Origin: Rhodobiaceae bacterium
GTDB lineage: Bacteria > Pseudomonadota > Alphaproteobacteria > Parvibaculales > Parvibaculaceae
NCBI GenBank assembly: GCA_003330885.1
Contig: CP030277.1
Span: forward strand, 682,001-746,000
DNA length: 64,000 nucleotides
Direction: 5' to 3'
Part shown: positions 1-64,000 of the stretch, piece by piece
How the letters are laid out: each line of letters starts with the position of its first letter
Position numbering within the stretch: position 1 is the stretch's first letter
The notes under the pieces: generated by a model
The model's database searches: none
What the model was told of the DNA's origin: nothing
The model's input: only the letters and a program-made list of their open reading frames with translations
Position numbers and translations under genes: made by a program

Positions 1-24
1 ACGGAGATGTTCATGGATCCAGCC

Positions 25-798
25 TTAAGACGAGAAGAAAAGCGACGTCATTACATAGTTCGCCGCAAGAATAAGAATGGAAGAGGAGACAACAGCGTTT
101 GTTGTTGCGCGTCCGACACCTTGTGCACCCCCGCGGCTGTGAAAGCCCTGGTAGCAGCCCATGATGGCGATAATGAAACCAAAGATCGCTGATTTGATGA
201 GACCAGATGTGATGTCGTCAAGCTCCAGGAAATCGACGGTGGTCTTGATATAGACGCCAGAATTGAAGTCGAGCGTCTGTGTGCCAACCACGAATCCCCC
301 GAAAATACCGATCACATCTCCGATGAAAACAAGCGCTGGCAGCGTAATAACCGCCGCGACGACACGGGGCACGACCAAGTATTTGAAAGGGTTGGTCGAC
401 AGGGTTGAGAGCGCATCGATTTGTTCCGTGACACGCATGGTCCCAAGTTCAGCCGCAATGGCTGCCGCTGCGCGCCCGGCAACCATTAGGCCGCCCAGAA
501 CCGGTCCAAGTTCCCGAGTGATGCCAAGTGCCACAATCGTCGCAACGATGCTCTCAGAGTTAAACTGGTCGCTGCCATAATAAATTTGCAGGGCAAGCAC
601 GCCACCCGTGAAGAAAGCCGTTAGGGCAACGACGGGTAGGGAGAAATATCCGATCCGCATCATTTGCTGACCGATCAGCCGCCAGTACAAGGGCGGGCGA
701 AGGATATGGGTGACAGCTCTCCAGGTGAACAGGGACAACCGCCCGGTTTCGCCAAGAGCTGTGATCACAACATTGCCGATTATCGCCAGCGGATTCAA
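25..798 (-). CDS. mlaE: MlaE-family ABC transporter permease
   Basis: Inner-membrane permease of an Mla-type (MCE) phospholipid transport system, which moves lipids between the inner and outer membranes with an MlaF ATPase and an MlaD MCE protein. The 257-residue product has the usual family length. It has hydrophobic segments around residues 50-72, 85-115, 145-172 and 202-218, and the conserved family stretch GRAAAAIAAELG near residues 108-119. It lies 33 bp after alr on the same strand, so the two are probably co-transcribed. An mlaF ATPase gene would be expected just beyond the window edge. A matching mlaD lies about 61 kb away at 61117-61569, so the transporter genes appear split. Family call is secure; its assignment to that mlaD is inference. 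Confidence 0.93.
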   Translation of the reverse strand: MNPLAIIGNVVITALGETGRLSLFTWRAVTHILRPPLYWRLIGQQMMRIGYFSLPVVALTAFFTGGVLALQIYYGSDQFNSESIVATIVALGITRELGPVLGGLMVAGRAAAAIAAELGTMRVTEQIDALSTLSTNPFKYLVVPRVVAAVITLPALVFIGDVIGIFGGFVVGTQTLDFNSGVYIKTTVDFLELDDITSGLIKSAIFGFIIAIMGCYQGFHSRGGAQGVGRATTNAVVSSSILILAANYVMTSLFFSS

Positions 799-831
799 AC
801 CTATGCTCCCTCTGCCCCAGTCATAAATCTA

Positions 832-2019
832 TCAGTCAGCACTGATTCCAACCGACGAAGTGTACGTCCGGTGGTATCGATACCCCAAACGCGTAAGCAC
901 TTCGTAACCAACCGTACCTGCTGCCCGGGCAAGATCCCCCACAGTGACGGATTTTCCAATCAATTCTGCGAAAGATCCCCGTTTTGGAACGTCCGGTGGC
1001 AGATCGGTCACATCGACAGTGATCATATCCATGGAAACCCGTCCGATGACCGGGGCTGAGTGGCCGCCTATTGTCACCGAGACGCCACTCCCATCCGGGC
1101 TCCCGAGTGCTCGGAAATAGCCATCTGCATATCCGGTAGCAATTGTGGCGATCCGGGTAGGACGCTGAGCCGTAAAGGTGGCCCCGTAGCCGACCTGAGC
1201 GCCAGTTTCGATGGATTTCACCTGCATGATGCGAGCGGTCAGCGTCACGACAGGATGGAAGGGGTGGCCGGGATTAGGAAAGGGATTGGTGCCGTAAAGG
1301 CCAATCCCCGGTCGGACAAGGTCGTAGTGAAACCGCGAACCAAGCAGGATACCAGCCGTGTTTGCGAGGCTGGAGGGGGCCTCTGGGAGCTGAGCACGGA
1401 GTCTATCGAAACTCTTCTGCTGCTCGTTGTTTAAGGGATGATCCGCATCGTCTGCGCAGGCCAGATGGCTCATGACGAGGTCGGTCTCAAATGAGGCTGC
1501 GAGATCAGCTGCTGTGCTAATGTCGGCAACCTGAATGCCCAGACGGCGAATGCCTGTGTCTGCATGGAGTGCCGCTGGCAGCGGTCCGGTTTGCCCGCAA
1601 TAAGACGCCCAATCACGGACTTCTTCGAGGCTTGAGAGGCACGGACGAAGGTCTTCAGTTTCGAAAAGGCGTTCGGCCCCTTCATAGAGACCGTTCAGCA
1701 CATAGATCGTCGCCTTGGGGAGAACGGCGCGAAGTTCTGCACCTTCTAGGGCGGTGGCAACAAAAAAAGTCGAGCAGCCCGCCTGAGAAAGCGTGCGGGC
1801 AACCGGTACGAGCCCAAGGCCATACCCATCTGCTTTCACGCAGGCGCTCACTTCCGCAGATGTTTCAGATCGAATCAAGCGGTAATTGTCCGCGACCGCG
1901 TCCAGATTGATGTCGAGAGTTCCGCTGGAGGCGGCTGCACGAGCGCTATCTATCTCTTCAGCCTCGAGCCCCTGATCGGCCCCGGATCCGTGGGGAGTGC
2001 TGTCGGACGGCAAGGTCAC
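832..2019 (-). CDS. alr: Alanine racemase
   Basis: PLP-dependent enzyme interconverting L- and D-alanine for peptidoglycan synthesis in the cytoplasm. The 395 residues contain the PLP-lysine motif ACVKADGYGLG (Lys62), the HADTGIRRLG strand near 152-161, the catalytic-tyrosine motif VGYGATF (Tyr278) and RVSMDMITVDV near 327-337, all hallmarks of the family. The start is a GTG directly abutting the dnaB stop codon (TGA then GTG), with no in-frame ATG before the conserved fold, so the two genes look translationally coupled. About 30 N-terminal residues before the barrel are acidic and non-conserved, so the true start could lie slightly further in. Confidence 0.95.
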   Translation of the reverse strand: MTLPSDSTPHGSGADQGLEAEEIDSARAAASSGTLDINLDAVADNYRLIRSETSAEVSACVKADGYGLGLVPVARTLSQAGCSTFFVATALEGAELRAVLPKATIYVLNGLYEGAERLFETEDLRPCLSSLEEVRDWASYCGQTGPLPAALHADTGIRRLGIQVADISTAADLAASFETDLVMSHLACADDADHPLNNEQQKSFDRLRAQLPEAPSSLANTAGILLGSRFHYDLVRPGIGLYGTNPFPNPGHPFHPVVTLTARIMQVKSIETGAQVGYGATFTAQRPTRIATIATGYADGYFRALGSPDGSGVSVTIGGHSAPVIGRVSMDMITVDVTDLPPDVPKRGSFAELIGKSVTVGDLARAAGTVGYEVLTRLGYRYHRTYTSSVGISAD

Positions 2020-3525
2020 TCACTCCATATAGTCAGGGAGGCGGTCACTGTCGGCAAGGTCACTAAAGCGTGTGATTTCCGCTTCGAACTGCAATCGCAC
2101 AGTGCCGGTCGGACCGTGACGCTGCTTGCCGATAATGACTTCGGCCTTACCAAAGACCTGTTCCATATCAGTCTGCCATTGCAGATGTTCAGGCGTGCCC
2201 TCGGAAGGCTCGCGGCGGGAGACATAATATTCTTCTCGGAAAACAAACGTTACGACGTCTGCATCCTGCTCAATCGATCCTGATTCACGTAGGTCAGAAA
2301 GCTGTGGGCGCTTGTCATCCCGCGATTCAACCTGACGCGACAATTGGGAAAGCGCCATGATCGGAACATTAAGCTCTTTGGCGAGCGCTTTAAGTCCGGT
2401 CGTGATTTCGGTGACTTCCTGCACCCGATTATCGCTCGCCCGCCCAGATCCTGACAGCAGCTGGATATAGTCGACCACGATCAGGCCAAGCCCGCGTTGC
2501 CGCTTGAGCTTCCGCGCCCGTGCAGCCAGAGAGGCGATGTTGAGACCACCCGTGTCGTCAATGTAGAGAGGGATGCCTTCTAGCTCCCGGCTGGCATCGA
2601 CAAACTGGTGCCATTCATTCTCGTCAATCTTACCGCGTCTGATTTTGCCAGACGGGACCCGGGATTGTTCAGCCAACAGGCGTGTCGCCAATTGCTCAGA
2701 CGACATTTCCAGAGAGAAAAATCCAACAATGGCACCGTCTTTGACTTCAACCGTGCCGTCTGTGTGGTGCTCAGCCTTGTAGTTTTTAGCCACGTTGAAC
2801 GCAATATTGGTGGCAAGCGCTGTCTTGCCCATAGAGGGGCGGCCAGCAACGATGATCAGGTCAGACGGCTGAAGCCCACCCATCTGTTCATCAAGGTCTC
2901 GCAGCCCCGAGGAAATACCGGAAAGACCCCCATCACGTTCGTACGCTTGCGCTGCCATGTCGACGGCCATGCGCATGGAGTCTGAGAAGCTTTGAAAGCC
3001 ACCCTCATACTTGCCCTTTTCAGCAAGGCTGTAGAGAGACTGCTCAGCATCCATGATCTGAGCGGACGGTGGATCATCGACACTTGCATCAAAGGCGCGA
3101 TTGTGAATTTCCTCGCCAACCCGGATCAGATCGCGACGGACCGCCAGGTCATAAATCGTGCGACCATATTCAGCGACATTGATGATGGTTGTTGCGGCAC
3201 CGGCAAGACGGGCAAGGTATTGCGCGCCGCCGACTTCCTGCAGGGCTTCATCCTGATCAAAATAGCTTTTGAGCGTGACCGGCGTCGCGATGTGGCCGCC
3301 GGAAATCAGCTTCGACACCGCCTCAAATATGCGAGCATGAAGAGGCTCGTAAAAATGAGCTACTTCCAGAAAGGACGCGATGCGATCAAACGAATCATTA
3401 TTGATCAGGATCGCCCCGAGCAAAGCCTGTTCAGCCTCAATATTATGAGGCGCGACGCGATATTCCTCGTCGCCAGTTGCCGGGCCGGTTTCCAGTTCGT
3501 CATATGCAGGCAGCATGCTTTCCAT
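2020..3525 (-). CDS. dnaB: Replicative DNA helicase DnaB
   Basis: Hexameric helicase that unwinds DNA at the replication fork. The 501 residues show the N-terminal helicase-loading domain (about 25-130), a linker, and a RecA-like ATPase domain. Walker A is GRPSMGKTALA near 228-238, Walker B is LIVVDYIQLL near 350-360, and SQLSRQVESR follows near 395-405. It sits downstream of rplI and cfa and immediately before alr, close to the common alphaproteobacterial order rpsF-rpsR-rplI-dnaB-alr. The upstream gap (3526-3646) contains one DnaA-box-like 9-mer. Confidence 0.97.
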   Translation of the reverse strand: MESMLPAYDELETGPATGDEEYRVAPHNIEAEQALLGAILINNDSFDRIASFLEVAHFYEPLHARIFEAVSKLISGGHIATPVTLKSYFDQDEALQEVGGAQYLARLAGAATTIINVAEYGRTIYDLAVRRDLIRVGEEIHNRAFDASVDDPPSAQIMDAEQSLYSLAEKGKYEGGFQSFSDSMRMAVDMAAQAYERDGGLSGISSGLRDLDEQMGGLQPSDLIIVAGRPSMGKTALATNIAFNVAKNYKAEHHTDGTVEVKDGAIVGFFSLEMSSEQLATRLLAEQSRVPSGKIRRGKIDENEWHQFVDASRELEGIPLYIDDTGGLNIASLAARARKLKRQRGLGLIVVDYIQLLSGSGRASDNRVQEVTEITTGLKALAKELNVPIMALSQLSRQVESRDDKRPQLSDLRESGSIEQDADVVTFVFREEYYVSRREPSEGTPEHLQWQTDMEQVFGKAEVIIGKQRHGPTGTVRLQFEAEITRFSDLADSDRLPDYME

Positions 3526-3597
3526 GCCTCCGTTTTACGTCAATGAACGGAGCCACGGAAGCGAACGCTTGCGATTCGCAAAACTATTTTCGCTGCC

Positions 3598-3606
3598 TGT
3601 GGAAAA
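3598..3606 (-). promoter_or_regulatory. Possible DnaA box upstream of dnaB
   Basis: Read on the minus strand this 9-mer is TTTTCCACA, which fits the general DnaA-box consensus TTWTNCACA. It lies about 73 bp upstream of the dnaB start. A single 9-mer can occur by chance, so this is only a candidate regulatory site. Confidence 0.25.
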
Positions 3607-3646
3607 CGGGGACAAATTTGGGCGATAGTTTTAGTTCACCCAGCAA

Positions 3647-4888
3647 TCAACCGCCCGAGACACTTTTTTTCTGGACAAGCGGGGCGCAATGGTCTCGTTC
3701 CCAATCGGAGATGTAGTCGCGGGTGAGGGGGACTGCATCAATTTGCCGGGTTAGTTGGAATTGAAACACCACCATGCCTTCGTGCTGAAATGACGTCTCT
3801 GACCCGGCCAGATAAAATTCCCACATGCGCGCGAACCGCTCATCGTAGAGGGCAACGGCATCATCCCACCGCGCGAGGAAGCGTTCGCGCCAATGATGGA
3901 GCGTCGACGCATAATGCAGCCGCAAGACCTCCAGATCAGACAGAAGCAATTGGTGGCGTTCAAGCGTTGGCGCGACCTCGCTCAGCGCTGGAATGTACCC
4001 GCCCGGGAAAATATATTTCGCGATCCACGGATTGGTTGCGCCCGGTTCATCAAGTCGCCCGATGGTATGAATCAGGGCGATCCCTTGAGGTTTGAGAAGC
4101 GCGTGAACCTTGGCGGCAAACTCATCATAGTGGTGTACGCCGACATGTTCGTACATGCCGACAGAGACGATGCGATCAAATGTCTCGTCGACCTCCCGAT
4201 AGTCCTGGAGACGAAATTGGACGCGGTCTGAGAGACCGGCAAGAGCGGCTCTTTCGGTTGCGATTTTGTACTGCTCTTCGCTCAAAGTAACGCCGGTGAC
4301 GCGGGCACCGGTCTCCTGGGCGATGTAAAGGGCCATGCCGCCCCAGCCGCAGCCTATGTCCAGGACGTGGGTCTCTGGGGAAAGGTCCAGTTTCGCTGCA
4401 ATATGACGTTTCTTGGCCAGCTGGGCTGCCTCCAAGCCTACGTCCGGTGTCTCAAAATAGGCGCAGGAATATTGCTTGTCTGTATCCAGGAAGAGATCGT
4501 AGAGCCCAGCATCCAGATCATAATGATGGGCAACATTGGCGCGCGCTCTTCCGACCGGATTGAATTGATCAATCCGCCGCTTGGCCCGCCGGATACGTCC
4601 AACGAGTTTGGCGAGTGGATGGGCCCAGGCAATGCCGACATTGGAAAGGATGATGTCGAGCGCATCATAGATGCGCCCGGGAGCGTCGATGGTGAGAGTC
4701 CCATCCATGTAAGCCTCACCAAGCTTGAGGTATGGGTTTAGACCGAGCCCCCATTCCAGATTTTTTTTATGGAGCCGCATGGTGACGGGCGTGCCGTTGC
4801 CGTCGCCAAAATGGCGAGCGTCTCCCGACGCGTTGATGAGCGTCAGGTTGCCGTGTGAAATCAATCGATCGAGTACAAACGCAAACAT
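3647..4888 (-). CDS. cfa: Cyclopropane-fatty-acyl-phospholipid synthase
   Basis: SAM-dependent enzyme that converts double bonds of membrane phospholipid acyl chains into cyclopropane rings, usually as a stress or stationary-phase adaptation. The start at 4888 (413 aa) is set by an excellent AGGAGG ribosome-binding site at 4895-4900; a longer open frame up to 5101 runs through a terminator and a hairpin element and is not coding. Motifs seen include the SAM-binding VLDIGCGWGGMAL near 175-187, AHHYDLDAGLYDLFLD near 120-135, YSCAYF near 140-145, and GMYEHVGVHHYDEF further on. Its place between rplI and dnaB is not part of the usual ribosomal/replication cluster order, so it may be an insertion into it. 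Confidence 0.95.
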   Translation of the reverse strand: MFAFVLDRLISHGNLTLINASGDARHFGDGNGTPVTMRLHKKNLEWGLGLNPYLKLGEAYMDGTLTIDAPGRIYDALDIILSNVGIAWAHPLAKLVGRIRRAKRRIDQFNPVGRARANVAHHYDLDAGLYDLFLDTDKQYSCAYFETPDVGLEAAQLAKKRHIAAKLDLSPETHVLDIGCGWGGMALYIAQETGARVTGVTLSEEQYKIATERAALAGLSDRVQFRLQDYREVDETFDRIVSVGMYEHVGVHHYDEFAAKVHALLKPQGIALIHTIGRLDEPGATNPWIAKYIFPGGYIPALSEVAPTLERHQLLLSDLEVLRLHYASTLHHWRERFLARWDDAVALYDERFARMWEFYLAGSETSFQHEGMVVFQFQLTRQIDAVPLTRDYISDWERDHCAPLVQKKSVSGG

Positions 4889-4999
4889 TTTTCGCCTCCT
4901 GAACTTCAGGTGGCCGACAGCGCTTTTCCCCTCATTTGGCTGCCGAATGTCATTTGCGAGGAACCAATCCGAAGATTGCCGACCTGCGCCCCTAAACGA

Positions 5000-5057
5000 C
5001 GAACCACTGGGACCTTCATTGAAGGGCGAATTCCGTCTTAGATCAAGACGGTGGTTC
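5000..5057. repeat. Cloverleaf-like intergenic palindromic element
   Basis: An outer inverted repeat CGAACCA (5000-5006) / TGGTTCG (5051-5057) encloses two perfect hairpins: CCTTC-ATT-GAAGG, and CCGTCTT-AGATC-AAGACGG ending where the outer arm begins. Together they form a three-way-junction fold of about 58 nt. It is not a tRNA, because it has no proper acceptor or T stem. It lies between the rplI terminator and the cfa start. It may be a dispersed repeat or an RNA element; no second copy was recognised in the window. Confidence 0.5.
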
Positions 5058-5071
5058 GACTCTCGGGCAAC

Positions 5072-5098
5072 AAAAAAGGGCACCAAAGCGCCCTTTTT
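5072..5098 (-). terminator. Intrinsic terminator after rplI
   Basis: An inverted repeat pairs AAAAAGGGC with GCCCTTTTT around an 8-nt loop, followed on the minus strand by a run of T. It lies just downstream of the rplI stop at 5122 and separates the ribosomal operon from cfa. The symmetrical A/T tracts make it potentially bidirectional. Confidence 0.8.
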
Positions 5099-5121
5099 CA
5101 AACAGATAGACCGAAAGATGT

Positions 5122-5745
5122 TTATTCAGCAGGCTTTTCAGCTTCTTCTTCTGCTGCTGAGGCGTCCGTTTCTTCGGCTGCATCATCTTCAAGCTCTGGT
5201 GCTGCATCTTCTTCGAAGAATTCACTGGCATCCAACTCGTCGTCATCATCGTCGTTCATGGCGTTGATGTCTTCGCCGCGTGCCTGTGCTTCAGCTTCTT
5301 CTTCTGTGCGGGCAACATTCACGACCACAGTCGATGTCACTTCTGGATGAAGCTTCACGGCTACATCGTAAAGGCCGAGCGTTTTAATCGGTGCTGCGAG
5401 AACAATCTGTCCACGTGCAACGGAGAAGCCGCCTTCGGTCAAACCTTCCGCGATATCGCGAGGAGAAACGGAGCCGTAAAGCTGACCTGTCTCACCAGCC
5501 TGGCGGATCACGATGATTGAATAGCCTTCAAGCTTTTCATTGACCGCTTCAGCTTCTTTCTTCAGCTCAAGATTGCGAGCTTCCAGCTGTGCGCGATCTG
5601 CCTCAAAGCGTGAGAGGTTGTCTTTGTTGGCGCGCAATGCTTTGCCACGTGGCAGCAGGAAGTTGCGGGCATACCCGTCTTTGACCTGAACCACATCGCC
5701 CATCTGTCCGAGCTTTTCAATTCGCTCCAGAAGAACCACTTCCAT
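5122..5745 (-). CDS. rplI: Large ribosomal subunit protein L9 with acidic tail
   Basis: L9 of the 50S subunit. The first ~150 residues are canonical: [35 protein letters not shown], a connecting helix, and a C-terminal domain with [13 protein letters not shown]. Residues ~150-207 form an extra tail almost entirely of D, E, A and T. E. coli L9 is about 150 residues, so this is a clear extension; similar tails occur in other Alphaproteobacteria. The start codon overlaps the stop of the DUF2232 gene by one base (TAATG), indicating coupling within the rpsF-rpsR-DUF2232-rplI operon. Confidence 0.96.
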
Positions 5746-6809
5746 TAACTTATCTCCTTGCCCGTCGGGGCCTCAGATTGTGCGAACCGGGCGCGCAAGG
5801 CAGCCCAGGGTTCCGCGAGTCCGATCAGGCAGACCGGTACGATCAGCCATCCGGTAAAAATCAGCAAAACATAAAAAACGCCCAGAAGTGCGATCCGGGC
5901 CGTCCAAGCGCGCGAAATAGCATGGATTACCGCCAGACCCAACAGAAAATATGGGACAAGCAGCGCAATCATGATCGCACCGCCCAATTGGGCCGCCGAA
6001 CCGGGGATGAGCGACAGGATCAGCGCTGCCAGAAAGAGGGCCAGAAGGAAAGGGGGATACTCAATATCCAGCAGGTTCGGGGTAGGTCGCAGGTGGTGGC
6101 CAGCACGCTCCAGAATGACCTGAGCGAGCCACATATTCCCTAACGTGAGCAGGCTCCAGGCCATGACCACAAAGGCCGGCAGGGCGATCACGATGAGGCT
6201 GAGGATGCGTTCTGGGTCTGCACTGAGACCTAGCTCTCGAAGCCCGGCTTCAATTGCACGGCCCTCAATGAGGTCTTCTGCCAAAAGTATTCTCAGCGCG
6301 CCTTCAAGGCCACCCTCGACGCCCATGGCCATTGTTGAGAGGCCCGACACAACTAGCACGCCGACGGCGATGAGTGCCGTCCAGACAGCCAGCGCGCCTG
6401 CGGGATACCATTCTGTGACGGCGGGGTCTTCGGGTTCCTCAGTGGCGGCAGTCTCAGCCTCTGCTGGTTCGCCTTTGCGTGCCAAACGAGCGGCATCAGC
6501 AGGCGTGAGGCGCGGAGCGCTCTCTTGATGATGCAGAAGAGCAAGGTGGACGAGCCAGGCGACAGCAAGGCCATCTGCCACCAGAAACACAAGCCCGGCG
6601 GTAAAGCTGGAGGTAGAGGAGAGGACGACGAATCCCGTTACTGCGGCAATGAGGGCCGATCTGGAGCCCCAGCCGAGACCTGCCAGAAAAACAGGAAGGG
6701 CGGCAAAGAAGAGGGGGAGGCCCAGAATCGGCGAGCCGACACCGGCTGTTAGAAACAACAACGCCCCGGCAAGACCGGCCCCAACACCGATGGCCCAATA
6801 TGGCGGCAT
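5745..6809 (-). CDS. DUF2232 family integral membrane protein
   Basis: A 354-residue polytopic membrane protein with at least seven hydrophobic segments, concentrated at residues 5-95, 130-165, 200-235 and 255-335. A hydrophilic, acidic loop lies near 95-130. The pattern and its place between rpsR and rplI match the DUF2232 (YybS-like) family often found in alphaproteobacterial ribosomal operons. No catalytic motif is seen and its biochemical role is unknown. It is coupled to rplI by a 1-bp overlap, so its expression is tied to ribosome synthesis. Confidence 0.85.
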
Positions 6810-6886
6810 GGGAAGATCTCCGAGGCGATTAACAAACGTCTAAAAAGGCCGGGCAGAGGCGACGCCGTCTGCCCGACCGGGAATTT

Positions 6887-7132
6887 TTAGCTGATCAGGT
6901 AAGGCAGCAAAGCGAGGAAGCGGGCACGTTTGATCGCACGGGCAAGCTCACGCTGCTTTTTAGCTGATACGGCGGTGATCCGGCTTGGCACGATCTTGCC
7001 GCGCTCAGATACATAACGCTGCAGCAATTTCGTATCCTTGTAGTCAATCTTTGGCGCGTTGGAGCCAGAGAAAGGACATGTCTTGCGACGACGGAAGAAA
7101 GGCCGACGAGCGGCTGTTTGTGGGACACTCAT
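6887..7132 (-). CDS. rpsR: Small ribosomal subunit protein S18
   Basis: S18 of the 30S subunit, which binds 16S rRNA as a dimer with S6. The 81 residues contain the diagnostic [33 protein letters not shown] (about 29-47) and the terminal [21 protein letters not shown]. The start overlaps the rpsF stop by 4 bp, consistent with stoichiometric production with its partner. Confidence 0.97.
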
Positions 7133-7611
7133 TCGCTTTTCTCCTCAACAGCAGCGGCAGGAGCAGCTTCGGCAGCTGCAGCTTCACGGGGCGCGCGATC
7201 TTCACGCGGGCCACGATCACGGTCACCGCCACGGAAACCGCCGCGATCTCCACGATCACGATCGCCTCGGCCGCCACGGCCACGGTCGTTGCGGCTCTGC
7301 ATCATTGCTGATGGGCCTTCTTCATGCTCATCAACACGCAGTGTCAGGTGGCGCAGAACATCTTCGTTCAGACCCATCTGGCGTTCCATCTCAGCAACAG
7401 CTGCGTGGGGCGCATCAATGTTCAAAAGCTGGTAGTGGCCCTTGCGGTTCTTCTTCACCTTGTAGGAAAGGTTTTTGAGACCCCAATATTCGCTTTTTGC
7501 GATGGTGCCACCATTTTCGGTGATGATGTTGGAGAACTGCTCCGTCAGGTTTTCAACCTGCTGCGCGCTCACATCCTGGCGCGAAATAAAGACATGCTCA
7601 TAAAGAGGCAT
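7129..7611 (-). CDS. rpsF: Small ribosomal subunit protein S6 with RG/RD-rich tail
   Basis: S6 of the 30S subunit, partner of S18. Residues 1-~100 are the standard fold, with [33 protein letters not shown] and [16 protein letters not shown]. The remaining ~60 residues form a low-complexity extension, first Arg/Gly/Asp-rich (repeats of [10 protein letters not shown] and GGDRDRGP) and then Ala/Glu-rich. Such tails are common in alphaproteobacterial S6. First gene of the rpsF-rpsR-DUF2232-rplI operon, preceded by a leader of about 210 nt. Confidence 0.96.
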
Positions 7612-7681
7612 ATCGGCCTTCCTTTCTCTAAGCGATCCGTCTGAAGACGTCGCTCAAAATACGGACCCCGGCGCAAAGCCC

Positions 7682-7708
7682 CCTTTGAGCCCCGGAAGGC
7701 TCTAAAGG
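7682..7708 (-). promoter_or_regulatory. rpsF leader hairpin, candidate S6:S18 autoregulatory site
   Basis: In the rpsF 5' leader CCTTT-A-GAGCC pairs with GGCTC-AAAGG (10 bp with a single bulged A in the minus-strand RNA) around a loop UUCCGG. Published S6:S18-binding leaders in many bacteria are hairpins containing a CCG trinucleotide that mimics the 16S site. The position and the CCG suit that role, but the match was made by eye only. Confidence 0.35.
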
Positions 7709-7825
7709 TGCATCAAAGAAGCGGAGACACCGGAAGCGCGGAGAACTCTCCTGCCAACCTTCCCAAGAGAAATGGGCAATTGGCGCTTCCTTCAGCCCCC
7801 AACCGGGGCCTCTCTGAAGCGGCGC

Positions 7826-7853
7826 ACTATAGTCAGGAAAAGGCAGGACGCAA
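7826..7853 (-). promoter_or_regulatory. Candidate promoter of the rpsF operon
   Basis: On the minus strand TTGCGT (7853-7848), a 16-bp spacer and TATAGT (7831-7826) resemble a sigma-70-type promoter. It would start a transcript with a ~210-nt leader before rpsF. Confidence 0.45.
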
Positions 7854-7902
7854 GGGGATTCAGCACTATTCGAACACGCGTTCTAGCCGGCGTTCCGCCA
7901 GC

Positions 7903-7930
7903 TTGACTCCCCTGAGCCACCCTGTATCTC
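7903..7930 (+). promoter_or_regulatory. Candidate promoter of the fabD cluster
   Basis: TTGACT (7903-7908), a 16-bp spacer and TATCTC (7925-7930), about 72 bp upstream of the fabD start. It is divergent from the rpsF promoter; the 7612-8002 gap thus serves both operons and no gene is seen in it. Confidence 0.5.
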
Positions 7931-8002
7931 TGTCCGCCTGACTTTGGCCCTATTTCAAGGGTTTTAAGGGTCACGAATGACAAAGGATTAAGGCGGGGAC
8001 GC

Positions 8003-8944
8003 ATGACACGGGCATTTACTTTTCCAGGACAGGGATCTCAGGCAGTTGGCATGGGTAAGGAACTGGCAGACGCCTTTCCTGCAGCCAAGGCCGTTTTTGA
8101 TGAAGTAAACGACGCGCTGAGCCAGGATCTGACGGCCCTTATGTGGGGCGGCCCGGAAGATGAGCTGACCCTGACCGAAAACGCCCAGCCTGCCTTGATG
8201 GCGGTCTCTGTGGCCGTGATGCGCACTCTGGAGAGCGAAGGCGGCTGGTCGCTGGCTGACAAAGCAAGTTTTGTCGCCGGACACTCATTAGGCGAATATT
8301 CCGCTCTGGCAGCTGCAGGGACTTTCACCTTGGCAGATACAGCCCGTCTTCTAAAAACCCGTGGCCGCGCCATGCAGGCAGCGGTGCCAGTAGGCGAGGG
8401 CGCCATGGCCGCCATGCTGGGCCTTTCTTTTGAAGACGCTCAGGCTGTCGCCGCAGAAGCTGCAGGCGACGAGATCTGCTCAGCCGCCAACGACAATGCC
8501 GACGGTCAGGTTGTGATTTCAGGCTCCAAGGCAGCCGTCGAGCGTGCTGCCGTGCTCGCCAAGGAGAAGGGCGCCAAGCGCGCCATGCTTCTGCCCGTGA
8601 GCGCACCCTTCCATTGCGCTCTGATGCAACCCGCGGCCGACGCCATGGCCGAAGCTCTGGCCAGTGTAGATATGAAGGCACCCTCTGTGCCTGTCGTTGC
8701 CAATGTGACGGCCTCAGCTGTGTCGGACCCGGACGAGATCCGGAAGCTCCTCGTGGAGCAGGTAACCGGCATGGTGCGGTGGCGCGAAAGCGTTCAATAT
8801 TTGGCTGCCCAAGGCGTCACTGAATTGGTCGAAACGGGCGCTGGCAAGGTGCTGACCGGCCTCACGCGGCGTATCGACAAGTCCGTTGGAGGCGCAGCTG
8901 TCGGGACGCCTTCAGACATTGCGTCAATTCTTGAAACCCTTTGA
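8003..8944 (+). CDS. fabD: Malonyl-CoA:ACP transacylase
   Basis: Transfers malonyl from CoA to acyl carrier protein, the committed entry to type II fatty-acid synthesis. The 313 residues show FPGQGSQAVGMG near 7-18, the nucleophile elbow GHSLGEYSALAA with Ser95, and the catalytic-histidine motif SAPFHCALM with His204. The ATG is preceded by the purine-rich AAGGCGGGG. It leads fabD-fabG-acpP-fabF, so all partners of the elongation cycle entry are clustered here. Confidence 0.97.
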   Translation: MTRAFTFPGQGSQAVGMGKELADAFPAAKAVFDEVNDALSQDLTALMWGGPEDELTLTENAQPALMAVSVAVMRTLESEGGWSLADKASFVAGHSLGEYSALAAAGTFTLADTARLLKTRGRAMQAAVPVGEGAMAAMLGLSFEDAQAVAAEAAGDEICSAANDNADGQVVISGSKAAVERAAVLAKEKGAKRAMLLPVSAPFHCALMQPAADAMAEALASVDMKAPSVPVVANVTASAVSDPDEIRKLLVEQVTGMVRWRESVQYLAAQGVTELVETGAGKVLTGLTRRIDKSVGGAAVGTPSDIASILETL

Positions 8945-8982
8945 TTTCAAATAGTTGAGCGGGAAAGCTCAAGGAGATACTC

Positions 8983-9720
8983 ATGTTTGATCTAACCGGA
9001 AAAACTGCGCTGGTGACAGGCGCTTCGGGTGGCATCGGATCCTCCGTCGCCAAAACGCTCCACGCTCAGGGAGCCACCGTGGCGCTGTCGGGCACACGGG
9101 TTGAGGCGTTGGAAGCCGTTGCGGCAGAACTCGGCGAGCGGGCTCATATCCTGCCCTGCAACCTGAGCGATAGCGCGGCTGTGGATGCCCTGCCAAAACA
9201 GGCTGAAGAGGCCATGGGTCAGCTTGATATTCTGGTGAACAATGCTGGCGTCACCAAAGACAACATCTTCATGCGAATGAAGGATGAAGAGTGGGACACC
9301 GTCCTGGCAGTCAACCTGACGGCTTCCTTCCGTCTTGCGCGCGCGTCCATGCGGGGCATGATGAAGCGTCGCTGGGGGCGGATCATCTCTATCACGTCTG
9401 TCGTGGGCACCATGGGGAACCCTGGCCAGGCCAACTATGCCGCCTCTAAGGCAGGTGTGACGGGCATGACCAAGTCTATTGCTCAGGAAGTCGCTTCTAG
9501 AAACGTTACCGCAAACTGTGTGGCGCCTGGCTTCATCGCAACCGCTATGACGGACGCATTGGACGACGGTCAGCAGGAACGGGTCAACGGAATGATTCCC
9601 ATGGGTCGTATGGGTTCAGGTGACGAAATCGCCGCCAGCGTGCTCTATTTGGCCTCAGAAGAAGCCGCTTACGTCACGGGCCAGACAATTCACGTAAACG
9701 GCGGCATGATCATGATTTAA
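8983..9720 (+). CDS. fabG: 3-oxoacyl-[ACP] reductase
   Basis: NADPH-dependent short-chain dehydrogenase that reduces beta-ketoacyl-ACP. The 245 residues show the cofactor motif TGASGGIGSS (12-21), LVNNAGVTKD (84-93), the catalytic serine at 139 and YAASK (Tyr152, Lys156). The C-terminus YVTGQTIHVNGGMIM is typical of FabG. The 38-bp spacer from fabD contains an AAGGAG ribosome-binding site. Confidence 0.96.
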   Translation: MFDLTGKTALVTGASGGIGSSVAKTLHAQGATVALSGTRVEALEAVAAELGERAHILPCNLSDSAAVDALPKQAEEAMGQLDILVNNAGVTKDNIFMRMKDEEWDTVLAVNLTASFRLARASMRGMMKRRWGRIISITSVVGTMGNPGQANYAASKAGVTGMTKSIAQEVASRNVTANCVAPGFIATAMTDALDDGQQERVNGMIPMGRMGSGDEIAASVLYLASEEAAYVTGQTIHVNGGMIMI

Positions 9721-10019
9721 AGACAAGCAAAATCAAAGACTTAGATATGTGCTATTCGGTCGTTTTCGCGAGTGTCAAAACTGGCGCAGGGCCAAAAAGT
9801 GTGTTACCTAACCGGCGATTTTTACTTGCGAAAGCGGCGTGAAGAGGCCAGAACAGCCGCCACGTGGTAACAGGGAGAAGATGAGGCGTTAAACCTCACC
9901 CACCACACGAGTTTCCAAGCGCGTCTGCGCGAGGCCAGCCATCCGGTGCCAGCAAGGTGCCAGCAAACAATCCTGGGCGAGAGCGCCGGGGAAGAACACG
10001 AAGGATCTGAGGACAGAAC

Positions 10020-10253
10020 ATGAGTGACATTGCAGAGCGCGTGAAGAAAATCGTTGTTGAGCATCTCGGTTGTGAAGCCGACAAGGTGCAAGAGAACGCA
10101 AGCTTCATCGATGACCTTGGCGCAGACAGCCTCGACAATGTCGAGCTGGTCATGGCTTTTGAAGAAGAGTTCGGCGTTGAAATCCCGGACGATGCGGCAG
10201 AAACCATTCTGACCGTTGGCGACGCCGTAAAGTTCATCAGCGCGAATTCCTAA
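10020..10253 (+). CDS. acpP: Acyl carrier protein
   Basis: Small acidic carrier of growing acyl chains. The 77 residues contain the phosphopantetheine attachment motif [12 protein letters not shown] with Ser37. A GAGGACAGAAC ribosome-binding region precedes the ATG. The 299-bp stretch after fabG (9721-10019) holds no recognisable gene and may carry a separate acpP promoter, which I could not pin down. A strong terminator follows, fitting high, partly independent expression. Confidence 0.97.
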
Positions 10254-10268
10254 TCGAATTAACGATGT

Positions 10269-10306
10269 CGGGCGCTGCATCCAATGGGTGCATGCGCCCG
10301 TCGTCT
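10269..10306 (+). terminator. Intrinsic terminator after acpP
   Basis: A long hairpin with outer arms CGGGCGC (10269-10275) and GCGCCCG (10294-10300), inner arms TGCATCC / GGGTGCA around an AAT loop, followed by TCGTCTTTTC. It ends acpP transcripts, so fabF may need read-through or its own promoter. Confidence 0.8.
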
Positions 10307-10381
10307 TTTCAGCGTAGGCTGAAAGAGGATCCTCGGATCCGCTAAACGAACAAGATCCAACCGAATTTGGAGTGTATGCGA

Positions 10382-11641
10382 ATGCGTCGTGTTGTTGTTA
10401 CAGGCATGGGAATGGTCACACCTCTTGGGTGCGGCGTCGACACCACCTGGAAACGCGTCCTGGACGGCCAGTCCGGCGCAGGCATGATCTCCAAATTCGA
10501 CACAAGCGACCTGCCTTGCAAGATCGCCTGTGAGGTTCCCCGCGAAGGCGAAGGGGCATTCATCCAGGATGACTGGGTGGAGCCTAAAGAAGCCAAGCGG
10601 ATCGATGAATTCATTATCTATGCTCTGTCAGCTGCAGAGCAGGCGATCAAGGACAGTGGCTGGGAGCCAAAGAGCGAAGAAGAAAAGTGCCGCACCGGCG
10701 TGATGATCGGGTCCGGTATTGGCGGCCTCCCGGGCATCGAAGAAGCCGCGATCACACTTCGCGACAAAGGCCCACGTAGGGTGAGCCCGTTCTTCATTCC
10801 AGGGCGCCTGATCAATCTGGCTTCTGGATATGTCTCCATCAAATATGGCCTTAAAGGTCCAAACCATTCGGTCGTGACCGCTTGCTCGACAGGTGCTCAC
10901 GCGATTGGCGACGCATCTCGTCTGATCATGTTCGGCGATGCCGATGTGATGGTCGCAGGTGGCGCTGAGTCCGCGATCAGCCGTTTGGGCATTGCGGGCT
11001 TCGCAGCATGCCGTGCTCTTTCAACCGGATACAATGACACGCCTGAAAAAGGATCCCGTCCTTATGATGAGGGCCGTGATGGCTTCGTTATGGGCGAAGG
11101 ATCAGGCGTTGTTGTTCTCGAAGAATATGAGCACGCAAAGGCACGCGGCGCGACAATCTATGCAGAAGTAGCAGGCTATGGTCTTTCCGGCGATGCCTAT
11201 CACATCACAGCTCCTGCTTCTGATGGGGACGGGGGTTTCCGTTCAATGCAGATGGCGCTGGGACATTCGGGCCTCGGTGTTGCGGACATTGACTATGTAA
11301 ATGCGCACGGCACTTCAACGCCTCTTGGCGATGAGATTGAACTGGGATCCGTCTCGCGCCTTTTCGGCGATGCCATTGAGACCATGTCTATGTCGTCGAC
11401 AAAATCTTCCATCGGACATCTTCTCGGTGCTGCGGGTGCGGTCGAAGCGATCTTCTCGATCCTGGCGATGCGGGACAATATCGTGCCGCCAACGATCAAT
11501 CTGGAAAACCCGTCTGTCGAGACGGCGATGGATTTGGTGCCGCTCAAGGCACGCGAAAAACCAGTGAATGCGGTTCTCACTAACTCGTTTGGGTTTGGTG
11601 GCACAAATGCCTCGCTGGTCATGAAAAAAGTTGACGCTTGA
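10382..11641 (+). CDS. fabF: 3-oxoacyl-[ACP] synthase II
   Basis: Condensing enzyme (KAS II) that elongates acyl-ACP with malonyl-ACP. The start chosen is the ATG of MRRVVVTGMG (419 aa), 9 nt after GGAG; an ATG 6 bp earlier is too close to that site. The Cys-His-His triad is visible: TACSTGAHAIG (Cys168), NAHGTSTPLGD and SSIGHLLGAAGA. The C-terminal GFGGTNASL motif is present. Its stop overlaps the TTG start of mltG by 4 bp. Confidence 0.96.
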   Translation: MRRVVVTGMGMVTPLGCGVDTTWKRVLDGQSGAGMISKFDTSDLPCKIACEVPREGEGAFIQDDWVEPKEAKRIDEFIIYALSAAEQAIKDSGWEPKSEEEKCRTGVMIGSGIGGLPGIEEAAITLRDKGPRRVSPFFIPGRLINLASGYVSIKYGLKGPNHSVVTACSTGAHAIGDASRLIMFGDADVMVAGGAESAISRLGIAGFAACRALSTGYNDTPEKGSRPYDEGRDGFVMGEGSGVVVLEEYEHAKARGATIYAEVAGYGLSGDAYHITAPASDGDGGFRSMQMALGHSGLGVADIDYVNAHGTSTPLGDEIELGSVSRLFGDAIETMSMSSTKSSIGHLLGAAGAVEAIFSILAMRDNIVPPTINLENPSVETAMDLVPLKAREKPVNAVLTNSFGFGGTNASLVMKKVDA

Positions 11642-12762
11642 GCAGCACACCGGACGACCCAAAGCCAGAGGTTTCGGACGAAGCCGATGACAGTGTGACG
11701 TCTGAGGACACTTCCTCAGACGAGGGTAAGTCTGCCGATGCAGAACAACCAGACGGCGCAAAGCCACCACGACGATGGCTGCGCTGGATACTCACGATTG
11801 GATTGTTGGGGGTGTTGGTGGCTGCGGGCACCGCAGTCGGTGCATTCTACTATGCCAAAGACCAGTTTGAGCGCGCGGGGCCAGCCGAGGCGGACAGCGT
11901 ATTCCTGCTGGAAAGAGGGACCGGCCTCAATAAGGCAGCAGCGCAGCTTGAAGGCCAGGGCCTCATTACAGATGCCCTTATCTTCCGGATTGCGCTTCAG
12001 GTTGTGGACCGGGCGGCTACCCTGAAAGCGGGTGAATATCACATCCCCGCGAATGCAAGCATGGTCGAGGTTGCAAACATTCTCCGTGAAGGAAAGTCTA
12101 TCCTGCACAAGCTCACGCTGGCGGAGGGCCTCACCAGCTGGGAAGCAATACAGATCATCGCTGCCGACCCGGTGCTTGTCGGAGAGGTGCCAGACATTCC
12201 CACAGAGGGGGCGTTGCTGCCCGAAACCTATCTCTTCACCAGAGGCACAAGCCGCTCAGATATTGTTGCGCAAATGGAAGCGGCTCATATTGAAGTGGTT
12301 GAGCGTCTCTGGGAGGAGCGCGCGGAAAATCTGCCGATCACCTCAATTGAGGAAGCCGTGGTTCTGGCCTCAATCGTTGAGAAAGAAACCGGTGTTGCAG
12401 AAGAACGCCCCCGTGTGGCTGCAGTATTCATCAATCGCCTCAGACGCGGTATGCGGCTGCAATCCGATCCGACGATCATCTACGGCATCACAAATGGCCA
12501 AGGGCCGCTTGGACGCCCTATTCGTAGGTCGGAAATCGATCGGAAGACTGCCTATAACACTTACCAGATTGATGGTCTGCCTCCGGCACCGATTGCAAAT
12601 CCAGGAGAAGCCTCAATTGCCGCGGTGCTCAATCCGCCAACGACGAATGATCTCTATTTCGTTGCGGATGGCACAGGCGGTCATGTGTTTTCGAAGACAC
12701 TTGCCGAGCACAACCGAAATGTCGCCAAATGGCGCCGGATTGAGCGCTCCCGCCGTCAGTAG
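11638..12762 (+). CDS. mltG: Endolytic transglycosylase MltG
   Basis: Inner-membrane lytic transglycosylase that cuts nascent glycan strands and helps set their length. The 374 residues have a ~40-residue acidic cytoplasmic lead, one membrane span near 47-72, and the YceG/MltG domain with catalytic-glutamate motif ASIVEKETG (Glu248), followed by FINRLRRGMRLQSDPT and the YNTY region. The start is TTG in a TTGA overlap with the fabF stop; no ATG lies before the span. fabF-mltG adjacency is common in Proteobacteria. Confidence 0.94.
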   Translation: MSSTPDDPKPEVSDEADDSVTSEDTSSDEGKSADAEQPDGAKPPRRWLRWILTIGLLGVLVAAGTAVGAFYYAKDQFERAGPAEADSVFLLERGTGLNKAAAQLEGQGLITDALIFRIALQVVDRAATLKAGEYHIPANASMVEVANILREGKSILHKLTLAEGLTSWEAIQIIAADPVLVGEVPDIPTEGALLPETYLFTRGTSRSDIVAQMEAAHIEVVERLWEERAENLPITSIEEAVVLASIVEKETGVAEERPRVAAVFINRLRRGMRLQSDPTIIYGITNGQGPLGRPIRRSEIDRKTAYNTYQIDGLPPAPIANPGEASIAAVLNPPTTNDLYFVADGTGGHVFSKTLAEHNRNVAKWRRIERSRRQ

Positions 12763-12842
12763 AGACCAATGAGCTCGAGCATTGCTATACTGCTCTATGC
12801 GCGAATTGCGCGCCTGTTGATTCCCAATCTGAGGATGTTTCC

Positions 12843-13745
12843 ATGGCCTTGAAGAGCATGACCGGCTTTGCCCGTACCGAGGGCAATCACGGTACGTATC
12901 GATGGCACTGGGAGATCCGAAGCGTGAACGGGAAGAGCCTCGACTGCCGTTTTCGCCTGCCTTCAGGGTTCGAAGACTTGGAATCCACATTGCGCGATGA
13001 GCTTGGTAAAGCGATTAAGCGGGGCAATTGTCAGGCGGCCCTTCAGATGGACAAGTCAGCAGCTGAAACAACAGTGCGCGTGAACGATGCCATGCTGCGT
13101 GATGTCTTGCGGGCGAGTAAACAGGTGTCTGAGGCGGCAGCGGAGCAGGGCGCTGACGTAGCACCACCAACCACTGATGGATTGCTCTCGATCCGCGGCG
13201 TGCTGGAAACCGCCGAGGTTGAGGAAGATGAGGCCAACCAGAAAGCGCTGCGCGCGGCACTGAAATCGTCTTTCGCAGAACTTGCGACGTCACTGGCGAA
13301 GGCCCGCGGGGATGAAGGCCAGAAACTTGATCAGATCGTGAAAGGTCAAATTGATCGGATCGAGGCGCTCACAAACGAAGCGGCCAAATCTCCAGCCGGC
13401 GGCACAGAAGCCTTCCGCAAACGCCTTAAAGACCAGGTAGCAGAGCTACTGGACGCCTCATCCTCACTTCCAGAGGATCGTCTGGCGCAGGAGGCAGCGC
13501 TTCTGGCGACGAAGGCAGATGTGCGGGAAGAACTGGACAGGCTGACCGCCCATGTTGCCCAGGCACGCGATCTGGCAGCCAGCGACGAACCGGTGGGACG
13601 CCGACTTGATTTTCTGACACAAGAGTTTAACCGGGAAGCCAATACGCTCTGTGCAAAGGCCGCGGACAATGACCTCACCCGCATTGGCCTCGACCTCAAA
13701 GCGGTGATCGACCAATTGAAAGAACAGGTGCAAAACGTCGAATGA
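12843..13745 (+). CDS. YicC family endoribonuclease-like protein
   Basis: A 300-residue member of the YicC/YloC family, which has been linked to RNA turnover in other bacteria. It starts with the hallmark MALKSMTGFART, has WEIRSVNGKSLDCRFRLP near 21-38, and ends with the conserved region GRRLDFLTQEFNREANTLCAKA. Its stop overlaps the gmk start by 4 bp, and yicC-gmk pairing is widespread. The family call is firm; the activity here is by analogy. Confidence 0.92.
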   Translation: MALKSMTGFARTEGNHGTYRWHWEIRSVNGKSLDCRFRLPSGFEDLESTLRDELGKAIKRGNCQAALQMDKSAAETTVRVNDAMLRDVLRASKQVSEAAAEQGADVAPPTTDGLLSIRGVLETAEVEEDEANQKALRAALKSSFAELATSLAKARGDEGQKLDQIVKGQIDRIEALTNEAAKSPAGGTEAFRKRLKDQVAELLDASSSLPEDRLAQEAALLATKADVREELDRLTAHVAQARDLAASDEPVGRRLDFLTQEFNREANTLCAKAADNDLTRIGLDLKAVIDQLKEQVQNVE

Positions 13746-14380
13746 GTGAGATTGATATTCATCGTCGGGGATTGATGCTTGTGCTCTCCTCTCCATCGGG
13801 CGCCGGGAAAACCACTTTGTCCAGGCGACTGCTGGAGAGTGATGGCGAGATCACCATGTCGGTTTCCGCCACCACACGTAAGGCGCGCCCGGGCGAGGAA
13901 GATGGCAAGGACTACCATTTCCTGACCACCGAAGATTTTGGCGTGATGCGAAACAAAGGCGAGTTTTTGGAGCATGCCAAAGTCTTCGACAATTATTACG
14001 GCACACCAAAAGGGCCTGTCGAGGAGGCGCTCACCGCTGGGCATGATGTCATGTTTGACATTGACTGGCAGGGCACACAGCAGCTGGAAGAATCCGCATC
14101 CAACGATCTTGTGAAGGTCTTTATCCTGCCACCGAGCGGTCACGAGCTGGAGAAACGCCTGAATACACGCGCGCAGGATCCGCCCGATGTGGTCGCTGGG
14201 CGGATGGCGAAGGCGTCTGATGAGATCAGCCACTATGCGGAATATGACTACATCATCGTCAATGATGATGTTGAGAAGGCGCTGAAGGAACTCACCGCTA
14301 TTCTTGTGGCCGAACGCGTTCGCCGTGAACGGCGTGTGGGCCTGCGCACCTTCGTTCAACAGCTCCAGCAGGCGCTTTAG
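13742..14380 (+). CDS. gmk: Guanylate kinase
   Basis: Phosphorylates GMP to GDP. The 212 residues contain the P-loop SPSGAGKTT (17-25), the GMP-binding segment SVSATTRKARPGEEDGKDYHF near 41-60, and FDIDWQGTQQL near 100-110. Last gene of the fabD-to-gmk plus-strand run, convergent with the GST gene with only 16 bp between stops. Confidence 0.97.
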   Translation: MSEIDIHRRGLMLVLSSPSGAGKTTLSRRLLESDGEITMSVSATTRKARPGEEDGKDYHFLTTEDFGVMRNKGEFLEHAKVFDNYYGTPKGPVEEALTAGHDVMFDIDWQGTQQLEESASNDLVKVFILPPSGHELEKRLNTRAQDPPDVVAGRMAKASDEISHYAEYDYIIVNDDVEKALKELTAILVAERVRRERRVGLRTFVQQLQQAL

Positions 14381-14396
14381 ATCAAGATTAGGCTTT

Positions 14397-15041
14397 TCAG
14401 AAGCTCTCTTTGGCGATCAGATCGTCAAACGGCACCATGACCGCTTGCTGATAGGCGGGCCGGTCTGAGAGCCGCGCGTACCAGGCCGACACATGCGCCA
14501 GTCCTGGCCGCTCAATACCCTCCATTTCAAAAAAGCGATAGAGGCAGGTGCCCGCCGGAATGTCGGCAAGAGAGAAATTGTTTCCGACGAGATAGTCGTG
14601 GGTCGAAAGCTCTTTGTCTAAAAGCGCGAGCGCCGCGATGGTTCTCTTCAAGGCGCGCGCAACAAACGCCGCATCTTGTTTTTCCTTGGGGGTGCGAACA
14701 CCTCCCCAAAAGAGATCCAAGGCTGCTGGGAGAAGGTTGGTCTGGGCCCAATCCATCCATTGCGATGCAAGGGCGCGTCCCTGGACATCATCTGGGAGAA
14801 GAGCCGGGGCATGTTGCTCAGCCAGATAGCGAACAATCGCCTGGCTTTCCCAAAGTACGAACCCGTCGTCATCAATGACGGGGATGCGCCCATTGGGGTT
14901 GCGGGCGAGGAAATCAGGGCTATCGAGGCCCCCAAAGTCACCGCCCGCATCAATTCGTTCGTAAGGTTGATCCGTCTCCAATAGGGCCCAATAGGCCTTT
15001 TGAAGATTGAAAGCGCTGGCGCGTCCCCAGATACGGATCAT
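14397..15041 (-). CDS. Glutathione S-transferase family protein
   Basis: A 214-residue soluble GST. The N-terminal thioredoxin-like domain has NPNGRIPVIDDDG and the glutathione-contact WESQAIVRYLAE near 62-73; the C-terminal helical domain has FSLADIPAGTCLYRF near 156-170. It probably conjugates glutathione to electrophiles; the substrate is unknown. It lies downstream of a zinc alcohol dehydrogenase gene, separated by a strong terminator, so they are probably independent units. Confidence 0.9.
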   Translation of the reverse strand: MIRIWGRASAFNLQKAYWALLETDQPYERIDAGGDFGGLDSPDFLARNPNGRIPVIDDDGFVLWESQAIVRYLAEQHAPALLPDDVQGRALASQWMDWAQTNLLPAALDLFWGGVRTPKEKQDAAFVARALKRTIAALALLDKELSTHDYLVGNNFSLADIPAGTCLYRFFEMEGIERPGLAHVSAWYARLSDRPAYQQAVMVPFDDLIAKESF

Positions 15042-15106
15042 GGCGTTTCCAAGAAAACTGCGCTTGCGGTTTTCTGTCCGGAAACGCGACGAGAAAAGAA
15101 ACGATG

Positions 15107-15136
15107 GCCCAGTTTTAGCGAGAGCTAAAACTGGGC
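15107..15136 (-). terminator. Perfect 13-bp hairpin terminator after the alcohol dehydrogenase gene
   Basis: GCCCAGTTTTAGC and its exact reverse complement enclose a 4-nt loop (TCTC on the minus strand). T-rich sequence follows on the minus strand. It lies 9 bp after the dehydrogenase stop and insulates the downstream GST gene. Confidence 0.75.
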
Positions 15137-15144
15137 GCTATTGC

Positions 15145-16194
15145 TCATGGTTTCAGAACAACCCGGCCCATGACACCTCCAGTCCGCAGATCATCGAGCG
15201 ATTTGGTTGCCTGGTTGAGTGGACGTTCTTCAACTGGGATTGGATCGATTTCACCGGCTTTCACCAGTTCCATCATATCGATCGTTTCCTGAAGCGAGCC
15301 CACATAAGAACCGCCAATGCTGATCGCCCGCATGGGGAACATGGGGATCGGCATGGAGAAGCCACCACCAAAGAGACCGACAACGATCACCTGACCACCT
15401 TTGCGCACGATGGACGAGGCAAACTGGAGCGAAGATTCAGACCCAACAAAATCGACAGCGGCTGGAACGCCGCCATTGGTGTCAGCGAGCACCTTCTTGA
15501 TCGCGTCATCATCTTTTGGGTTGTAGACAGCGTGCGCACCAGAACCCATCGCTGCCTGCAGCTTATTCTCATCAACATCAGCACCGATTGGTGCCGCGTC
15601 AAAGAGTGTCTTGGCGAATTGCAGGCCCATCATGCCAACACCACCGAGACCAACAACGGCAACCCGCTCCTCCGGGCTGATGTCGCCGAGCTTCTTCATG
15701 GCTGAGTAGGCAGTGAGGCCAGAGCACATATAAGTTGCCGCGAGGCCTTTGGTGACGCCTGCATAGTCCAGCAGGTAGCGCGGGTGTGGCACGAGGGCAT
15801 GAGTGGAGTATCCACCAGCGACCTGAATGCCGAGATTTTGAGGTTTGTTGCAAAGATGCTCTTCACCGCGTCGGCAAGTCGGGCAGTCTCCACATCCAAT
15901 CCATGGATAAGCCACACGCTGGTCACCAACCGCAACACCTTCAGCGTCTGGTCCAACCGCGATCACTTCGCCTTCAATCTCGTGACCGAGTGTGAAGGGG
16001 AGTTTTCGGCCGCCGCGAACATCGAGCTTATTGCCACCACCCATGTCAAAATGTCCGTCATGCAGGTGAACGTCAGAGTGACAAACACCGCAATGGGTAA
16101 CTTTGAGAAGGACTTGTGAGCCCTCAGGCGTGGGGAGGTCGCTCTCTACAGACTGCAGAGGGGCTCCATATTCGACAATGGCTTCAGATTTCAT
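15145..16194 (-). CDS. Zinc-dependent alcohol dehydrogenase
   Basis: Medium-chain NAD(P)-dependent dehydrogenase. The ATG at 16194 (349 aa) is chosen because AGGGA sits 6-7 nt upstream and the family begins here. Catalytic zinc ligands appear in HCGVCHSDVH (Cys38) and GHE (His71, Glu72); structural zinc cysteines are Cys101, 104, 107 and 115. The nucleotide-binding glycine motif GLGGVGMMG follows. The substrate cannot be read from sequence, but a primary alcohol/aldehyde is likely. Followed by a strong terminator. Confidence 0.92.
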   Translation of the reverse strand: MKSEAIVEYGAPLQSVESDLPTPEGSQVLLKVTHCGVCHSDVHLHDGHFDMGGGNKLDVRGGRKLPFTLGHEIEGEVIAVGPDAEGVAVGDQRVAYPWIGCGDCPTCRRGEEHLCNKPQNLGIQVAGGYSTHALVPHPRYLLDYAGVTKGLAATYMCSGLTAYSAMKKLGDISPEERVAVVGLGGVGMMGLQFAKTLFDAAPIGADVDENKLQAAMGSGAHAVYNPKDDDAIKKVLADTNGGVPAAVDFVGSESSLQFASSIVRKGGQVIVVGLFGGGFSMPIPMFPMRAISIGGSYVGSLQETIDMMELVKAGEIDPIPVEERPLNQATKSLDDLRTGGVMGRVVLKP

Positions 16195-16263
16195 GATGCG
16201 TTCCCTGTTTGGCTTGATTGCCCAAATTTGTTGGGCGCAATGTGGCACGGGCAGAGGGCCGGC

Positions 16264-17115
16264 TCAACTCCGTTTCAGAGTGGAATAGGCACGCGCAAGA
16301 GCCGCAAACTCCTCAATAGAGAGCTTTTCAGCACGGGCCGACGAGTCGACATCCGCCATCTCGCAAAGGGCGAGAGGATCAACGGCCAGGGCCTTGAGGC
16401 TCGCCCGCACCATTTTCCGCCTCTGACCGAACGCCGCTTTGACGACCCGTTGCAGATCGTCAATGTCGGCTTCCGCTAAGGGCTCATCTCGTGGCTCCAG
16501 ATGGACAATGGACGACGTCACTTTGGGCGGAGGCGTAAAAGCCATCCGGTCGACATCGAACATTTTTTGAGCGGTACACCGCCACTGGGCCAGGATGGAG
16601 AGCCGTCCATAAGCTTTACTGCCAGGCTGCGCCACAATCCGCTCAGCGACCTCTTTCTGGAACATCAAAGTGAGGCTTTTGAACCAGGGCGGCCAGGGCT
16701 CTGTCTCCAGCCAACCCGTGAGCAAAGGCGTTGCAATATTGTAGGGCAGGTTGGCAACGACCCTGACCGCGCCGGAGACGCTGCTCCTGTGATCAAGCTG
16801 CAGAGCATCACCTTCCACAATTGTGAGGCGCTCGGGATAGGCATCTGAGATTTCTTGCAAGGCCGCCAAACAGCGTTCATCACGCTCTATCGCCACAACC
16901 TTGCCGGCGCCCTCGGACAGAAGAGCCCGTGTCAGACCGCCGGGGCCAGGTCCGATTTCCAGAACAGTTACATCTTCAAGCGGACCGGCGGTCCGCGCGA
17001 TGCGCCCTGTCAGGTTGAGATCCAACAAGAAGTTCTGGCCCAGAGATTTCTTGGCGTCCAGTCCATGCGTCGCCAGGACCTCGCGTAGGGAGGGAAGACC
17101 GTCAGCGTCGCTCAT
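16264..17115 (-). CDS. rsmA: 16S rRNA dimethyladenosine transferase
   Basis: KsgA/RsmA dimethylates two adjacent adenines near the 3' end of 16S rRNA, a late 30S assembly checkpoint. The 283 residues include [11 protein letters not shown] near 18-28, the SAM motif [13 protein letters not shown] near 53-65, and the catalytic [11 protein letters not shown] near 119-129. The ATG overlaps the pdxA stop by 4 bp, part of the envelope/maturation operon lptF-lptG-lptD-surA-pdxA-rsmA. Confidence 0.96.
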
Positions 17116-18131
17116 GCGGCAATCGCACGGTGGGCAGCGATGGCACTTGCCTGGCGCAATGCTGCCATAAAGCTGCTTGGGTTCGCCTTGCCAGTTCCCG
17201 CTATGTCGCAGGCTGTGCCATGGTCTGGCGACGTGCGCACAATCGGCAGACCCAATGTCGTGTTCACACCATTGTCGAAATCAATGGTTTTGAGGGGGAT
17301 CAGGGCTTGATCGTGGTACATGGCGAGCGCCGCGTCATATCCGCGGCGGGCTTCTGTATGAAACATCGTGTCCGCTGGGAAAGGTCCCGTGGCATTGATG
17401 CCTGAATTACAAAGCATCTGGACTGCAGGCGCAATGAGTTGATCTTCTTCCGACCCAAGTGCCCCATTCTCGCCAGCGTGAGGGTTGAGCGCTGCAACGG
17501 CAATGCGAGGATGGGCCAATCCGAAATCGCGTTCCAACGCGGCAGCCAACGTGCGACCTCTTGATACGATGAGGTCGCGCGTCAATTGATCAGGAACATC
17601 GGCAAGCGGAATATGGATTGTCACAGGCACAACCCGGAGGCCGGGGCAGGACAGCATCATCACCGGTGTACCCCCCGTCGCTTCGGCCAGAAATTCGGTG
17701 TGCCCCGGGTGCTCAAATCCTTCTGCATAGAGTGTTTGTTTATGGATCGGGTTTGTGACAATGCCTGCTGCGTCGCCGTTCAGCGTGAGCTCCAACGCGC
17801 GCTTGAGAGATGCAATAACACTTGGCGCGTTGCGCCCATCCAGACTACCCGGTTCCGATGAAACGACGAGCGGTTCAGGGAGCACAGGCAAAGCACGTGA
17901 AAAAATGCCGCTGGTTTCGCTGGGCGATGAGATTGTTTGGATGGGGACATCCAGGTCCAGCAGTTTAGTGAGGTCGTTGAGACGCTTAGGGTCGTCGATC
18001 GCAAAGAAGGATGGCAGGGCTGCTTCTTTGGCCTGTGCCCAGGCCGCCAAAAGAATGTCACCACCAATTCCGGCGGGGTCTCCCATGGTTACCGCGAGGG
18101 GCCCAATAGAGGTCGTATCATCGAAAGACAT
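17112..18131 (-). CDS. pdxA: 4-hydroxythreonine-4-phosphate dehydrogenase
   Basis: Step of the DXP-dependent pyridoxal-5'-phosphate pathway. The ATG at 18131 (339 aa) follows a GGGAGGG ribosome-binding site by 7 nt; a TTG 15 bp upstream is less likely. Motifs include [13 protein letters not shown] near the N-terminus, [11 protein letters not shown] with a metal-site histidine, [13 protein letters not shown], and [13 protein letters not shown] with another metal-site histidine. surA-pdxA-rsmA is a well-known proteobacterial order. Confidence 0.96.
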
Positions 18132-18176
18132 TATCGGCCCTCCCAAAGGCTGGGCCCCAAAAGGCGAGATGGGGGG

Positions 18177-19490
18177 TTACCGGTATTCGATAACGGCGTC
18201 GCGTCGCAGGTCTCGCAAGTGCCGTCGCGCCATCATGGAGACCTCCTGATTGAACAGTGTATTTTCGATGGAGTCTCGCGTTGGTTGGTTGCCAACATCA
18301 TCTTTACGGTCACACACAATCAGTGCTTCGATCCCACGATCTGTCCGCCCAATGGGAACGACTGTACCAGCCTCAGTTTTCAACAGTTGGTCACGCATTG
18401 GGTTTCGGAGCTGAGCCGCTGTCAACGTGGATGGTTGGCTGAGTTGTGCGGCAGGAAACTCCTTGATCTGGTCTGCAGCACCCGTACATGTCTTAAACTC
18501 GGCCCTAAATTTGTTTGCGTGAGCCACCCGTGCCTGCAGAGCGCGCTCTGGTGCCTCGGGAGCAAGTGAGAAGACAACTTGAATGATTTGGAAACGAGTC
18601 TCCAACGGATTGGGCCCTAGCCCCTGCCGTTTTGAGCGCAACTGCATTATGTAGAAGCCGTTCAGGGATCTGATTGGGTTGGAGACGGCGCCGACATCCA
18701 TGCGCACGACGGCTTCCGCAATCTGAGGTGCTAACTGGCTTTCTGAGACCCATCCAATATCTCCGCCGCTGGCGGCAGAAGCAGCCTGGCTGAATTGTTG
18801 AGCTACATTGGGAAAGGGAGCTCCAGCACGCAATTGTTCGACCAAGCGTTGGGCGCCCTGCGCCATCTCACGTTCCTGACTGGGGTTATCGAAGCTCAGG
18901 TAAATCTCAGTGAGTTGAAACTGAACTTGGCTGGCATCGCTGTTAATGCGGGCAAGGGTTTCGTCAATTTCGTCGTCGCCAATCTGCACCAAAGGCGCAA
19001 AGCGTGCGCTGATTACGCGGTTCCAAGCGACATCAGCTGTGATCTGCGTTCTGAGTGCGGCTTCATTGACACCGCTTTCGTCAAGATATTCGATGATTTC
19101 TTCAGACGTCATTCCCGCACGTTGGGCAATGCCGGTAATCGACTCGTCAACTTCCTCATCATCGACAGGCAGCTCAAGACGCTCTGCTTCTTGCATTTGA
19201 AGTTTCTCGTCTATAAGCGACCTAAGAACCTGTTCACGGATCCGTTCGATATTTTCACGAGTCGGTTGAAGGCCCGAGGTGGCGACAACAAGACGGACGC
19301 GTTGGTCGAGATCATACTTGGAGATAACGGCATCGTTCACGATGGCTGCTATACCAAGTACTTCGCCAGCTGCACGCGCTGGTTGGACAGACAATGAGCA
19401 AAGGAGTCCGACAGCGAGCAGCAACTGGCAAAAAGCTGCTGTCATGTTGTTAACTGTCAGTAAGGTGGCACGCTGGGACACTTGGGTCAT
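18177..19490 (-). CDS. surA: Periplasmic peptidyl-prolyl isomerase SurA
   Basis: Chaperone for outer-membrane proteins such as LptD. The start at 19490 (437 aa) places a signal peptide at the N-terminus, with a hydrophobic core near residues 20-33 and an ARAAG cleavage region. The frame is open further upstream but those residues are not family-like. Next come the SurA N-domain (VNDAVISKYDLDQRV), a chaperone helix region, and a parvulin domain with GGDIGWVSESQL and the FYIMQLRSKR end. Sits between lptD and pdxA. Confidence 0.92.
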   Translation of the reverse strand: MTQVSQRATLLTVNNMTAAFCQLLLAVGLLCSLSVQPARAAGEVLGIAAIVNDAVISKYDLDQRVRLVVATSGLQPTRENIERIREQVLRSLIDEKLQMQEAERLELPVDDEEVDESITGIAQRAGMTSEEIIEYLDESGVNEAALRTQITADVAWNRVISARFAPLVQIGDDEIDETLARINSDASQVQFQLTEIYLSFDNPSQEREMAQGAQRLVEQLRAGAPFPNVAQQFSQAASAASGGDIGWVSESQLAPQIAEAVVRMDVGAVSNPIRSLNGFYIMQLRSKRQGLGPNPLETRFQIIQVVFSLAPEAPERALQARVAHANKFRAEFKTCTGAADQIKEFPAAQLSQPSTLTAAQLRNPMRDQLLKTEAGTVVPIGRTDRGIEALIVCDRKDDVGNQPTRDSIENTLFNQEVSMMARRHLRDLRRDAVIEYR

Positions 19491-19596
19491 CAATTTCTCA
19501 ATCAGGGAAACAGCCTCAAAAGATGCGGCACAAAATGCCGCTAAGTAGTGGATCCACAATACAATTTTCGCCCGCTCGATCAACAGGAGAGGCGTC

Positions 19597-21798
19597 TTAA
19601 CTCCCTGAATTCGACCCCAATGCGCGGGTAAATTGCGTGCCCCCCAGGTGTTTGAGGACGATGGAGAAAATAATGGAATTCTCCGGCTCAATGTCACGAT
19701 CTCGAGTGAAGGATTGCGAAAACCCAAGACCGACAGTCATGCACTCATCAGCATAGCCGATGCTGATACCATTGTTGAGGGTTTGTTTGCCTTCAATATC
19801 ACGCCTTGTGTAGCCAGCCAGGCTCCAATAATCCGTAAGCGCATAGGTGGCAGATCCGACAAACTCTTCACGTTCACCAAGTGCAGCTGAGAGGCTCTGA
19901 TCAAAGAACGCATACCCTATCGTAGTCGTTAACGGCCCCCAGATAGCGATTGCATCTACTTCATTGCGCCGGAAGGTAAAATCGTCCTTGTCCAATCTGA
20001 AACGATGGTCAATGGATAGGTTTTCCGAGGGAACCAAAGAGATGCGACCGACATAGTCGGACTCCTGATCTCTCAGACCTGATGCACTATCGAATGTATT
20101 GTTTTCTCGCAGCCTAAATGTTTGTCCGAATTCAACCGAGGCTGACCCACCTTCTTCGCCAAAGATTGACGCTCGGAAGCCGACATTCGCGCGAGATCCG
20201 CCTTCCCACCGATCCAATCCAGCGAAACGGCTGGCATCGAAGAGGTTCGATGTATCAAATTCAAAACTGAGTGAGTCTTCGTCGGGTATCTCGTCCCGAT
20301 CCCCGGTGTTTGGGGCGTAGATCAACTGGACGATGGGCTCGATCAGCTGTCGTGTTGTTCCGCCGTGGCGGACCAGTGGCAAGCGCCACTCTGCACCAAT
20401 AGTTGGGAGCGCGCGCGCGACGGTAGTAGGCGTGGAGGTTTGCCCGCTGTCTAGCAGGACATTGTCGGTATGGTAGACGTCGCCGCGCATATTAGCGAAG
20501 AACGAATAGACTTCACCGGTAGATGTTATGGTCTCTGCATCCCAACCGAGGTCCATCGATAGACGGCGGGAGTCAGTCCCGTCGTTCCGGTTCAAGATCA
20601 TGGCATTAACATCAAGGGCTGTCGTACCACCCAAAACTTGTCCGCCAAATTCATGATGGTAGTTCATTAAAGGTGCGATGACAGGCGTCTGGCGTGGGTT
20701 GTCCGTAGAGAGGAGGCCTTGAAAGTAGAACCCCTCAGCGGTGAAAAGGTTTCGACCGTTTTCAGCTTTGACGTAAGCGGTACTGGTGAGGTCGGTTTCA
20801 TCGGAGATGTTGAATCGCCTAAGGAAGGTATCGTCAGACGTTAGTTGGGTCTCAAACCCCCAACTCCATTCCTTATCAATCTGAAAATCGCCATGAGCAA
20901 ACAAGCTACCTCGGAAACTTTCATCCGCTGGTGTACCTGCAATAGGTTCTCCATCGGGCCAAATTGCGGCCACATCCGCTTCGAAGGCCCCACTCTCTAA
21001 TGCCTGTCGGTATTCAACCTCAAACAAAACACCTTCTTTGGTCATGTAGGTAGGAGCGATGGTCGCATCGATGTGATCTGAGATGACCCAATAATAAGGA
21101 ACGCTCAAAAATGTCCCCAGATCACTCGAGTTGCCGAACGAAGGAGCCAGGAAGCCAGACTGCCTCTCTATAGTAGGGTCTGGGTGTGAAAAGAACGGCA
21201 CATACGCAATTGGAATTCCAAAGAGTTCAAAAAAAGCATCTTCGTAAATGATCCTCTGTTCTTCCTGATTGTGGATCACACGGAATGCTTTGATCTGCCA
21301 GAGGGGGGTGGTCTTTCCCTCTTCTTCGCAGACTTCACATGGACTGAAGACCCCCTTGTAAACTGACGTAACATTTCCGTTGCGGCGTTGGGCTTCGTTA
21401 CCCGCAAGCCGCGATTTATCCGCCAGCAAAACCTGAAGTGTGTCGACCACGCCATCGCGCAACTCATCAGAAAGTTCCGCCCGTTCTGCAAAGATGACAT
21501 CTCCGCTCGGTTCCAGAAGGACAACGTTACCAGTGGCCACAACGACGCCCGTCGCTTCATTGTAGGTCATCTTATCGGCGGTCATAATGCGATCGCCGTA
21601 GGCCACTTCTACATCACCGGTTGCGGTGACGGTCTGTGTTTCCTGATCGTAAGACAGTTCGTTGGCTTGCATCAGAACGTCGCCGCCTGGTTCGATCTCA
21701 GCTGCGGAAACACCGTTTGCTACGAGCAACAGGAATGTAGCGAAAAACCATGCGCTGTGCCGGGCACTAGCGAAATGCAGCCAACTCAAAACAATCAT
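19597..21798 (-). CDS. lptD: LPS-assembly outer-membrane protein LptD
   Basis: Outer-membrane barrel that inserts lipopolysaccharide, with partner LptE. The start at 21798 (733 aa) gives a signal peptide ending in VSAAE; ATGs at 21822 and 21843 are alternatives, and none has a strong ribosome-binding site. An OstA/LptA-like jellyroll follows (repeats of ANELSYDQETQTVTATGDV type), then the barrel. Cysteines appear as CEVC near residue 158 and one near the C-terminus, fewer than in E. coli. Upstream are lptG and lptF, completing an LPS export cluster. Confidence 0.93.
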   Translation of the reverse strand: MIVLSWLHFASARHSAWFFATFLLLVANGVSAAEIEPGGDVLMQANELSYDQETQTVTATGDVEVAYGDRIMTADKMTYNEATGVVVATGNVVLLEPSGDVIFAERAELSDELRDGVVDTLQVLLADKSRLAGNEAQRRNGNVTSVYKGVFSPCEVCEEEGKTTPLWQIKAFRVIHNQEEQRIIYEDAFFELFGIPIAYVPFFSHPDPTIERQSGFLAPSFGNSSDLGTFLSVPYYWVISDHIDATIAPTYMTKEGVLFEVEYRQALESGAFEADVAAIWPDGEPIAGTPADESFRGSLFAHGDFQIDKEWSWGFETQLTSDDTFLRRFNISDETDLTSTAYVKAENGRNLFTAEGFYFQGLLSTDNPRQTPVIAPLMNYHHEFGGQVLGGTTALDVNAMILNRNDGTDSRRLSMDLGWDAETITSTGEVYSFFANMRGDVYHTDNVLLDSGQTSTPTTVARALPTIGAEWRLPLVRHGGTTRQLIEPIVQLIYAPNTGDRDEIPDEDSLSFEFDTSNLFDASRFAGLDRWEGGSRANVGFRASIFGEEGGSASVEFGQTFRLRENNTFDSASGLRDQESDYVGRISLVPSENLSIDHRFRLDKDDFTFRRNEVDAIAIWGPLTTTIGYAFFDQSLSAALGEREEFVGSATYALTDYWSLAGYTRRDIEGKQTLNNGISIGYADECMTVGLGFSQSFTRDRDIEPENSIIFSIVLKHLGGTQFTRALGSNSGS

Positions 21799-21912
21799 CC
21801 CCGCTCGTCGCAACTCACACATCCCCCCAACGCATCTCATCACACAATGTCTAGCAGACTATCGAAATCTCTTGCAGATCTTCTCTGGCACTTTTGGTGA
21901 TTTTCTGGTGAT

Positions 21913-23010
21913 TCAACCATCTTCTAGGTGGAAAAGGGCAGAAAGGCCCAAAAGCATGGCGATCAGTGCCGGGGCCCATGCAGCTAGAATTGGTGGAATG
22001 ATGCCGGAGCTGCCAAAGGCAAGGGAGAGTCGTGTGAGGAAAAACAGCATAAAACCAGCGAAAATGGCAGCCACGACGAGTTGGCCCACACCCCCTAGGC
22101 GAGATATGCGCATAGAGAACGTTGCCGCGACTAGGACCATTGTGGCGAACAAGATCGGACTGGCGAGCAGGGAATGAAAATGGATCCGGTGTTGCTTAGC
22201 CGAAAAACCGGCCTCCTCAGCGAGTTCGATGAACTGAGGCAGATCCCAAAAAGAGATGGTTTCTGGTCTGTTGAAGCTTTCATGCACGCGCTCCGGTTGA
22301 AGCTCTGTGGCTAGCTGGTAGTTTTCATAAAACTTTGGTTGTCCGGACGGCTCAGCCAGCCAAACATCTTTTAACTGCCAGTAACCGGGGCGCAGATCCG
22401 CGCTCGAGGCATCCAGGCGTCCGGCAAATACATTATCGGTTGTGTATCGGAAAATGATCACGTCCTGCAGTGCAATCCCATCGGTGCTGCTGCCCCGCAG
22501 GGCATGAACAACAGATTTTCCGTTTTGATCCGACTCGCGAAGCCAGAATCCCGTTTGTGCGACGGATAGAAGGCTTGCGCGTCCTTTGATGAATTTGCTC
22601 TCTAGCTGCCCGAATTGGGAAACCATTGTTGCGGCAACAGGGTTGTAGACGGTTACTGCAACCACGCCGATGACAAACGCGACCAATACGGCAGGCATAA
22701 GAAACTGCCAGGCTGATACTCCAGCGGCGCGTGCAACCACCAATTCTTGGCTGCGATTAAGGCGGAGCAGTGAAGCCATACCACCAATTAGTACGGCAAA
22801 CGGCATGACCTCCCAACCAAGGCTTGGAAGACGCAGCAATGCCATCGCGAGAACGATCCCAATGCTGACATCATCTTTGGTGGAGGTACGTCGCAGCAGT
22901 TCAACAAAGTCAGCGAGAAAAATGATGGCCAGACAGATAAGAAACGACACGCCCACGGCAGAGAGAAACTGACGGCTAAAGTATCGTGAAAAGGTCCAGG
23001 AAACATGCAT
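21913..23010 (-). CDS. lptG: LPS export permease LptG
   Basis: One of the two permeases of the LptB2FG ABC exporter that extracts LPS from the inner membrane. The 365-residue product has the LptF/G layout: spans near 14-35, 55-78 and 100-125, a periplasmic beta-jellyroll (about 130-275), and three terminal spans. MASLLRLNRSQELVVARAAGVS near 78-99 is the conserved coupling helix. It starts 5 bp after the lptF stop. Confidence 0.94.
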   Translation of the reverse strand: MHVSWTFSRYFSRQFLSAVGVSFLICLAIIFLADFVELLRRTSTKDDVSIGIVLAMALLRLPSLGWEVMPFAVLIGGMASLLRLNRSQELVVARAAGVSAWQFLMPAVLVAFVIGVVAVTVYNPVAATMVSQFGQLESKFIKGRASLLSVAQTGFWLRESDQNGKSVVHALRGSSTDGIALQDVIIFRYTTDNVFAGRLDASSADLRPGYWQLKDVWLAEPSGQPKFYENYQLATELQPERVHESFNRPETISFWDLPQFIELAEEAGFSAKQHRIHFHSLLASPILFATMVLVAATFSMRISRLGGVGQLVVAAIFAGFMLFFLTRLSLAFGSSGIIPPILAAWAPALIAMLLGLSALFHLEDG

Positions 23011-23015
23011 GTGGC

Positions 23016-24176
23016 TTAAGACTCTCTTCCCTGGAGCGCCGCTTTAGATGGCATCAAAGCTCTAACTGGTGCGAGTACGCGTCCAAATTGAACACCTGCG
23101 ATGGACATCGCGGCGATAGCACAGACCGACAAGGGGAAAAGGTACATCGCAAGCGCAGCGCCGGTGTAGGTCACCGTGGTGCTGAACAGAACCAGCGAAA
23201 CCAGACGTGCGCCGAGCGCAAGGACAGCAGCAACCCCCAAGCGGAATGCATACCCTCGCCGGTTGAACTCAGCGGAAATCAGGCTTGCGAGCGCGATAAA
23301 GGTCAGCATAAACGGATAAAGGATGCCTGCTAGACGGTCATGCGCTTCTGCCAGGAGCCGGGGTCTGTAGTTGGCTGCGTATACGTCGTCTGGGGCCGGC
23401 CATAAAAGGTCCGTCAAATAGCGTTCCCTGCCTTCGTAATATTGAGTCGACGTGCCGGAAGCGAATTGGCTGAGGTCATAGGTGTATTTATCGAAATAGA
23501 GCAGGCTAAGGGATGTTTCCCCATCTGCATTGCTGGCCCGTTGGATGTTTCCATTGAACATCACCAGACGCGGACCACTGTTCGAGAACACCATGTTCCC
23601 AGTTTCTGCCATATAGGTGACGGGCTCGACAGGGTCCCGATTGTCGTGCACCAGAATGCCTTCTATCGTCCCGTTCAGCTTTCTGTTGCGAACATAGACA
23701 GTGAGCCCATTGATAGGGTTGTTAAAGGCACCTTCCCGTATCATCGCCGAGGCGAAGTCAGCGCGGATTTCATATAGCCGCTTCTTGACTTCCCGTAAGC
23801 CAGCGGGCGCGATGTAGATGCTGAGACTCAAGATTGCGACGCTCACCAGCGCTGTGAGCATCAACAAGGGTTTCGCCACTCCCCAACGACTGATCCCGGC
23901 CGAAAACATGACAACCAGTTCGCTGTCTGAATACAGTCGATGAAGTGAATAGAGCACCCCAATGAAGAGCGAAATTGGCAGCACCAGAGTGAGCACACTG
24001 GGGATGGAAAGCAATGTAAGGAAAAAGTAGGTGCCCGCACCCTGTCCTTGGGCGATGATCACATCGAGCAGCCGCAGTGCCTGGGTCAGCCATATGATCC
24101 CTGTGAGTGCAAGCGTCGCAAGCAATAGCGGGCCTGTCGCCTGCCAAAGTATATAGCGGGTGAAGCCGCTCATCAT
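23016..24176 (-). CDS. lptF: LPS export permease LptF
   Basis: Partner permease of LptG. The 386 residues show the family layout with N-terminal spans near 13-33 and 50-72, the coupling region LHRLYSDSELVVMFSAGIS near 74-92, a periplasmic jellyroll and C-terminal spans near 290-360. Start codons at residues 1 and 2 (MM) are equivalent. First gene of the minus-strand lptF-lptG-lptD-surA-pdxA-rsmA run; divergent from pepA. Confidence 0.94.
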   Translation of the reverse strand: MMSGFTRYILWQATGPLLLATLALTGIIWLTQALRLLDVIIAQGQGAGTYFFLTLLSIPSVLTLVLPISLFIGVLYSLHRLYSDSELVVMFSAGISRWGVAKPLLMLTALVSVAILSLSIYIAPAGLREVKKRLYEIRADFASAMIREGAFNNPINGLTVYVRNRKLNGTIEGILVHDNRDPVEPVTYMAETGNMVFSNSGPRLVMFNGNIQRASNADGETSLSLLYFDKYTYDLSQFASGTSTQYYEGRERYLTDLLWPAPDDVYAANYRPRLLAEAHDRLAGILYPFMLTFIALASLISAEFNRRGYAFRLGVAAVLALGARLVSLVLFSTTVTYTGAALAMYLFPLSVCAIAAMSIAGVQFGRVLAPVRALMPSKAALQGRES

Positions 24177-24249
24177 CCGCGTGTCGTCCTTAAGTCTTAG
24201 AAGCTGTGATGCGAAAAGGCGCTAGGCCCCGAATTCACACTAGGATAGC

Positions 24250-24277
24250 TTGCATGTTAAGAATGAATGGTTAATCC
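24250..24277 (+). promoter_or_regulatory. Candidate pepA promoter with overlapping inverted repeat
   Basis: TTGCAT (24250-24255), a 16-bp spacer and TAATCC (24272-24277). The inverted repeat GGTTAA-N6-TTAACC (24269-24286) overlaps the -10 region and could be an operator for the divergent lptF/pepA region. Confidence 0.35.
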
Positions 24278-24299
24278 ATTTTAACCTTTCTGGGAAGGC

Positions 24300-24321
24300 G
24301 CAGAATTCAGCAAAATTCTGC
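24300..24321. repeat. Inverted repeat in the pepA leader
   Basis: GCAGAATT-CAGCAA-AATTCTGC, a perfect 8-bp stem with a 6-nt loop, about 54 bp before the pepA start. It is followed by an A-rich run, so on the minus strand it is preceded by T residues and is not a typical terminator. It could be a protein-binding site or mRNA leader structure. Confidence 0.5.
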
Positions 24322-24374
24322 CAAAAAAGCCAGAAATGACGTGAAGAAAAGCGAAAACTAAAGGGACCCGATCC

Positions 24375-25871
24375 ATGAATGTGACTTTTGCCGATTTTTC
24401 CTTGCCCAAAACAGGCGCAGTGGCTGTGTTTGCGGCCGAAGGCAAGCCTCTGAGCGGCCGCGCGGCGGAAATCGACAAAAAGACGGGCGGGGCTTTGAAA
24501 CGGGCCATGAAAGGTGCCGAGTTCAAAGGAACGAAGGGTCAGATGATTGATCTCATCGCGCCTAAAGGCATCTCCGCTGCCCGCGTGGTTTTGGTGGGGC
24601 TCGGCAAACCGGAGAAGCTCACCGCGGCAACCTATGAAACGCTAGGAGGGTCGCTCGTAGGTCACCTGGACAAGACAGCTGACAAAACCGTCGCTGTTGC
24701 AATCGACCCGGTCAAAGGCTCTGCCGTTGGCGAAGACGAGGCTGCTGCCCATCTGGGATTTGGTGCGAAGTTGCGCGGTTACAAATTCGATAAATACCAA
24801 ACCAAGAAAAAGCGTCCTGCGCCGTCTAAAAGCAAGCTCAATAAAGTATCAATCATGTCCGCGGTGACCGCCCAGGCACGACGGCACTTTTCTCCTCTCG
24901 GCAAGATCGCGGACGGTGTTTGCCTTGCGCGCGACTTGGTCAATGAACCAGCCAACATACTTCACCCCACCGAATTTGCGGGTCGTGCGAAAGAGCTCAC
25001 CAAGCTTGGGGTGAAAGTGGAAGTGCTCGGCGAAAAAGCCATGCAGAAGCTGGGCATGGGGGCGCTGCTCGGCGTTGGGCAAGGCTCAGTGCGGGAAAGC
25101 CAGCTCGTTACAATGCAATGGATGGGTGGCGAAAAGGGAGAGGCGCCGGTTGCCTTTGTCGGCAAGGGCGTTTGCTTTGACACAGGCGGCATCTCGCTGA
25201 AACCTGGTGCTGGTATGGAAGACATGAAAGGCGACATGGGCGGCGCAGCCTGTGTGACCGGTCTCATGCACGCATTGGCAGCACGGAAGGCACCGGTCAA
25301 TGCAGTTGGCGTGATTGGCCTGGTTGAAAACATGCCAGACGCTGGCGCGCAGCGCCCAGGTGATATTGTGACGGCCGCCGATGGCCAGACCATCGAGGTC
25401 ATCAATACAGATGCAGAAGGTCGTCTCGTTCTGGCAGATGCGCTTTGGTACACGCAGGACAAGTTCGATCCGAAATTCATGATTGATCTGGCGACGCTGA
25501 CGGGTGCCATCATGGTAGCGCTCGGGCAGGAATATGCCGGTCTCTTCTCCAACAATGATGAGCTGAGCGAACAGCTCACGACATCAGGCCTCTCGGTCAA
25601 TGAGAAGGTCTGGCGTCTTCCGATGGGCGAGCCCTATGACAAGATGATCAATTCCAAATTCGCAGACATGAAGAATGTGGGGAGCCGTTATGGTGGTTCC
25701 ATTACGGCTGCGCAGTTCCTGCAGCGCTTTGTCGACGGTCGGCCTTGGGCGCATATCGATATTGCGGGCACAGCGATGAATTCGCCAGCGAGTGCAATCA
25801 ATACAAGCTGGGGCTCTGGCTATGGCGTGCGTTTGCTGAACAAGCTGGTCACCGACCACTACGAAAATTGA
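24375..25871 (+). CDS. pepA: Leucyl aminopeptidase
   Basis: M17 cytosolic metallopeptidase that removes N-terminal residues from peptides. The 498 residues show the catalytic region [16 protein letters not shown] near 261-276, [11 protein letters not shown] near 283-293, and the signature [16 protein letters not shown] near 344-359, carrying metal ligands and the catalytic arginine. The stop overlaps the TTG start of holC by 4 bp, a gene pair conserved in many Proteobacteria. Confidence 0.96.
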
Positions 25872-26317
25872 CCGAGGTTCTTTTTTATCACCTGCAGCAA
25901 ACATCGCTCGAACAGGTGCTGCCAACGCTTTTGGAGCGGAGCCTGGAACGGGGCTGGAAAGCCGTGGTCCAGGTTGGTAATTCCGAGCGCCTCGACGCTC
26001 TGAACGGTGCGCTGTGGACCTATAGCGATGATGCTTTCCTGCCTCATGGGACTGAGGAAGATGGACCATTGGAGAAGCAACCAGTGGCGCTGACGGCTGC
26101 GGGCGAAAACCCAAATGGGGCCGATGTTCTGTTCCTGGTGGATGGTGCGGTGCCCGGCGAAATCGGGCCGTATGAACGCTGTGTGTTGATGTTCGACGGT
26201 CGGGACGACGAAGCTGTGGGTGCTGCGCGCGATCACTGGAAAACCCTCAGCGAGGGTGGTCATGATGTAACCTACTGGCAACAAAACGACGCCGGTGGCT
26301 GGGAAAAGAAAGCCTGA
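25868..26317 (+). CDS. holC: DNA polymerase III chi subunit
   Basis: Clamp-loader accessory subunit that links polymerase III to SSB. The protein (149 aa) begins [22 protein letters not shown] after a TTG start within a TTGA overlap with pepA; the open frame extends upstream inside pepA but only this start gives the family N-terminus. [22 protein letters not shown] and DVLFLVDG are typical chi segments. Confidence 0.9.
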
Positions 26318-26346
26318 GTTGAAGGCACAATGAGTGGGGTAAAATA

Positions 26347-27258
26347 ATGAAAAAGCTTGGCGCGGTCGTTCTGGCCATTTTGGTTCTTGGTGGCCTTGGC
26401 TACTATATTGCACTGCTTCAAATGAGCGACGTTGATGAGTCTCTCTACTCAATCGATCTCAATGAGGTTCGCGCACTCAGCACCAGCATTGAAGGGCCAC
26501 TTCCCACGAGGGTGAATACGGAAGCGCCGGTCGGGATTGAGTTTCCTGGCGCTGCGGTGATCACCGGGTGGAGCTGGGCGCCGCATCAATTGCCGATTTA
26601 TGCCTATCAGGTCGTCTATCCAGATGGGCACATCATGATCGATGCTGCCATGAGTAAAGATCAGGCTGCGATCGGGGGCGGAGCTGCCTTCTTCGACGAT
26701 GATTCCTATGCTCGCTTGATGAGTGCATTGAGCAATGCAACGCAGATTGTTTTCACACACGAACATTATGACCATGTGGGCGGGGCTGTGGCACACCCAG
26801 ACGCGATTGCGTTGCTGGATCAGGTTCGTTTGACTGACCTGCAACTGGCCTATCCGGAAAAGTGGGGGGATGTGCACTATCCAGAAGGTGCACTTGAGGA
26901 TTATGAGCCGCTTTCATATGACGGCATGATGGCTTTGGCTCCCGGAATCGTATTGATCGAAGCAGCAGGCCACACACCCGGCAGTCAGATTGTCTATGTG
27001 CGCAGGAACGATGGGCAGGAATATTTCTTCATCGGCGATGTCGCCTGGAACTATGCTGGGATTGATCAGGTCCGCACACGACCCAATCTCGTGAGCTACG
27101 GCTTTCTTGGTGAAGACCGCGCGCGGACCCATGCCCAAGTTGCTGAGTTAAAGCAACTGGAAGCAGCCAACCCTGAAATCGCTATCATTGTTGGGCATGA
27201 TGCGCGCCGCACGGGTAGTCAGATCGCCGCGGGTGTTCTGGGCGATCAGTTTGAGTAG
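26347..27258 (+). CDS. Metallo-beta-lactamase-fold hydrolase, membrane-anchored or secreted
   Basis: A 303-residue MBL-superfamily protein. An N-terminal hydrophobic segment (about 4-24) is a signal anchor or signal peptide. The zinc motif is THEHYDHVGG (His138, His140, Asp142, His143), with later ligands in AAGHTPGS (near 213), FIGDVAWN (near 232) and VGHDARR (near 284). This resembles the AHL lactonase/hydrolase branch, but the substrate is not known. Its 3' end overlaps the convergent ABC-F gene by 13 bp. Confidence 0.85.
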   Translation: MKKLGAVVLAILVLGGLGYYIALLQMSDVDESLYSIDLNEVRALSTSIEGPLPTRVNTEAPVGIEFPGAAVITGWSWAPHQLPIYAYQVVYPDGHIMIDAAMSKDQAAIGGGAAFFDDDSYARLMSALSNATQIVFTHEHYDHVGGAVAHPDAIALLDQVRLTDLQLAYPEKWGDVHYPEGALEDYEPLSYDGMMALAPGIVLIEAAGHTPGSQIVYVRRNDGQEYFFIGDVAWNYAGIDQVRTRPNLVSYGFLGEDRARTHAQVAELKQLEAANPEIAIIVGHDARRTGSQIAAGVLGDQFE

Positions 27259-29195
27259 GTCTTCGATTTAGCGTCATCGCCTTTGGCAATGGCCTCCTTG
27301 GCTTTCTCATATGCCTCGGAGGCCCGGAGCCATCGATCCTCTGCCTTGTCGAGGGATTTTTGCGCGGCACTGCGCCCGCGGACAAGTTCGGCGGCTCTGT
27401 CGGGATCCGTCCGGTAGAGCCCGCCATTGGCAAGCCGTGCATCGACCCTTTCGATAAAAGTGCGCGCTTTCTCAATTGCTGCAGTCGCTGCCTCAATGTC
27501 TTTCCTGAGCGGCGCGATTGATGCACGCGCTTTCGCCGCATCCTGGCGTTGTTGTTTGCGGGTGGCCTCCGGGTCAGGCGCATCTGCCTCTTCGTCGCCG
27601 TCCACGTGAGAGAGCGGTCCATTGCGTCGCGCAGGATCAAGCAACCACTTCTGATAGTCGGCAAGGTCGCCCTCCCACCGGGAGACACTGCCATCAGCGA
27701 TCAGCCAAAGTCGGTCTGCCGTCATCTCAATCAGATGGCGGTCATGACTGATCAGAATCACAGCGCCTTCAAACTCGTTCAGCGCCATGACCAGGGCTTC
27801 ACGCGCCTGGATGTCCAGGTGGTTTGTTGGTTCATCAAGGATCATGAGGTGTGGCTTGTGGAACGTTGCCAGTGAAAAGAGCAATCGCGCTTTCTCACCA
27901 CCTGACAGATTTCCAGCTTTCGTATCTGCTTTGTCTGCGCCAAAACCGGCCGCGCCTGTGCGCGCGCGAACCTGTGCCTGCGTAGCATCCGGCATCAGTT
28001 CGCGGAAGTGATCGTAGGCGCTCCAATCCGCGTGCAATTCATCAAGCTGGTGCTGGGCGAAGTAAGCGACACGCAGCTTTTTGGATCTATAGAAATTCCC
28101 TGCCTGCGTGGTCAGTTTATTGGAGAGAAGTTTGGCAAAGGTTGACTTGCCATTGCCGTTCGCCCCTAGAAGCGCAATGCGATCGTCCTGATCAATGCGA
28201 AGGTCCATGCCTGACAGAACCGGTACGCCTTCTTCATAGCCGACCGCGGCCCCCTCCATGCGTGCGATTGGAGAGGAAAGCGGTGTTTCTGCGTTTGGGA
28301 AGTGAAAGGGCAGCATCCGATCCGCCACAATATCCGGGATCGGCTCTAGCTTCGACAAGGCTTTCAGACGGCTTTGTGCTTGTCGCGCCTTGCTTGCCTT
28401 GTAGCGGAAGCGTTCGACAAATTTCTCCATATGCCGTTTGGCATCTTCCTGCTTGCTCTTCATCGCCATCTGCAGGGCCTGCTTCTCACGGCGCGTGCGC
28501 TCAAAGCGATCATAGCCACCCTGATAGTAGGTGAGCTTCATCTGGTCGAGATGCAGGATGCCTTGAACAGAGCGGTTCAGGAGATCGCGGTCATGGCTCA
28601 CAATTATCACGGAGTAGGGATAGGTCTTGAGATAGTTCTCCAGCCAGATCGCCCCTTCCAGGTCGAGATAGTTGGTTGGCTCATCAAGCAGCAGCAGATC
28701 GGGTTCAGCAAAGAGCACTGCCGCCAGCGCAACCCGCATCCGCCAACCACCGGAAAAATCGGAGCAGGGACGTGCTTGTGTTTCTTCATCGAAGCCAAGG
28801 CCCGCGAGGATGGTAGCGGCCCGTGCCGGGGCCGCATGGGCGTTCATGTCCGCAAGGCGGGTTTGAATTTCGGCAATCCTGTGGGGATCAGTTGCCGTTT
28901 CGGCTTCCTCTAAGAGGGAAGCGCGCTCTGTATTGGCGGCAAGGACTGTGTCGATGAGGCTAATGGGCCCCGCTGGCGCTTCCTGCGCCACGCCGCCAAT
29001 AACCGAGCGTTTCGGGAGCGAGATGCCGCCGGTTTCAGGCTCAAGCTGCTTGGTGATCAGCTTCAGAAGGGTCGATTTCCCCGATCCATTCCGCCCCACA
29101 AGGCCCACCTTATGACCAGCCGGAATGGCCGCCGTTGCATGATCAATCAGCAGGCGTCCGTCTATCCGGTAGGTAATGTCGTTAATATGCAACAT
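27246..29195 (-). CDS. ABC-F family ATP-binding protein
   Basis: A soluble protein with two ABC domains and no membrane spans, of the ABC-F class that acts on ribosomes. In 649 residues: Walker A GRNGSGKST (34-42), degenerate signature SDFSGGWRMR, Walker B LLLLDEPTNYLD, a charged linker near 235-275, second Walker A GANGNGKST, second signature LSGGEKARL and MILDEPTNHLD. The C-terminal ~110 residues are a charged coiled coil, as in Uup/YheS proteins. The exact subgroup is not resolved. Confidence 0.92.
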   Translation of the reverse strand: MLHINDITYRIDGRLLIDHATAAIPAGHKVGLVGRNGSGKSTLLKLITKQLEPETGGISLPKRSVIGGVAQEAPAGPISLIDTVLAANTERASLLEEAETATDPHRIAEIQTRLADMNAHAAPARAATILAGLGFDEETQARPCSDFSGGWRMRVALAAVLFAEPDLLLLDEPTNYLDLEGAIWLENYLKTYPYSVIIVSHDRDLLNRSVQGILHLDQMKLTYYQGGYDRFERTRREKQALQMAMKSKQEDAKRHMEKFVERFRYKASKARQAQSRLKALSKLEPIPDIVADRMLPFHFPNAETPLSSPIARMEGAAVGYEEGVPVLSGMDLRIDQDDRIALLGANGNGKSTFAKLLSNKLTTQAGNFYRSKKLRVAYFAQHQLDELHADWSAYDHFRELMPDATQAQVRARTGAAGFGADKADTKAGNLSGGEKARLLFSLATFHKPHLMILDEPTNHLDIQAREALVMALNEFEGAVILISHDRHLIEMTADRLWLIADGSVSRWEGDLADYQKWLLDPARRNGPLSHVDGDEEADAPDPEATRKQQRQDAAKARASIAPLRKDIEAATAAIEKARTFIERVDARLANGGLYRTDPDRAAELVRGRSAAQKSLDKAEDRWLRASEAYEKAKEAIAKGDDAKSKTYSN

Positions 29196-29257
29196 GAGGC
29201 TAAGGCAATCAGACCATTGGGCTTTGGAAGGAAAGCAGGCTATCTAGCACGCGCCGG

Positions 29258-29286
29258 TTGCCGATGCCACCAAGCCCCGCTATAAC
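29258..29286 (+). promoter_or_regulatory. Candidate ndk promoter
   Basis: TTGCCG (29258-29263), a 17-bp spacer and TATAAC (29281-29286), about 73 bp before the ndk start. Good spacing and -10 match for a sigma-70-type promoter. Confidence 0.5.
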
Positions 29287-29358
29287 CCGCGCAAATTCCA
29301 GCCCAATGCGGGCGCAATCCGGTCATTACCGACAATCTCTGACACTAAGGAATGCCAA

Positions 29359-29781
29359 ATGGCTCTCGAACGCACTTTCTCTATCATTAAGCCTGATGCG
29401 ACCCGCCGTAACCTGACGGGCCAGATCATTGCCCGTTTCGAAGAAAACGGACTTCGCGTTGTGGCTTCAAAGCGTATCCACATGACCAAGGAGCAGGCTG
29501 AGGGCTTCTATGGTGTGCATAAAGAGCGTCCATTCTTCAACGACCTGGTCGCTTTCATGACATCCGGCCCCGTTGTGGTTCAGGTTCTGGAAGGCGAAAA
29601 CGCCATTGCCAAGAACCGTGAAGTCATGGGCGCAACCAACCCAGCCGATGCGGCTGACGGCACGATCCGCAAGGATTTCGCGGAGTCCATCGAAGCAAAC
29701 TCTGTCCACGGCTCAGACGCACCAGAAACAGCTGCCGAAGAAATCAAATTCTTCTTCACAGACGCTGAGCTGGTTGGCTAA
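29359..29781 (+). CDS. ndk: Nucleoside diphosphate kinase
   Basis: Transfers the gamma phosphate between nucleoside triphosphates and diphosphates via a phosphohistidine. The 140 residues begin [14 protein letters not shown] and contain [12 protein letters not shown] with the active His117. Family-typical length. Monocistronic between the divergent ABC-F gene and convergent purN. Confidence 0.97.
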
Positions 29782-29783
29782 GA

Positions 29784-29826
29784 GCATTTCCAACAAAAGT
29801 TGCAGACTTTTGTGGTTCGGAAATGC
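29784..29826. repeat. RIME-like compound palindrome
   Basis: Nested inverted repeats GCATTTCC (29784-29791) / GGAAATGC (29819-29826) enclose ACAAAAGT (29793-29800) / ACTTTTGT (29806-29813). Elements of the form AGCATTTCC...GGAAATGC around an AAAAGT core are widespread intergenic repeats in Hyphomicrobiales. It lies directly after ndk and may also act as its terminator. Confidence 0.6.
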
Positions 29827-29845
29827 GATGAGAAAATTGGACTAA

Positions 29846-29877
29846 AGCTCGGTTTCGCGATCGATTGAAACCGGGCT
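29846..29877 (-). terminator. Candidate terminator after purN
   Basis: AGCTCGGTTTC pairs with GAAACCGGGCT (11-bp stem with one mismatch) around a 10-nt loop. On the minus strand it follows the purN stop and is trailed by T-rich sequence, though not a pure T run. Confidence 0.45.
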
Positions 29878-29924
29878 CCAAAAATCCTCATGAGACTCAG
29901 AAGCGGGTCCGCTCGGTTCGGCGC

Positions 29925-30572
29925 TCAGGTGAGTGCTGGAACATAGAGCGGGCCCGTTTTTGATTCTGGCATACCCTGAATGGTTACACGCTCACCCTGA
30001 ACGCGGGCTTTGCCTTCCGCAACCAAGCGGACGGCCATTGGGTAGATCTGATGTTCGACTTCTAGAACGCGTGCCGTCAGTGTCTCAACAGTGTCGTCTG
30101 AGTTCACCGGGACTGCTACCTGAGCAACAATCGGTCCCTCATCCATTTCATCGCGGACAAAATGAACTGTAGCGCCGGTCAATCGAACGCCTGATTCCAG
30201 AACCCGATCATGAACATGCAGGCCCTTGAAGGCAGGCAGTAGGGACGGGTGGATGTTCAGCTGGCGATTGTGCCAATTCTTGACGAAACCGCTGGTGAGG
30301 ATGCGCATAAAGCCCGCATTGCAGACCAGCTCCACACCTGCTTCTTTCAATGTGGAATCAAGAGCGGCATCAAAGGTGTCACGGTCCTCGAATTCTTTGT
30401 GATTGATCACCTGGACCGGAATACCGGCAGCCTCAGCGATGGCAATACCTTCGGCATTGGGATTGTTTGAAATCGCGATGGCGATCTCTGCCGGATATTT
30501 TTCATCTTTGCAGGCGTCGATAAGGGCGTTGAGGTTGGTACCCCGACCAGAAAAGAGAATGCCAAGCTTCAT
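29925..30572 (-). CDS. purN: Phosphoribosylglycinamide formyltransferase
   Basis: Third step of de novo purine synthesis, formylating GAR with 10-formyl-THF. The 215 residues include the N-terminal [16 protein letters not shown], the catalytic [16 protein letters not shown] near 106-121 and [16 protein letters not shown] near 137-152 with the catalytic aspartate. It overlaps the purM stop by 4 bp, forming a purM-purN operon. Confidence 0.96.
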
Positions 30573-31663
30573 GTAGCCGATCCCAACTGACCATTGATCA
30601 CAACTTCACCGGTTTCACCGGCGCGCAGGGTGCCGATCTGTGCAACGCTTTCGCCTTCTGCTTCAAGCGCTGCCGTGACCGCATCTGCACGCGCTGCATC
30701 AACGACGACAACCATGCCGATGCCGCAGTTAAAGGTTCGGCCCATCTCCGCATTGTCGATCCCGCCAAGCTCAGCCAGCCATTTGAATACAGGCGGTTGG
30801 GACCAGCTGGTGCCATCAATATCGGCTGCAATATTGTCCGGCAGCACGCGGGGGACATTTTCCGTAAATCCGCCGCCGGTGATGTGAACGAGCGCTTTGA
30901 TCCCGTCCGTCGCTTTCATGGCCGCGAGCAGCTGCTTCACATAGATGCGGGTGGGCGTGAGCAGAACGTCGCCAACGGTTTCGCCTGCACCGCTCTGGGC
31001 TGACGGGGGAAAGGGGGCGTCAAATCCGATTTTGTGATCACTCAAAAGGCGCCGCACCAGGGAGAAGCCGTTTGAATGCACACCACTTGAGGCAAGGCCC
31101 AGAAGCACATCGCCAGGCCCGACATCAGGCCGGGGCAGCACTGCGTCGCGTTCCACTGCGCCGACGGAAAAACCAGCGAGATCGTAGTCGCCTTCAGCAT
31201 ACATGCCAGGCATCTCAGCTGTTTCGCCACCGATGAGAGCAGCCCCTGACATCTCGCAGCCCTTGGCGATCCCCGCAATAACGGCTTCTGCCTCTTCAAG
31301 CTCCAATTTGCCGGTTGCGAAATAGTCGAGGAAGAACAGCGGTTCGGCGCCCTGAACGATCAGGTCGTTCACGCACATGGCAACCAGGTCAATACCGACC
31401 GTGTCATGCTTGCCTGTCTCAATAGCAATCTTGAGCTTTGTACCGACCCCATCATTGGCAGCAACCAGAAGAGGGTCCTTGAAACCAGCCGCTTTGGGGT
31501 CGAAGAACCCGCCAAAGCCCCCAAGGCTCGCATCAGCGCCCGGACGTGCGGTAGCACGCGCCAGGGGTGCGATGGCTTTGACCAGGGCATTGCCGGCATC
31601 AATATCGACGCCTGCGTCGCGGTAGGTATAGCGATTGGGGCGGTCGTCGGAAGAATCGGTCAT
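30569..31663 (-). CDS. purM: Phosphoribosylformylglycinamidine cyclo-ligase
   Basis: AIR synthetase, fifth step of purine synthesis. The 364 residues begin with [14 protein letters not shown] and contain [20 protein letters not shown] near 55-75, [20 protein letters not shown] near 86-105 and the nucleotide/phosphate segment [14 protein letters not shown] near 136-150. The only purine-rich ribosome-binding candidate (AAGG) lies in the arm of a perfect 11-bp long-range inverted repeat upstream. Confidence 0.96.
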
Positions 31664-31674
31664 AGGGCGGGAAG

Positions 31675-31760
31675 GCCTTGCATCAGGTTCGAAGGAATCG
31701 ACGAGGAGCGCCCTCGAAGTTCGCGCTCAAAACACCGCAAAACGCGCCGTGATGCAAGGC
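31675..31760. repeat. Long-range 11-bp inverted repeat between purM and the DUF2066 gene
   Basis: GCCTTGCATCA (31675-31685) and TGATGCAAGGC (31750-31760) are perfect reverse complements separated by 64 bp. They lie in the 226-bp divergent gap 12 bp upstream of purM. The spacer also contains a small GAGG/CCCTC hairpin. They could form a purM mRNA leader stem or paired operators. Confidence 0.55.
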
Positions 31761-31889
31761 GAACTTGACAGCAAATGGCCCCATTTTAGCCCTCGTAGAG
31801 CTTCATGGTGGGCGCTCAATGATGTAGTTTGCGCAGAACCAAGGCGTCAGTGGGCGCAAATCGCTCCAAATCGGGGAAGTAGAGTGGGT

Positions 31890-32990
31890 ATGAGACGGCA
31901 AATCAGAAAGATCAGCAATCTGGCAAATCTCAGTGCATTGGCGGGTTTGATCCTGCTGATTGGCACGATGGGAACGCCCGCTGCAGCTGCGGATGTCTTC
32001 ACTGTGACAGGCATCTCCATTGATGCAACGGCGGAAACGGCCACTCAGGCCCGAAACGCCGCCGTGGCAGACGGCCAGCGCCGGGCGCTGGAGGTCTTGC
32101 TGAAGCGCCTGGCGCTCCAGGAAGACTGGTCCCTTCTTCCCACGGTAGACACCAACTTGGCGGAAGGGATGGTTCGATCCTTTCAGGTGGCAAATGAGAA
32201 GCGGTCTGCAACCAGGTATCTGGCCAACCTCAGCGTGAAATTTCAGCCCAATGCAGTCCGAAACCTTTTCACGGCAAGGTCTATCCCCTTTTCGGAGAGC
32301 CGCGAAAGAACAGCAGTGATCGTGCCGGTCCTGACCGATGCAACCGGAGACCGTCTCTGGGATGAAGGAAACGCCTGGACGGCAGCCTGGGCAGGCACCG
32401 ATCTGGACAACATTCTGACACCCATGGTGGTGCCCCTCGGCGACATTGGCGACATGACGACGCTCACCGTTGAGCAGGCGCTTGGCGGTGACCGACCCGC
32501 ATTGTCGAACCTTGCCACGCGCTATGGCGCTGATCGGGTCATTGTGGCTCACGCACAGACCGGTGATACCCCCTCTGCGTTGTCCGTCCGTGTCATTACC
32601 TACCCCACTGGCGAAGGCGCGCCCAAATCTTGGTCCGGACGGGAGGCAAGCGCCCCCTCGCTTCAGACCGCCGCCTTCCGTTTGGCCGGACGGTTTGTAG
32701 ATGCCACCCAGGCTGACTGGAAGAGAGAAAGCACGGTTCGGTTTGCAGAGCGTGCGGTGCTCTCTGCCTCTGTTGCATATGAGTCAATTGGTGAATGGCA
32801 GGCGATTAGGAACCGTTTGGCTCAGATCCCCCTCATTCAGAAAACCACCATCGTTGCAATTTCTACAGAAGGCGCACAGGTGGAACTGGACTATGTCGGC
32901 ACCGTGGACACACTGGAGCTGAACCTGGCTCAGAAAAGCCTGACCCTGAATAATCTTGAAGGCTATTGGTACCTTGCAGCCATTCGTTAA
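31890..32990 (+). CDS. DUF2066 domain-containing exported protein
   Basis: A 366-residue protein starting at the ATG of MRRQIRKIS, which gives a signal peptide (hydrophobic about 14-30, cleavage after TPAAAA). The frame is open upstream but there it overlaps the purM promoter side. The DUF2066 core includes QARNAAVADGQRRALEVLLKRL near 46-67. Function is unknown. It stands before the AI-2E permease and hdaA, an order conserved in Alphaproteobacteria. Confidence 0.85.
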   Translation: MRRQIRKISNLANLSALAGLILLIGTMGTPAAAADVFTVTGISIDATAETATQARNAAVADGQRRALEVLLKRLALQEDWSLLPTVDTNLAEGMVRSFQVANEKRSATRYLANLSVKFQPNAVRNLFTARSIPFSESRERTAVIVPVLTDATGDRLWDEGNAWTAAWAGTDLDNILTPMVVPLGDIGDMTTLTVEQALGGDRPALSNLATRYGADRVIVAHAQTGDTPSALSVRVITYPTGEGAPKSWSGREASAPSLQTAAFRLAGRFVDATQADWKRESTVRFAERAVLSASVAYESIGEWQAIRNRLAQIPLIQKTTIVAISTEGAQVELDYVGTVDTLELNLAQKSLTLNNLEGYWYLAAIR

Positions 32991-33026
32991 AGCTGAGCAT
33001 CCCGCCAGCAACCGAGGACAAATCCG

Positions 33027-34100
33027 ATGACCATTCAACGTCAGGCGCTGTTTTGGGTCGCCGGTTTCTTTATCTTCATAGCGCTTATCTGGCTGCTGAG
33101 TGGTGTCCTGTTGCCCTTCGTTGCGGGGCTGGCTGCCGCTTACCTGCTCGACCCAGCGGCTGACAAGCTTGAAAAATGGGGCTTGTCTCGACTGGCTGCC
33201 ACTTCGGTTATTACAGCACTTTTCATCCTGCTCTTCTTTGCATCGCTGATTGTGCTCATGCCTGTGGCCTATGAGCAGATGGTTTCCTTCCTCGAAAATG
33301 TCCCACGACTGATCGACCGCGCGAAGGGCTTGATGGAGAGCTTCAGTGAAGGCCGATTGGGTCAAATGCTCGCTGGAGAGGGCACAGATGTTCAGGATGC
33401 AATCGCGAATGGTGCACAGGGGTTGTTGACCTGGTTACTGCAAACACTTGCCGCCGTGTGGCAGCAAGGTATAGCCATTGTTGGTTTGTTATCGCTACTG
33501 TTTGTGACCCCCATTGTGGCGTTCTACATGCTGCTCGACTGGGACAATATGGTGGACCGCATTGATGGTCTTTTGCCTCGGGACCATGCGGCAACCATCC
33601 GGGCGATTGCACGGGAAATAGATGAAGTCCTGGCTGGCTTTGTGCGCGGGCAGGGGGCAGTCTGCCTCTTGCTCGGGAGCTTCTATGCCATCGGCCTGTC
33701 GGTTTTGGGACTTGAGTTCGGGTTCATTGTGGGTGCAATCGCCGGGATCATCAGCTTCATTCCCTATGTCGGAACCATTGTCGGCTTTGTGCTGGCGATG
33801 ATCATCGCGGTTGTCCAGTTCTGGCCTGACTATGGATGGATCATTGCCATTGCAGGCGTCTTTGGTGTCGGACAGTTCATCGAAGGAAATTTTCTAACGC
33901 CGAAGCTCGTGGGTGACCGCGTCCGGCTACATCCGCTCTGGGTCATGTTGGCCTTGTTTGCCTTCGGCTATCTCTTTGGTTTTGTGGGCATGCTGCTGGC
34001 TGTGCCCGTCGCCGCCGCCATGGGCGTGTTGGTCCGCTTTGCGGCCGCCAAATACCTGGTGAGCTCTCTCTATCAGGGGAATGGCGGAGAGGGTACGTGA
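33027..34100 (+). CDS. AI-2E family (PerM-like) transporter
   Basis: A 357-residue polytopic inner-membrane protein of the AI-2E exporter superfamily. It has paired N-terminal spans (about 8-45), a span near 65-88, a soluble amphipathic middle (about 90-150), then five or so spans to residue 340. The conserved FIPYVGTIVGFVLAM (near 247-261) and GQFIEGNFLTPKLVGDRVRLHPL (near 279-301) are family hallmarks. The exported solute is unknown. It overlaps the hdaA start by 4 bp. Confidence 0.88.
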   Translation: MTIQRQALFWVAGFFIFIALIWLLSGVLLPFVAGLAAAYLLDPAADKLEKWGLSRLAATSVITALFILLFFASLIVLMPVAYEQMVSFLENVPRLIDRAKGLMESFSEGRLGQMLAGEGTDVQDAIANGAQGLLTWLLQTLAAVWQQGIAIVGLLSLLFVTPIVAFYMLLDWDNMVDRIDGLLPRDHAATIRAIAREIDEVLAGFVRGQGAVCLLLGSFYAIGLSVLGLEFGFIVGAIAGIISFIPYVGTIVGFVLAMIIAVVQFWPDYGWIIAIAGVFGVGQFIEGNFLTPKLVGDRVRLHPLWVMLALFAFGYLFGFVGMLLAVPVAAAMGVLVRFAAAKYLVSSLYQGNGGEGT

Positions 34101-34777
34101 CGCCATCGCAAATCCCTCTGGATCTGCCCCATCGTGTTGCTTTTGAGCGGGAACACTTTTTGGTTGCAGAGGCGAATAGAGCCGCCGTCGCATTGGTGGA
34201 TCAATGGCCTGACTGGCCGACACACGCTGCGATGCTGGTGGGCCCTGTTGGCGCCGGAAAAAGCCACCTGGGAGCCGTCTGGAAGGCAGCGAGCAATGCG
34301 GTCTCAGTTCCCGCTGCTGAGCTTGATGAGGCCCGTGTACCGGCTCTCTGCGCCGCTAAGGCCGTCTTGTTGGAAGATGTGGATCAACTCTCAGAAGAGC
34401 AAGAGAAAGCACTCTTCCATCTCATGAACCTGGCTAAGGAGGAGGGGGCTTCCCTGTTGATGACCTCCAGGGAGAGCCCGGCCAGTCTGACGATCAAGCT
34501 GCCCGATCTTGCCTCACGCGTAAGGGCGGTGGTGACCGCCGAGCTTGGGACTCCCGATGATGAGCTTCTGCGCGCTGTCCTCGAAAAGCTCTTCCAGGAT
34601 CGCCAATTGCGTGCGCCAGAACAGGCACTCAGTTATCTGGCGACCCATATGGATCGCTCCATCGAGGCCGCTCGGCAGGTGGTTGCCGCCATTGATAAGG
34701 CCGCTCTCGCCGGAAAACGGCGGATTACGGTGCCTTTGGTGGCTGAAGTGCTTAAGGAAGCAACCCCATCGTCATGA
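34097..34777 (+). CDS. hdaA: DnaA-related regulatory protein (HdaA)
   Basis: Hda-type AAA+ protein that, with the sliding clamp, stimulates ATP hydrolysis by DnaA and so limits re-initiation. The 226 residues open with a clamp-binding-like motif QIPLDLP (5-11), then Walker A GPVGAGKSHLG (near 49-59) and Walker B AVLLEDVDQL. The C-terminal DNA-binding domain of DnaA is absent, as expected. GTG start in a GTGA overlap with the AI-2E gene. Confidence 0.9.
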   Translation: MTPSQIPLDLPHRVAFEREHFLVAEANRAAVALVDQWPDWPTHAAMLVGPVGAGKSHLGAVWKAASNAVSVPAAELDEARVPALCAAKAVLLEDVDQLSEEQEKALFHLMNLAKEEGASLLMTSRESPASLTIKLPDLASRVRAVVTAELGTPDDELLRAVLEKLFQDRQLRAPEQALSYLATHMDRSIEAARQVVAAIDKAALAGKRRITVPLVAEVLKEATPSS

Positions 34778-34819
34778 CTCGGTTACAAATTTGAGTTAGT
34801 TTTCAAGGGAGTAAGACCA

Positions 34820-34869
34820 CCTACTGGCCCTTTGAATGAAGTGGGCCGGCAGCCCGTGGAAACCCAGTA
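34820..34869 (+). promoter_or_regulatory. Nested hairpin in the ppk leader
   Basis: Outer arms CTACTGG (34820-34826) / CCAGTAG (34863-34869) and inner GGCCC / GGGCC compete or nest in the 109-bp gap before ppk1. This ends 17 bp before the start codon, so it may influence ppk1 translation or end upstream transcripts. Confidence 0.35.
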
Positions 34870-34886
34870 GTCCGTGAGAAACCAGT

Positions 34887-37103
34887 ATGAGCACGCCCCG
34901 ACCATTCGACGCCGCCAATGAGGACGGTCAATCTGCCGACAAGGCCGATGAAGCGGTCCCATCAGTCGCCCCGATAGATCCAGAATCGCCTGAGCGGTTT
35001 ATGAACCGGGAACTCTCTTGGTTGGCCTTCAACAAACGCGTGCTTGAAGAGGCGGAAAACAGAAACCACCCACTTTTGGAGCGGCTGCGGTTCCTGTCGA
35101 TCTCGGCCAGCAACCTCGATGAGTTTTACATGGTCCGCGTTGCGGGCCTGCGCGGCCAGGTTAATGCAGGCGTCGAAACCCGCAGCCAGGATGGCCTGAC
35201 GGCTGCCCAACAGCTCAAGCGCGTGAACGAAACCGCTTACCTCCTGATGGCAGAGCAGCAGCGCCAATGGGAAGAATTGCGCACCGAGCTCCGGGCGAAC
35301 AAGATTTCAGTGATTGATGCAGGTGAGGTAGCGCCCTCGGAATTCTCCTGGCTTGAAGAGCGTTTTCTTGAGACCGTGTTCCCGGTGCTGACCCCTCTGG
35401 CTATTGACCCGGCACATCCCTTTCCCTTTATCCCCAATTCCGGCTTCTGCCTGGCCCTTCAACTACGCCGCGTGACTGATGGCAAGCTGATGAACGCGCT
35501 TCTGCCCGTACCGCAGCAGATTGAGCGCTTTGTGCGTCTGCCGCAGGCTGACGACGCAGAAGGTGAGATCCGGTTCCTCAGTCAGGAAAATCTGATCCGT
35601 CTCTTCCTGGACAGACTGTTTCCTGGATATGAGGTGATTGGCCAGGGTGCGTTCCGTGTCTTGCGCGATAGCGATATTGAGATTGAGGAAGAAGCCGAAG
35701 ACCTCGTGCGTTTCTTCGAGTCCGCACTCAAGCGCAGACGGCGCGGCAGCGTCATTCGCCTGAAGATGGAAAAGAACACACCAGAGAGTCTCCGCAAGCT
35801 GGTGGTCCGAGAGCTCGAAGTCGGCGACGCAGAACTGGTTTTGGTCGATGGCCTGATTGGTCTTGCGCAGACAGACCAACTGATTGTCGATGATTTCCCG
35901 AACCTCAAATTCCCCGCCTACAATGCACGGTTCCCAGAGCGGGTCCGGGACTTTGGGGGCGACTGTTTTGCAGCCATTCGCGCAAAGGACTTCGTGGTCC
36001 ACCATCCTTATGAGAGCTTCGACGTTGTCTGCCAGTTTCTTAGGCAAGCCGCTGCCGACCCGGACGTCGTCGCCATCAAGCAAACGCTTTATCGGACGTC
36101 CAAGGACTCGCCCATTGTTCAGGCGCTGATTGAGGCGGCCGAAGCTGGCAAGTCGGTGACGGCTTTGGTCGAGCTTAAGGCCCGCTTCGATGAGGCTGCC
36201 AACATTGTCTGGGCGCGAAATCTGGAACGTGCTGGCGTGCAGGTGGTCTTCGGGTTCATCGAGTTGAAAACACACGCGAAGATGAGCCTCGTGGTGCGCC
36301 GTGAAAGCGGTCAACTGCGGTCCTATGTGCACTTGGGCACCGGCAACTACCACCCGATCACCGCGAAAATCTACACCGACCTGTCCATGTTCACAGATGA
36401 TCCGGCGATCGGTCGTGATGTTGCGCAGGTTTTCAACTACCTCACGGGATATGCAGAGCCAGAGCGCCTTGAAAAAATCGCCATGTCGCCGAAGAACCTG
36501 CGCGCACGCCTTCTGGGACATATCCAGAAGGAAATGGAGCACGCACAAGCGGGCCGACCGGCATCCATCTGGGTGAAGGTGAATTCTCTTGTGGACCCAA
36601 TCATTATTGATGCGCTCTATGCCGCCAGTCAGGCGGGGGTCCAGATTGACCTGATTGTGCGCGGAATCTGCTGCCTGCGGCCCGGTGTCCCCGGTCTGTC
36701 AGACAACATTCGGGTCAAGAGCATTGTCGGCCGCTTTTTAGAGCACTCCCGAATCGTTTGTTTTGGCGATGGACATGAATTGCCGTCCGATGAGGCGAAA
36801 ATCTACTTCTCCTCAGCTGACTGGATGCCTAGGAATCTGGACCGCAGGGTGGAAAACCTTGTTGCTGTCACCAACCCAACGGTCCATGAGCAGATTTTGG
36901 ACCAGATCATGGTTGCCAATATCAAGGACAATGAGCAAAGCTGGTATATGTTGCCCGACGGTCGCTATGAGCGTATTGAGCGGCAATCAGGGGTGGAACC
37001 GTTTAACGCGCACACCTTCTTTATGAACAATGCGAGCTTGTCGGGTCGCGGCAAATCACTAAAGCGAAACGAGCCTTCCTCCGGTGACCACCCTCCAGCG
37101 TAA
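34887..37103 (+). CDS. ppk1: Polyphosphate kinase 1
   Basis: Synthesises inorganic polyphosphate from ATP at the membrane. The 738 residues include the N-domain [38 protein letters not shown], the catalytic region [10 protein letters not shown]..., and the phosphohistidine region with [12 protein letters not shown] and [11 protein letters not shown]. The end [12 protein letters not shown] is typical. The ppx start overlaps its 3' end by 20 bp, pairing synthesis and degradation. Confidence 0.96.
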
Positions 37104-38625
37104 TATTGACGGACCCGAGCTCGACAAACGAGCCGAACCGCATACGCGTATTGAGGGACGTTTTGGGATCATAGATATTGGGTCGAACTCTGTTCGGCTG
37201 GTGATCTATGAAAGTGCAAAGCGCAACCCAGTGCCGATCTTCAATGAAAAAGTTATGGCGGGTCTTGGTGCACAACTGAGCGAAACCGGACGCCTGGATC
37301 CCGATGGCGTTGAACGGGCGATGAGGGCCCTGAAGCGCTTCTCCGCTCTCATTGTTCAGCTGGACGTTGAGCATACAGCAATGGTTGCCACCGCTGCGGT
37401 GCGTGATGCCTCAGATGGTGCAACTTTCGCCGCAGAGGTTGAAGCTGCAACGGGTCTGGAATTGCGCGTCTTATCGGGTAAGGAGGAGGCAGCTTATGCC
37501 GCCCTCGGCGTGCTATCGGGCATTCCAGATGCTGATGGCATTGTCGGCGACCTGGGCGGCGGGAGCTTGGAACTTGTTGACCTGAAAAAAGGGGTGACGG
37601 GGAAGGGCGTTACGCTTCCCCTGGGGCCGCTGCGTCTTTTGGGGAGCGGGTTATCGCAAAAGGAAATTCTGAAGGAAATTGACAAGGCCTTCGATCAGGT
37701 TGATTGGCTGGATAAAGCGCAAGGGCGCACTTTGTACGCAGTTGGCGGTGTCTGGCGAAACCTTGCCCGAATTCATATGGCACAGAATGAATACCCCGTT
37801 CGGGTGCTGCACGAATATCAAATGCCGGCCTCAGAAGCCGCAGACCTTGCCAAACTGATTGAGCGGTTGGGACCAAAGTCGCTGGCAAAGATTCCTGATG
37901 TTTCCTCCAGGCGGGTCGGTGCGCTCCCTCTCGGGGCGATGGTGCTTAGCCGATTGATCGCAGCCACCAAGGTGAAGAAGGTAGAAATCTCTGCCTATGG
38001 CCTCCGCGAAGGTGTCCTGTTTGACCAACTGTCAGACGCAGATCGCACAGGCGATCCCTTGTTGGCGGGTGCAAGCGATTTGGCGAAGCGTCTGGTCCGT
38101 TTTCCAGAACACAGGCATGAACTTGGTGATTGGGTGGCGCCTCTCTTCGGTCCGGGAGGGCTCGGCGAAACAGACGGGCAGAAACGGTTGCGGCTTGCCG
38201 CGTGCAGCCTCGCAGACATCGGTTGGTATGTGCATCCTGACTACCGTGCAATGCATGCGTTTGAGCAGACCTTGTTGGCGCCTTTGGCCGGCGTGAACCA
38301 TGCCGAACGTGTCTTCCTGGCGCGCGTGGGCTTTCACCGTCATGAAGGCGCAGGAGAGCCCGCCGCCTTCGGCAATTTGTCGGGCCTACTTAAGGAAGAA
38401 GATCATCACCGTGCGCAGGTTCTGGGGCTTGCACTGCGTGTTGCTTTTACGCTTTGTGCCGCGACGGTTGGTGTGCTGCCATACACACGTCTCGTCCTCA
38501 CCAAGGATGCGCTGACATTAAACGTTCAAAGGTCACACCAGGCCTTTTGCGGTGAAGTTGTCGAGAAGCGTTTGAGCGCCCTGGCCCGTGTACTGGATGT
38601 GCAGTCAAAGAAGGTGATTGTCTGA
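37084..38625 (+). CDS. ppx: Exopolyphosphatase / Ppx-GppA phosphatase
   Basis: Processively hydrolyses polyphosphate (or pppGpp). The 513 residues start from a GTG within ppk1; the ASKHA fold begins [17 protein letters not shown] near 22-38, with VATAAVRDA, and [12 protein letters not shown] near 157-168. A C-terminal HD-like helical domain (about 310-513) makes this the long form. The choice of GTG over an internal start rests on the 20-bp overlap seen in such pairs. Confidence 0.94.
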
Positions 38626-38637
38626 ACCAGCCCAAAA

Positions 38638-38663
38638 AAGGCCGCTCCCAAAGAAGCGGCCTT
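38638..38663. terminator. Bidirectional terminator between ppx and the chemoreceptor gene
   Basis: AAGGCCGC (38638-38645) / GCGGCCTT (38656-38663) with a 10-nt loop; on the minus strand the stem is followed by six T residues, so it chiefly ends the chemoreceptor transcript, while also serving ppx. Confidence 0.8.
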
Positions 38664-38688
38664 CTGATTTCTTGGTTCGTTAGATGGA

Positions 38689-40752
38689 TTAAGCTGCGCG
38701 GATTGACGAAACAAAGTCGCCGACTTGTTTGCGCAAGCCTTCAGCTGTCTTGGAAAGCTCCTCTGCAGAACTCAACACCTGATCAGCCGCCGTGCCGGTT
38801 TGTTCCGCTGCGGTGCGAACAGTGTCCACACTTGAAGAGACATTCCGGTTCATCTCAGCTGTTTCTTCTGCGCTGCGGGAGATTTCCTGCGTGGCCGAGC
38901 TCTGTTCCTCAACCGCTGCAGATACAGCTGATGTAACCTGATTGATTTCGCCGATCTTGTTGGCGATGCCAGTCATGGCTTCAGCGGCAGTTTTGGTTTC
39001 TTCCTGTACACGGTTGACGTGATCTGAAATTTCGCCGGTAGCTTTGGCGGTCTGATTGGCAAGGTCTTTGACCTCTGATGCAACGACAGCAAAGCCTTTG
39101 CCAGCTTCACCTGCACGGGCAGCCTCAATGGTGGCGTTCAGTGCCAGCAAGTTGGTCTGCTCTGCTATTTCCTGGATGAGTTCCATCACAGAGCCGATGC
39201 GGTTTGCTGCTTCAGAAAGGTTTTTCATCTGCACATCTGTCTGTTCAGAAGCTTCGCGCGATTCCTGCGTCAGAGCAGCTGACAAGGAGATTTGCTCTGT
39301 TACCTCGCCAATGGCGTTGGACAATTGCGTTGCCGCAGAAGCTACCGTTTCGACATTTTGCGTCGCTCCGGTGCTGGCATTGCTCACGGAAATTGCTTCT
39401 TCATTCGTTGTACCTGCCAACTCGCTCATGGAGCGGGCGGTGGTTTCCAGTTCAGTTGAAGATGCAGTTAGACCGTCAATCATCTGACCGATTGAAGATT
39501 CGAGGTCGTCCGCCATTTTGTTGAGGCTTTCGCGTTTCTCGTCCGCGGCCCGTTTTTCGGCTAGCTCCTGCTCTTCTTTTAAACGCTCAGCAGCTGCACC
39601 CTGGTCACGGAAGACTTCAACAGCGCGTGCCATGTCTCCGATTTCGTCGCGACGGTCAGCGCCAGAAATTTGAACATCAAAAGCACCATCTGCCACTTCA
39701 CCCATAACGTCCTGCAAATTGGCAAGCGGTTTGGTGATTGATCGACCGACGATATAACAAGCAGCGCCGGCAACGGCGAGAGATCCAATGGAACTCGCCA
39801 ATGTGATGAGCAGAGCCATCCAGGCGGAGCTGAGGGCGCCATCTGCAGTGGCGATCATCTCTTTGGAGGCAAAATCCTCAACCTGGGTGATGAGATCGAT
39901 TTTCATCGAAATCCCGTCATACCACTGTATGTCTGTGACCTCGTCGTAAAGCATGTCGTAGCCGGCTTCGACTGCGATATCACGCCAATATTCAACATCG
40001 TCAACTTGCGTGCCTACGAGGGTTTCATCGTAGAAAGCGACAGCCTCCGGCGAGGCATAGGCGCGAAAAACTTCCATGTAGGAATCTTGCTGGCCGATGA
40101 GCGTCACAAACTCAGTGTGAGTGAGTGAGTCAAATGCCTTTGCGCCATAGCCTTTGGCACCCATTGCGCGTTCCAGCCCAGCGCGCTCCTTGATCTCAAG
40201 GAGGCTCATATAGGCAATGCTCTGGCCTTTGATTTCTGCATCATCAGCGAGAGAGGCAACGACGGAAACAATGTCGAGCAACTGACGAATGGTCTGTGTG
40301 TAATATTCTGCGGTTGCCTCGATGGTCGTACGTGCAGATCGTGTGCGGTCCCGGAAACCCTCTAATCGCTCGAGTTCTGCCAGGGCAAGCGTCAGGCGTT
40401 CTTCCACCTGCACGCCATAGTCTGCTGCTGGGAATTCCTGCAGGTAAGGCAGAATGTCAGTTAGGACCGCATCAGTAGATGCGAACTGCTGGTCAAGACG
40501 GGTTGTCCATACGCCATTTCCGCCAGAAGAGATGTATGTCGCTGAGGTTCCGCGTTCTCCCTGCAGTTCATTTACAACCGAACTGATTTTGGGAGAGATG
40601 GACGCCAATGTATGGAGATGGTTCAGCGACGCATAACGCTGGACTTCGCCACTGATGATATAGGCAGCAAACAAGGCGATGCCGACAATAGGCACCACTG
40701 CTGCAATAAAAATCCGTTTGCCGATATTGGCATTGAAAATTCCGCCCAACAT
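38689..40752 (-). CDS. Methyl-accepting chemotaxis protein with NIT-type sensor
   Basis: A 687-residue transmembrane chemoreceptor. Layout: span near 11-33; periplasmic region 34-305 resembling the nitrate/nitrite-sensing (NIT) domain, with [17 protein letters not shown]; span near 308-335; HAMP about 333-390; methylation helices and signalling tip [21 protein letters not shown] near 535-555. No C-terminal CheR/CheB tether pentapeptide is seen. No che genes are nearby, so it would feed a pathway encoded elsewhere. Ligand inferred, not shown. Confidence 0.9.
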
Positions 40753-40856
40753 TTAGATCCCCGTCCCTGAAATATCCCGTTCTCGGCAGGATCTACGGAG
40801 AATTCTAAATTCTAGTTAAAAGGCGATGCATCAATTTCCAATGGTGAATCAAAAGT

Positions 40857-42026
40857 TTACGATAACAAACTTTCGGTCTGTATACGGGTGACCTTCAATT
40901 GGCGTCCGCGTGCAGATATGGCCAATTCCCCATTCTTTAGGGCTAAGGCGTCGCGGCCAAAAATTTCATTCCGCCACCCAGACAATGCTTTGACGTCGGC
41001 ATCTTTAAATGCGGCGATCTGCTCTAGGTCAGACACATTGGCAATCAGCTTGGGCGCCACATTGTGCTCTTCGCTCCGCATCTTCAGTAGCACTTTAAGA
41101 AGCTCTACGAGAGGTCCAATGCCTGACGGCAGCGGGCGAGGGTCTTCAATATCTGGCAAGTCGGCTTCGTTTCGGCTGAGGCCCGTTTGGATTGCCTCGA
41201 GTAGGCTTGGCGCAGATCGGCTGTTAGAGAAGCCGCGGGGAACCGCGCGCAGATTATCCAGCCCTTTGAGGTCTCTGGGCTGCTGATTAGCCAGCTCGAA
41301 GAGGGCGTCATCTTTCATAATACGGTTCCGCGGCGTGTCGCGTTCTTGCGCCTGCCGCTCCCGCCAGGCGGCCACCTCCATCAGCACGCCGACAGACTTG
41401 CGGCCCTTCACGCGCATTTTCATGCGTTTCCATGCTGCTTCAGGCCTCAGAGCGTATGTCTCAGGGTTTTGCAGGATGGCCATCTCTTCGCCGACCCACG
41501 CGATGCGATCATTCTCTGCGATCTGGCGGGCAAGTACGTCATAGATCTTCCGCAGATGGGTGACATCAGCCATCGCGTAGTTCAATTGCTTGTCGGTAAG
41601 CGGTCGGCGGCTCCAGTCGGTGAACCGGGAGGATTTGTCGACTTTGCCGTTGGCGAGCTTCCGGACCAGGGTTTCATACCCAACAGACTCCCCAAACCCG
41701 CACACCATAGCTGCTACTTGACTGTCAAACAGCGGATCAGGGATGGCTTTCGCCTCATGGTAGAAGATTTCTATGTCCTGGCGTGCAGCGTGAAACACCT
41801 TGATGACATTTCGATCCATCATCAGCTCATAGAAGCGGGCGAGGTCGATGCCGTCGGCCAGCGGGTCAATGATGTATTCATGACGGGGGCCAGCGACCTG
41901 GATAAGGCAGAGAATCGGCCAATAGGTCGAATCCCGCATAAACTCAGTGTCGACGGTGATGTAAGAGGCTTTCGCCAGGTGGCCACAGGCTGCTTCCAGC
42001 TGCGCCGTTGTCGTAATAATTTCCAT
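40857..42026 (-). CDS. rnd: Ribonuclease D
   Basis: DEDD-type 3'-5' exoribonuclease for tRNA and RNA maturation. The ATG at 42026 (389 aa) has AGGGG 4-5 nt upstream and gives the usual N-terminus. Exo I is [10 protein letters not shown] with two acidic ligands, exo [15 protein letters not shown], and exo [23 protein letters not shown]-like domains follow, including [15 protein letters not shown]. It is divergent from aspS. Confidence 0.94.
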
Positions 42027-42223
42027 GAGGCCCCTATACCGTAATCTGGCCGGTCTGTCGCCCCCATCCGCAGGCCCTCTCTGGCGGAATGAGTGCCTGA
42101 TAAAGCCCGAACCCTCAGACCTTGACAAATCAGCTGTCTCATGCGCTTTTCGGCACCCAGAACTGGGGTCGGCATCCGCCTGAGACCCTGTAATTCCTGC
42201 CTTTTTTCAGGGTTGAAGTCAAA

Positions 42224-44041
42224 ATGCACCCTTATCGCAGCCACACATGTGGCGAGCTCACCAAATCAAATGTCGACGAGACTGTGCGCCTATCAGGTTG
42301 GGTCCACCGGAAGCGTGATCACGGCGGTCTGCTGTTTATCGATTTGCGCGACCATTATGGTCTGACCCAGCTGGTGTTTGACCCTGATATGGGGGAGGGC
42401 TTTAAGCTGGCTGAGCGCGTGCGTGCTGAATCTGTCATGCGCATTGATGGTCCCGTCGTCGCCCGGTCTGAGGACACGGTGAACGCCAACCTGCCAACAG
42501 GTGCGATTGAGATCCTCGTAAAAGACGCTGAGATCCTGTCGCAAGCGCAAGAGCTTCCGCTGCCTGTTTTCGGTGAGCCTGAATATCCCGAAGACATTCG
42601 CCTGCGGAACAGATTCCTTGATCTGCGTCGCGATGGCCTTCACGAGCGCATCGTCTTGCGCTCCAAACTCATTCGCGCCATGCGCAATTCTATGGAAGAT
42701 CAGGGCTTCCTTGACTACCAGACACCGATCCTGACGGCCTCGAGCCCCGAGGGTGCACGCGATTTCCTGGTACCGAGCCGTTTGCATCCCGGCAAATTCT
42801 ATGCGCTGCCGCAAGCGCCGCAGCAGTTTAAGCAGCTGACCATGGTGGCTGGTTTTGACCGCTACTATCAGATCGCGGCCTGTTTCCGCGATGAGGATGC
42901 CCGCGCCGACCGCTCTGCAGGTGAGTTCTACCAGCTCGACGTCGAGATGAGCTTCATTGAGCAGGACGAAGTCTTTGCAGTGATGGAAAAAGTGGCCGCT
43001 GATACCTTCGGCAAGTTCGCCGGTGAGATGGCGACGCCACGTGTGGCCGACAAAGCGCCTTTCATTCGCATTCCATACAAAGAGTCGATGTTGAAATACG
43101 GCAATGACAAGCCGGATTTGCGCAACCCGATTGAAATCGTCGACATCACGGAGTTCTTCACCCCTGATGAAGTGACTTTCAAGGCATTCAAAAACGTGAT
43201 TGCTCAGGGTGGCATTGTGCGCGGCATCCCGGCACCGGGAGCCGGAGATCGTCCACGCTCCTTCTTTGACAAGCTCAATGACTGGGCGCGGAAAGATCAG
43301 GGCGCGGCCGGCCTCGGCTACATCGTTTTCGAAGAAGTGGACGGCGTGCTGGCGGGCAAAGGCCCCATTGCCAAGTTCTTCCCCGCCGACATTCTGCAAG
43401 GCATGGCGGCAAAAGCGAGTGTCAAAGCTGGCGATGCGCTCTTCTTCGCCTGTGACAAGGAAGCCGCTGCGACAGCGCTAGCGGGCAACGCCCGGACCCG
43501 GATCGGAACCGAGCTTGAACTGATAGAGAAGGATGTTTTCCGTTTCTGTTGGATCACCGACTACCCGATCTACGAATTTGACGAGACGGAAGGCAAGATC
43601 GATTTCTCGCACAATCCGTTTTCAATGCCTGTAGGGGGGCTTGAAGCGCTTAACACGCAGGACCCTCTTGATGTGATGGGTCAGCAATACGACCTGGTCT
43701 GCAACGGCTATGAGCTGGGGTCAGGTGCGATCCGGAATGCAGATCCGGACTGCATGCTGAAGGCATTTGAGATCGCGGGCCACGCACATGAAGATACAGA
43801 GAAGAACTTTGCGGGCATGCTGAATGCCTTCCGTTTTGGCGCGCCGCCTCACGGAGGAATTGCGCTGGGTGTGGACCGTATTGTGATGCTGTTGGCTGAT
43901 CAGGCGAACATTCGCGAAGTGACCATGTATCCAATGAACCAGCAGGCAGAAGACCTGCTGATGGGGGCTCCCTCAGAGCCGGCCAATCATCAGCTGCGCG
44001 AGCTTCATCTCCGTCACATTCCACCGCCGGAAAAAAAGTAA
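42224..44041 (+). CDS. aspS: Aspartate--tRNA ligase
   Basis: Class II aminoacyl-tRNA synthetase. The 605 residues have an N-terminal OB domain ([36 protein letters not shown]), motif 2 [19 protein letters not shown] near 207-225, the bacterial GAD insertion (about 285-430), and motif 3 [13 protein letters not shown] near 543-555. Whether it is discriminating or also charges tRNA-Asn cannot be decided here. A perfect TTGACA lies at about 42123, but the matching -10 is unclear. Confidence 0.97.
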
Positions 44042-44045
44042 GACG

Positions 44046-44624
44046 TCAGGTCGAGGATGGTGGCATCAGCCAATCGGGTCTCGGCCCTTCCGGCTGGAAC
44101 ATACGCACGGTTTTCTCTGTAAATTGGGGGATTAGCCGGTCGCCATAACTCAATTTGGCGAGCGGCAGCACGTGGACCATGAGGCGGGTGGAGCCATCTG
44201 AAGGTTCAATGTAGGGAAGTGCCAGGCTTTCAAATTCAATCACATCGCCTGTGCGGCTATTGAGCGAGCCACTGACCCACCGACCAAAGGGGACACCTTC
44301 ACCATGTTCTCGAAAGAACGCCTCAAAGGTCTGTCTGCGCGCTTCAGCATCGACAGTTGCCATGCTTTCTTCCAGATAGGTGCCGGTCAAATTATCGCCA
44401 AAAGCATCCGTGAGTGCCGTCCCGAAAAGCAGACAGAAAGCACGTCCGTCATCATCGAGACGATGCAGCAATAGGTTGGGCATAAAGGCCGCGAGCCCCC
44501 GCAAAGGCAGGTCCGATTTTGCTGGTATGGAGAGGCCCGCCTCTGCGCGTGCGTCATACCAAAGCGAGGCGAACGCGATCATTGCTTCTGACTTAACAAT
44601 CACTGATGACACAGAGACCCCCAT
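44046..44624 (-). CDS. PAS_5-family protein
   Basis: A 192-residue protein with a single PAS-like domain resembling the PAS_5 family common in Alphaproteobacteria. Features seen: LWYDARAEAGLSIPAKSDLPLR near 21-42, FMPNLLLHRLDDDGR, LFGTALTDAFGDNLTGTYLEE, and C-terminal IEFESLALPYIEP. It has no effector domain, so it may work through protein contacts. It is a clear paralogue of the gene at 45097-45684 (same order of motifs), and of the truncated gene between them. Confidence 0.75.
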   Translation of the reverse strand: MGVSVSSVIVKSEAMIAFASLWYDARAEAGLSIPAKSDLPLRGLAAFMPNLLLHRLDDDGRAFCLLFGTALTDAFGDNLTGTYLEESMATVDAEARRQTFEAFFREHGEGVPFGRWVSGSLNSRTGDVIEFESLALPYIEPSDGSTRLMVHVLPLAKLSYGDRLIPQFTEKTVRMFQPEGPRPDWLMPPSST

Positions 44625-44693
44625 AGGTGGAATGGAGGTTTTAATGTGTGGTGGGGGCGTTGTCTAGGTCCCAGAACCAATGGGCTGGAAAAC

Positions 44694-45023
44694 TCACTCC
44701 GCTGCCGCAATCTCCTGGCGGAGATACATCCATGCTGGCCGGTCATTCAGCGCGTTGAATTCAACTCCATCAGCCTTCGGATAGTGCATGCCCAGTTCGT
44801 CCCCCAGCGCAATTCCACCAACAACAGCGTTGTAGGTCGCTCGGCGTATCTCACCAGCCTTTGCAAAAAAGGGAAGGGTAAGGCCCTCAAACTCAACGCG
44901 CCGTCCGTCCTGCGTCACGACCTCACCGATGAACCACCGTCCATTGATTGCAACACCCTGTTTTTCCAGCGTATCAGCAATCGTGACGACGTTGAGAAAT
45001 TGCTCTTTCGCCTCATCGGTCAT
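44694..45023 (-). CDS. N-terminally truncated PAS_5-like paralogue
   Basis: Codes 109 residues that match only the C-terminal half of its neighbours: NGRWFIGEVVTQDGRRVEFEGLTLP aligns with RARWSVGQATTTSGRVVQVEDLALP of the next gene, and DRPAWMYLRQE aligns with ARPAWLYMSQPE. The first ~85 residues of the domain are absent; an in-frame TAA stands six codons upstream of the ATG and there is no ribosome-binding site. Likely a decaying duplicate, but a short functional protein is not excluded. Confidence 0.6.
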   Translation of the reverse strand: MTDEAKEQFLNVVTIADTLEKQGVAINGRWFIGEVVTQDGRRVEFEGLTLPFFAKAGEIRRATYNAVVGGIALGDELGMHYPKADGVEFNALNDRPAWMYLRQEIAAAE

Positions 45024-45096
45024 GTTGGTGGTAACGCCTTAGGCGTGCTGTGTTTTAGGATGAAATCCTTAGCTTTTCCATATGTGCTGTAGAGTT

Positions 45097-45684
45097 TTAG
45101 CTGGATGCAGCGGCCAGTGTTTCCGGCTGGCTCATGTAAAGCCAGGCGGGACGTGCCAGTGCTGCGTCAAACCAGATCATCTCATCAGCTTCAACAAAGC
45201 CGGACATCCCTTCACCAAAATCCAGCGTGCCCAGAATGGATGCAAAGTTCATGTGGCGCATCTCGGACTCCCGCCCGTCGAAATAGGGCAGTGCCAGGTC
45301 TTCCACCTGGACCACACGGCCGCTGGTGGTGGTGGCTTGACCGACAGACCAGCGTGCACGGAGCGCGTCCGGTCCTGCTGTCGCACTGAAGTCGGCCATA
45401 CCAGCATTACGCTGCGCCTGGGCTTCTGGCGTAAACGTCTCATCCAGATAATGGCCGGTGAGGTCGACACCTGCGAGCTCGACAAGTTTGGTGCCGAAAA
45501 GCTCGTACTTTGCACGCCCGTCCGTGTCGAACCGGACCAGCGCTAGGTTGGGCATGAAGCGGGCAAGGTCCCTGAGCGGCAGGTCCGTCTTATGAGGTGC
45601 GCGAACGCCTAAGCTATCGCGCGTGCGATACCACAGATCGGCAAGAGCCATTGTAGCCTCTGACACCAGTTTGGATTTGCGCAC
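45097..45684 (-). CDS. PAS_5-family protein
   Basis: A 195-residue single-domain PAS-like protein beginning from a GTG: MRKSKLVSEATMALADLWYRTRDSLG. Shares with the 44046-44624 product the motifs TDLPLRDLARFMPNLALVRFD, LFGTKLVELAGVDLTGHYLDE and the VQVEDLALPYFDG strand. With the truncated middle copy it forms a tandem set on one strand. Ligand and partner are unknown. Confidence 0.75.
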   Translation of the reverse strand: MRKSKLVSEATMALADLWYRTRDSLGVRAPHKTDLPLRDLARFMPNLALVRFDTDGRAKYELFGTKLVELAGVDLTGHYLDETFTPEAQAQRNAGMADFSATAGPDALRARWSVGQATTTSGRVVQVEDLALPYFDGRESEMRHMNFASILGTLDFGEGMSGFVEADEMIWFDAALARPAWLYMSQPETLAAASS

Positions 45685-45813
45685 GCACCCTCGCTCTCAG
45701 CCGACAACCCATCGGCAGGCTCAGAATGAATGCAAAACATAAATCTTTAGTTGAGGGTCTGTTCCTCGGGAGGCGCCAATTGCGTGACAAATCCCCGCAG
45801 TTGGGAGCACGGC

Positions 45814-46299
45814 CTATTGGGAGCGAAGTCGGTCCCGGGCGGCCTCTCGCGAGCCGGTGGCGGGCACCAGTCCCCCTTGCGGCTCCATGGCTTTGCCAAG
45901 CCCGAATGGTGGCATGCCGCTATAAACGTTTTCGTAAGAGCCCGCTTTGACGAGATAGGTTTCATGCCAGATCCCCACATCCCCCCGGGTCTTGCCAAGA
46001 AGCGCGTTAAACCGGGCCCAGGCAGGCCAGTGCTCATGGTCACCTGCGCGGGCATAGGTTTCCAGATGATCGAAAGAACGCCAATATTGAATGAAAACGC
46101 TTCCGGCGCGCTCGACCCCCAGGAACCCAGTATCGTCGGATGCTGAATTCTCCAGCTCTTTCAGCATGCGGAACATGGCGCGCGACACCGGCACCCATTT
46201 GTGCGGCAGCCACCATTTATTGATCCGCATGCCAATCAGAAAGACGACAAAATCACCGTCAATTTCGGCGGTCATGCGTTGGGGGATGATGGAGGACAT
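45814..46299 (-). CDS. DUF4188-like monooxygenase-family protein
   Basis: A 161-residue protein resembling the DUF4188 family (dimeric ferredoxin-like, haem-oxygenase-related fold). Seen: [61 protein letters not shown] and [19 protein letters not shown]. The histidine in GIWHETY is conserved in the family. Enzymatic role is not established. It lies 16 bp after the cupin gene and is probably co-transcribed with it. Confidence 0.75.
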
Positions 46300-46315
46300 G
46301 GGGAAGCGCCTATCG

Positions 46316-46810
46316 TTAGTTGAACTGGATGAAGTCCGTGGAAACAGGCCCTTGGCCGCGAATCTCCACGGTCACCGGCTCACCACAGGACCCGTCATAA
46401 TGCAGTTCTCCTTTGGGATGAAACGCGAAACTCCCGGCGGGTAGGGGCGTGGTACCTTCGCAACGACCTGAGGCCCCCACACCAAAATGCCATGTACCCT
46501 CAATCACGGTGATAAAGCGATCCTGATTGTGGGAGTGGGGCGGGCTGCGCACGTCTTTGTCGAACCGCACCCGGATGACATAGGGGCCAGGCTCGTCCGG
46601 ATTGCCATAAAGAATAGCAGCGGTAAGTCCTTCGAGCCCCGGCACGCGCTGAAGCCCAATCTCGTCAGCGGCCTGCGCAATGAAACCGGCCTCGCTGGCC
46701 TCAGCTGCCGGTGCATTCTGCTCACCTGCCTCATGATGACCCGCAAGAGCGGCGCCTGAGAAGCTGGACAGGGCGAGGAGAGCAAAAGCAAAACGTGTGA
46801 TTGACGTCAT
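46316..46810 (-). CDS. Exported cupin-domain protein
   Basis: A 164-residue protein with a signal peptide ([15 protein letters not shown], cleaved near residue 23) and a single cupin barrel. Motif 1 is [19 protein letters not shown] with two metal-ligand histidines; motif 2 is [16 protein letters not shown]. Likely a periplasmic small-molecule-binding or metal-dependent enzyme; the substrate is unknown. Confidence 0.8.
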
Positions 46811-46933
46811 GAGGCAGCATCCTTTTGTTTCAGTCAGTCTGCCACTTCCACAACGCCATTGTCATGTCAGGACTTATTCCTTCCTAAAACTGTCTCCCTG
46901 GTTCCAGAGCGCGCACACACGTCTCCTCGCCAT

Positions 46934-47001
46934 GAGGTGAGTGATTTGAATCGGTTTATCCCTGAGGAGAAGGCGAAGCTTTAGTCTCGAAGGATCACCT
47001 C
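46934..47001. repeat. Dispersed palindromic repeat abutting the GFA stop codon
   Basis: GAGGTGA (46934-46940) and TCACCTC (46995-47001) flank an inner segment with CCTGAGGAG and GTCTCGAAGGAT. The layout ...CCTGAGGAG-...-GTCTCGAAGGAT... is a well-known intergenic repeat of Alphaproteobacteria. Its right end overlaps the stop codon of the GFA-family gene (47000-47002), so insertion may have supplied or preserved that stop. Confidence 0.6.
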
Positions 47002-47428
47002 ACCAAAACTGCGCGAAGAACACGGACGATTCAGGTGGCCATTCATCGAACTGGGGCAGGTCGTCCGTGATCTCGTACCAGGGTGCTTTCGACCCGACAA
47101 AGAGATGTGCTGCCGGCCGCACGCCGGGGTCCCCTGAAACAGTTCCGAGGGTAACCCAGCTTAAGCTCCCATCCTCGGCTCTGGCGCCCAAGGGCGAGCC
47201 ACAGCTTCCGCAGGCGCACCGATAAACGCTCGGAGATGATTCATAAGCTTGTACAGACTTTTCACCCGCCACCCAGGTGAACTTCTCGGCTACCACCCGT
47301 GCATAGGTTCCGAACGCCGCGCCCAACGTGCGACGGCAGACGGAACAGTGACAATAAGCGAGATCCTGAAGCGTGCCGTGGATTTCATATTGCACGCGTC
47401 CACACGTGCAATTCCCTTCGATGGTCAT
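47000..47428 (-). CDS. GFA-family (CENP-V-like) zinc protein
   Basis: A 142-residue GFA/S-(hydroxymethyl)glutathione-synthase-like fold. Zinc cysteines are in CTCGRVQYEI, CHCSVCRR and CACGSCGSP. The tail DDLPQFDEWPPES is also typical. The family is often annotated as formaldehyde-activating, but that activity is unproven for most members. Its stop lies within a repeat element. Confidence 0.85.
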   Translation of the reverse strand: MTIEGNCTCGRVQYEIHGTLQDLAYCHCSVCRRTLGAAFGTYARVVAEKFTWVAGEKSVQAYESSPSVYRCACGSCGSPLGARAEDGSLSWVTLGTVSGDPGVRPAAHLFVGSKAPWYEITDDLPQFDEWPPESSVFFAQFW

Positions 47429-47583
47429 CGTTTAATCCTCAAATTGAAGTGAGCAAGCCCAATAGCGCACACAGTGTTTCGACTGCATGACGTGCCAATT
47501 GGAGTGGGATTAAGCGATCTACTTCATAGGGATATGGTGGCTCCTATGGCTGGTTCTGTCAATCTCGGCGACGGGGTCGCAGC

Positions 47584-47880
47584 TCACGCGCCCTCGACAA
47601 TGATCACGTCATTCTCTGAAGCACCTTTGCGCTTGGCTTTGGCGGCCTGATATTCCGGCGAATGGAAACATTCCTTGGCGGCTTCCACACTTGGGAACTC
47701 GACGAGGATGTGCCGCTCTTTAGAGGTGCCTTCCACCACCTCAAAGTCGCCACCGCGGGCGAGGAACTTCGCGCCATATTTCTCAAATGGCGCAGCGACG
47801 CCGGCACGGTACTCGTCATATTTGGCCTGATCGGTGACAGTGGCGTGGGCGATCCAATATCCTTTGGGGGTCTCACTCAT
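47584..47880 (-). CDS. DUF1330 family protein
   Basis: A 98-residue dimeric alpha+beta barrel (ferredoxin-like) protein starting MSETPKGYWIAHATVTD. Contains KYGAKFLARGGDFEVVEG, RHILVEFPSVEAAKECFHSPEYQ. The ATG at 47880 has AAGGA 9-10 nt upstream; a longer frame runs through repeat DNA and is spurious. Function is unknown. Confidence 0.85.
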   Translation of the reverse strand: MSETPKGYWIAHATVTDQAKYDEYRAGVAAPFEKYGAKFLARGGDFEVVEGTSKERHILVEFPSVEAAKECFHSPEYQAAKAKRKGASENDVIIVEGA

Positions 47881-47905
47881 GGGGCAGGGTCCTTTAAACA
47901 AAAAT

Positions 47906-48092
47906 GTCACCCTCGTGCTCGACACGAGGGTCCATAGGGTATTTCGACTCGCCATGGATTCTCGGGTCAAGCCCGAGAATGACAAGCGGAAACAGAGGCA
48001 AGGAAATTCAGGCCTATATTTGCCGCCCCAGGATTGCCGGGCAAGCTTGTCCTCGGGCTGGCGAAGCCAGACCCGTGGGTCCGGCAATGACA
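47906..48092. repeat. Cluster of three REP-like palindromes
   Basis: Three palindromes of a widespread alphaproteobacterial style: CCCTCGTG-N5-CACGAGGG (47910-47930), TTCTCGGG-N5-CCCGAGAA followed by TGAC (47959-47983), and ATTGCCGG...CCGGCAAT followed by GACA (48033-48092) with an inner CTGGC-GAA-GCCAG. The first begins GTCA and the others end TGAC/TGACA, as in families of GTCA-bounded repeats. They fill most of the 405-bp gap between DUF1330 and the DUF2178-like gene. Confidence 0.65.
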
Positions 48093-48190
48093 CTTCTATT
48101 TGGAGGGAAAGAGCAGAACAAGCCTCACCTCAGTCCGAGAGCTCACTCCCCAAAGTCTAAGCATCAAAGAGCTAAATGTGTAAAAAATAT

Positions 48191-48219
48191 TTGACTCAAA
48201 GTAAGATATTACATACATG
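48191..48219 (+). promoter_or_regulatory. Candidate promoter and operator of the DUF2178-like/XRE pair
   Basis: TTGACT (48191-48196), a 17-bp spacer and TACATG (48214-48219), with a partial inverted repeat GATAT...ATATC (48205-48229) over the -10 region that could bind the downstream XRE regulator. This argues that the first ATG at 48217 is not the start of the membrane protein. Confidence 0.4.
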
Positions 48220-48285
48220 AGGTATATCAGAGTTGACGTGGTTGCTCAGGCAGACCGCGCCCCATCCCGAAGGAGACCGAGCCTC

Positions 48286-48753
48286 ATGCTGCAATCCCTG
48301 TCATTCAAAGAACGAAATATCGTGGCCTATCTCATCTCCATGGTGTTGGTGTTCAGCACCTATGGCTGGGTGGTGTCCGGCCTGGCAGACGCAGGGCGCT
48401 TTGATGGACCAGGCGCTTTGGCGCTGCTGGGCGCGTGCATTCTGGGGCTTGTTGTTGCCACCATCGCCGTGACCTTCGTCGTGGTCATTGCGTTCAACAT
48501 CGTTCTCACGAAGGTTGCAGGGGACATGGAGGATGAAACCGCCTACATGATGGATGAGCGCGACCAGATGATTGAACTCAAAAGCCTCAAAATCGCGCAC
48601 TATCTGACCGGCACCGGCGTTGTTCTATCCATGTTGGTGCTGGCATTCGGCGGCAGCGCGTTTCTCGTCTTCCACCTGATCATGTTTTCCTTTGCAGGGG
48701 CCGACATCATCGCGTCTCTGGTTCAATTCCGCTTCTACCGGAAGGGCGTCTGA
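48286..48753 (+). CDS. DUF2178-like integral membrane protein
   Basis: A 155-residue protein with four hydrophobic segments near 16-37, 46-75, 108-128 and 131-150 and a charged loop DMEDETAYMMDERDQMIELKS. This matches the small membrane proteins often paired with an XRE regulator (DUF2178-like). The start at 48286 has AAGGAG about 10 nt upstream. Role unknown; 3 bp from the regulator gene. Confidence 0.7.
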   Translation: MLQSLSFKERNIVAYLISMVLVFSTYGWVVSGLADAGRFDGPGALALLGACILGLVVATIAVTFVVVIAFNIVLTKVAGDMEDETAYMMDERDQMIELKSLKIAHYLTGTGVVLSMLVLAFGGSAFLVFHLIMFSFAGADIIASLVQFRFYRKGV

Positions 48754-48756
48754 AAC

Positions 48757-48987
48757 ATGGTGACGACCAAAGCCAAGAAGACCCGCGTCGCGAACACTAT
48801 TCGCCGCCTGCGGTTTGATCATGATGAGATGACCCAGAAAGAATTGGCAGAGCGCGTTGGCGTTACCCGGCAGACCATTGTGGCGATTGAGAAGGCGGCC
48901 TATTCACCCTCGCTGGAACTCGCCTTCCTGATAGCTCGCGAGTTCAACCGCCCCCTGGAGGAGGTATTCACGTTCGAAGAAGCGTGA
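48757..48987 (+). CDS. XRE-family (HipB-like) transcriptional regulator
   Basis: A 76-residue, single helix-turn-helix DNA-binding protein: MTQKELAERVGVTRQTIVAIEKAAYSPSLELAF is the HTH, ending LEEVFTFEEA as in the YozG/YgzD-like small regulators. Likely controls itself and the membrane protein gene before it. Confidence 0.88.
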   Translation: MVTTKAKKTRVANTIRRLRFDHDEMTQKELAERVGVTRQTIVAIEKAAYSPSLELAFLIAREFNRPLEEVFTFEEA

Positions 48988-49076
48988 ACGCCAAAGGTGG
49001 TTGGAAAAACCAGAGACCTAACGGTGTCGGCTGCCTGAGATCCCGTCCGCGCGGCGTGTGTAGTCAGCATACAGAA

Positions 49077-49493
49077 TTAGGATACGTCTAACCAAGCAAG
49101 GTCAACTGAGACAGGCCGGGTCATCTTTTGAACACCGTCTTTAACTTCAACGATTGTCTCTGTCGCGTCGATATGCGCCTGCCCCCATAGTGTCAGAGCT
49201 TTGAGAGCAGGAATGAGCGCCAGTCCTTTTTCCGTCAATTCATACTCATGGCGGAGCGGTCGCGTTTGATAGGGGTGTTTGGCGATGATCCCTAGCGCCT
49301 CCAGTTTTTTCAGACGGTCCGCAAGTGTTTTGGCCGGAACCCTCTCAGCTGCATCCTGAAATTTCTTGAAGGTGCATCTTCCAAAATAGACCAGGTCACG
49401 AATGACCAGGAGGCTCCATTTGTCACCGATAAAGTCGAGTGTGCTCGCAAGCGGGCAGGTCGATCTATGGGTACTCGGGGTCCGATGCGGCAT
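49077..49493 (-). CDS. HxlR-family transcriptional regulator
   Basis: A 138-residue winged-HTH regulator. It has an N-terminal cysteine in STCPLASTLDFIGDKWS (Cys13), the position used by redox- or electrophile-sensing members such as YodB/HypR. The HTH has LLVIRDLVYFGRCTFKKFQ and KTLADRLKKLEALGII, and the wing PLRHEYELTEKG. Divergent from an operon of dehydrogenase, GST and thioesterase, which it probably controls. Confidence 0.9.
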   Translation of the reverse strand: MPHRTPSTHRSTCPLASTLDFIGDKWSLLVIRDLVYFGRCTFKKFQDAAERVPAKTLADRLKKLEALGIIAKHPYQTRPLRHEYELTEKGLALIPALKALTLWGQAHIDATETIVEVKDGVQKMTRPVSVDLAWLDVS

Positions 49494-49539
49494 CTGCAGT
49501 GTTTCCGTTTAGTCCAGAATTGCTACTGACTCTAATATG

Positions 49540-49610
49540 GAAAGTAACTCTTGAAAAGGGATTATGGGTTCGCTACAGTCACTTACCAAAATGAAGTTAC
49601 TAGAGCTATT
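49540..49610. promoter_or_regulatory. Candidate HxlR operator region
   Basis: The divergent gap between the HxlR gene and the dehydrogenase operon contains AGTAAC at about 49545 and GTTACT at about 49595 as inverted copies, with related CAGTCACTTAC between them. Such short dyads are suitable for winged-HTH binding; the assignment is by eye. Confidence 0.3.
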
Positions 49611-49647
49611 CCTAAAGAAATCAGCTAGTTAGAGTAAGTGAGGGGCA

Positions 49648-50691
49648 ATGCGGAGCCTATTTTTTGAAGAAGTGAATAGATTGGGATGGCGCGATGTGCC
49701 CGCGCCGACCATCCAGGCAGATCATGAAGTTCTCGTATCCACCATCGCTGCGAGCGCGTGTTACGTCGACACGATGATCATCTCAGGCAACAGTCCGTTT
49801 GAACCACCCTTCGCGCTTGGACACGAGTCTGTCGCCAGGATAGTGGACTTGGGTGACGCGGTTGAGGGACTAGAGGTTGGCGACATTGTTTCCGTTCCCT
49901 ATCACAGAACCTGCGGGGTCTGTCCGTCCTGTCGGGGTAGAAACCCGCTGAATTGCCACGAAAAAAATGTGCCCATTGTCGCGACTTATGGAATGCCAGA
50001 TGGGTCTGATTTTGGAGGCATGTTCTCCGAGAGCTATCGAGTTCCCTATGCGTCCCATGCATTGGTGAAAATACCGAAAAGCGTAGACCCACTCGCCGCG
50101 GTGGCAGCGGGCGATACTCTAAGCGATGCGTGGAGCACGACCGTACCACACATTCAAAAGAAACCTGATGCAAGAGTTCTGATTACGAGCAACGCAGGAT
50201 ACGGACTATACGCTGCGCAGTGGGCTTTGGCCGCAGGGGCCTGCCAAGTCACTTATGTGGATGATGACCCTGTTCGTTTGTCTGTTGCAAAAGACATTGG
50301 GGCTGAAACTCTCATCTGGTCGGAAAGCCTCGAAGTTCCCCCTGTCTATGATGTGATCATCAACGAAAGACAGGGCGAGCAGTCCCTGAGGTTTTGTTTG
50401 CTCGCAGCGGCCTATGGGGCCGTTGTCGAAAATGTGGTGATTTATCTTGAGGATGTTTCGATCCCAATCGAGGCAATGCACTATTCCGGTGTGACATTGA
50501 GATCCACTTTTAGTCCCACGAGAAACTTCCTGCCGGATGTCGTCGCGGAACTAGAGGCGGGCACGATCAACCCTCGCGCAATTGAGTCTGAAATAATCCA
50601 GCTGGATGACGCACCAGAGCGATTGGTTTTGCCCAGTCACAAACCAATCGTCATTTTTGATGAATCTATTTTGGAAGCGGTTTCCGCGTGA
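49648..50691 (+). CDS. Zinc-type alcohol dehydrogenase-like protein
   Basis: A 347-residue medium-chain dehydrogenase. Catalytic zinc ligands: ACYVDT and GHES; structural zinc cluster CGVCPSCRGRNPLNC with four cysteines. The cofactor region ITSNAGYGLYAAQWALAAGA is a variant of the usual GxGxxG, so cofactor use may be altered. The GTG of the GST gene overlaps its stop by 4 bp. Likely acts with the GST and thioesterase on electrophilic aldehyde or quinone-like compounds; inference from context. Confidence 0.8.
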   Translation: MRSLFFEEVNRLGWRDVPAPTIQADHEVLVSTIAASACYVDTMIISGNSPFEPPFALGHESVARIVDLGDAVEGLEVGDIVSVPYHRTCGVCPSCRGRNPLNCHEKNVPIVATYGMPDGSDFGGMFSESYRVPYASHALVKIPKSVDPLAAVAAGDTLSDAWSTTVPHIQKKPDARVLITSNAGYGLYAAQWALAAGACQVTYVDDDPVRLSVAKDIGAETLIWSESLEVPPVYDVIINERQGEQSLRFCLLAAAYGAVVENVVIYLEDVSIPIEAMHYSGVTLRSTFSPTRNFLPDVVAELEAGTINPRAIESEIIQLDDAPERLVLPSHKPIVIFDESILEAVSA

Positions 50692-51377
50692 TTTTATTTG
50701 GAAACCACGCCTCACCCTTTACGCGCAAATGTAGAGTGCTTGCTGCAGAGCTCGGTATAGTCGATCAGATCGCGTTCCAAGACCCAGGGCACTTATCGCC
50801 GGTTCAGGCCAATCGAAGCCTCGTCAAGCTGAACCCGTTGGGCAAGATTCCGGTCCTTCAGTTGAAAGACGGGTGCACGCTGTACGATTCCAGAGTGATC
50901 TGTGAGTATTTAAATGCAGTGGCTGATGGAGACTTGTTTCCTGCAGAAACGGGGAGGCGATGGCGTGCACTTCATCTGCAGGCACTGACAGACGGCCTCA
51001 TGGATGCAGCCTTGATCCTGCGATATGAACTCACGTTTCGTGACGAAGAGGCAACGTGGGGCAGCTGGATCGACCGGCAGCTAGAGCGTATTCGGGCATC
51101 TGTTGAGTGCATGAATAGAGAGATCTCAACCTTCTGCGAACACATCACAATTGGCGAGATCAGTGCGGCATGTGCGCTTGGCTATCTAGATTTCAGATTT
51201 ACAGAGCTGATGTGGCGTTCGGATAATCCTGAGCTCGCAAGTTGGTTTGAGATGTTCTCAAGAAGGCCATCGATGACGTCGACGCTACCCGACCCAACCC
51301 AACCCAACCCAAACCAACCCAAACCAACCCAAACCAACCCAAACCAACCCAAACCAACCCAGAAAATTAAAGGATGA
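50688..51377 (+). CDS. Glutathione S-transferase family protein with repeat-encoded C-terminus
   Basis: A 229-residue GST: N-terminal HASPFTRKCRVLAAELGI, NPLGKIPVLQL, and SRVICEYLNAV; C-terminal helical domain with GEISAACALGYLDFRF. The normal GST end is near STLPDP (about residue 201); the last ~28 residues (repeats of QPNPNQPKPT and NQPKPTQ) are encoded by a tandem repeat at 51293-51361. The start is a GTG overlapping the dehydrogenase stop. Middle gene of the HxlR-adjacent operon. Confidence 0.85.
   Translation: MILFGNHASPFTRKCRVLAAELGIVDQIAFQDPGHLSPVQANRSLVKLNPLGKIPVLQLKDGCTLYDSRVICEYLNAVADGDLFPAETGRRWRALHLQALTDGLMDAALILRYELTFRDEEATWGSWIDRQLERIRASVECMNREISTFCEHITIGEISAACALGYLDFRFTELMWRSDNPELASWFEMFSRRPSMTSTLPDPTQPNPNQPKPTQTNPNQPKPTQKIKG
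51293..51361 (+). repeat. 10-bp tandem repeat in the GST coding end
   Basis: Five copies of the 10-bp unit AAACCAACCC (51311-51360), preceded by CCCAA-type degenerate repeats from 51293. The repeat is in frame with the GST gene and adds a P/N/Q/K/T tail. Because the unit is not a multiple of 3, gain or loss of one copy changes the reading frame downstream. All three frames meet a stop within about 20 bp. Confidence 0.9.
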
Positions 51378-51835
51378 TTGAGATGAACTTAGAAGAAATG
51401 TCGGGCCTTGAGCTTATGAAATTCGCGATCACACTGCCCGGTAATATGGGCGATCAAGGAATAGCCGGCGTTATTCCGATGAAGATTGTGGAAGCCGAAG
51501 AGGGGAGTGTGATTTTCCAGGCAAAGGCAGATGATCGGCACAGCAATCCACTAGGCGCAGTACATGGTGGTTTCGCGGCGACAGTGCTGGACTCAGCAAC
51601 AGGTTGCGCTGTTCATACGATGTTACCTGCGGGCGTCGGATATGGCACCGTCGATTTGAATGTAAAAATGCTGAGGCCGGTTCCGTACAACGAGGCGCTG
51701 ACAGCATCCGCAAAAGTCATTGACCAAACCAAGAGTATGGTGATCGCTGACGGAGTCCTCGAAGATGCCGCCGGGCGGGCATATGCGTATGCAACCGCAA
51801 CATGCCGGATCATTGAAAGTCGCAAAACGGGGTAA
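51374..51835 (+). CDS. PaaI-family hotdog thioesterase
   Basis: A 153-residue acyl-CoA thioesterase of the hotdog fold, with the catalytic-region motif NPLGAVHGGFAATVLDSATG near 57-76. The ATG overlaps the GST stop by 4 bp; an ATG 9 bp later has a better-spaced AAAGG and is an alternative. Third gene of the dehydrogenase-GST-thioesterase operon; substrate unknown. Confidence 0.85.
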   Translation: MIEMNLEEMSGLELMKFAITLPGNMGDQGIAGVIPMKIVEAEEGSVIFQAKADDRHSNPLGAVHGGFAATVLDSATGCAVHTMLPAGVGYGTVDLNVKMLRPVPYNEALTASAKVIDQTKSMVIADGVLEDAAGRAYAYATATCRIIESRKTG

Positions 51836-51853
51836 AATCCCCTCTTTGTTTCT

Positions 51854-54800
51854 TCAGCTACAGCCGCTCGTGCCGCCGCAAGTGTCACACTTAAGGCAGG
51901 TGCCGTTCCGCACCATGGTGAAGTTGCCGCATTCGCTGCACGCCTCTCCCTCATAGCCTTTCATGCGTGCTTCCACTGCGGCGGACATGGTCCGTGAGAT
52001 AGACGTGTTGCCCGCCCTTGTGTGTCCGGATCCGGCCTGAACAGTCGTTGCCACGGCAATCTGCTCTGTGGCGACAATTTCAGTCTCCGTCATCAGCATG
52101 GTCTCAGGCTCTGCCTCTGTTTGCCCTGTGAGGGCTTCAGCAACCTCGCCGGCGCGCACCGTGGCGGCACCACCGCGCACCACATAAAGATTTGCGAGCT
52201 GCGTGTTCCGCGCAAATCCAGGTGATGCGATCGCAGTTGCGGGCATCGGCTTCGGAGGCAGTTTGCCTTCACCCTCTCCATCGCCCATGGCGTCGGGCAT
52301 CAGGTCTGCTGGGTCCACATGGCCGAGGTCATGGCGTCCGAGATAGGACACCGCGAGCTCCCGGAACACATAGTCGAGGATCGAGGTCGCGTTCTTAATC
52401 GTGTCATTGCCCTGCACAAGGCCAGCAGGCTCGAAGCGGGTGAAGGTGAAGGCCTCCACATATTCTTCAAGCGGCACGCCATATTGCATGCCCAAAGAAA
52501 TCGCGATGGCGAAATTATTCATGAGCGACCGGAAGGCCGCGCCTTCCTTGTGCATGTCGATGAAGATTTCACCGATCGTGCCGTCTTCATATTCGCCCGT
52601 GCGCAGGTACACTTTGTGCCCACCGACAACGGCCTTTTGCGTATAGCCTTTGCGACGGTCGGGGAGTTTCGCCCGTTCACCGCGTTCTCCATCGACCATT
52701 GCCGCACCAAGCGAGTTTGTTGACGCCGTGCGCGCCTGTTCAATTGTTTTGGTGGCAAGCTTCTGCGCCAGTGTCGCAGCCTGGGCGGCTGCGGGTTGTT
52801 CGATCAGGGTTGGTGCGGCAGCGATCGCGTCGTCTGCCATCTCCAGATCCACATCGTCATCGTCCACGAGCTGGGCATTCAGTGGCTGGGAGAGTTTCGA
52901 GCCATCGCGATAAAGCGCATTGGCTTTGAGGCCGAGCCGCCAGGACAGCATGTAGCTTTCTTTGCAATCTTCCACTGTGGCAGAATTCGGCATGTTGATC
53001 GTTTTTGAGATCGCGCCGGAGATGAAAGGCTGTGACGCCGCCATCATACGGATGTGGCTTTCCACGGAGAGGAAGCGCTTGCCGGTCCGACCACAGGGGT
53101 TTGCGCAATCGAAGACGGGAAGGTGCGCCTCTGCGAGGCCGGGCGCACCCTCCAACGTCATCGCGCCACAAACATGCAGGTTTGCAGCTTCAATTTCGTC
53201 CGCGCTGAAGCCAAGGGCAGCCAGCATGTCGAAATCAATCTCATCCATTGCGCCTGCATCAAGGCCGAGCGCCTCGACACAGAACTCCTCACCAAGCGAA
53301 TATTTGTTGAACGCAAATCGAATGTCGAAGGCCGTCGCGAGCGAGTCTTCAACAAGCTCAAGCGCCTCCTGGGTGAAGCCCTTGCCTGTCAGCGTTTCAT
53401 GGTTCACACCTGGCGCGCCATTCAGGGTGCCGTGTCCTACTGCATAGCCGACAATTTCTTCGATCTGCTCGGGCTTGTAGCCGAGTGTCCGCAGCGCCTG
53501 AGGCACAGCCCGGTTGATGATTTTAAAATAGCCGCCACCGGCGAGCTTCTTGAACTTCACCAGCGCAAAGTCAGGCTCAATACCGGTCGTGTCGCAATCC
53601 ATCACCAGACCGATCGTGCCCGTGGGCGCAACTACTGTCGACTGGGCGTTGCGGTAGCCATATTTCTCGCCCATGGAGACCGCAAGATCCCAGGCAGCCC
53701 GCGCATGTTCCACAAGGTCACCCTGTGGGCAGTTTGGCGCATCAAGCGGCACAGGACTGGTCGAAAGATCTTCATAGGCTGTGGCTTCCCCATGAGCCGC
53801 CGCGCGATGGTTGCGCATGACGCGGAGCATATGGTTCTCGTTTTCGCCATAACCCGGGAAGGCACCCAGTTCCTTCGCCATCTGCGCTGAGGTGGCATAG
53901 GAGACGCCGGTCATGATCGCGGAAATCGCACCACAGATCGAACGGGCTTCTTTTGAGTCATAGGCGATGCCCTGGGACATAAGCAGGCCACCAATATTGG
54001 CAAAGCCCAAGCCCAGTGTGCGGAACTTGTAGGAAAGTTCTGCGATTTCTTTTGATGGGAACTGCGCCATCAGGACAGAGATTTCCAGCACCACGGTCCA
54101 GAGTTTGGCCACATGTTCAAATGCTTCAACGTCAAAGCGTCCAGAGGCCTGACGGAACTGCATCAGATTAATGGACGCAAGGTTGCATGCTGTATTGTCC
54201 AGGAACATATATTCCGAGCACGGATTGCTCGCGCGGATCTCACCGCTTTCCGGACAGGTGTGCCAGTCATTGATCGTTGTGTGGTACTGGATCCCAGGAT
54301 CAGCGCTCTGCCATGCGGCCTGGCCGATCTGGTCCCAAAGTTCCCGCGCGTCGAGCGTCTTGGCAATAGCACTGTCTGTTCTGTTGATCAGATGCCAGTC
54401 GCTGTCTGACTCAACTGCGTTCAAGAAGTCATCGGTGACCCGGACCGTGTTGTTGGAGTTCTGGCCTGACACCGTGAGATAGGCATCTGAATCCCAATCT
54501 GTGTCATAGGTGCGGAACTCAATTTCTTTAAAGCCCTGTTTGGCGAACTGAATAACCCGCTGAACATAGTTTTCCGGGATCATGGCTTCGCGCGCAGCAA
54601 TGATGGCGCGTCGAAGGGCAGGGTTTTTCTTCGGATCGAAACAGTCGCCTTCGGGACCTTCGCAATTGACGCAGGCACGCATCACGGCGCCGAGGAATTT
54701 CTCATTGATTTTTGAACCGGTGACGAGTGCGGCGACCTTCTGCTCTTCGATCACCTTCCAGTTGATGAAGTGCTCAATGTCGGGGTGGTCCACATCAACC

Positions 54801-55645
54801 ACCACCATTTTGGCAGCCCGCCGCGTTGTGCCGCCGGATTTGATGGCCCCTGCAGCCCGGTCCCCGATTTTCAGGAAGGACATGAGGCCGGAGGATTTCC
54901 CACCGCCCGACAGAGGTTCGCTCTCGCCGCGCAGGTGCGAGAAGTTGGAGCCGGTCCCAGATCCGAATTTGAAGAGACGGGCTTCACGAACCCACAAGTC
55001 CATGATGCCGTTTTCGTTCACGAGGTCATCATCGATGCCTTGAATGAAGCAGGCGTGGGGCTGCGGATGTTCATAGGCGCTGTCACTTACCGTCAGCTCG
55101 CCACTTTGGAAGTCCACATAGTGATGGCCCTGTGCCGGACCGTCGATGCCATAGGCCCAGTTAAGGCCTGTGTTGAACCATTGTGGGGAGTTTGGCGCAG
55201 CAATCTGGGTCGCGAGCATAAAGCGCATCTCATCGAAGAAAGCACGTGCGTCTGCTTCGGTGTCGAAATAGCCACCTTTCCAGCCCCAATAGGTCCAGGT
55301 GCCAGCCAACCGGTCAAACACCTGGCGGGCGTCTTTTTCTGGGCCAAAGCGCTCGCCTTCTGGCATGTCATCCAGACGGGGTTCGTCTGCTTCATGAGCC
55401 CAAAGCCAGGTTGGGATGTTTTCATCTTTGACTGGGCGCAACGCTGCAGGCACACCAGCTTTACGGAAGTACTTCTGCGCCAGAATATCGGCCGCAACCT
55501 GGCTCCAGTCTGCCGGCACTGCGATGTCATCAAGTCGAAACACAATCGTGCCGTCGGGGTTTCGGATCTCGCTCGTCGTCGTGCGGAATTCGATCCCCTC
55601 ATAAGGCGATTTGGCTTCGTCTGTGAAACACCGTTGTATGCGCAT
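51854..55645 (-). CDS. nrdJ: B12-dependent (class II) ribonucleotide reductase
   Basis: Converts ribonucleotides to deoxyribonucleotides with adenosylcobalamin and no need for oxygen. The ATG at 55645 (1263 aa) has GGGGG 5 nt upstream; a TTG 24 bp earlier is possible. Motifs: [10 protein letters not shown], the active-site loop [37 protein letters not shown], and the phosphate loop near [17 protein letters not shown]-terminal zinc-ribbon CSECGNF...CLKCDTCGG closes the protein. Length matches the long alphaproteobacterial NrdJ. Confidence 0.96.
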
Positions 55646-56146
55646 TTGGCCCCCATATTCCTCTTGCAAAGGGACCCATCGCCGCCGACGAGACCCAATC
55701 TCTTATCTTTCGGTCAGATGTCTCCAGGCTGGTCCAGGAGGAGCATAGAAGGCAGCTTTCCTGCGGTCCCGTGTCCTTAACCCACTGACTCAATAGGGAA
55801 TTTCCCTGTGTCAGCTGCTCAAGGGACGGGCGGAACCTGATCGCCGCCTTATGTCCGGTTGGTACCAGATGCAGTGTTTTTCATCTGAGCCGACACAAAC
55901 TGTGGTGGTCTGAGCAGGGGTCGTCAAGCACTTGTGTCGAATGGCGTACGGGCCTCGAAATATGTGGGGCGAGGGCGTTCGGTGAAGAATATCTTCGCTG
56001 AAGGATTCGCGAATCGACCCTTTCCACGTGCTCTGGTTACTAATCAGAAGGGTTTACCGCGTAAAAGAAATGGGCAGGAATGCTTGGTCTTCTTGGTAAA
56101 CGCCCAGCGAGTGACCGCCTGCAGGAGACACGGGGTTATTTTGGAC
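55646..56146. promoter_or_regulatory. 501-bp nrdJ/response-regulator intergenic region with palindromes
   Basis: No gene is supported here; an open frame on the plus strand extends the downstream receiver protein but is non-homologous. Palindrome 1 is CTGAC...AGGGAA-T-TTCCCT...GTCAG (55785-55814), about 140 bp upstream of nrdJ. Palindrome 2 is GATTCGCGAATC (56004-56015), holding two GANTC (CcrM-type) sites. No cobalamin riboswitch consensus was recognised. Confidence 0.4.
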
Positions 56147-56695
56147 ATGCAAACCATCGCGGCAAAGCATAGCAACGCCTACGGGCGCGAGCTCAGTACG
56201 CTCGATGTATTGGTGGTGGATGACAATTTCCACATGCGCCGGCTTGTCCACACAATCCTGGAGGCGTTTGACGTCAAGATTATCCGCGAAGCAACAGATG
56301 GCACCGAGGCGTTGGCGGAGATTAAGATCCGTCAGCCGGATCTCATCATCAGCGATTGGGAAATGAAGCCGATGGACGGCTGTTCCTTTCTCGAGGTTTT
56401 GCGGAAAGCCGACAACAAGCCAGCTTGCTTCATTCCGGTCATCATGTTGACGGCACACGGCCGTCCGAGATTAATCCGTCAGGCATTTGAAGCTGGCGCC
56501 AGTCAATTTCTCGTCAAGCCGTTGACCCCTGCAAACCTTCTGCACCGGGTCGACTGGATACTTGCTGATAAACGTCCTTTCTTCGAAGAAGAGGGGCAGA
56601 TGCGCCAGCAGCTGACATTGAAGCTTCCAAAAGCAGCCGTTGCAGTGGCCGAACAAAAAGTGGCTGCAGGCGATGCCTGGGACCTGGATCTCTAA
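56147..56695 (+). CDS. Single-domain response regulator
   Basis: A 182-residue receiver-domain protein. Acidic pocket VLVVDDNFHMRRL, phosphorylation site ISDWEMKPMDG, conserved Thr in MLTAHGR, and Lys in FLVKPLTPANL. A C-terminal extension (about 140-182), rich in K and A, is not a known output domain. The start at 56147 is at the first Met before the receiver fold. No histidine kinase is adjacent. It overlaps the convergent apbE gene by 4 bp at the stops. Confidence 0.85.
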   Translation: MQTIAAKHSNAYGRELSTLDVLVVDDNFHMRRLVHTILEAFDVKIIREATDGTEALAEIKIRQPDLIISDWEMKPMDGCSFLEVLRKADNKPACFIPVIMLTAHGRPRLIRQAFEAGASQFLVKPLTPANLLHRVDWILADKRPFFEEEGQMRQQLTLKLPKAAVAVAEQKVAAGDAWDLDL

Positions 56696-57723
56696 AGCAC
56701 GAGATCGCCCCATCCTTCCGTGGTCACAAAACGTCCATCGGAAAGGGTAAAACGGGCCGCCACACTATCAAATTTACCAACCAACTCTTGCGCTTGAGGC
56801 AATGGCAATAGGTACAAAGCTGTTGAGAGGCCGTCAGCCAGCGTCGCCGTGGGAGCAGCGACGGTTACGCTCGAATAGTAGGCCGCACTTTTGCCTGTCC
56901 CAGGGTCAATAAGGTGATGGCCCTCGCGAAACTTGTGTCCAGATCCCGCCGACGTTGCAAGGGCACCCCCTCTAAGCTGAACCACGTTACTGAGGCGCCA
57001 GGCGGCGTTTGGGTCCCGGAGCCCAATCTGCCAGGCAGTCCCGTCTGCTTTTGGACCAAGGGCTCTGAACTCGCCGAGATTAATCAGCGTGTGGCGGGCA
57101 CCGGCATCTCGCAACAGTTCTGCAATATGGTCAGTTACGATCCCCTGAGCAATTCCGTTTAACGTGAGAGACATCCCATCAGGCAAAGAGATCTGACGGT
57201 CTGACACCTCCACTCTGTCAAAACCCAGAGAATCCTGAGCCGCTACGAAATTTGCTTTTGTCGTCTGATTGTTCGCTGATTGCTGTGATTGAGCATCGTA
57301 AAACTCCCACAAACGCTGGACAGACGGATCAAAGACTCCGCCAGACTGATCGTGTAGACGGCCGCAAACCGCCAAAGCATCTATCAGTTCGGGGGGGGCG
57401 GCCGCGCAGCTGCCTTTCCTGTTTAGACAGGAGAGTGCCGAAAGGGGCTGATGCAGGCTGAAGATTCCCTCCAACCGATGGAGCTCCATCACTGCAAGGT
57501 CGGTCAATCGTGCGCTTTCTGTCGCCGTGAAACCATCCAGTGTAACTGAGACATCACCGCCCAGAGCGACCCCGTTCCAAGTGTGAGGGATGGTCGATTT
57601 GCCGTGCACGGGCAAGGGTAGCGTCGCAGCTGAGGCAAAAAGAACAAGGCACCTGCGGCGAGACATTGCCGGAGCTTGCGTTGATGCGTGCCCAGCCGGC
57701 GCAATTTGGGCTCGGTTTTTCAT
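56692..57723 (-). CDS. apbE: FAD:protein FMN transferase
   Basis: Covalently attaches FMN to threonine or serine of target proteins outside the cytoplasm. The 343 residues start with a twin-arginine-like signal region (MSRRRCLVLFASAATLP near 20-36), then DVSVTLDG, LSALSCLNRKG, SLTLNGIAQGIVTDHIAELL near 185-204, and HHLIDPGTGKSA, where the ApbE Mg/FAD motifs sit. A natural partner (the FMN-binding protein at 59167-59691) lies 1.4 kb away on the opposite strand, divergently arranged. Confidence 0.93.
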   Translation of the reverse strand: MKNRAQIAPAGHASTQAPAMSRRRCLVLFASAATLPLPVHGKSTIPHTWNGVALGGDVSVTLDGFTATESARLTDLAVMELHRLEGIFSLHQPLSALSCLNRKGSCAAAPPELIDALAVCGRLHDQSGGVFDPSVQRLWEFYDAQSQQSANNQTTKANFVAAQDSLGFDRVEVSDRQISLPDGMSLTLNGIAQGIVTDHIAELLRDAGARHTLINLGEFRALGPKADGTAWQIGLRDPNAAWRLSNVVQLRGGALATSAGSGHKFREGHHLIDPGTGKSAAYYSSVTVAAPTATLADGLSTALYLLPLPQAQELVGKFDSVAARFTLSDGRFVTTEGWGDLVL

Positions 57724-57744
57724 GATGCAGAATTAGCACATATT

Positions 57745-57773
57745 TTCACTAATGCGAAGCACTCTCATAAAAA
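57745..57773 (+). promoter_or_regulatory. Candidate porin promoter
   Basis: TTCACT (57745-57750), a 17-bp spacer and TAAAAA (57768-57773) in the apbE/porin divergent gap. It would give a ~75-nt leader carrying two hairpins. Confidence 0.35.
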
Positions 57774-57793
57774 TGTTGAAAATGACTCGCAGA

Positions 57794-57850
57794 AGCGCCA
57801 TTGGGTGGGCGCTGAAAGCCCCTCTACCCATAGATATCCGTAGAGGGGGG
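57794..57850 (+). promoter_or_regulatory. Porin leader: hairpin sequestering the ribosome-binding site
   Basis: Hairpin 1: AGCGCC (57794-57799) / GGCGCT (57808-57813). Hairpin 2: CCCCTCTAC (57819-57827) / GTAGAGGGG (57840-57848) with a 12-nt loop; its right arm is the ribosome-binding site just before the ATG at 57853. An alternative fold pairs TGGGT (57802-57806) with ACCCA (57826-57830) and GGGC with GCCC, freeing that site while breaking both hairpins. This is a possible translational switch; no ligand is implied. Confidence 0.45.
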
Positions 57851-57852
57851 AA

Positions 57853-59094
57853 ATGGGATCGAAAATGCATATGAATAGAATTATCAGAACTGGGGTGCTT
57901 GGCATGAGCGTGGCGCTTCTGTCAGCGCCCGCATTCGCGGATGATCTGCCAAGTCGCGAAGAGATGTGGCAGATGATCCAGGCCCAACAGGCCCAGATCA
58001 ACCAGCTGACCTCCAAGCTTGAAGATACGGAAGAGAAAGTTGAAGCAACCGGCGAAGTGGTTGAAGAAATCGCCTCGAACGGGGGTGGTTCGTCAGAACC
58101 TGGCTGGTGGCAGCGGACCTCGCTCGGCGGGTACGGTGAGCTTCACTACAATGGCGGCGACAAAGACGAAGTCGACTTTCACCGGTTTGTCCTTTTCATC
58201 GCGCACGAGTTCACAGACAACGTTCGCTTTTTTTCGGAGATTGAACTGGAGCATGCGCTCGCAGGAGAAGGTCAACCAGGCGAAGTTGAGCTAGAACAGG
58301 CATTTCTAGAGTTCGACATCGCCGAGTTCCACTCTTTGACCGCAGGTGTGCAACTCATCCCTGTCGGCATTCTCAATGAAAAGCACGAGCCACCGACTTT
58401 TTATGGCGTTGAGCGCAATGAAGTCGAAAAGAACATCATTCCAACCACATGGTGGGAAGCGGGTGTGGGCGCACACGGTCAGTTGACCAACGGCTTTGGC
58501 TATAATGTGATGTATCATTCAGGATTGCAGGTTCCCACGACTGGGGCGAATGCATTCAAGATCCGCAACGGCCGCCAAAAGGTCGCTGAGGCGCGCGCAG
58601 CCGATGGGGCTTTCACCGGTCGGGTGCAGTGGACAGGCATGCCCGGTTTGGAAGTTGGTGTGACAGCACAGCACCAATTTGACGTGACGCAAGGTACAGC
58701 AGAAGAAACACCAGCGACTCTATTGGAGGCACATGTTGATGCACTAATGGCGTTTGGCCCTGGTCAGGTTGGGTTCCGCGCTTTGGCGGCATTCTGGGAT
58801 CTGGACAGTAACGCTGCAGCTGCCGTCGGTCGCGACGAGCAATATGGATGGTATGTAGAACCGTCATACCGCTTTGCCACCGACATTGGTGACCTTGGCT
58901 TCTTTGTTCAGTATGCGGAATGGGATAACAATGGAGGGGACAACACCGACTCCACATTCTCCCAAACGCGGTTCGGCGCAAATTTCTGGCCGACTCCAGA
59001 CACGGTGCTCAAAGCTGACTATCAAATTGATAGTGCACCAGCCGGAGGCACGGAAGACAATCGCGTCAATCTTGGCGTCGGATTCCAGTTCTAA
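57853..59094 (+). CDS. Outer-membrane porin, phosphate-selective-porin-like
   Basis: A 413-residue porin. Signal peptide near 1-29 (SVALLSAPAFA), then a short coiled-coil segment (MIQAQQAQINQLTSKLEDTEEKVEATGEVVEEIA, about 41-75), then a beta-barrel ending LGVGFQF with the C-terminal phenylalanine typical of outer-membrane barrels. It resembles the OprO/OprP-type family. Its real solute is not known. ATG codons at 57865 and 57871 are alternative starts. Flanked by apbE, an FMN-binding protein and a PepSY protein. Confidence 0.8.
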   Translation: MGSKMHMNRIIRTGVLGMSVALLSAPAFADDLPSREEMWQMIQAQQAQINQLTSKLEDTEEKVEATGEVVEEIASNGGGSSEPGWWQRTSLGGYGELHYNGGDKDEVDFHRFVLFIAHEFTDNVRFFSEIELEHALAGEGQPGEVELEQAFLEFDIAEFHSLTAGVQLIPVGILNEKHEPPTFYGVERNEVEKNIIPTTWWEAGVGAHGQLTNGFGYNVMYHSGLQVPTTGANAFKIRNGRQKVAEARAADGAFTGRVQWTGMPGLEVGVTAQHQFDVTQGTAEETPATLLEAHVDALMAFGPGQVGFRALAAFWDLDSNAAAAVGRDEQYGWYVEPSYRFATDIGDLGFFVQYAEWDNNGGDNTDSTFSQTRFGANFWPTPDTVLKADYQIDSAPAGGTEDNRVNLGVGFQF

Positions 59095-59119
59095 ATTTGG
59101 GCGCTATCGCGTAAGAACG

Positions 59120-59150
59120 AACAGGGCGTCGCTCCGGCGCCCTGTTTCTA
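59120..59150 (+). terminator. Intrinsic terminator/attenuator between porin and FMN-binding genes
   Basis: AACAGGGCG (59120-59128) / CGCCCTGTT (59138-59146) with a 9-nt loop, followed by TCTATTT. It lies between the porin stop and the FMN-binding gene, so the porin could be made in excess of the redox proteins. Confidence 0.65.
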
Positions 59151-59166
59151 TTTGGCTGAGATCGGC

Positions 59167-59691
59167 ATGCTCAAAAAATCACTCATTGTTCCATTGATGC
59201 TGCTTATTGCTATGACTGCGCCAGCTCGCGCGGTCGACGTCTTTATGGAACCTGATGTGTTTCTCTCCGAGGTGTTTGGGACCCAAGCGCCGGAGCCCTC
59301 ATTCCTGTGGCTGAAGGGTGACCTTAAGGCAGAGATGCAGGAGATCCTCGGCCGGAAGCCAGGCGGCCTGCGGATGCGCTATTGGCAGGATTCTGAACGC
59401 ACTGTTTGGATCTTGGAGGAAATTGGCAAAACGCAACCGATTACGACGGGCATTTCAATCAAGGCGAGCGCAATTGAACGCGTGCAGGTTCTCATCTATC
59501 GGGAAAGTCATGGCTGGGAAGTGCGTTACCCTTTCTTTACCGATCAGTTTCGCGGCATGACATTGGAAGAAGATCGGACCCTTTCAAGACAGGTTGATGG
59601 AATTTCCGGAGCAACCTTGTCAGTGCGGGCGCTCACAAAGCTTGCACGCCTTGCTCTGCGTCTTGACGCCATCGTGCGGGAGGAGACCTGA
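59167..59691 (+). CDS. Exported FMN-binding domain protein (flavinylation target)
   Basis: A 174-residue protein with a signal peptide (LKKSLIVPLMLLIAMTAPARA). The C-terminal FMN-binding domain carries the flavinylation motif DGISGATLSV (S-G-A-T), where ApbE attaches FMN to the threonine. The domain is similar to those of NqrC/RnfG and free-standing redox proteins. Preceded by a terminator and followed closely by the PepSY gene, 4 bp apart. Confidence 0.85.
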   Translation: MLKKSLIVPLMLLIAMTAPARAVDVFMEPDVFLSEVFGTQAPEPSFLWLKGDLKAEMQEILGRKPGGLRMRYWQDSERTVWILEEIGKTQPITTGISIKASAIERVQVLIYRESHGWEVRYPFFTDQFRGMTLEEDRTLSRQVDGISGATLSVRALTKLARLALRLDAIVREET

Positions 59692-59694
59692 TCC

Positions 59695-60426
59695 ATGCCG
59701 AAGGTAAGATGGGTACGTATTTGGCACCGGCGTCTTGGACTTACCGCTGCCGCATTTGTCCTTCTCCTAAGCGTCACAGGACTCCTGCTAAACCACGCTA
59801 GTTCCCTGGACCTTGATCATACCAAAATTGAAAGTCCCTGGATACTTGATTGGTATGGCATCGCAGGGGTTGACGACGCGGCCCGCGCTTTTGAATTGGG
59901 TGATCTGACTGTTAGCTGGGCCGGAGGGTGGCTTTTTGTTGGGGAGGCGCCGTTGATCGGTGGCGTCCGAGCGCTGCAGGGAGCCGTGGCTCTTGAAGAA
60001 TTGATCGTACTCGCAACGCCACGGGAGATTGTCCTGGCGACTAAAGATGGTGAATTGGTTGAGCGGTTTCTGCCGGTAGCATTCGCCGCAGAAATCACGA
60101 CCATCGGTTTTGCAGAAGGACGTGTGGTGGCGCGGGCAGGAGATAACCTCTTCGCAGCGAACGGGGACGCATCTGTTTGGAAACCCATTGAGACGTCCTG
60201 GGATGCCGTTTCATGGGCGTTGGATACACCAATTCCACCCGAATATGTCCCAGCGATGAATGCTCACCTCCGCGGCGAGGGTCTTCCTATCTACCGAATT
60301 ATCCTAGACCTTCATTCCGGCAAATTTTTCGGTGATCTAGGCGTGTGGGTGATGGATGGCGCCGCCGTTTTGCTGCTGATACTCAGTATTTCAGGCATCT
60401 GGATCTGGTGGCCCAGAGCATCTTAG
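59695..60426 (+). CDS. PepSY-domain membrane protein
   Basis: A 243-residue membrane protein of the PepSY-TM type. Span 1 near 13-32 (LGLTAAAFVLLLSVTGLLLNH) with an HxxxG-like WHRRLGL in front; a periplasmic middle (about 35-215); span 2 near 217-238 and WWPR at the end. Membrane PepSY proteins such as FoxB/PiuB act in ferric-siderophore or flavin redox. The histidines HRRLG, LNH and LHSGK could serve as ligands. Likely electron-transfer partner of the FMN-binding protein; inference. Confidence 0.8.
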   Translation: MPKVRWVRIWHRRLGLTAAAFVLLLSVTGLLLNHASSLDLDHTKIESPWILDWYGIAGVDDAARAFELGDLTVSWAGGWLFVGEAPLIGGVRALQGAVALEELIVLATPREIVLATKDGELVERFLPVAFAAEITTIGFAEGRVVARAGDNLFAANGDASVWKPIETSWDAVSWALDTPIPPEYVPAMNAHLRGEGLPIYRIILDLHSGKFFGDLGVWVMDGAAVLLLILSISGIWIWWPRAS

Positions 60427-60537
60427 TTTGATTTGCGGGGGGCTGGACGGAACCCCTGCGGAATGCCATATTCGCCGCGTTTCTTACAAAGAATCTCGTG
60501 CGCACCGTGCAAGCGAGATGGAAATCAGGGCCCTCAA

Positions 60538-60915
60538 ATGAGCTTTCTGGCACAGTTTTTCACCTGGTGGCACAGCCAAACACTGGCTACGCGTTTTCAC
60601 ACCTGGCGCAATGGTGAATTGATGGGCGAAGACGCTCAGGGAAACAAGTATTACCGGTCAAAAGAGGACCGTCGCTGGGTTGTATATAACGGCCTGGTCG
60701 AAGCATCGCGTATCCCGCCCGAATGGCACGGATGGATGCACAAGACTGTCGATACCATTCCCACAGAGGAAGAGTTCACAGTTCGCGAGTGGCACAAGCC
60801 TCACCAGCCGAACCTCACAGGCACACCCTATGCTTACCGGCCAGATGGCAGCCTCTCGACCGCAGGCGGTCGACCCCGTGTGACGGGCGATTATGACGCT
60901 TGGTCCCCGAAATAA
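60538..60915 (+). CDS. NDUFA12-family complex I accessory subunit
   Basis: A 125-residue homologue of the mitochondrial NADH:ubiquinone oxidoreductase 17.2-kDa subunit, which Alphaproteobacteria also carry. Seen: GEDAQGNKYYRS, RRWVVYNGLVEASRIPPEWHGWMHKT, and PNLTGTPYAYRPDGS. The start at 60538 has AGGG 9 nt upstream. Separate from the nuo operon, as usual; it lies near mlaD and DUF2155. Confidence 0.9.
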   Translation: MSFLAQFFTWWHSQTLATRFHTWRNGELMGEDAQGNKYYRSKEDRRWVVYNGLVEASRIPPEWHGWMHKTVDTIPTEEEFTVREWHKPHQPNLTGTPYAYRPDGSLSTAGGRPRVTGDYDAWSPK

Positions 60916-61116
60916 CGGAATATCAGCGCAAAAAGCTCCCGGAATGGCGCAAGATAGCCACACTTCTGCGCGATACAGGCCTTATTAGGAATTCCCAAAC
61001 GGAATATCATTAAACGGTAGAGATAGTGTGAGTGATTCCGGCGGTGCGCTATCCGCCGAACAGCCCTAATAGGTTCAATGACCTTCTCGGGGCTGGCAAA
61101 GGCAGGGAAGTTAAAG

Positions 61117-61569
61117 ATGGATAACAGCTTTGTCGAAACGCTGGTCGGCGGCATCGTAATCGCTATTACGGCTGCTTTTCTGGCCTATGGATATTCTGTT
61201 TCAGATGTTGGAAATGTCAGCGGCATTGAAGTGACAGCAGAGTTTGATCGGGTAGATGGTCTTGCGACTGGATCAGACGTGCGCATGTCGGGCATCAAAA
61301 TCGGCACGGTGACAGCGCAGTCTCTCAACACGAGCAATTATTTCGCGGTGGTTACATTGAACCTGACAGACGAGGTTCAACTCCCAACTGACTCGTCAGC
61401 AAAAATTACAAGCGAAGGATTGCTCGGCGGGAATTATGTCTCGATTACGCCGGGCGGGTCTGAAGACATGTTGGCGAGCGGTGATGAGATTCAATTCACA
61501 CAAGGGTCGATCGATTTGATCGGGCTTGTTGGCCAGGCGGTCTTCAGTGCACAAGGTGGTAGCGAGTGA
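61117..61569 (+). CDS. mlaD: MlaD/MCE-family lipid-transport protein
   Basis: A 150-residue periplasmic protein anchored by one N-terminal span (about 8-30), with a single MCE domain: FDRVDGLATGSDVRMSGIKIGTVT and GLLGGNYVSITPGG. MlaD hexamers sit on the MlaFE transporter and pass phospholipids. The start at 61117 has GGGA 8-10 nt upstream. Overlaps the DUF2155 start by 4 bp. A candidate MlaE is at 25-798. Confidence 0.92.
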   Translation: MDNSFVETLVGGIVIAITAAFLAYGYSVSDVGNVSGIEVTAEFDRVDGLATGSDVRMSGIKIGTVTAQSLNTSNYFAVVTLNLTDEVQLPTDSSAKITSEGLLGGNYVSITPGGSEDMLASGDEIQFTQGSIDLIGLVGQAVFSAQGGSE

Positions 61570-62027
61570 CCTCAGCCCTGAGCAGCATTCGCAGGACGGT
61601 CCTCGCGACGGCGATGCTTGTGGCATCAATTGTGACAGCTAACGCTGCGCCGGTTGGCGAGACTGCCATATTCACAGGTCTCGACAAGATCACGGCCCGG
61701 ATTACCCGCCTGGAAGTGCCGATCGGCGAGCGGGTTCAGTTCGGCACACTCGAAATTCTTGCAGACAGTTGTAATAAGCGTCCGCCAACCGAGACGCCGG
61801 AAACTACGGCGTTTGTTGAAGTGTTTGACGTCGGCAAGACGTTGGCGGATGAACTAGCGGAAAAAGACACAGCGGAACCATCTCTCCCGAGGCCACCGGA
61901 ACGTCTGTTTTCAGGCTGGATGTTTGCATCGAGCCCAGGACTCAATGCGGTGGAGCACCCGGTCTACGATGTCTGGCTGATCGATTGCAAAATGGCAGCG
62001 CCCGATACGTCTGAACCTATCGAATAG
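61566..62027 (+). CDS. DUF2155 domain-containing exported protein
   Basis: A 153-residue protein with a signal peptide (VLATAMLVASIVTANAA). The DUF2155 core has ITARITRLEVPIGERVQFGTLEI and CNKRPPTETPETTAFVEV, then GWMFASSPGLNAVEHPVYDVWLIDC with a likely disulphide. GTG start overlapping mlaD by 4 bp. Its 3' end overlaps the convergent aat gene by 64 bp. Function unknown but conserved beside aat in Alphaproteobacteria. Confidence 0.85.
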   Translation: MTSALSSIRRTVLATAMLVASIVTANAAPVGETAIFTGLDKITARITRLEVPIGERVQFGTLEILADSCNKRPPTETPETTAFVEVFDVGKTLADELAEKDTAEPSLPRPPERLFSGWMFASSPGLNAVEHPVYDVWLIDCKMAAPDTSEPIE

Positions 62028-62617
62028 AAATCACCTGGTTGACCAGTGAGTGCCGCTGCGAGATGGGTTTTATAATCCTCACGCGGAATTTCTATCGCGC
62101 CAAATTGCGAGAGGTGGGACGTAACGAATTGCGTGTCCAGCAACACATAACCACCCTGGATTAGTCGCGCGGCCAGGTACACAAGCGCCACTTTGCTTGC
62201 GTCTCGCACATGGCTGAACATACTTTCCCCGAAAAACGCGCGACCGAGCGAAACGCCATATAGGCCCCCCACAAGCTGATCGCCTTGCCAGCATTCCACG
62301 GAATGCGTGTGTCCCTGTTCGTGAAGCTCGGTATAGGATTTGAGGATTGCGGCATTGATCCAGGTGCCGCCCCGTCCCGGCATATCTTCCGCACATGCTT
62401 CCATAACCGCGCGAAAAGCAGTGTCGACCTTCACGGTGAACGGTTCAGCTTTGATGGTGCGCGCGAGGCGCCGTGGCACATGGAATGTGTCGAGGGGCAG
62501 GATGCCGCGAAGCTCTGGATCAACCCAATAGAGAATGTCAGATCCGCGGGCTTCCCCCATAGGAAAAACACCATACGCATAGGCGCGGAGCAAAGTCTCT
62601 GGATTGATCTCATCCAT
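61964..62617 (-). CDS. aat: Leucyl/phenylalanyl-tRNA--protein transferase
   Basis: Adds Leu or Phe to proteins bearing N-terminal Arg or Lys, marking them for ClpAP (N-degron pathway). The start at 62617 (217 aa) gives the family N-terminus MDEINPETLLRAYAYGVFPMGE; a GTG at 62638 in a 4-bp overlap with accC is an alternative. Motifs include DILYWVDPELRGILPLD, CWQGDQLVGGLYGVSLGRAFFGESMFS near 128-154, and LLDTQFVTSHLSQFGA. Confidence 0.94.
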   Translation of the reverse strand: MDEINPETLLRAYAYGVFPMGEARGSDILYWVDPELRGILPLDTFHVPRRLARTIKAEPFTVKVDTAFRAVMEACAEDMPGRGGTWINAAILKSYTELHEQGHTHSVECWQGDQLVGGLYGVSLGRAFFGESMFSHVRDASKVALVYLAARLIQGGYVLLDTQFVTSHLSQFGAIEIPREDYKTHLAAALTGQPGDFYSIGSDVSGAAILQSISQTS

Positions 62618-62634
62618 CGAACTGTTTCGGTGCC

Positions 62635-63975
62635 TCACGAGCGGTCGAGAAACTCTTCAAGCCAGTGAATATGATAGTCGCCATTCATGATGTCAGGCTC
62701 ATTCACGAGTTCCTGAAAGAGGGGAATGGTTGTATCCACGCCTTCGATCACAAACTCATTCAAAGTCCGCCGCAGCCGCATCAGGCATTCATTGCGGTTG
62801 CGTCCATGAACGATCAGCTTGCCGATCAGGCTGTCATAATAGGGCGGGATCCGATATCCGGCATACACACCACTATCGACACGGACACCAAGCCCGCCAG
62901 GTTGATGGAAGCCTCTGATGGTTCCAGGCGACGGCGTAAAGGTCTTGGGATGCTCTGCATTGATCCGGCACTCAATCGCGTGGCCAGAGAATTCAACATC
63001 TTCCTGGGTGAAGCTCATCTCAAGGCCCGCAGCGATGCGGATTTGCTCCCGCACCAGGTCAATGCCTGTAATGGCTTCAGTGACAGGATGCTCCACCTGC
63101 AGACGTGTGTTCATCTCAATGAAATAGAACTCACCATTCTCGTAGAGAAACTCAATGGTGCCGACACCCAGATAACCGAGATTGCCGATGGCGTTCCGAA
63201 CGATCTCACCAATCTTGGCGCGCGCAGCCTCATTGAGGGCAGGCGAGGGTGCTTCTTCCAACACCTTCTGATGGCGGCGCTGGAGGGAGCAATCGCGCTC
63301 ACCTAAATGCGCCACATTCCCATGGGAGTCGGCAATCACCTGAACTTCGATGTGGCGCGGCTCACCGAGATATTTCTCGATATACATGGCATCATCGCCA
63401 AAAGCCGCTTTCGCTTCTGAGCGGGCCGTATGAAGCGCTTCAAGAAGATCATCTTCTGTGGGTGCTACCTTCATGCCACGACCACCACCACCTGCGGCAG
63501 CTTTCACAAGAACCGGAAACCCGATCTCTTTCGAGACGCGCATGGCCTCTTCATCGGTGGTCACGCCGCCATCCGAACCAGGAACGACTGGAATGCCCAG
63601 ATCTTTGACTGTCGTTTTTGCTGCGATCTTGTCGCCCATCAGATTGATGTGATCGGCAGTTGGTCCAATGAACGTAATGTCGTGTGCTGCCAGAATTTCA
63701 GCGAAGCGAGCATTCTCAGACAGGAACCCGTAGCCGGGATGCACCGCATCCGCGCCAGTGATTTCGCAGGCAGATATGATAGCTGGTATGTTCAGATAGC
63801 TATCAGTCGCAGAAGGAGGGCCGATACAAACACTTTCGTCTGCCAGGCGCACATGCATGGCATTCTCGTCAGCCGTGGAATGCACAGCGACGGTGGAAAT
63901 GCCCATCTCTTTGCAGGCCCGATGGACGCGAAGCGCGATTTCGCCGCGATTGGCGATGAGAACTTTCTCGATCAT
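62635..63975 (-). CDS. accC: Biotin carboxylase subunit of acetyl-CoA carboxylase
   Basis: ATP-dependent carboxylation of biotin on AccB, first half-reaction of fatty-acid synthesis. The 446 residues begin MIEKVLIANRGEIALRVHRACKEMG; the ATP-grasp core has KAAAGGGGRGMKV near 157-169, EKYLGEPRHIEVQ, and the catalytic EMNTRLQVEHPVTE near 286-299. The complete gene ends just inside the window; accB would be expected upstream beyond position 63975. Confidence 0.97.
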   Translation of the reverse strand: MIEKVLIANRGEIALRVHRACKEMGISTVAVHSTADENAMHVRLADESVCIGPPSATDSYLNIPAIISACEITGADAVHPGYGFLSENARFAEILAAHDITFIGPTADHINLMGDKIAAKTTVKDLGIPVVPGSDGGVTTDEEAMRVSKEIGFPVLVKAAAGGGGRGMKVAPTEDDLLEALHTARSEAKAAFGDDAMYIEKYLGEPRHIEVQVIADSHGNVAHLGERDCSLQRRHQKVLEEAPSPALNEAARAKIGEIVRNAIGNLGYLGVGTIEFLYENGEFYFIEMNTRLQVEHPVTEAITGIDLVREQIRIAAGLEMSFTQEDVEFSGHAIECRINAEHPKTFTPSPGTIRGFHQPGGLGVRVDSGVYAGYRIPPYYDSLIGKLIVHGRNRNECLMRLRRTLNEFVIEGVDTTIPLFQELVNEPDIMNGDYHIHWLEEFLDRS

Positions 63976-64000
63976 TGGGGCGCGGGCTCCGGCTTTATTC

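Follow-up and report, generated by a model that had tools for sequence, protein, structure and literature searches.

A co-inherited porin, FMN_bind protein and PepSY_TM protein under predicted Fur control: a probable iron-acquisition module in a Rhodobiaceae genome

Positions 56692 to 60426 of the window, by which we mean the entire 64,000-nucleotide stretch of DNA analyzed, carry four genes with two Fur-type sites among them. On the minus strand, apbE, encoding an FAD:protein FMN transferase (56692..57723; PF02424, E=4e-53), is divergent from a plus-strand cassette comprising a porin of OprO/OprP fold with 16 strands, a signal peptide and an N-terminal coiled coil (57853..59094), an exported FMN_bind protein with an NqrC-like fold (59167..59691; PF04205, 30.5 bits against a cut-off of 22) and a PepSY_TM protein with two spans (59695..60426; PF03929, E=3e-11, more exactly 3.2e-11; PF16357, 2.5e-8). 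Between apbE and the porin gene lies a Fur-type box, AATGCGAAGCACTCTCATA (57751..57769; 17.7 bits by position weight matrix, PWM), in tandem with a second, weaker Fur-type site, GTTGAAAATGACTCGCAGA (57775..57793; 8.3 bits). All four genes are real and lie where the preliminary description had placed them, as established by Pfam for three and by the fold model for the porin. The next gene 3' of the PepSY_TM gene is NDUFA12 (Pfam), which is not part of the cassette and belongs elsewhere. At the opposite end, a gene for a response-regulator receiver protein (56144-56695) converges on apbE, a position kept in loci L002-L004.

Taken alone, the window porin has no Pfam match, and single-sequence PDB searches with it, as with the FMN_bind protein, returned none. 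Its relatives are more readily placed, 47 of 62 matching Porin_O_P (PF07396) at E<=0.01, and an AlphaFold model (pLDDT 82.6) shows 16 strands behind an N-terminal helix. The top structural matches of that model, over about 300 residues, are the OprP/OprO structures 2o4v (Z 27.5), 4rjx (27.2) and 4rjw (27.1), in agreement with its initial identification as an OprO-like, coiled-coil porin. No match to the Plug domain typical of TonB-dependent receptors was found by Pfam in the porin or its relatives. Of the two candidate start codons, 57853 and the ATG at 57865, the latter is the more likely; in L002 the former is replaced by TTG, and both near relatives keep the codon at 57865. Strands 5 and 6 are joined by a nearly invariant loop, a constriction-loop motif (PVGIxNETHEPxTFYGVERNxVExxIIPxTW), and the conserved ionizable residues likely to line the inner face, as assigned from strand alternation rather than coordinates, comprise 12 acidic, 5 His and 7 basic positions. 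Within the limits of that face assignment, the lumen and the invariant loop would fit a channel that selects a metal complex.

The FMN_bind protein (model pLDDT 92.5), whose closest structure is NqrC, carries the [ST]GA[ST] flavinylation motif at S152-G-A-T155, as had been noted at the outset, and the GAT within it is invariant in 81/81 FMN_bind proteins. A search of the whole genome recovered a single FMN_bind protein, at the cassette, and a single ApbE, the product of the adjoining apbE. The FMN_bind protein would be expected to bear covalent FMN attached by ApbE.

The PepSY_TM protein (243 aa) has two hydrophobic spans and, as first described, histidines near them; these three are near-invariant, His11 being kept in 80/80 sequences, His34 in 78 and His207 in 79, and they are the putative ligands of a haem. 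By profile search its C-terminal span matches FoxB (7abw, E=8.5e-7). A natural 118-aa form in genome G237 (L107:951-1307, minus strand) retains both spans and the His motifs and dispenses with the periplasmic domain. This suggests that the spans, with their putative haem, are the working part of the PepSY protein, the periplasmic role having passed to the flavoprotein.

The association of these genes is conserved well beyond the window. Using the FMN_bind protein as sole bait, we collected 81 loci, in 74 of which a homologous porin lies upstream of the FMN_bind gene and in 80 of which a PepSY gene follows it. Hosts of the porin-FMN_bind-PepSY triad include alpha-, gamma- and zetaproteobacteria and Verrucomicrobiota; marine, sediment or groundwater genomes are numerous among them, and the genes outside the triad vary by lineage. 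Three of the seven porin-less loci (L021, L065, L067) start at or near a contig edge. The remaining four are of Oceanobacter type, with a gene for a MauG/MbnH-type di-haem protein in the porin's place (L031:4734-5999, L055:4713-5969, L068:4731-6011, L078:4740-5984), likewise under Fur-type boxes. At L071 the porin is accompanied by a gene of this di-haem cluster. In a bait-free survey of 289 alphaproteobacterial genomes, the porin and the FMN_bind protein had strong matches (E below 1e-50) in the identical 14, all of which also encode ApbE and PepSY, the latter in one case as a short form. In a separate Pseudomonadota sample, FMN_bind adjoins a strong porin in 10 of 11 genomes. Genome G500, a candidate exception with porin and no FMN_bind protein, was rejected, its contig stopping 2 bases past the porin match; apart from such a contig end, every porin of the cassette subfamily at E<1e-50 in the genome samples was accompanied by the flavoprotein. 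Because porin and FMN_bind protein co-occur in the same genomes and adjoin one another, the porin belongs to the system and is not a chance neighbor. These counts answer the question, raised in the preliminary description, of whether porin and redox genes travel together in relatives, and gene co-occurrence likewise sustains its view of a periplasmic redox module that is self-contained and to which the porin integrally belongs.

The distribution shows some further irregularities. Close relatives of the source organism, from the same genus and family (G009, G242), are without the cassette, and the sole FMN_bind protein of G242 is a distant one, with the plug domain of a TonB-dependent receptor encoded about 1.3 kb away. 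A divergent porin-FMN_bind-ApbE cluster with no obvious PepSY gene occurs within the same class, in a genome of 7.3 Mb (L109:930-4062).

Unseeded motif discovery by expectation-maximization (EM) on 66 non-redundant cassette upstream regions yielded the palindrome AATGAGAATcATTcTCATT, a classical Fur box, estimated to be present in about 86% of them, with a log-likelihood of 410 as against 61-65 in shuffled sets. Scores of at least 15 bits with the PWM are reached by 76% of cassette upstreams versus 1.1% of tiles drawn from the same loci as controls. The box at 57751-57769 ranks top of the 64 kb, 7 bits ahead, and still ranks first (15.7 bits) when alphaproteobacteria are left out of the training of the matrix. 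The mean best score of shuffled 64 kb windows is 14.4 bits, similar to that of the window's imperfect box, so that its weight lies in position and conservation; it is conserved in L002-L006. The second site (57775-57793) is fifth best in the window and was also recovered as TGCGAGTCATTTTCA on the minus strand. Some loci, for example L047, L053, L054, L060 and L062, have no detectable Fur box. A pattern search for Fur sites across the whole of G000 was set aside, since it gave 14 sites against 7 in a reversed control. From its sequence, we predict that the cassette is under Fur control, and the box at 57751-57769, sited between apbE and the porin gene, could serve both.

The RNA switch originally suspected upstream of the porin lacks support and gives way to the predicted Fur control, the conserved upstream element being the Fur-type box. 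Rfam searches of the upstream region gave nothing at gathering score and, at a permissive threshold, only mir-5885 (E=0.74), not a credible match; fold z-scores were modest (-2.0 and -1.3, with window and relatives spanning -0.8 to -2.0), and the hairpins have no clear equivalent in L004-L006. Two GC-rich hairpins are present at 57794-57850 of the window, the second covering the likely ribosome-binding site, and they recur loosely in L002-L003 only; a hairpin over the ribosome-binding region may operate within the genus.

Neighboring genes in other lineages also point to iron. In about 11 gammaproteobacterial loci, PepSY is followed by the genes of an ABC transporter, namely solute-binding protein, permease and ATPase, and the single binding protein compared with the PDB is of FbpA type (6g7n, E=1.7e-96; 2pt1, "Iron transport protein", E=3.2e-95), a family mostly described as ferric binders. 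Bacterioferritin adjoins the cassette in 7 loci. FbpA is encoded in 9 of the 14 alphaproteobacterial cassette genomes; the homologue in the window genome lies away from the cassette, at about 3.51 Mb. FeoB was not found in 12 of these 14 genomes, the window genome among them, and ferrous iron would consequently need another importer; this lack, and the fact that the FbpA found in these genomes belongs to a family of ferric binders, weigh against a reductive route. The metal chelate first proposed as substrate can be narrowed to iron by the Fur boxes and ferric-transport neighbors. On the other hand, the MauG/MbnH family is linked to copper-protein maturation, and its occupation of the porin's place in Oceanobacter counts, by virtue of that link, against iron.

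Overall, we consider it probable that the locus encodes an iron-acquisition module that is regulated by Fur and independent of TonB, the porin admitting a ferric chelate for reduction by a PepSY haem protein together with a protein bearing covalent FMN. The basis of this reading is computed: gene families, co-inheritance, Fur-type boxes, iron-gene neighbors and folds. From these we infer the two cofactors, the direction of electron flow, the substrate and, for the source organism, the importer. Under iron starvation, Fur would leave the divergent promoters, and a small ferric chelate could then enter the periplasm through the porin, with its conserved, apparently Glu/His-rich lumen and invariant constriction loop. 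The two-span PepSY protein, probably a dimer with haem on its conserved histidines, would be fed with electrons by the quinol pool or the cytosol; from it they would move to the ApbE-attached FMN of the FMN_bind protein. Reduction of the chelate by this flavoprotein would free iron for an inner-membrane importer, which in many lineages may be the adjacent FbpABC. A bolder version, which we regard as rather doubtful, envisages a widespread TonB-independent reductive importer whose flavoprotein, docked under the coiled-coil porin, reduces the ferric chelate at the pore exit, rendering uptake directional without TonB energy.

The same genes can be read in other ways. The iron-starvation cassette might run its electrons in reverse, the flavoprotein/PepSY pair oxidizing Fe(II) admitted by the porin and delivering Fe(III) to FbpA; this would suit the adjoining FbpA and the general lack of FeoB, and the imelysin, DHOR and MauG-type neighbors of some loci recall oxidative iron uptake. 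Protein-bound flavins, however, are usually reductants. Moreover, the characterized PepSY_TM proteins reduce ferrisiderophores (PMC13038864), and we consider the reverse direction unlikely. That literature is also the source of a possible copper branch of the PepSY_TM proteins, exemplified by CrpH of Bordetella from a copper-starvation operon (PMC13038864). A CrpH-like periplasmic copper reductase and importer supporting haem-copper oxidases, for which the MbnH-type protein at the Oceanobacter loci would speak, is nevertheless given a slim chance here, in view of the Fur boxes upstream, those of Oceanobacter included, and of neighbors that are a ferric transporter and bacterioferritin.

Two further possibilities concern the porin itself. 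Its pairing with the flavoprotein is the most strictly kept element of the set, surviving with ApbE at L109 where PepSY is not evident, and the constriction loop is nearly invariant; both would suit a flavoprotein in or on the porin that fed extracellular acceptors, as an outer-membrane electron conduit comparable to porin-cytochrome complexes. A single small flavin domain cannot, however, reach across the membrane, and Fur control with ferric ABC genes indicates nutrition rather than respiration, so that such a conduit has little probability. Flavinylation clusters are common (PMC8238504), and an ordinary PepSY-like example might have acquired a general porin alongside it by chance. This we hold to be highly improbable, being contradicted by the co-occurrence data, in which porin and FMN_bind protein share genomes and adjoin, with the one flavoprotein-less subfamily porin seen only at a contig end.

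Passage of iron across the Gram-negative outer membrane is usually attributed to TonB receptors. If the proposed iron-acquisition module is correct, Proteobacteria and Verrucomicrobiota would possess a further general iron route by way of a Fur-controlled porin and flavin-reductase set, and part of the orphan FMN_bind/ApbE proteins would gain a concrete role. A porin tied to TonB-independent iron entry, as here, may have a counterpart in the cyanobacterial iron-selective porins (Slr1908), which are not known to be flavin-linked. OprO and OprP (Porin_O_P) share the 16-strand fold of the window porin (Z 27), but the latter is only 12-14% identical to them, has a Fur-type box upstream and, as judged by strand alternation, seems to present conserved inward ionizable residues that lean to Glu, Asp and His rather than the phosphate-selective arginine ladder. 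With NqrC and RnfG, the FMN_bind protein has in common its fold and GAT site; it differs as a stand-alone, exported protein without Nqr/Rnf partners. Members of the FoxB family are periplasmic ferrisiderophore reductases (PMC13038864), which the PepSY protein resembles in its last span and in the conserved His near its spans; its architecture, however, is of about 240 aa and two spans, rather than the four spans, two PepSY domains and two bis-His haems per chain of FoxB.

The closest relationship is with the PepSY-like flavinylation clusters with iron and Fur links, some with TonB receptors, described by Meheust et al. in 2021 (PMC8238504), where ApbE is likewise encoded alongside a protein substrate for flavinylation and a PepSY protein of PF03929/PF16357; in the window both Pfam matches are above cut-off, beside FMN_bind and ApbE. 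The earlier suggestion of an undescribed system must be tempered to this extent, such clusters and their iron links having been known since that report; as to the porin, that word is absent from its main text, and we found no published description of the porin-FMN_bind-PepSY triad in the open-access literature. Whereas the known clusters typically contain DUF2271 and DUF4198, in some cases with a TonB receptor, the set described here contains FMN_bind and a dedicated porin. Hence it belongs with the PepSY-like flavinylation systems already known, as a variant distinguished by these two components.
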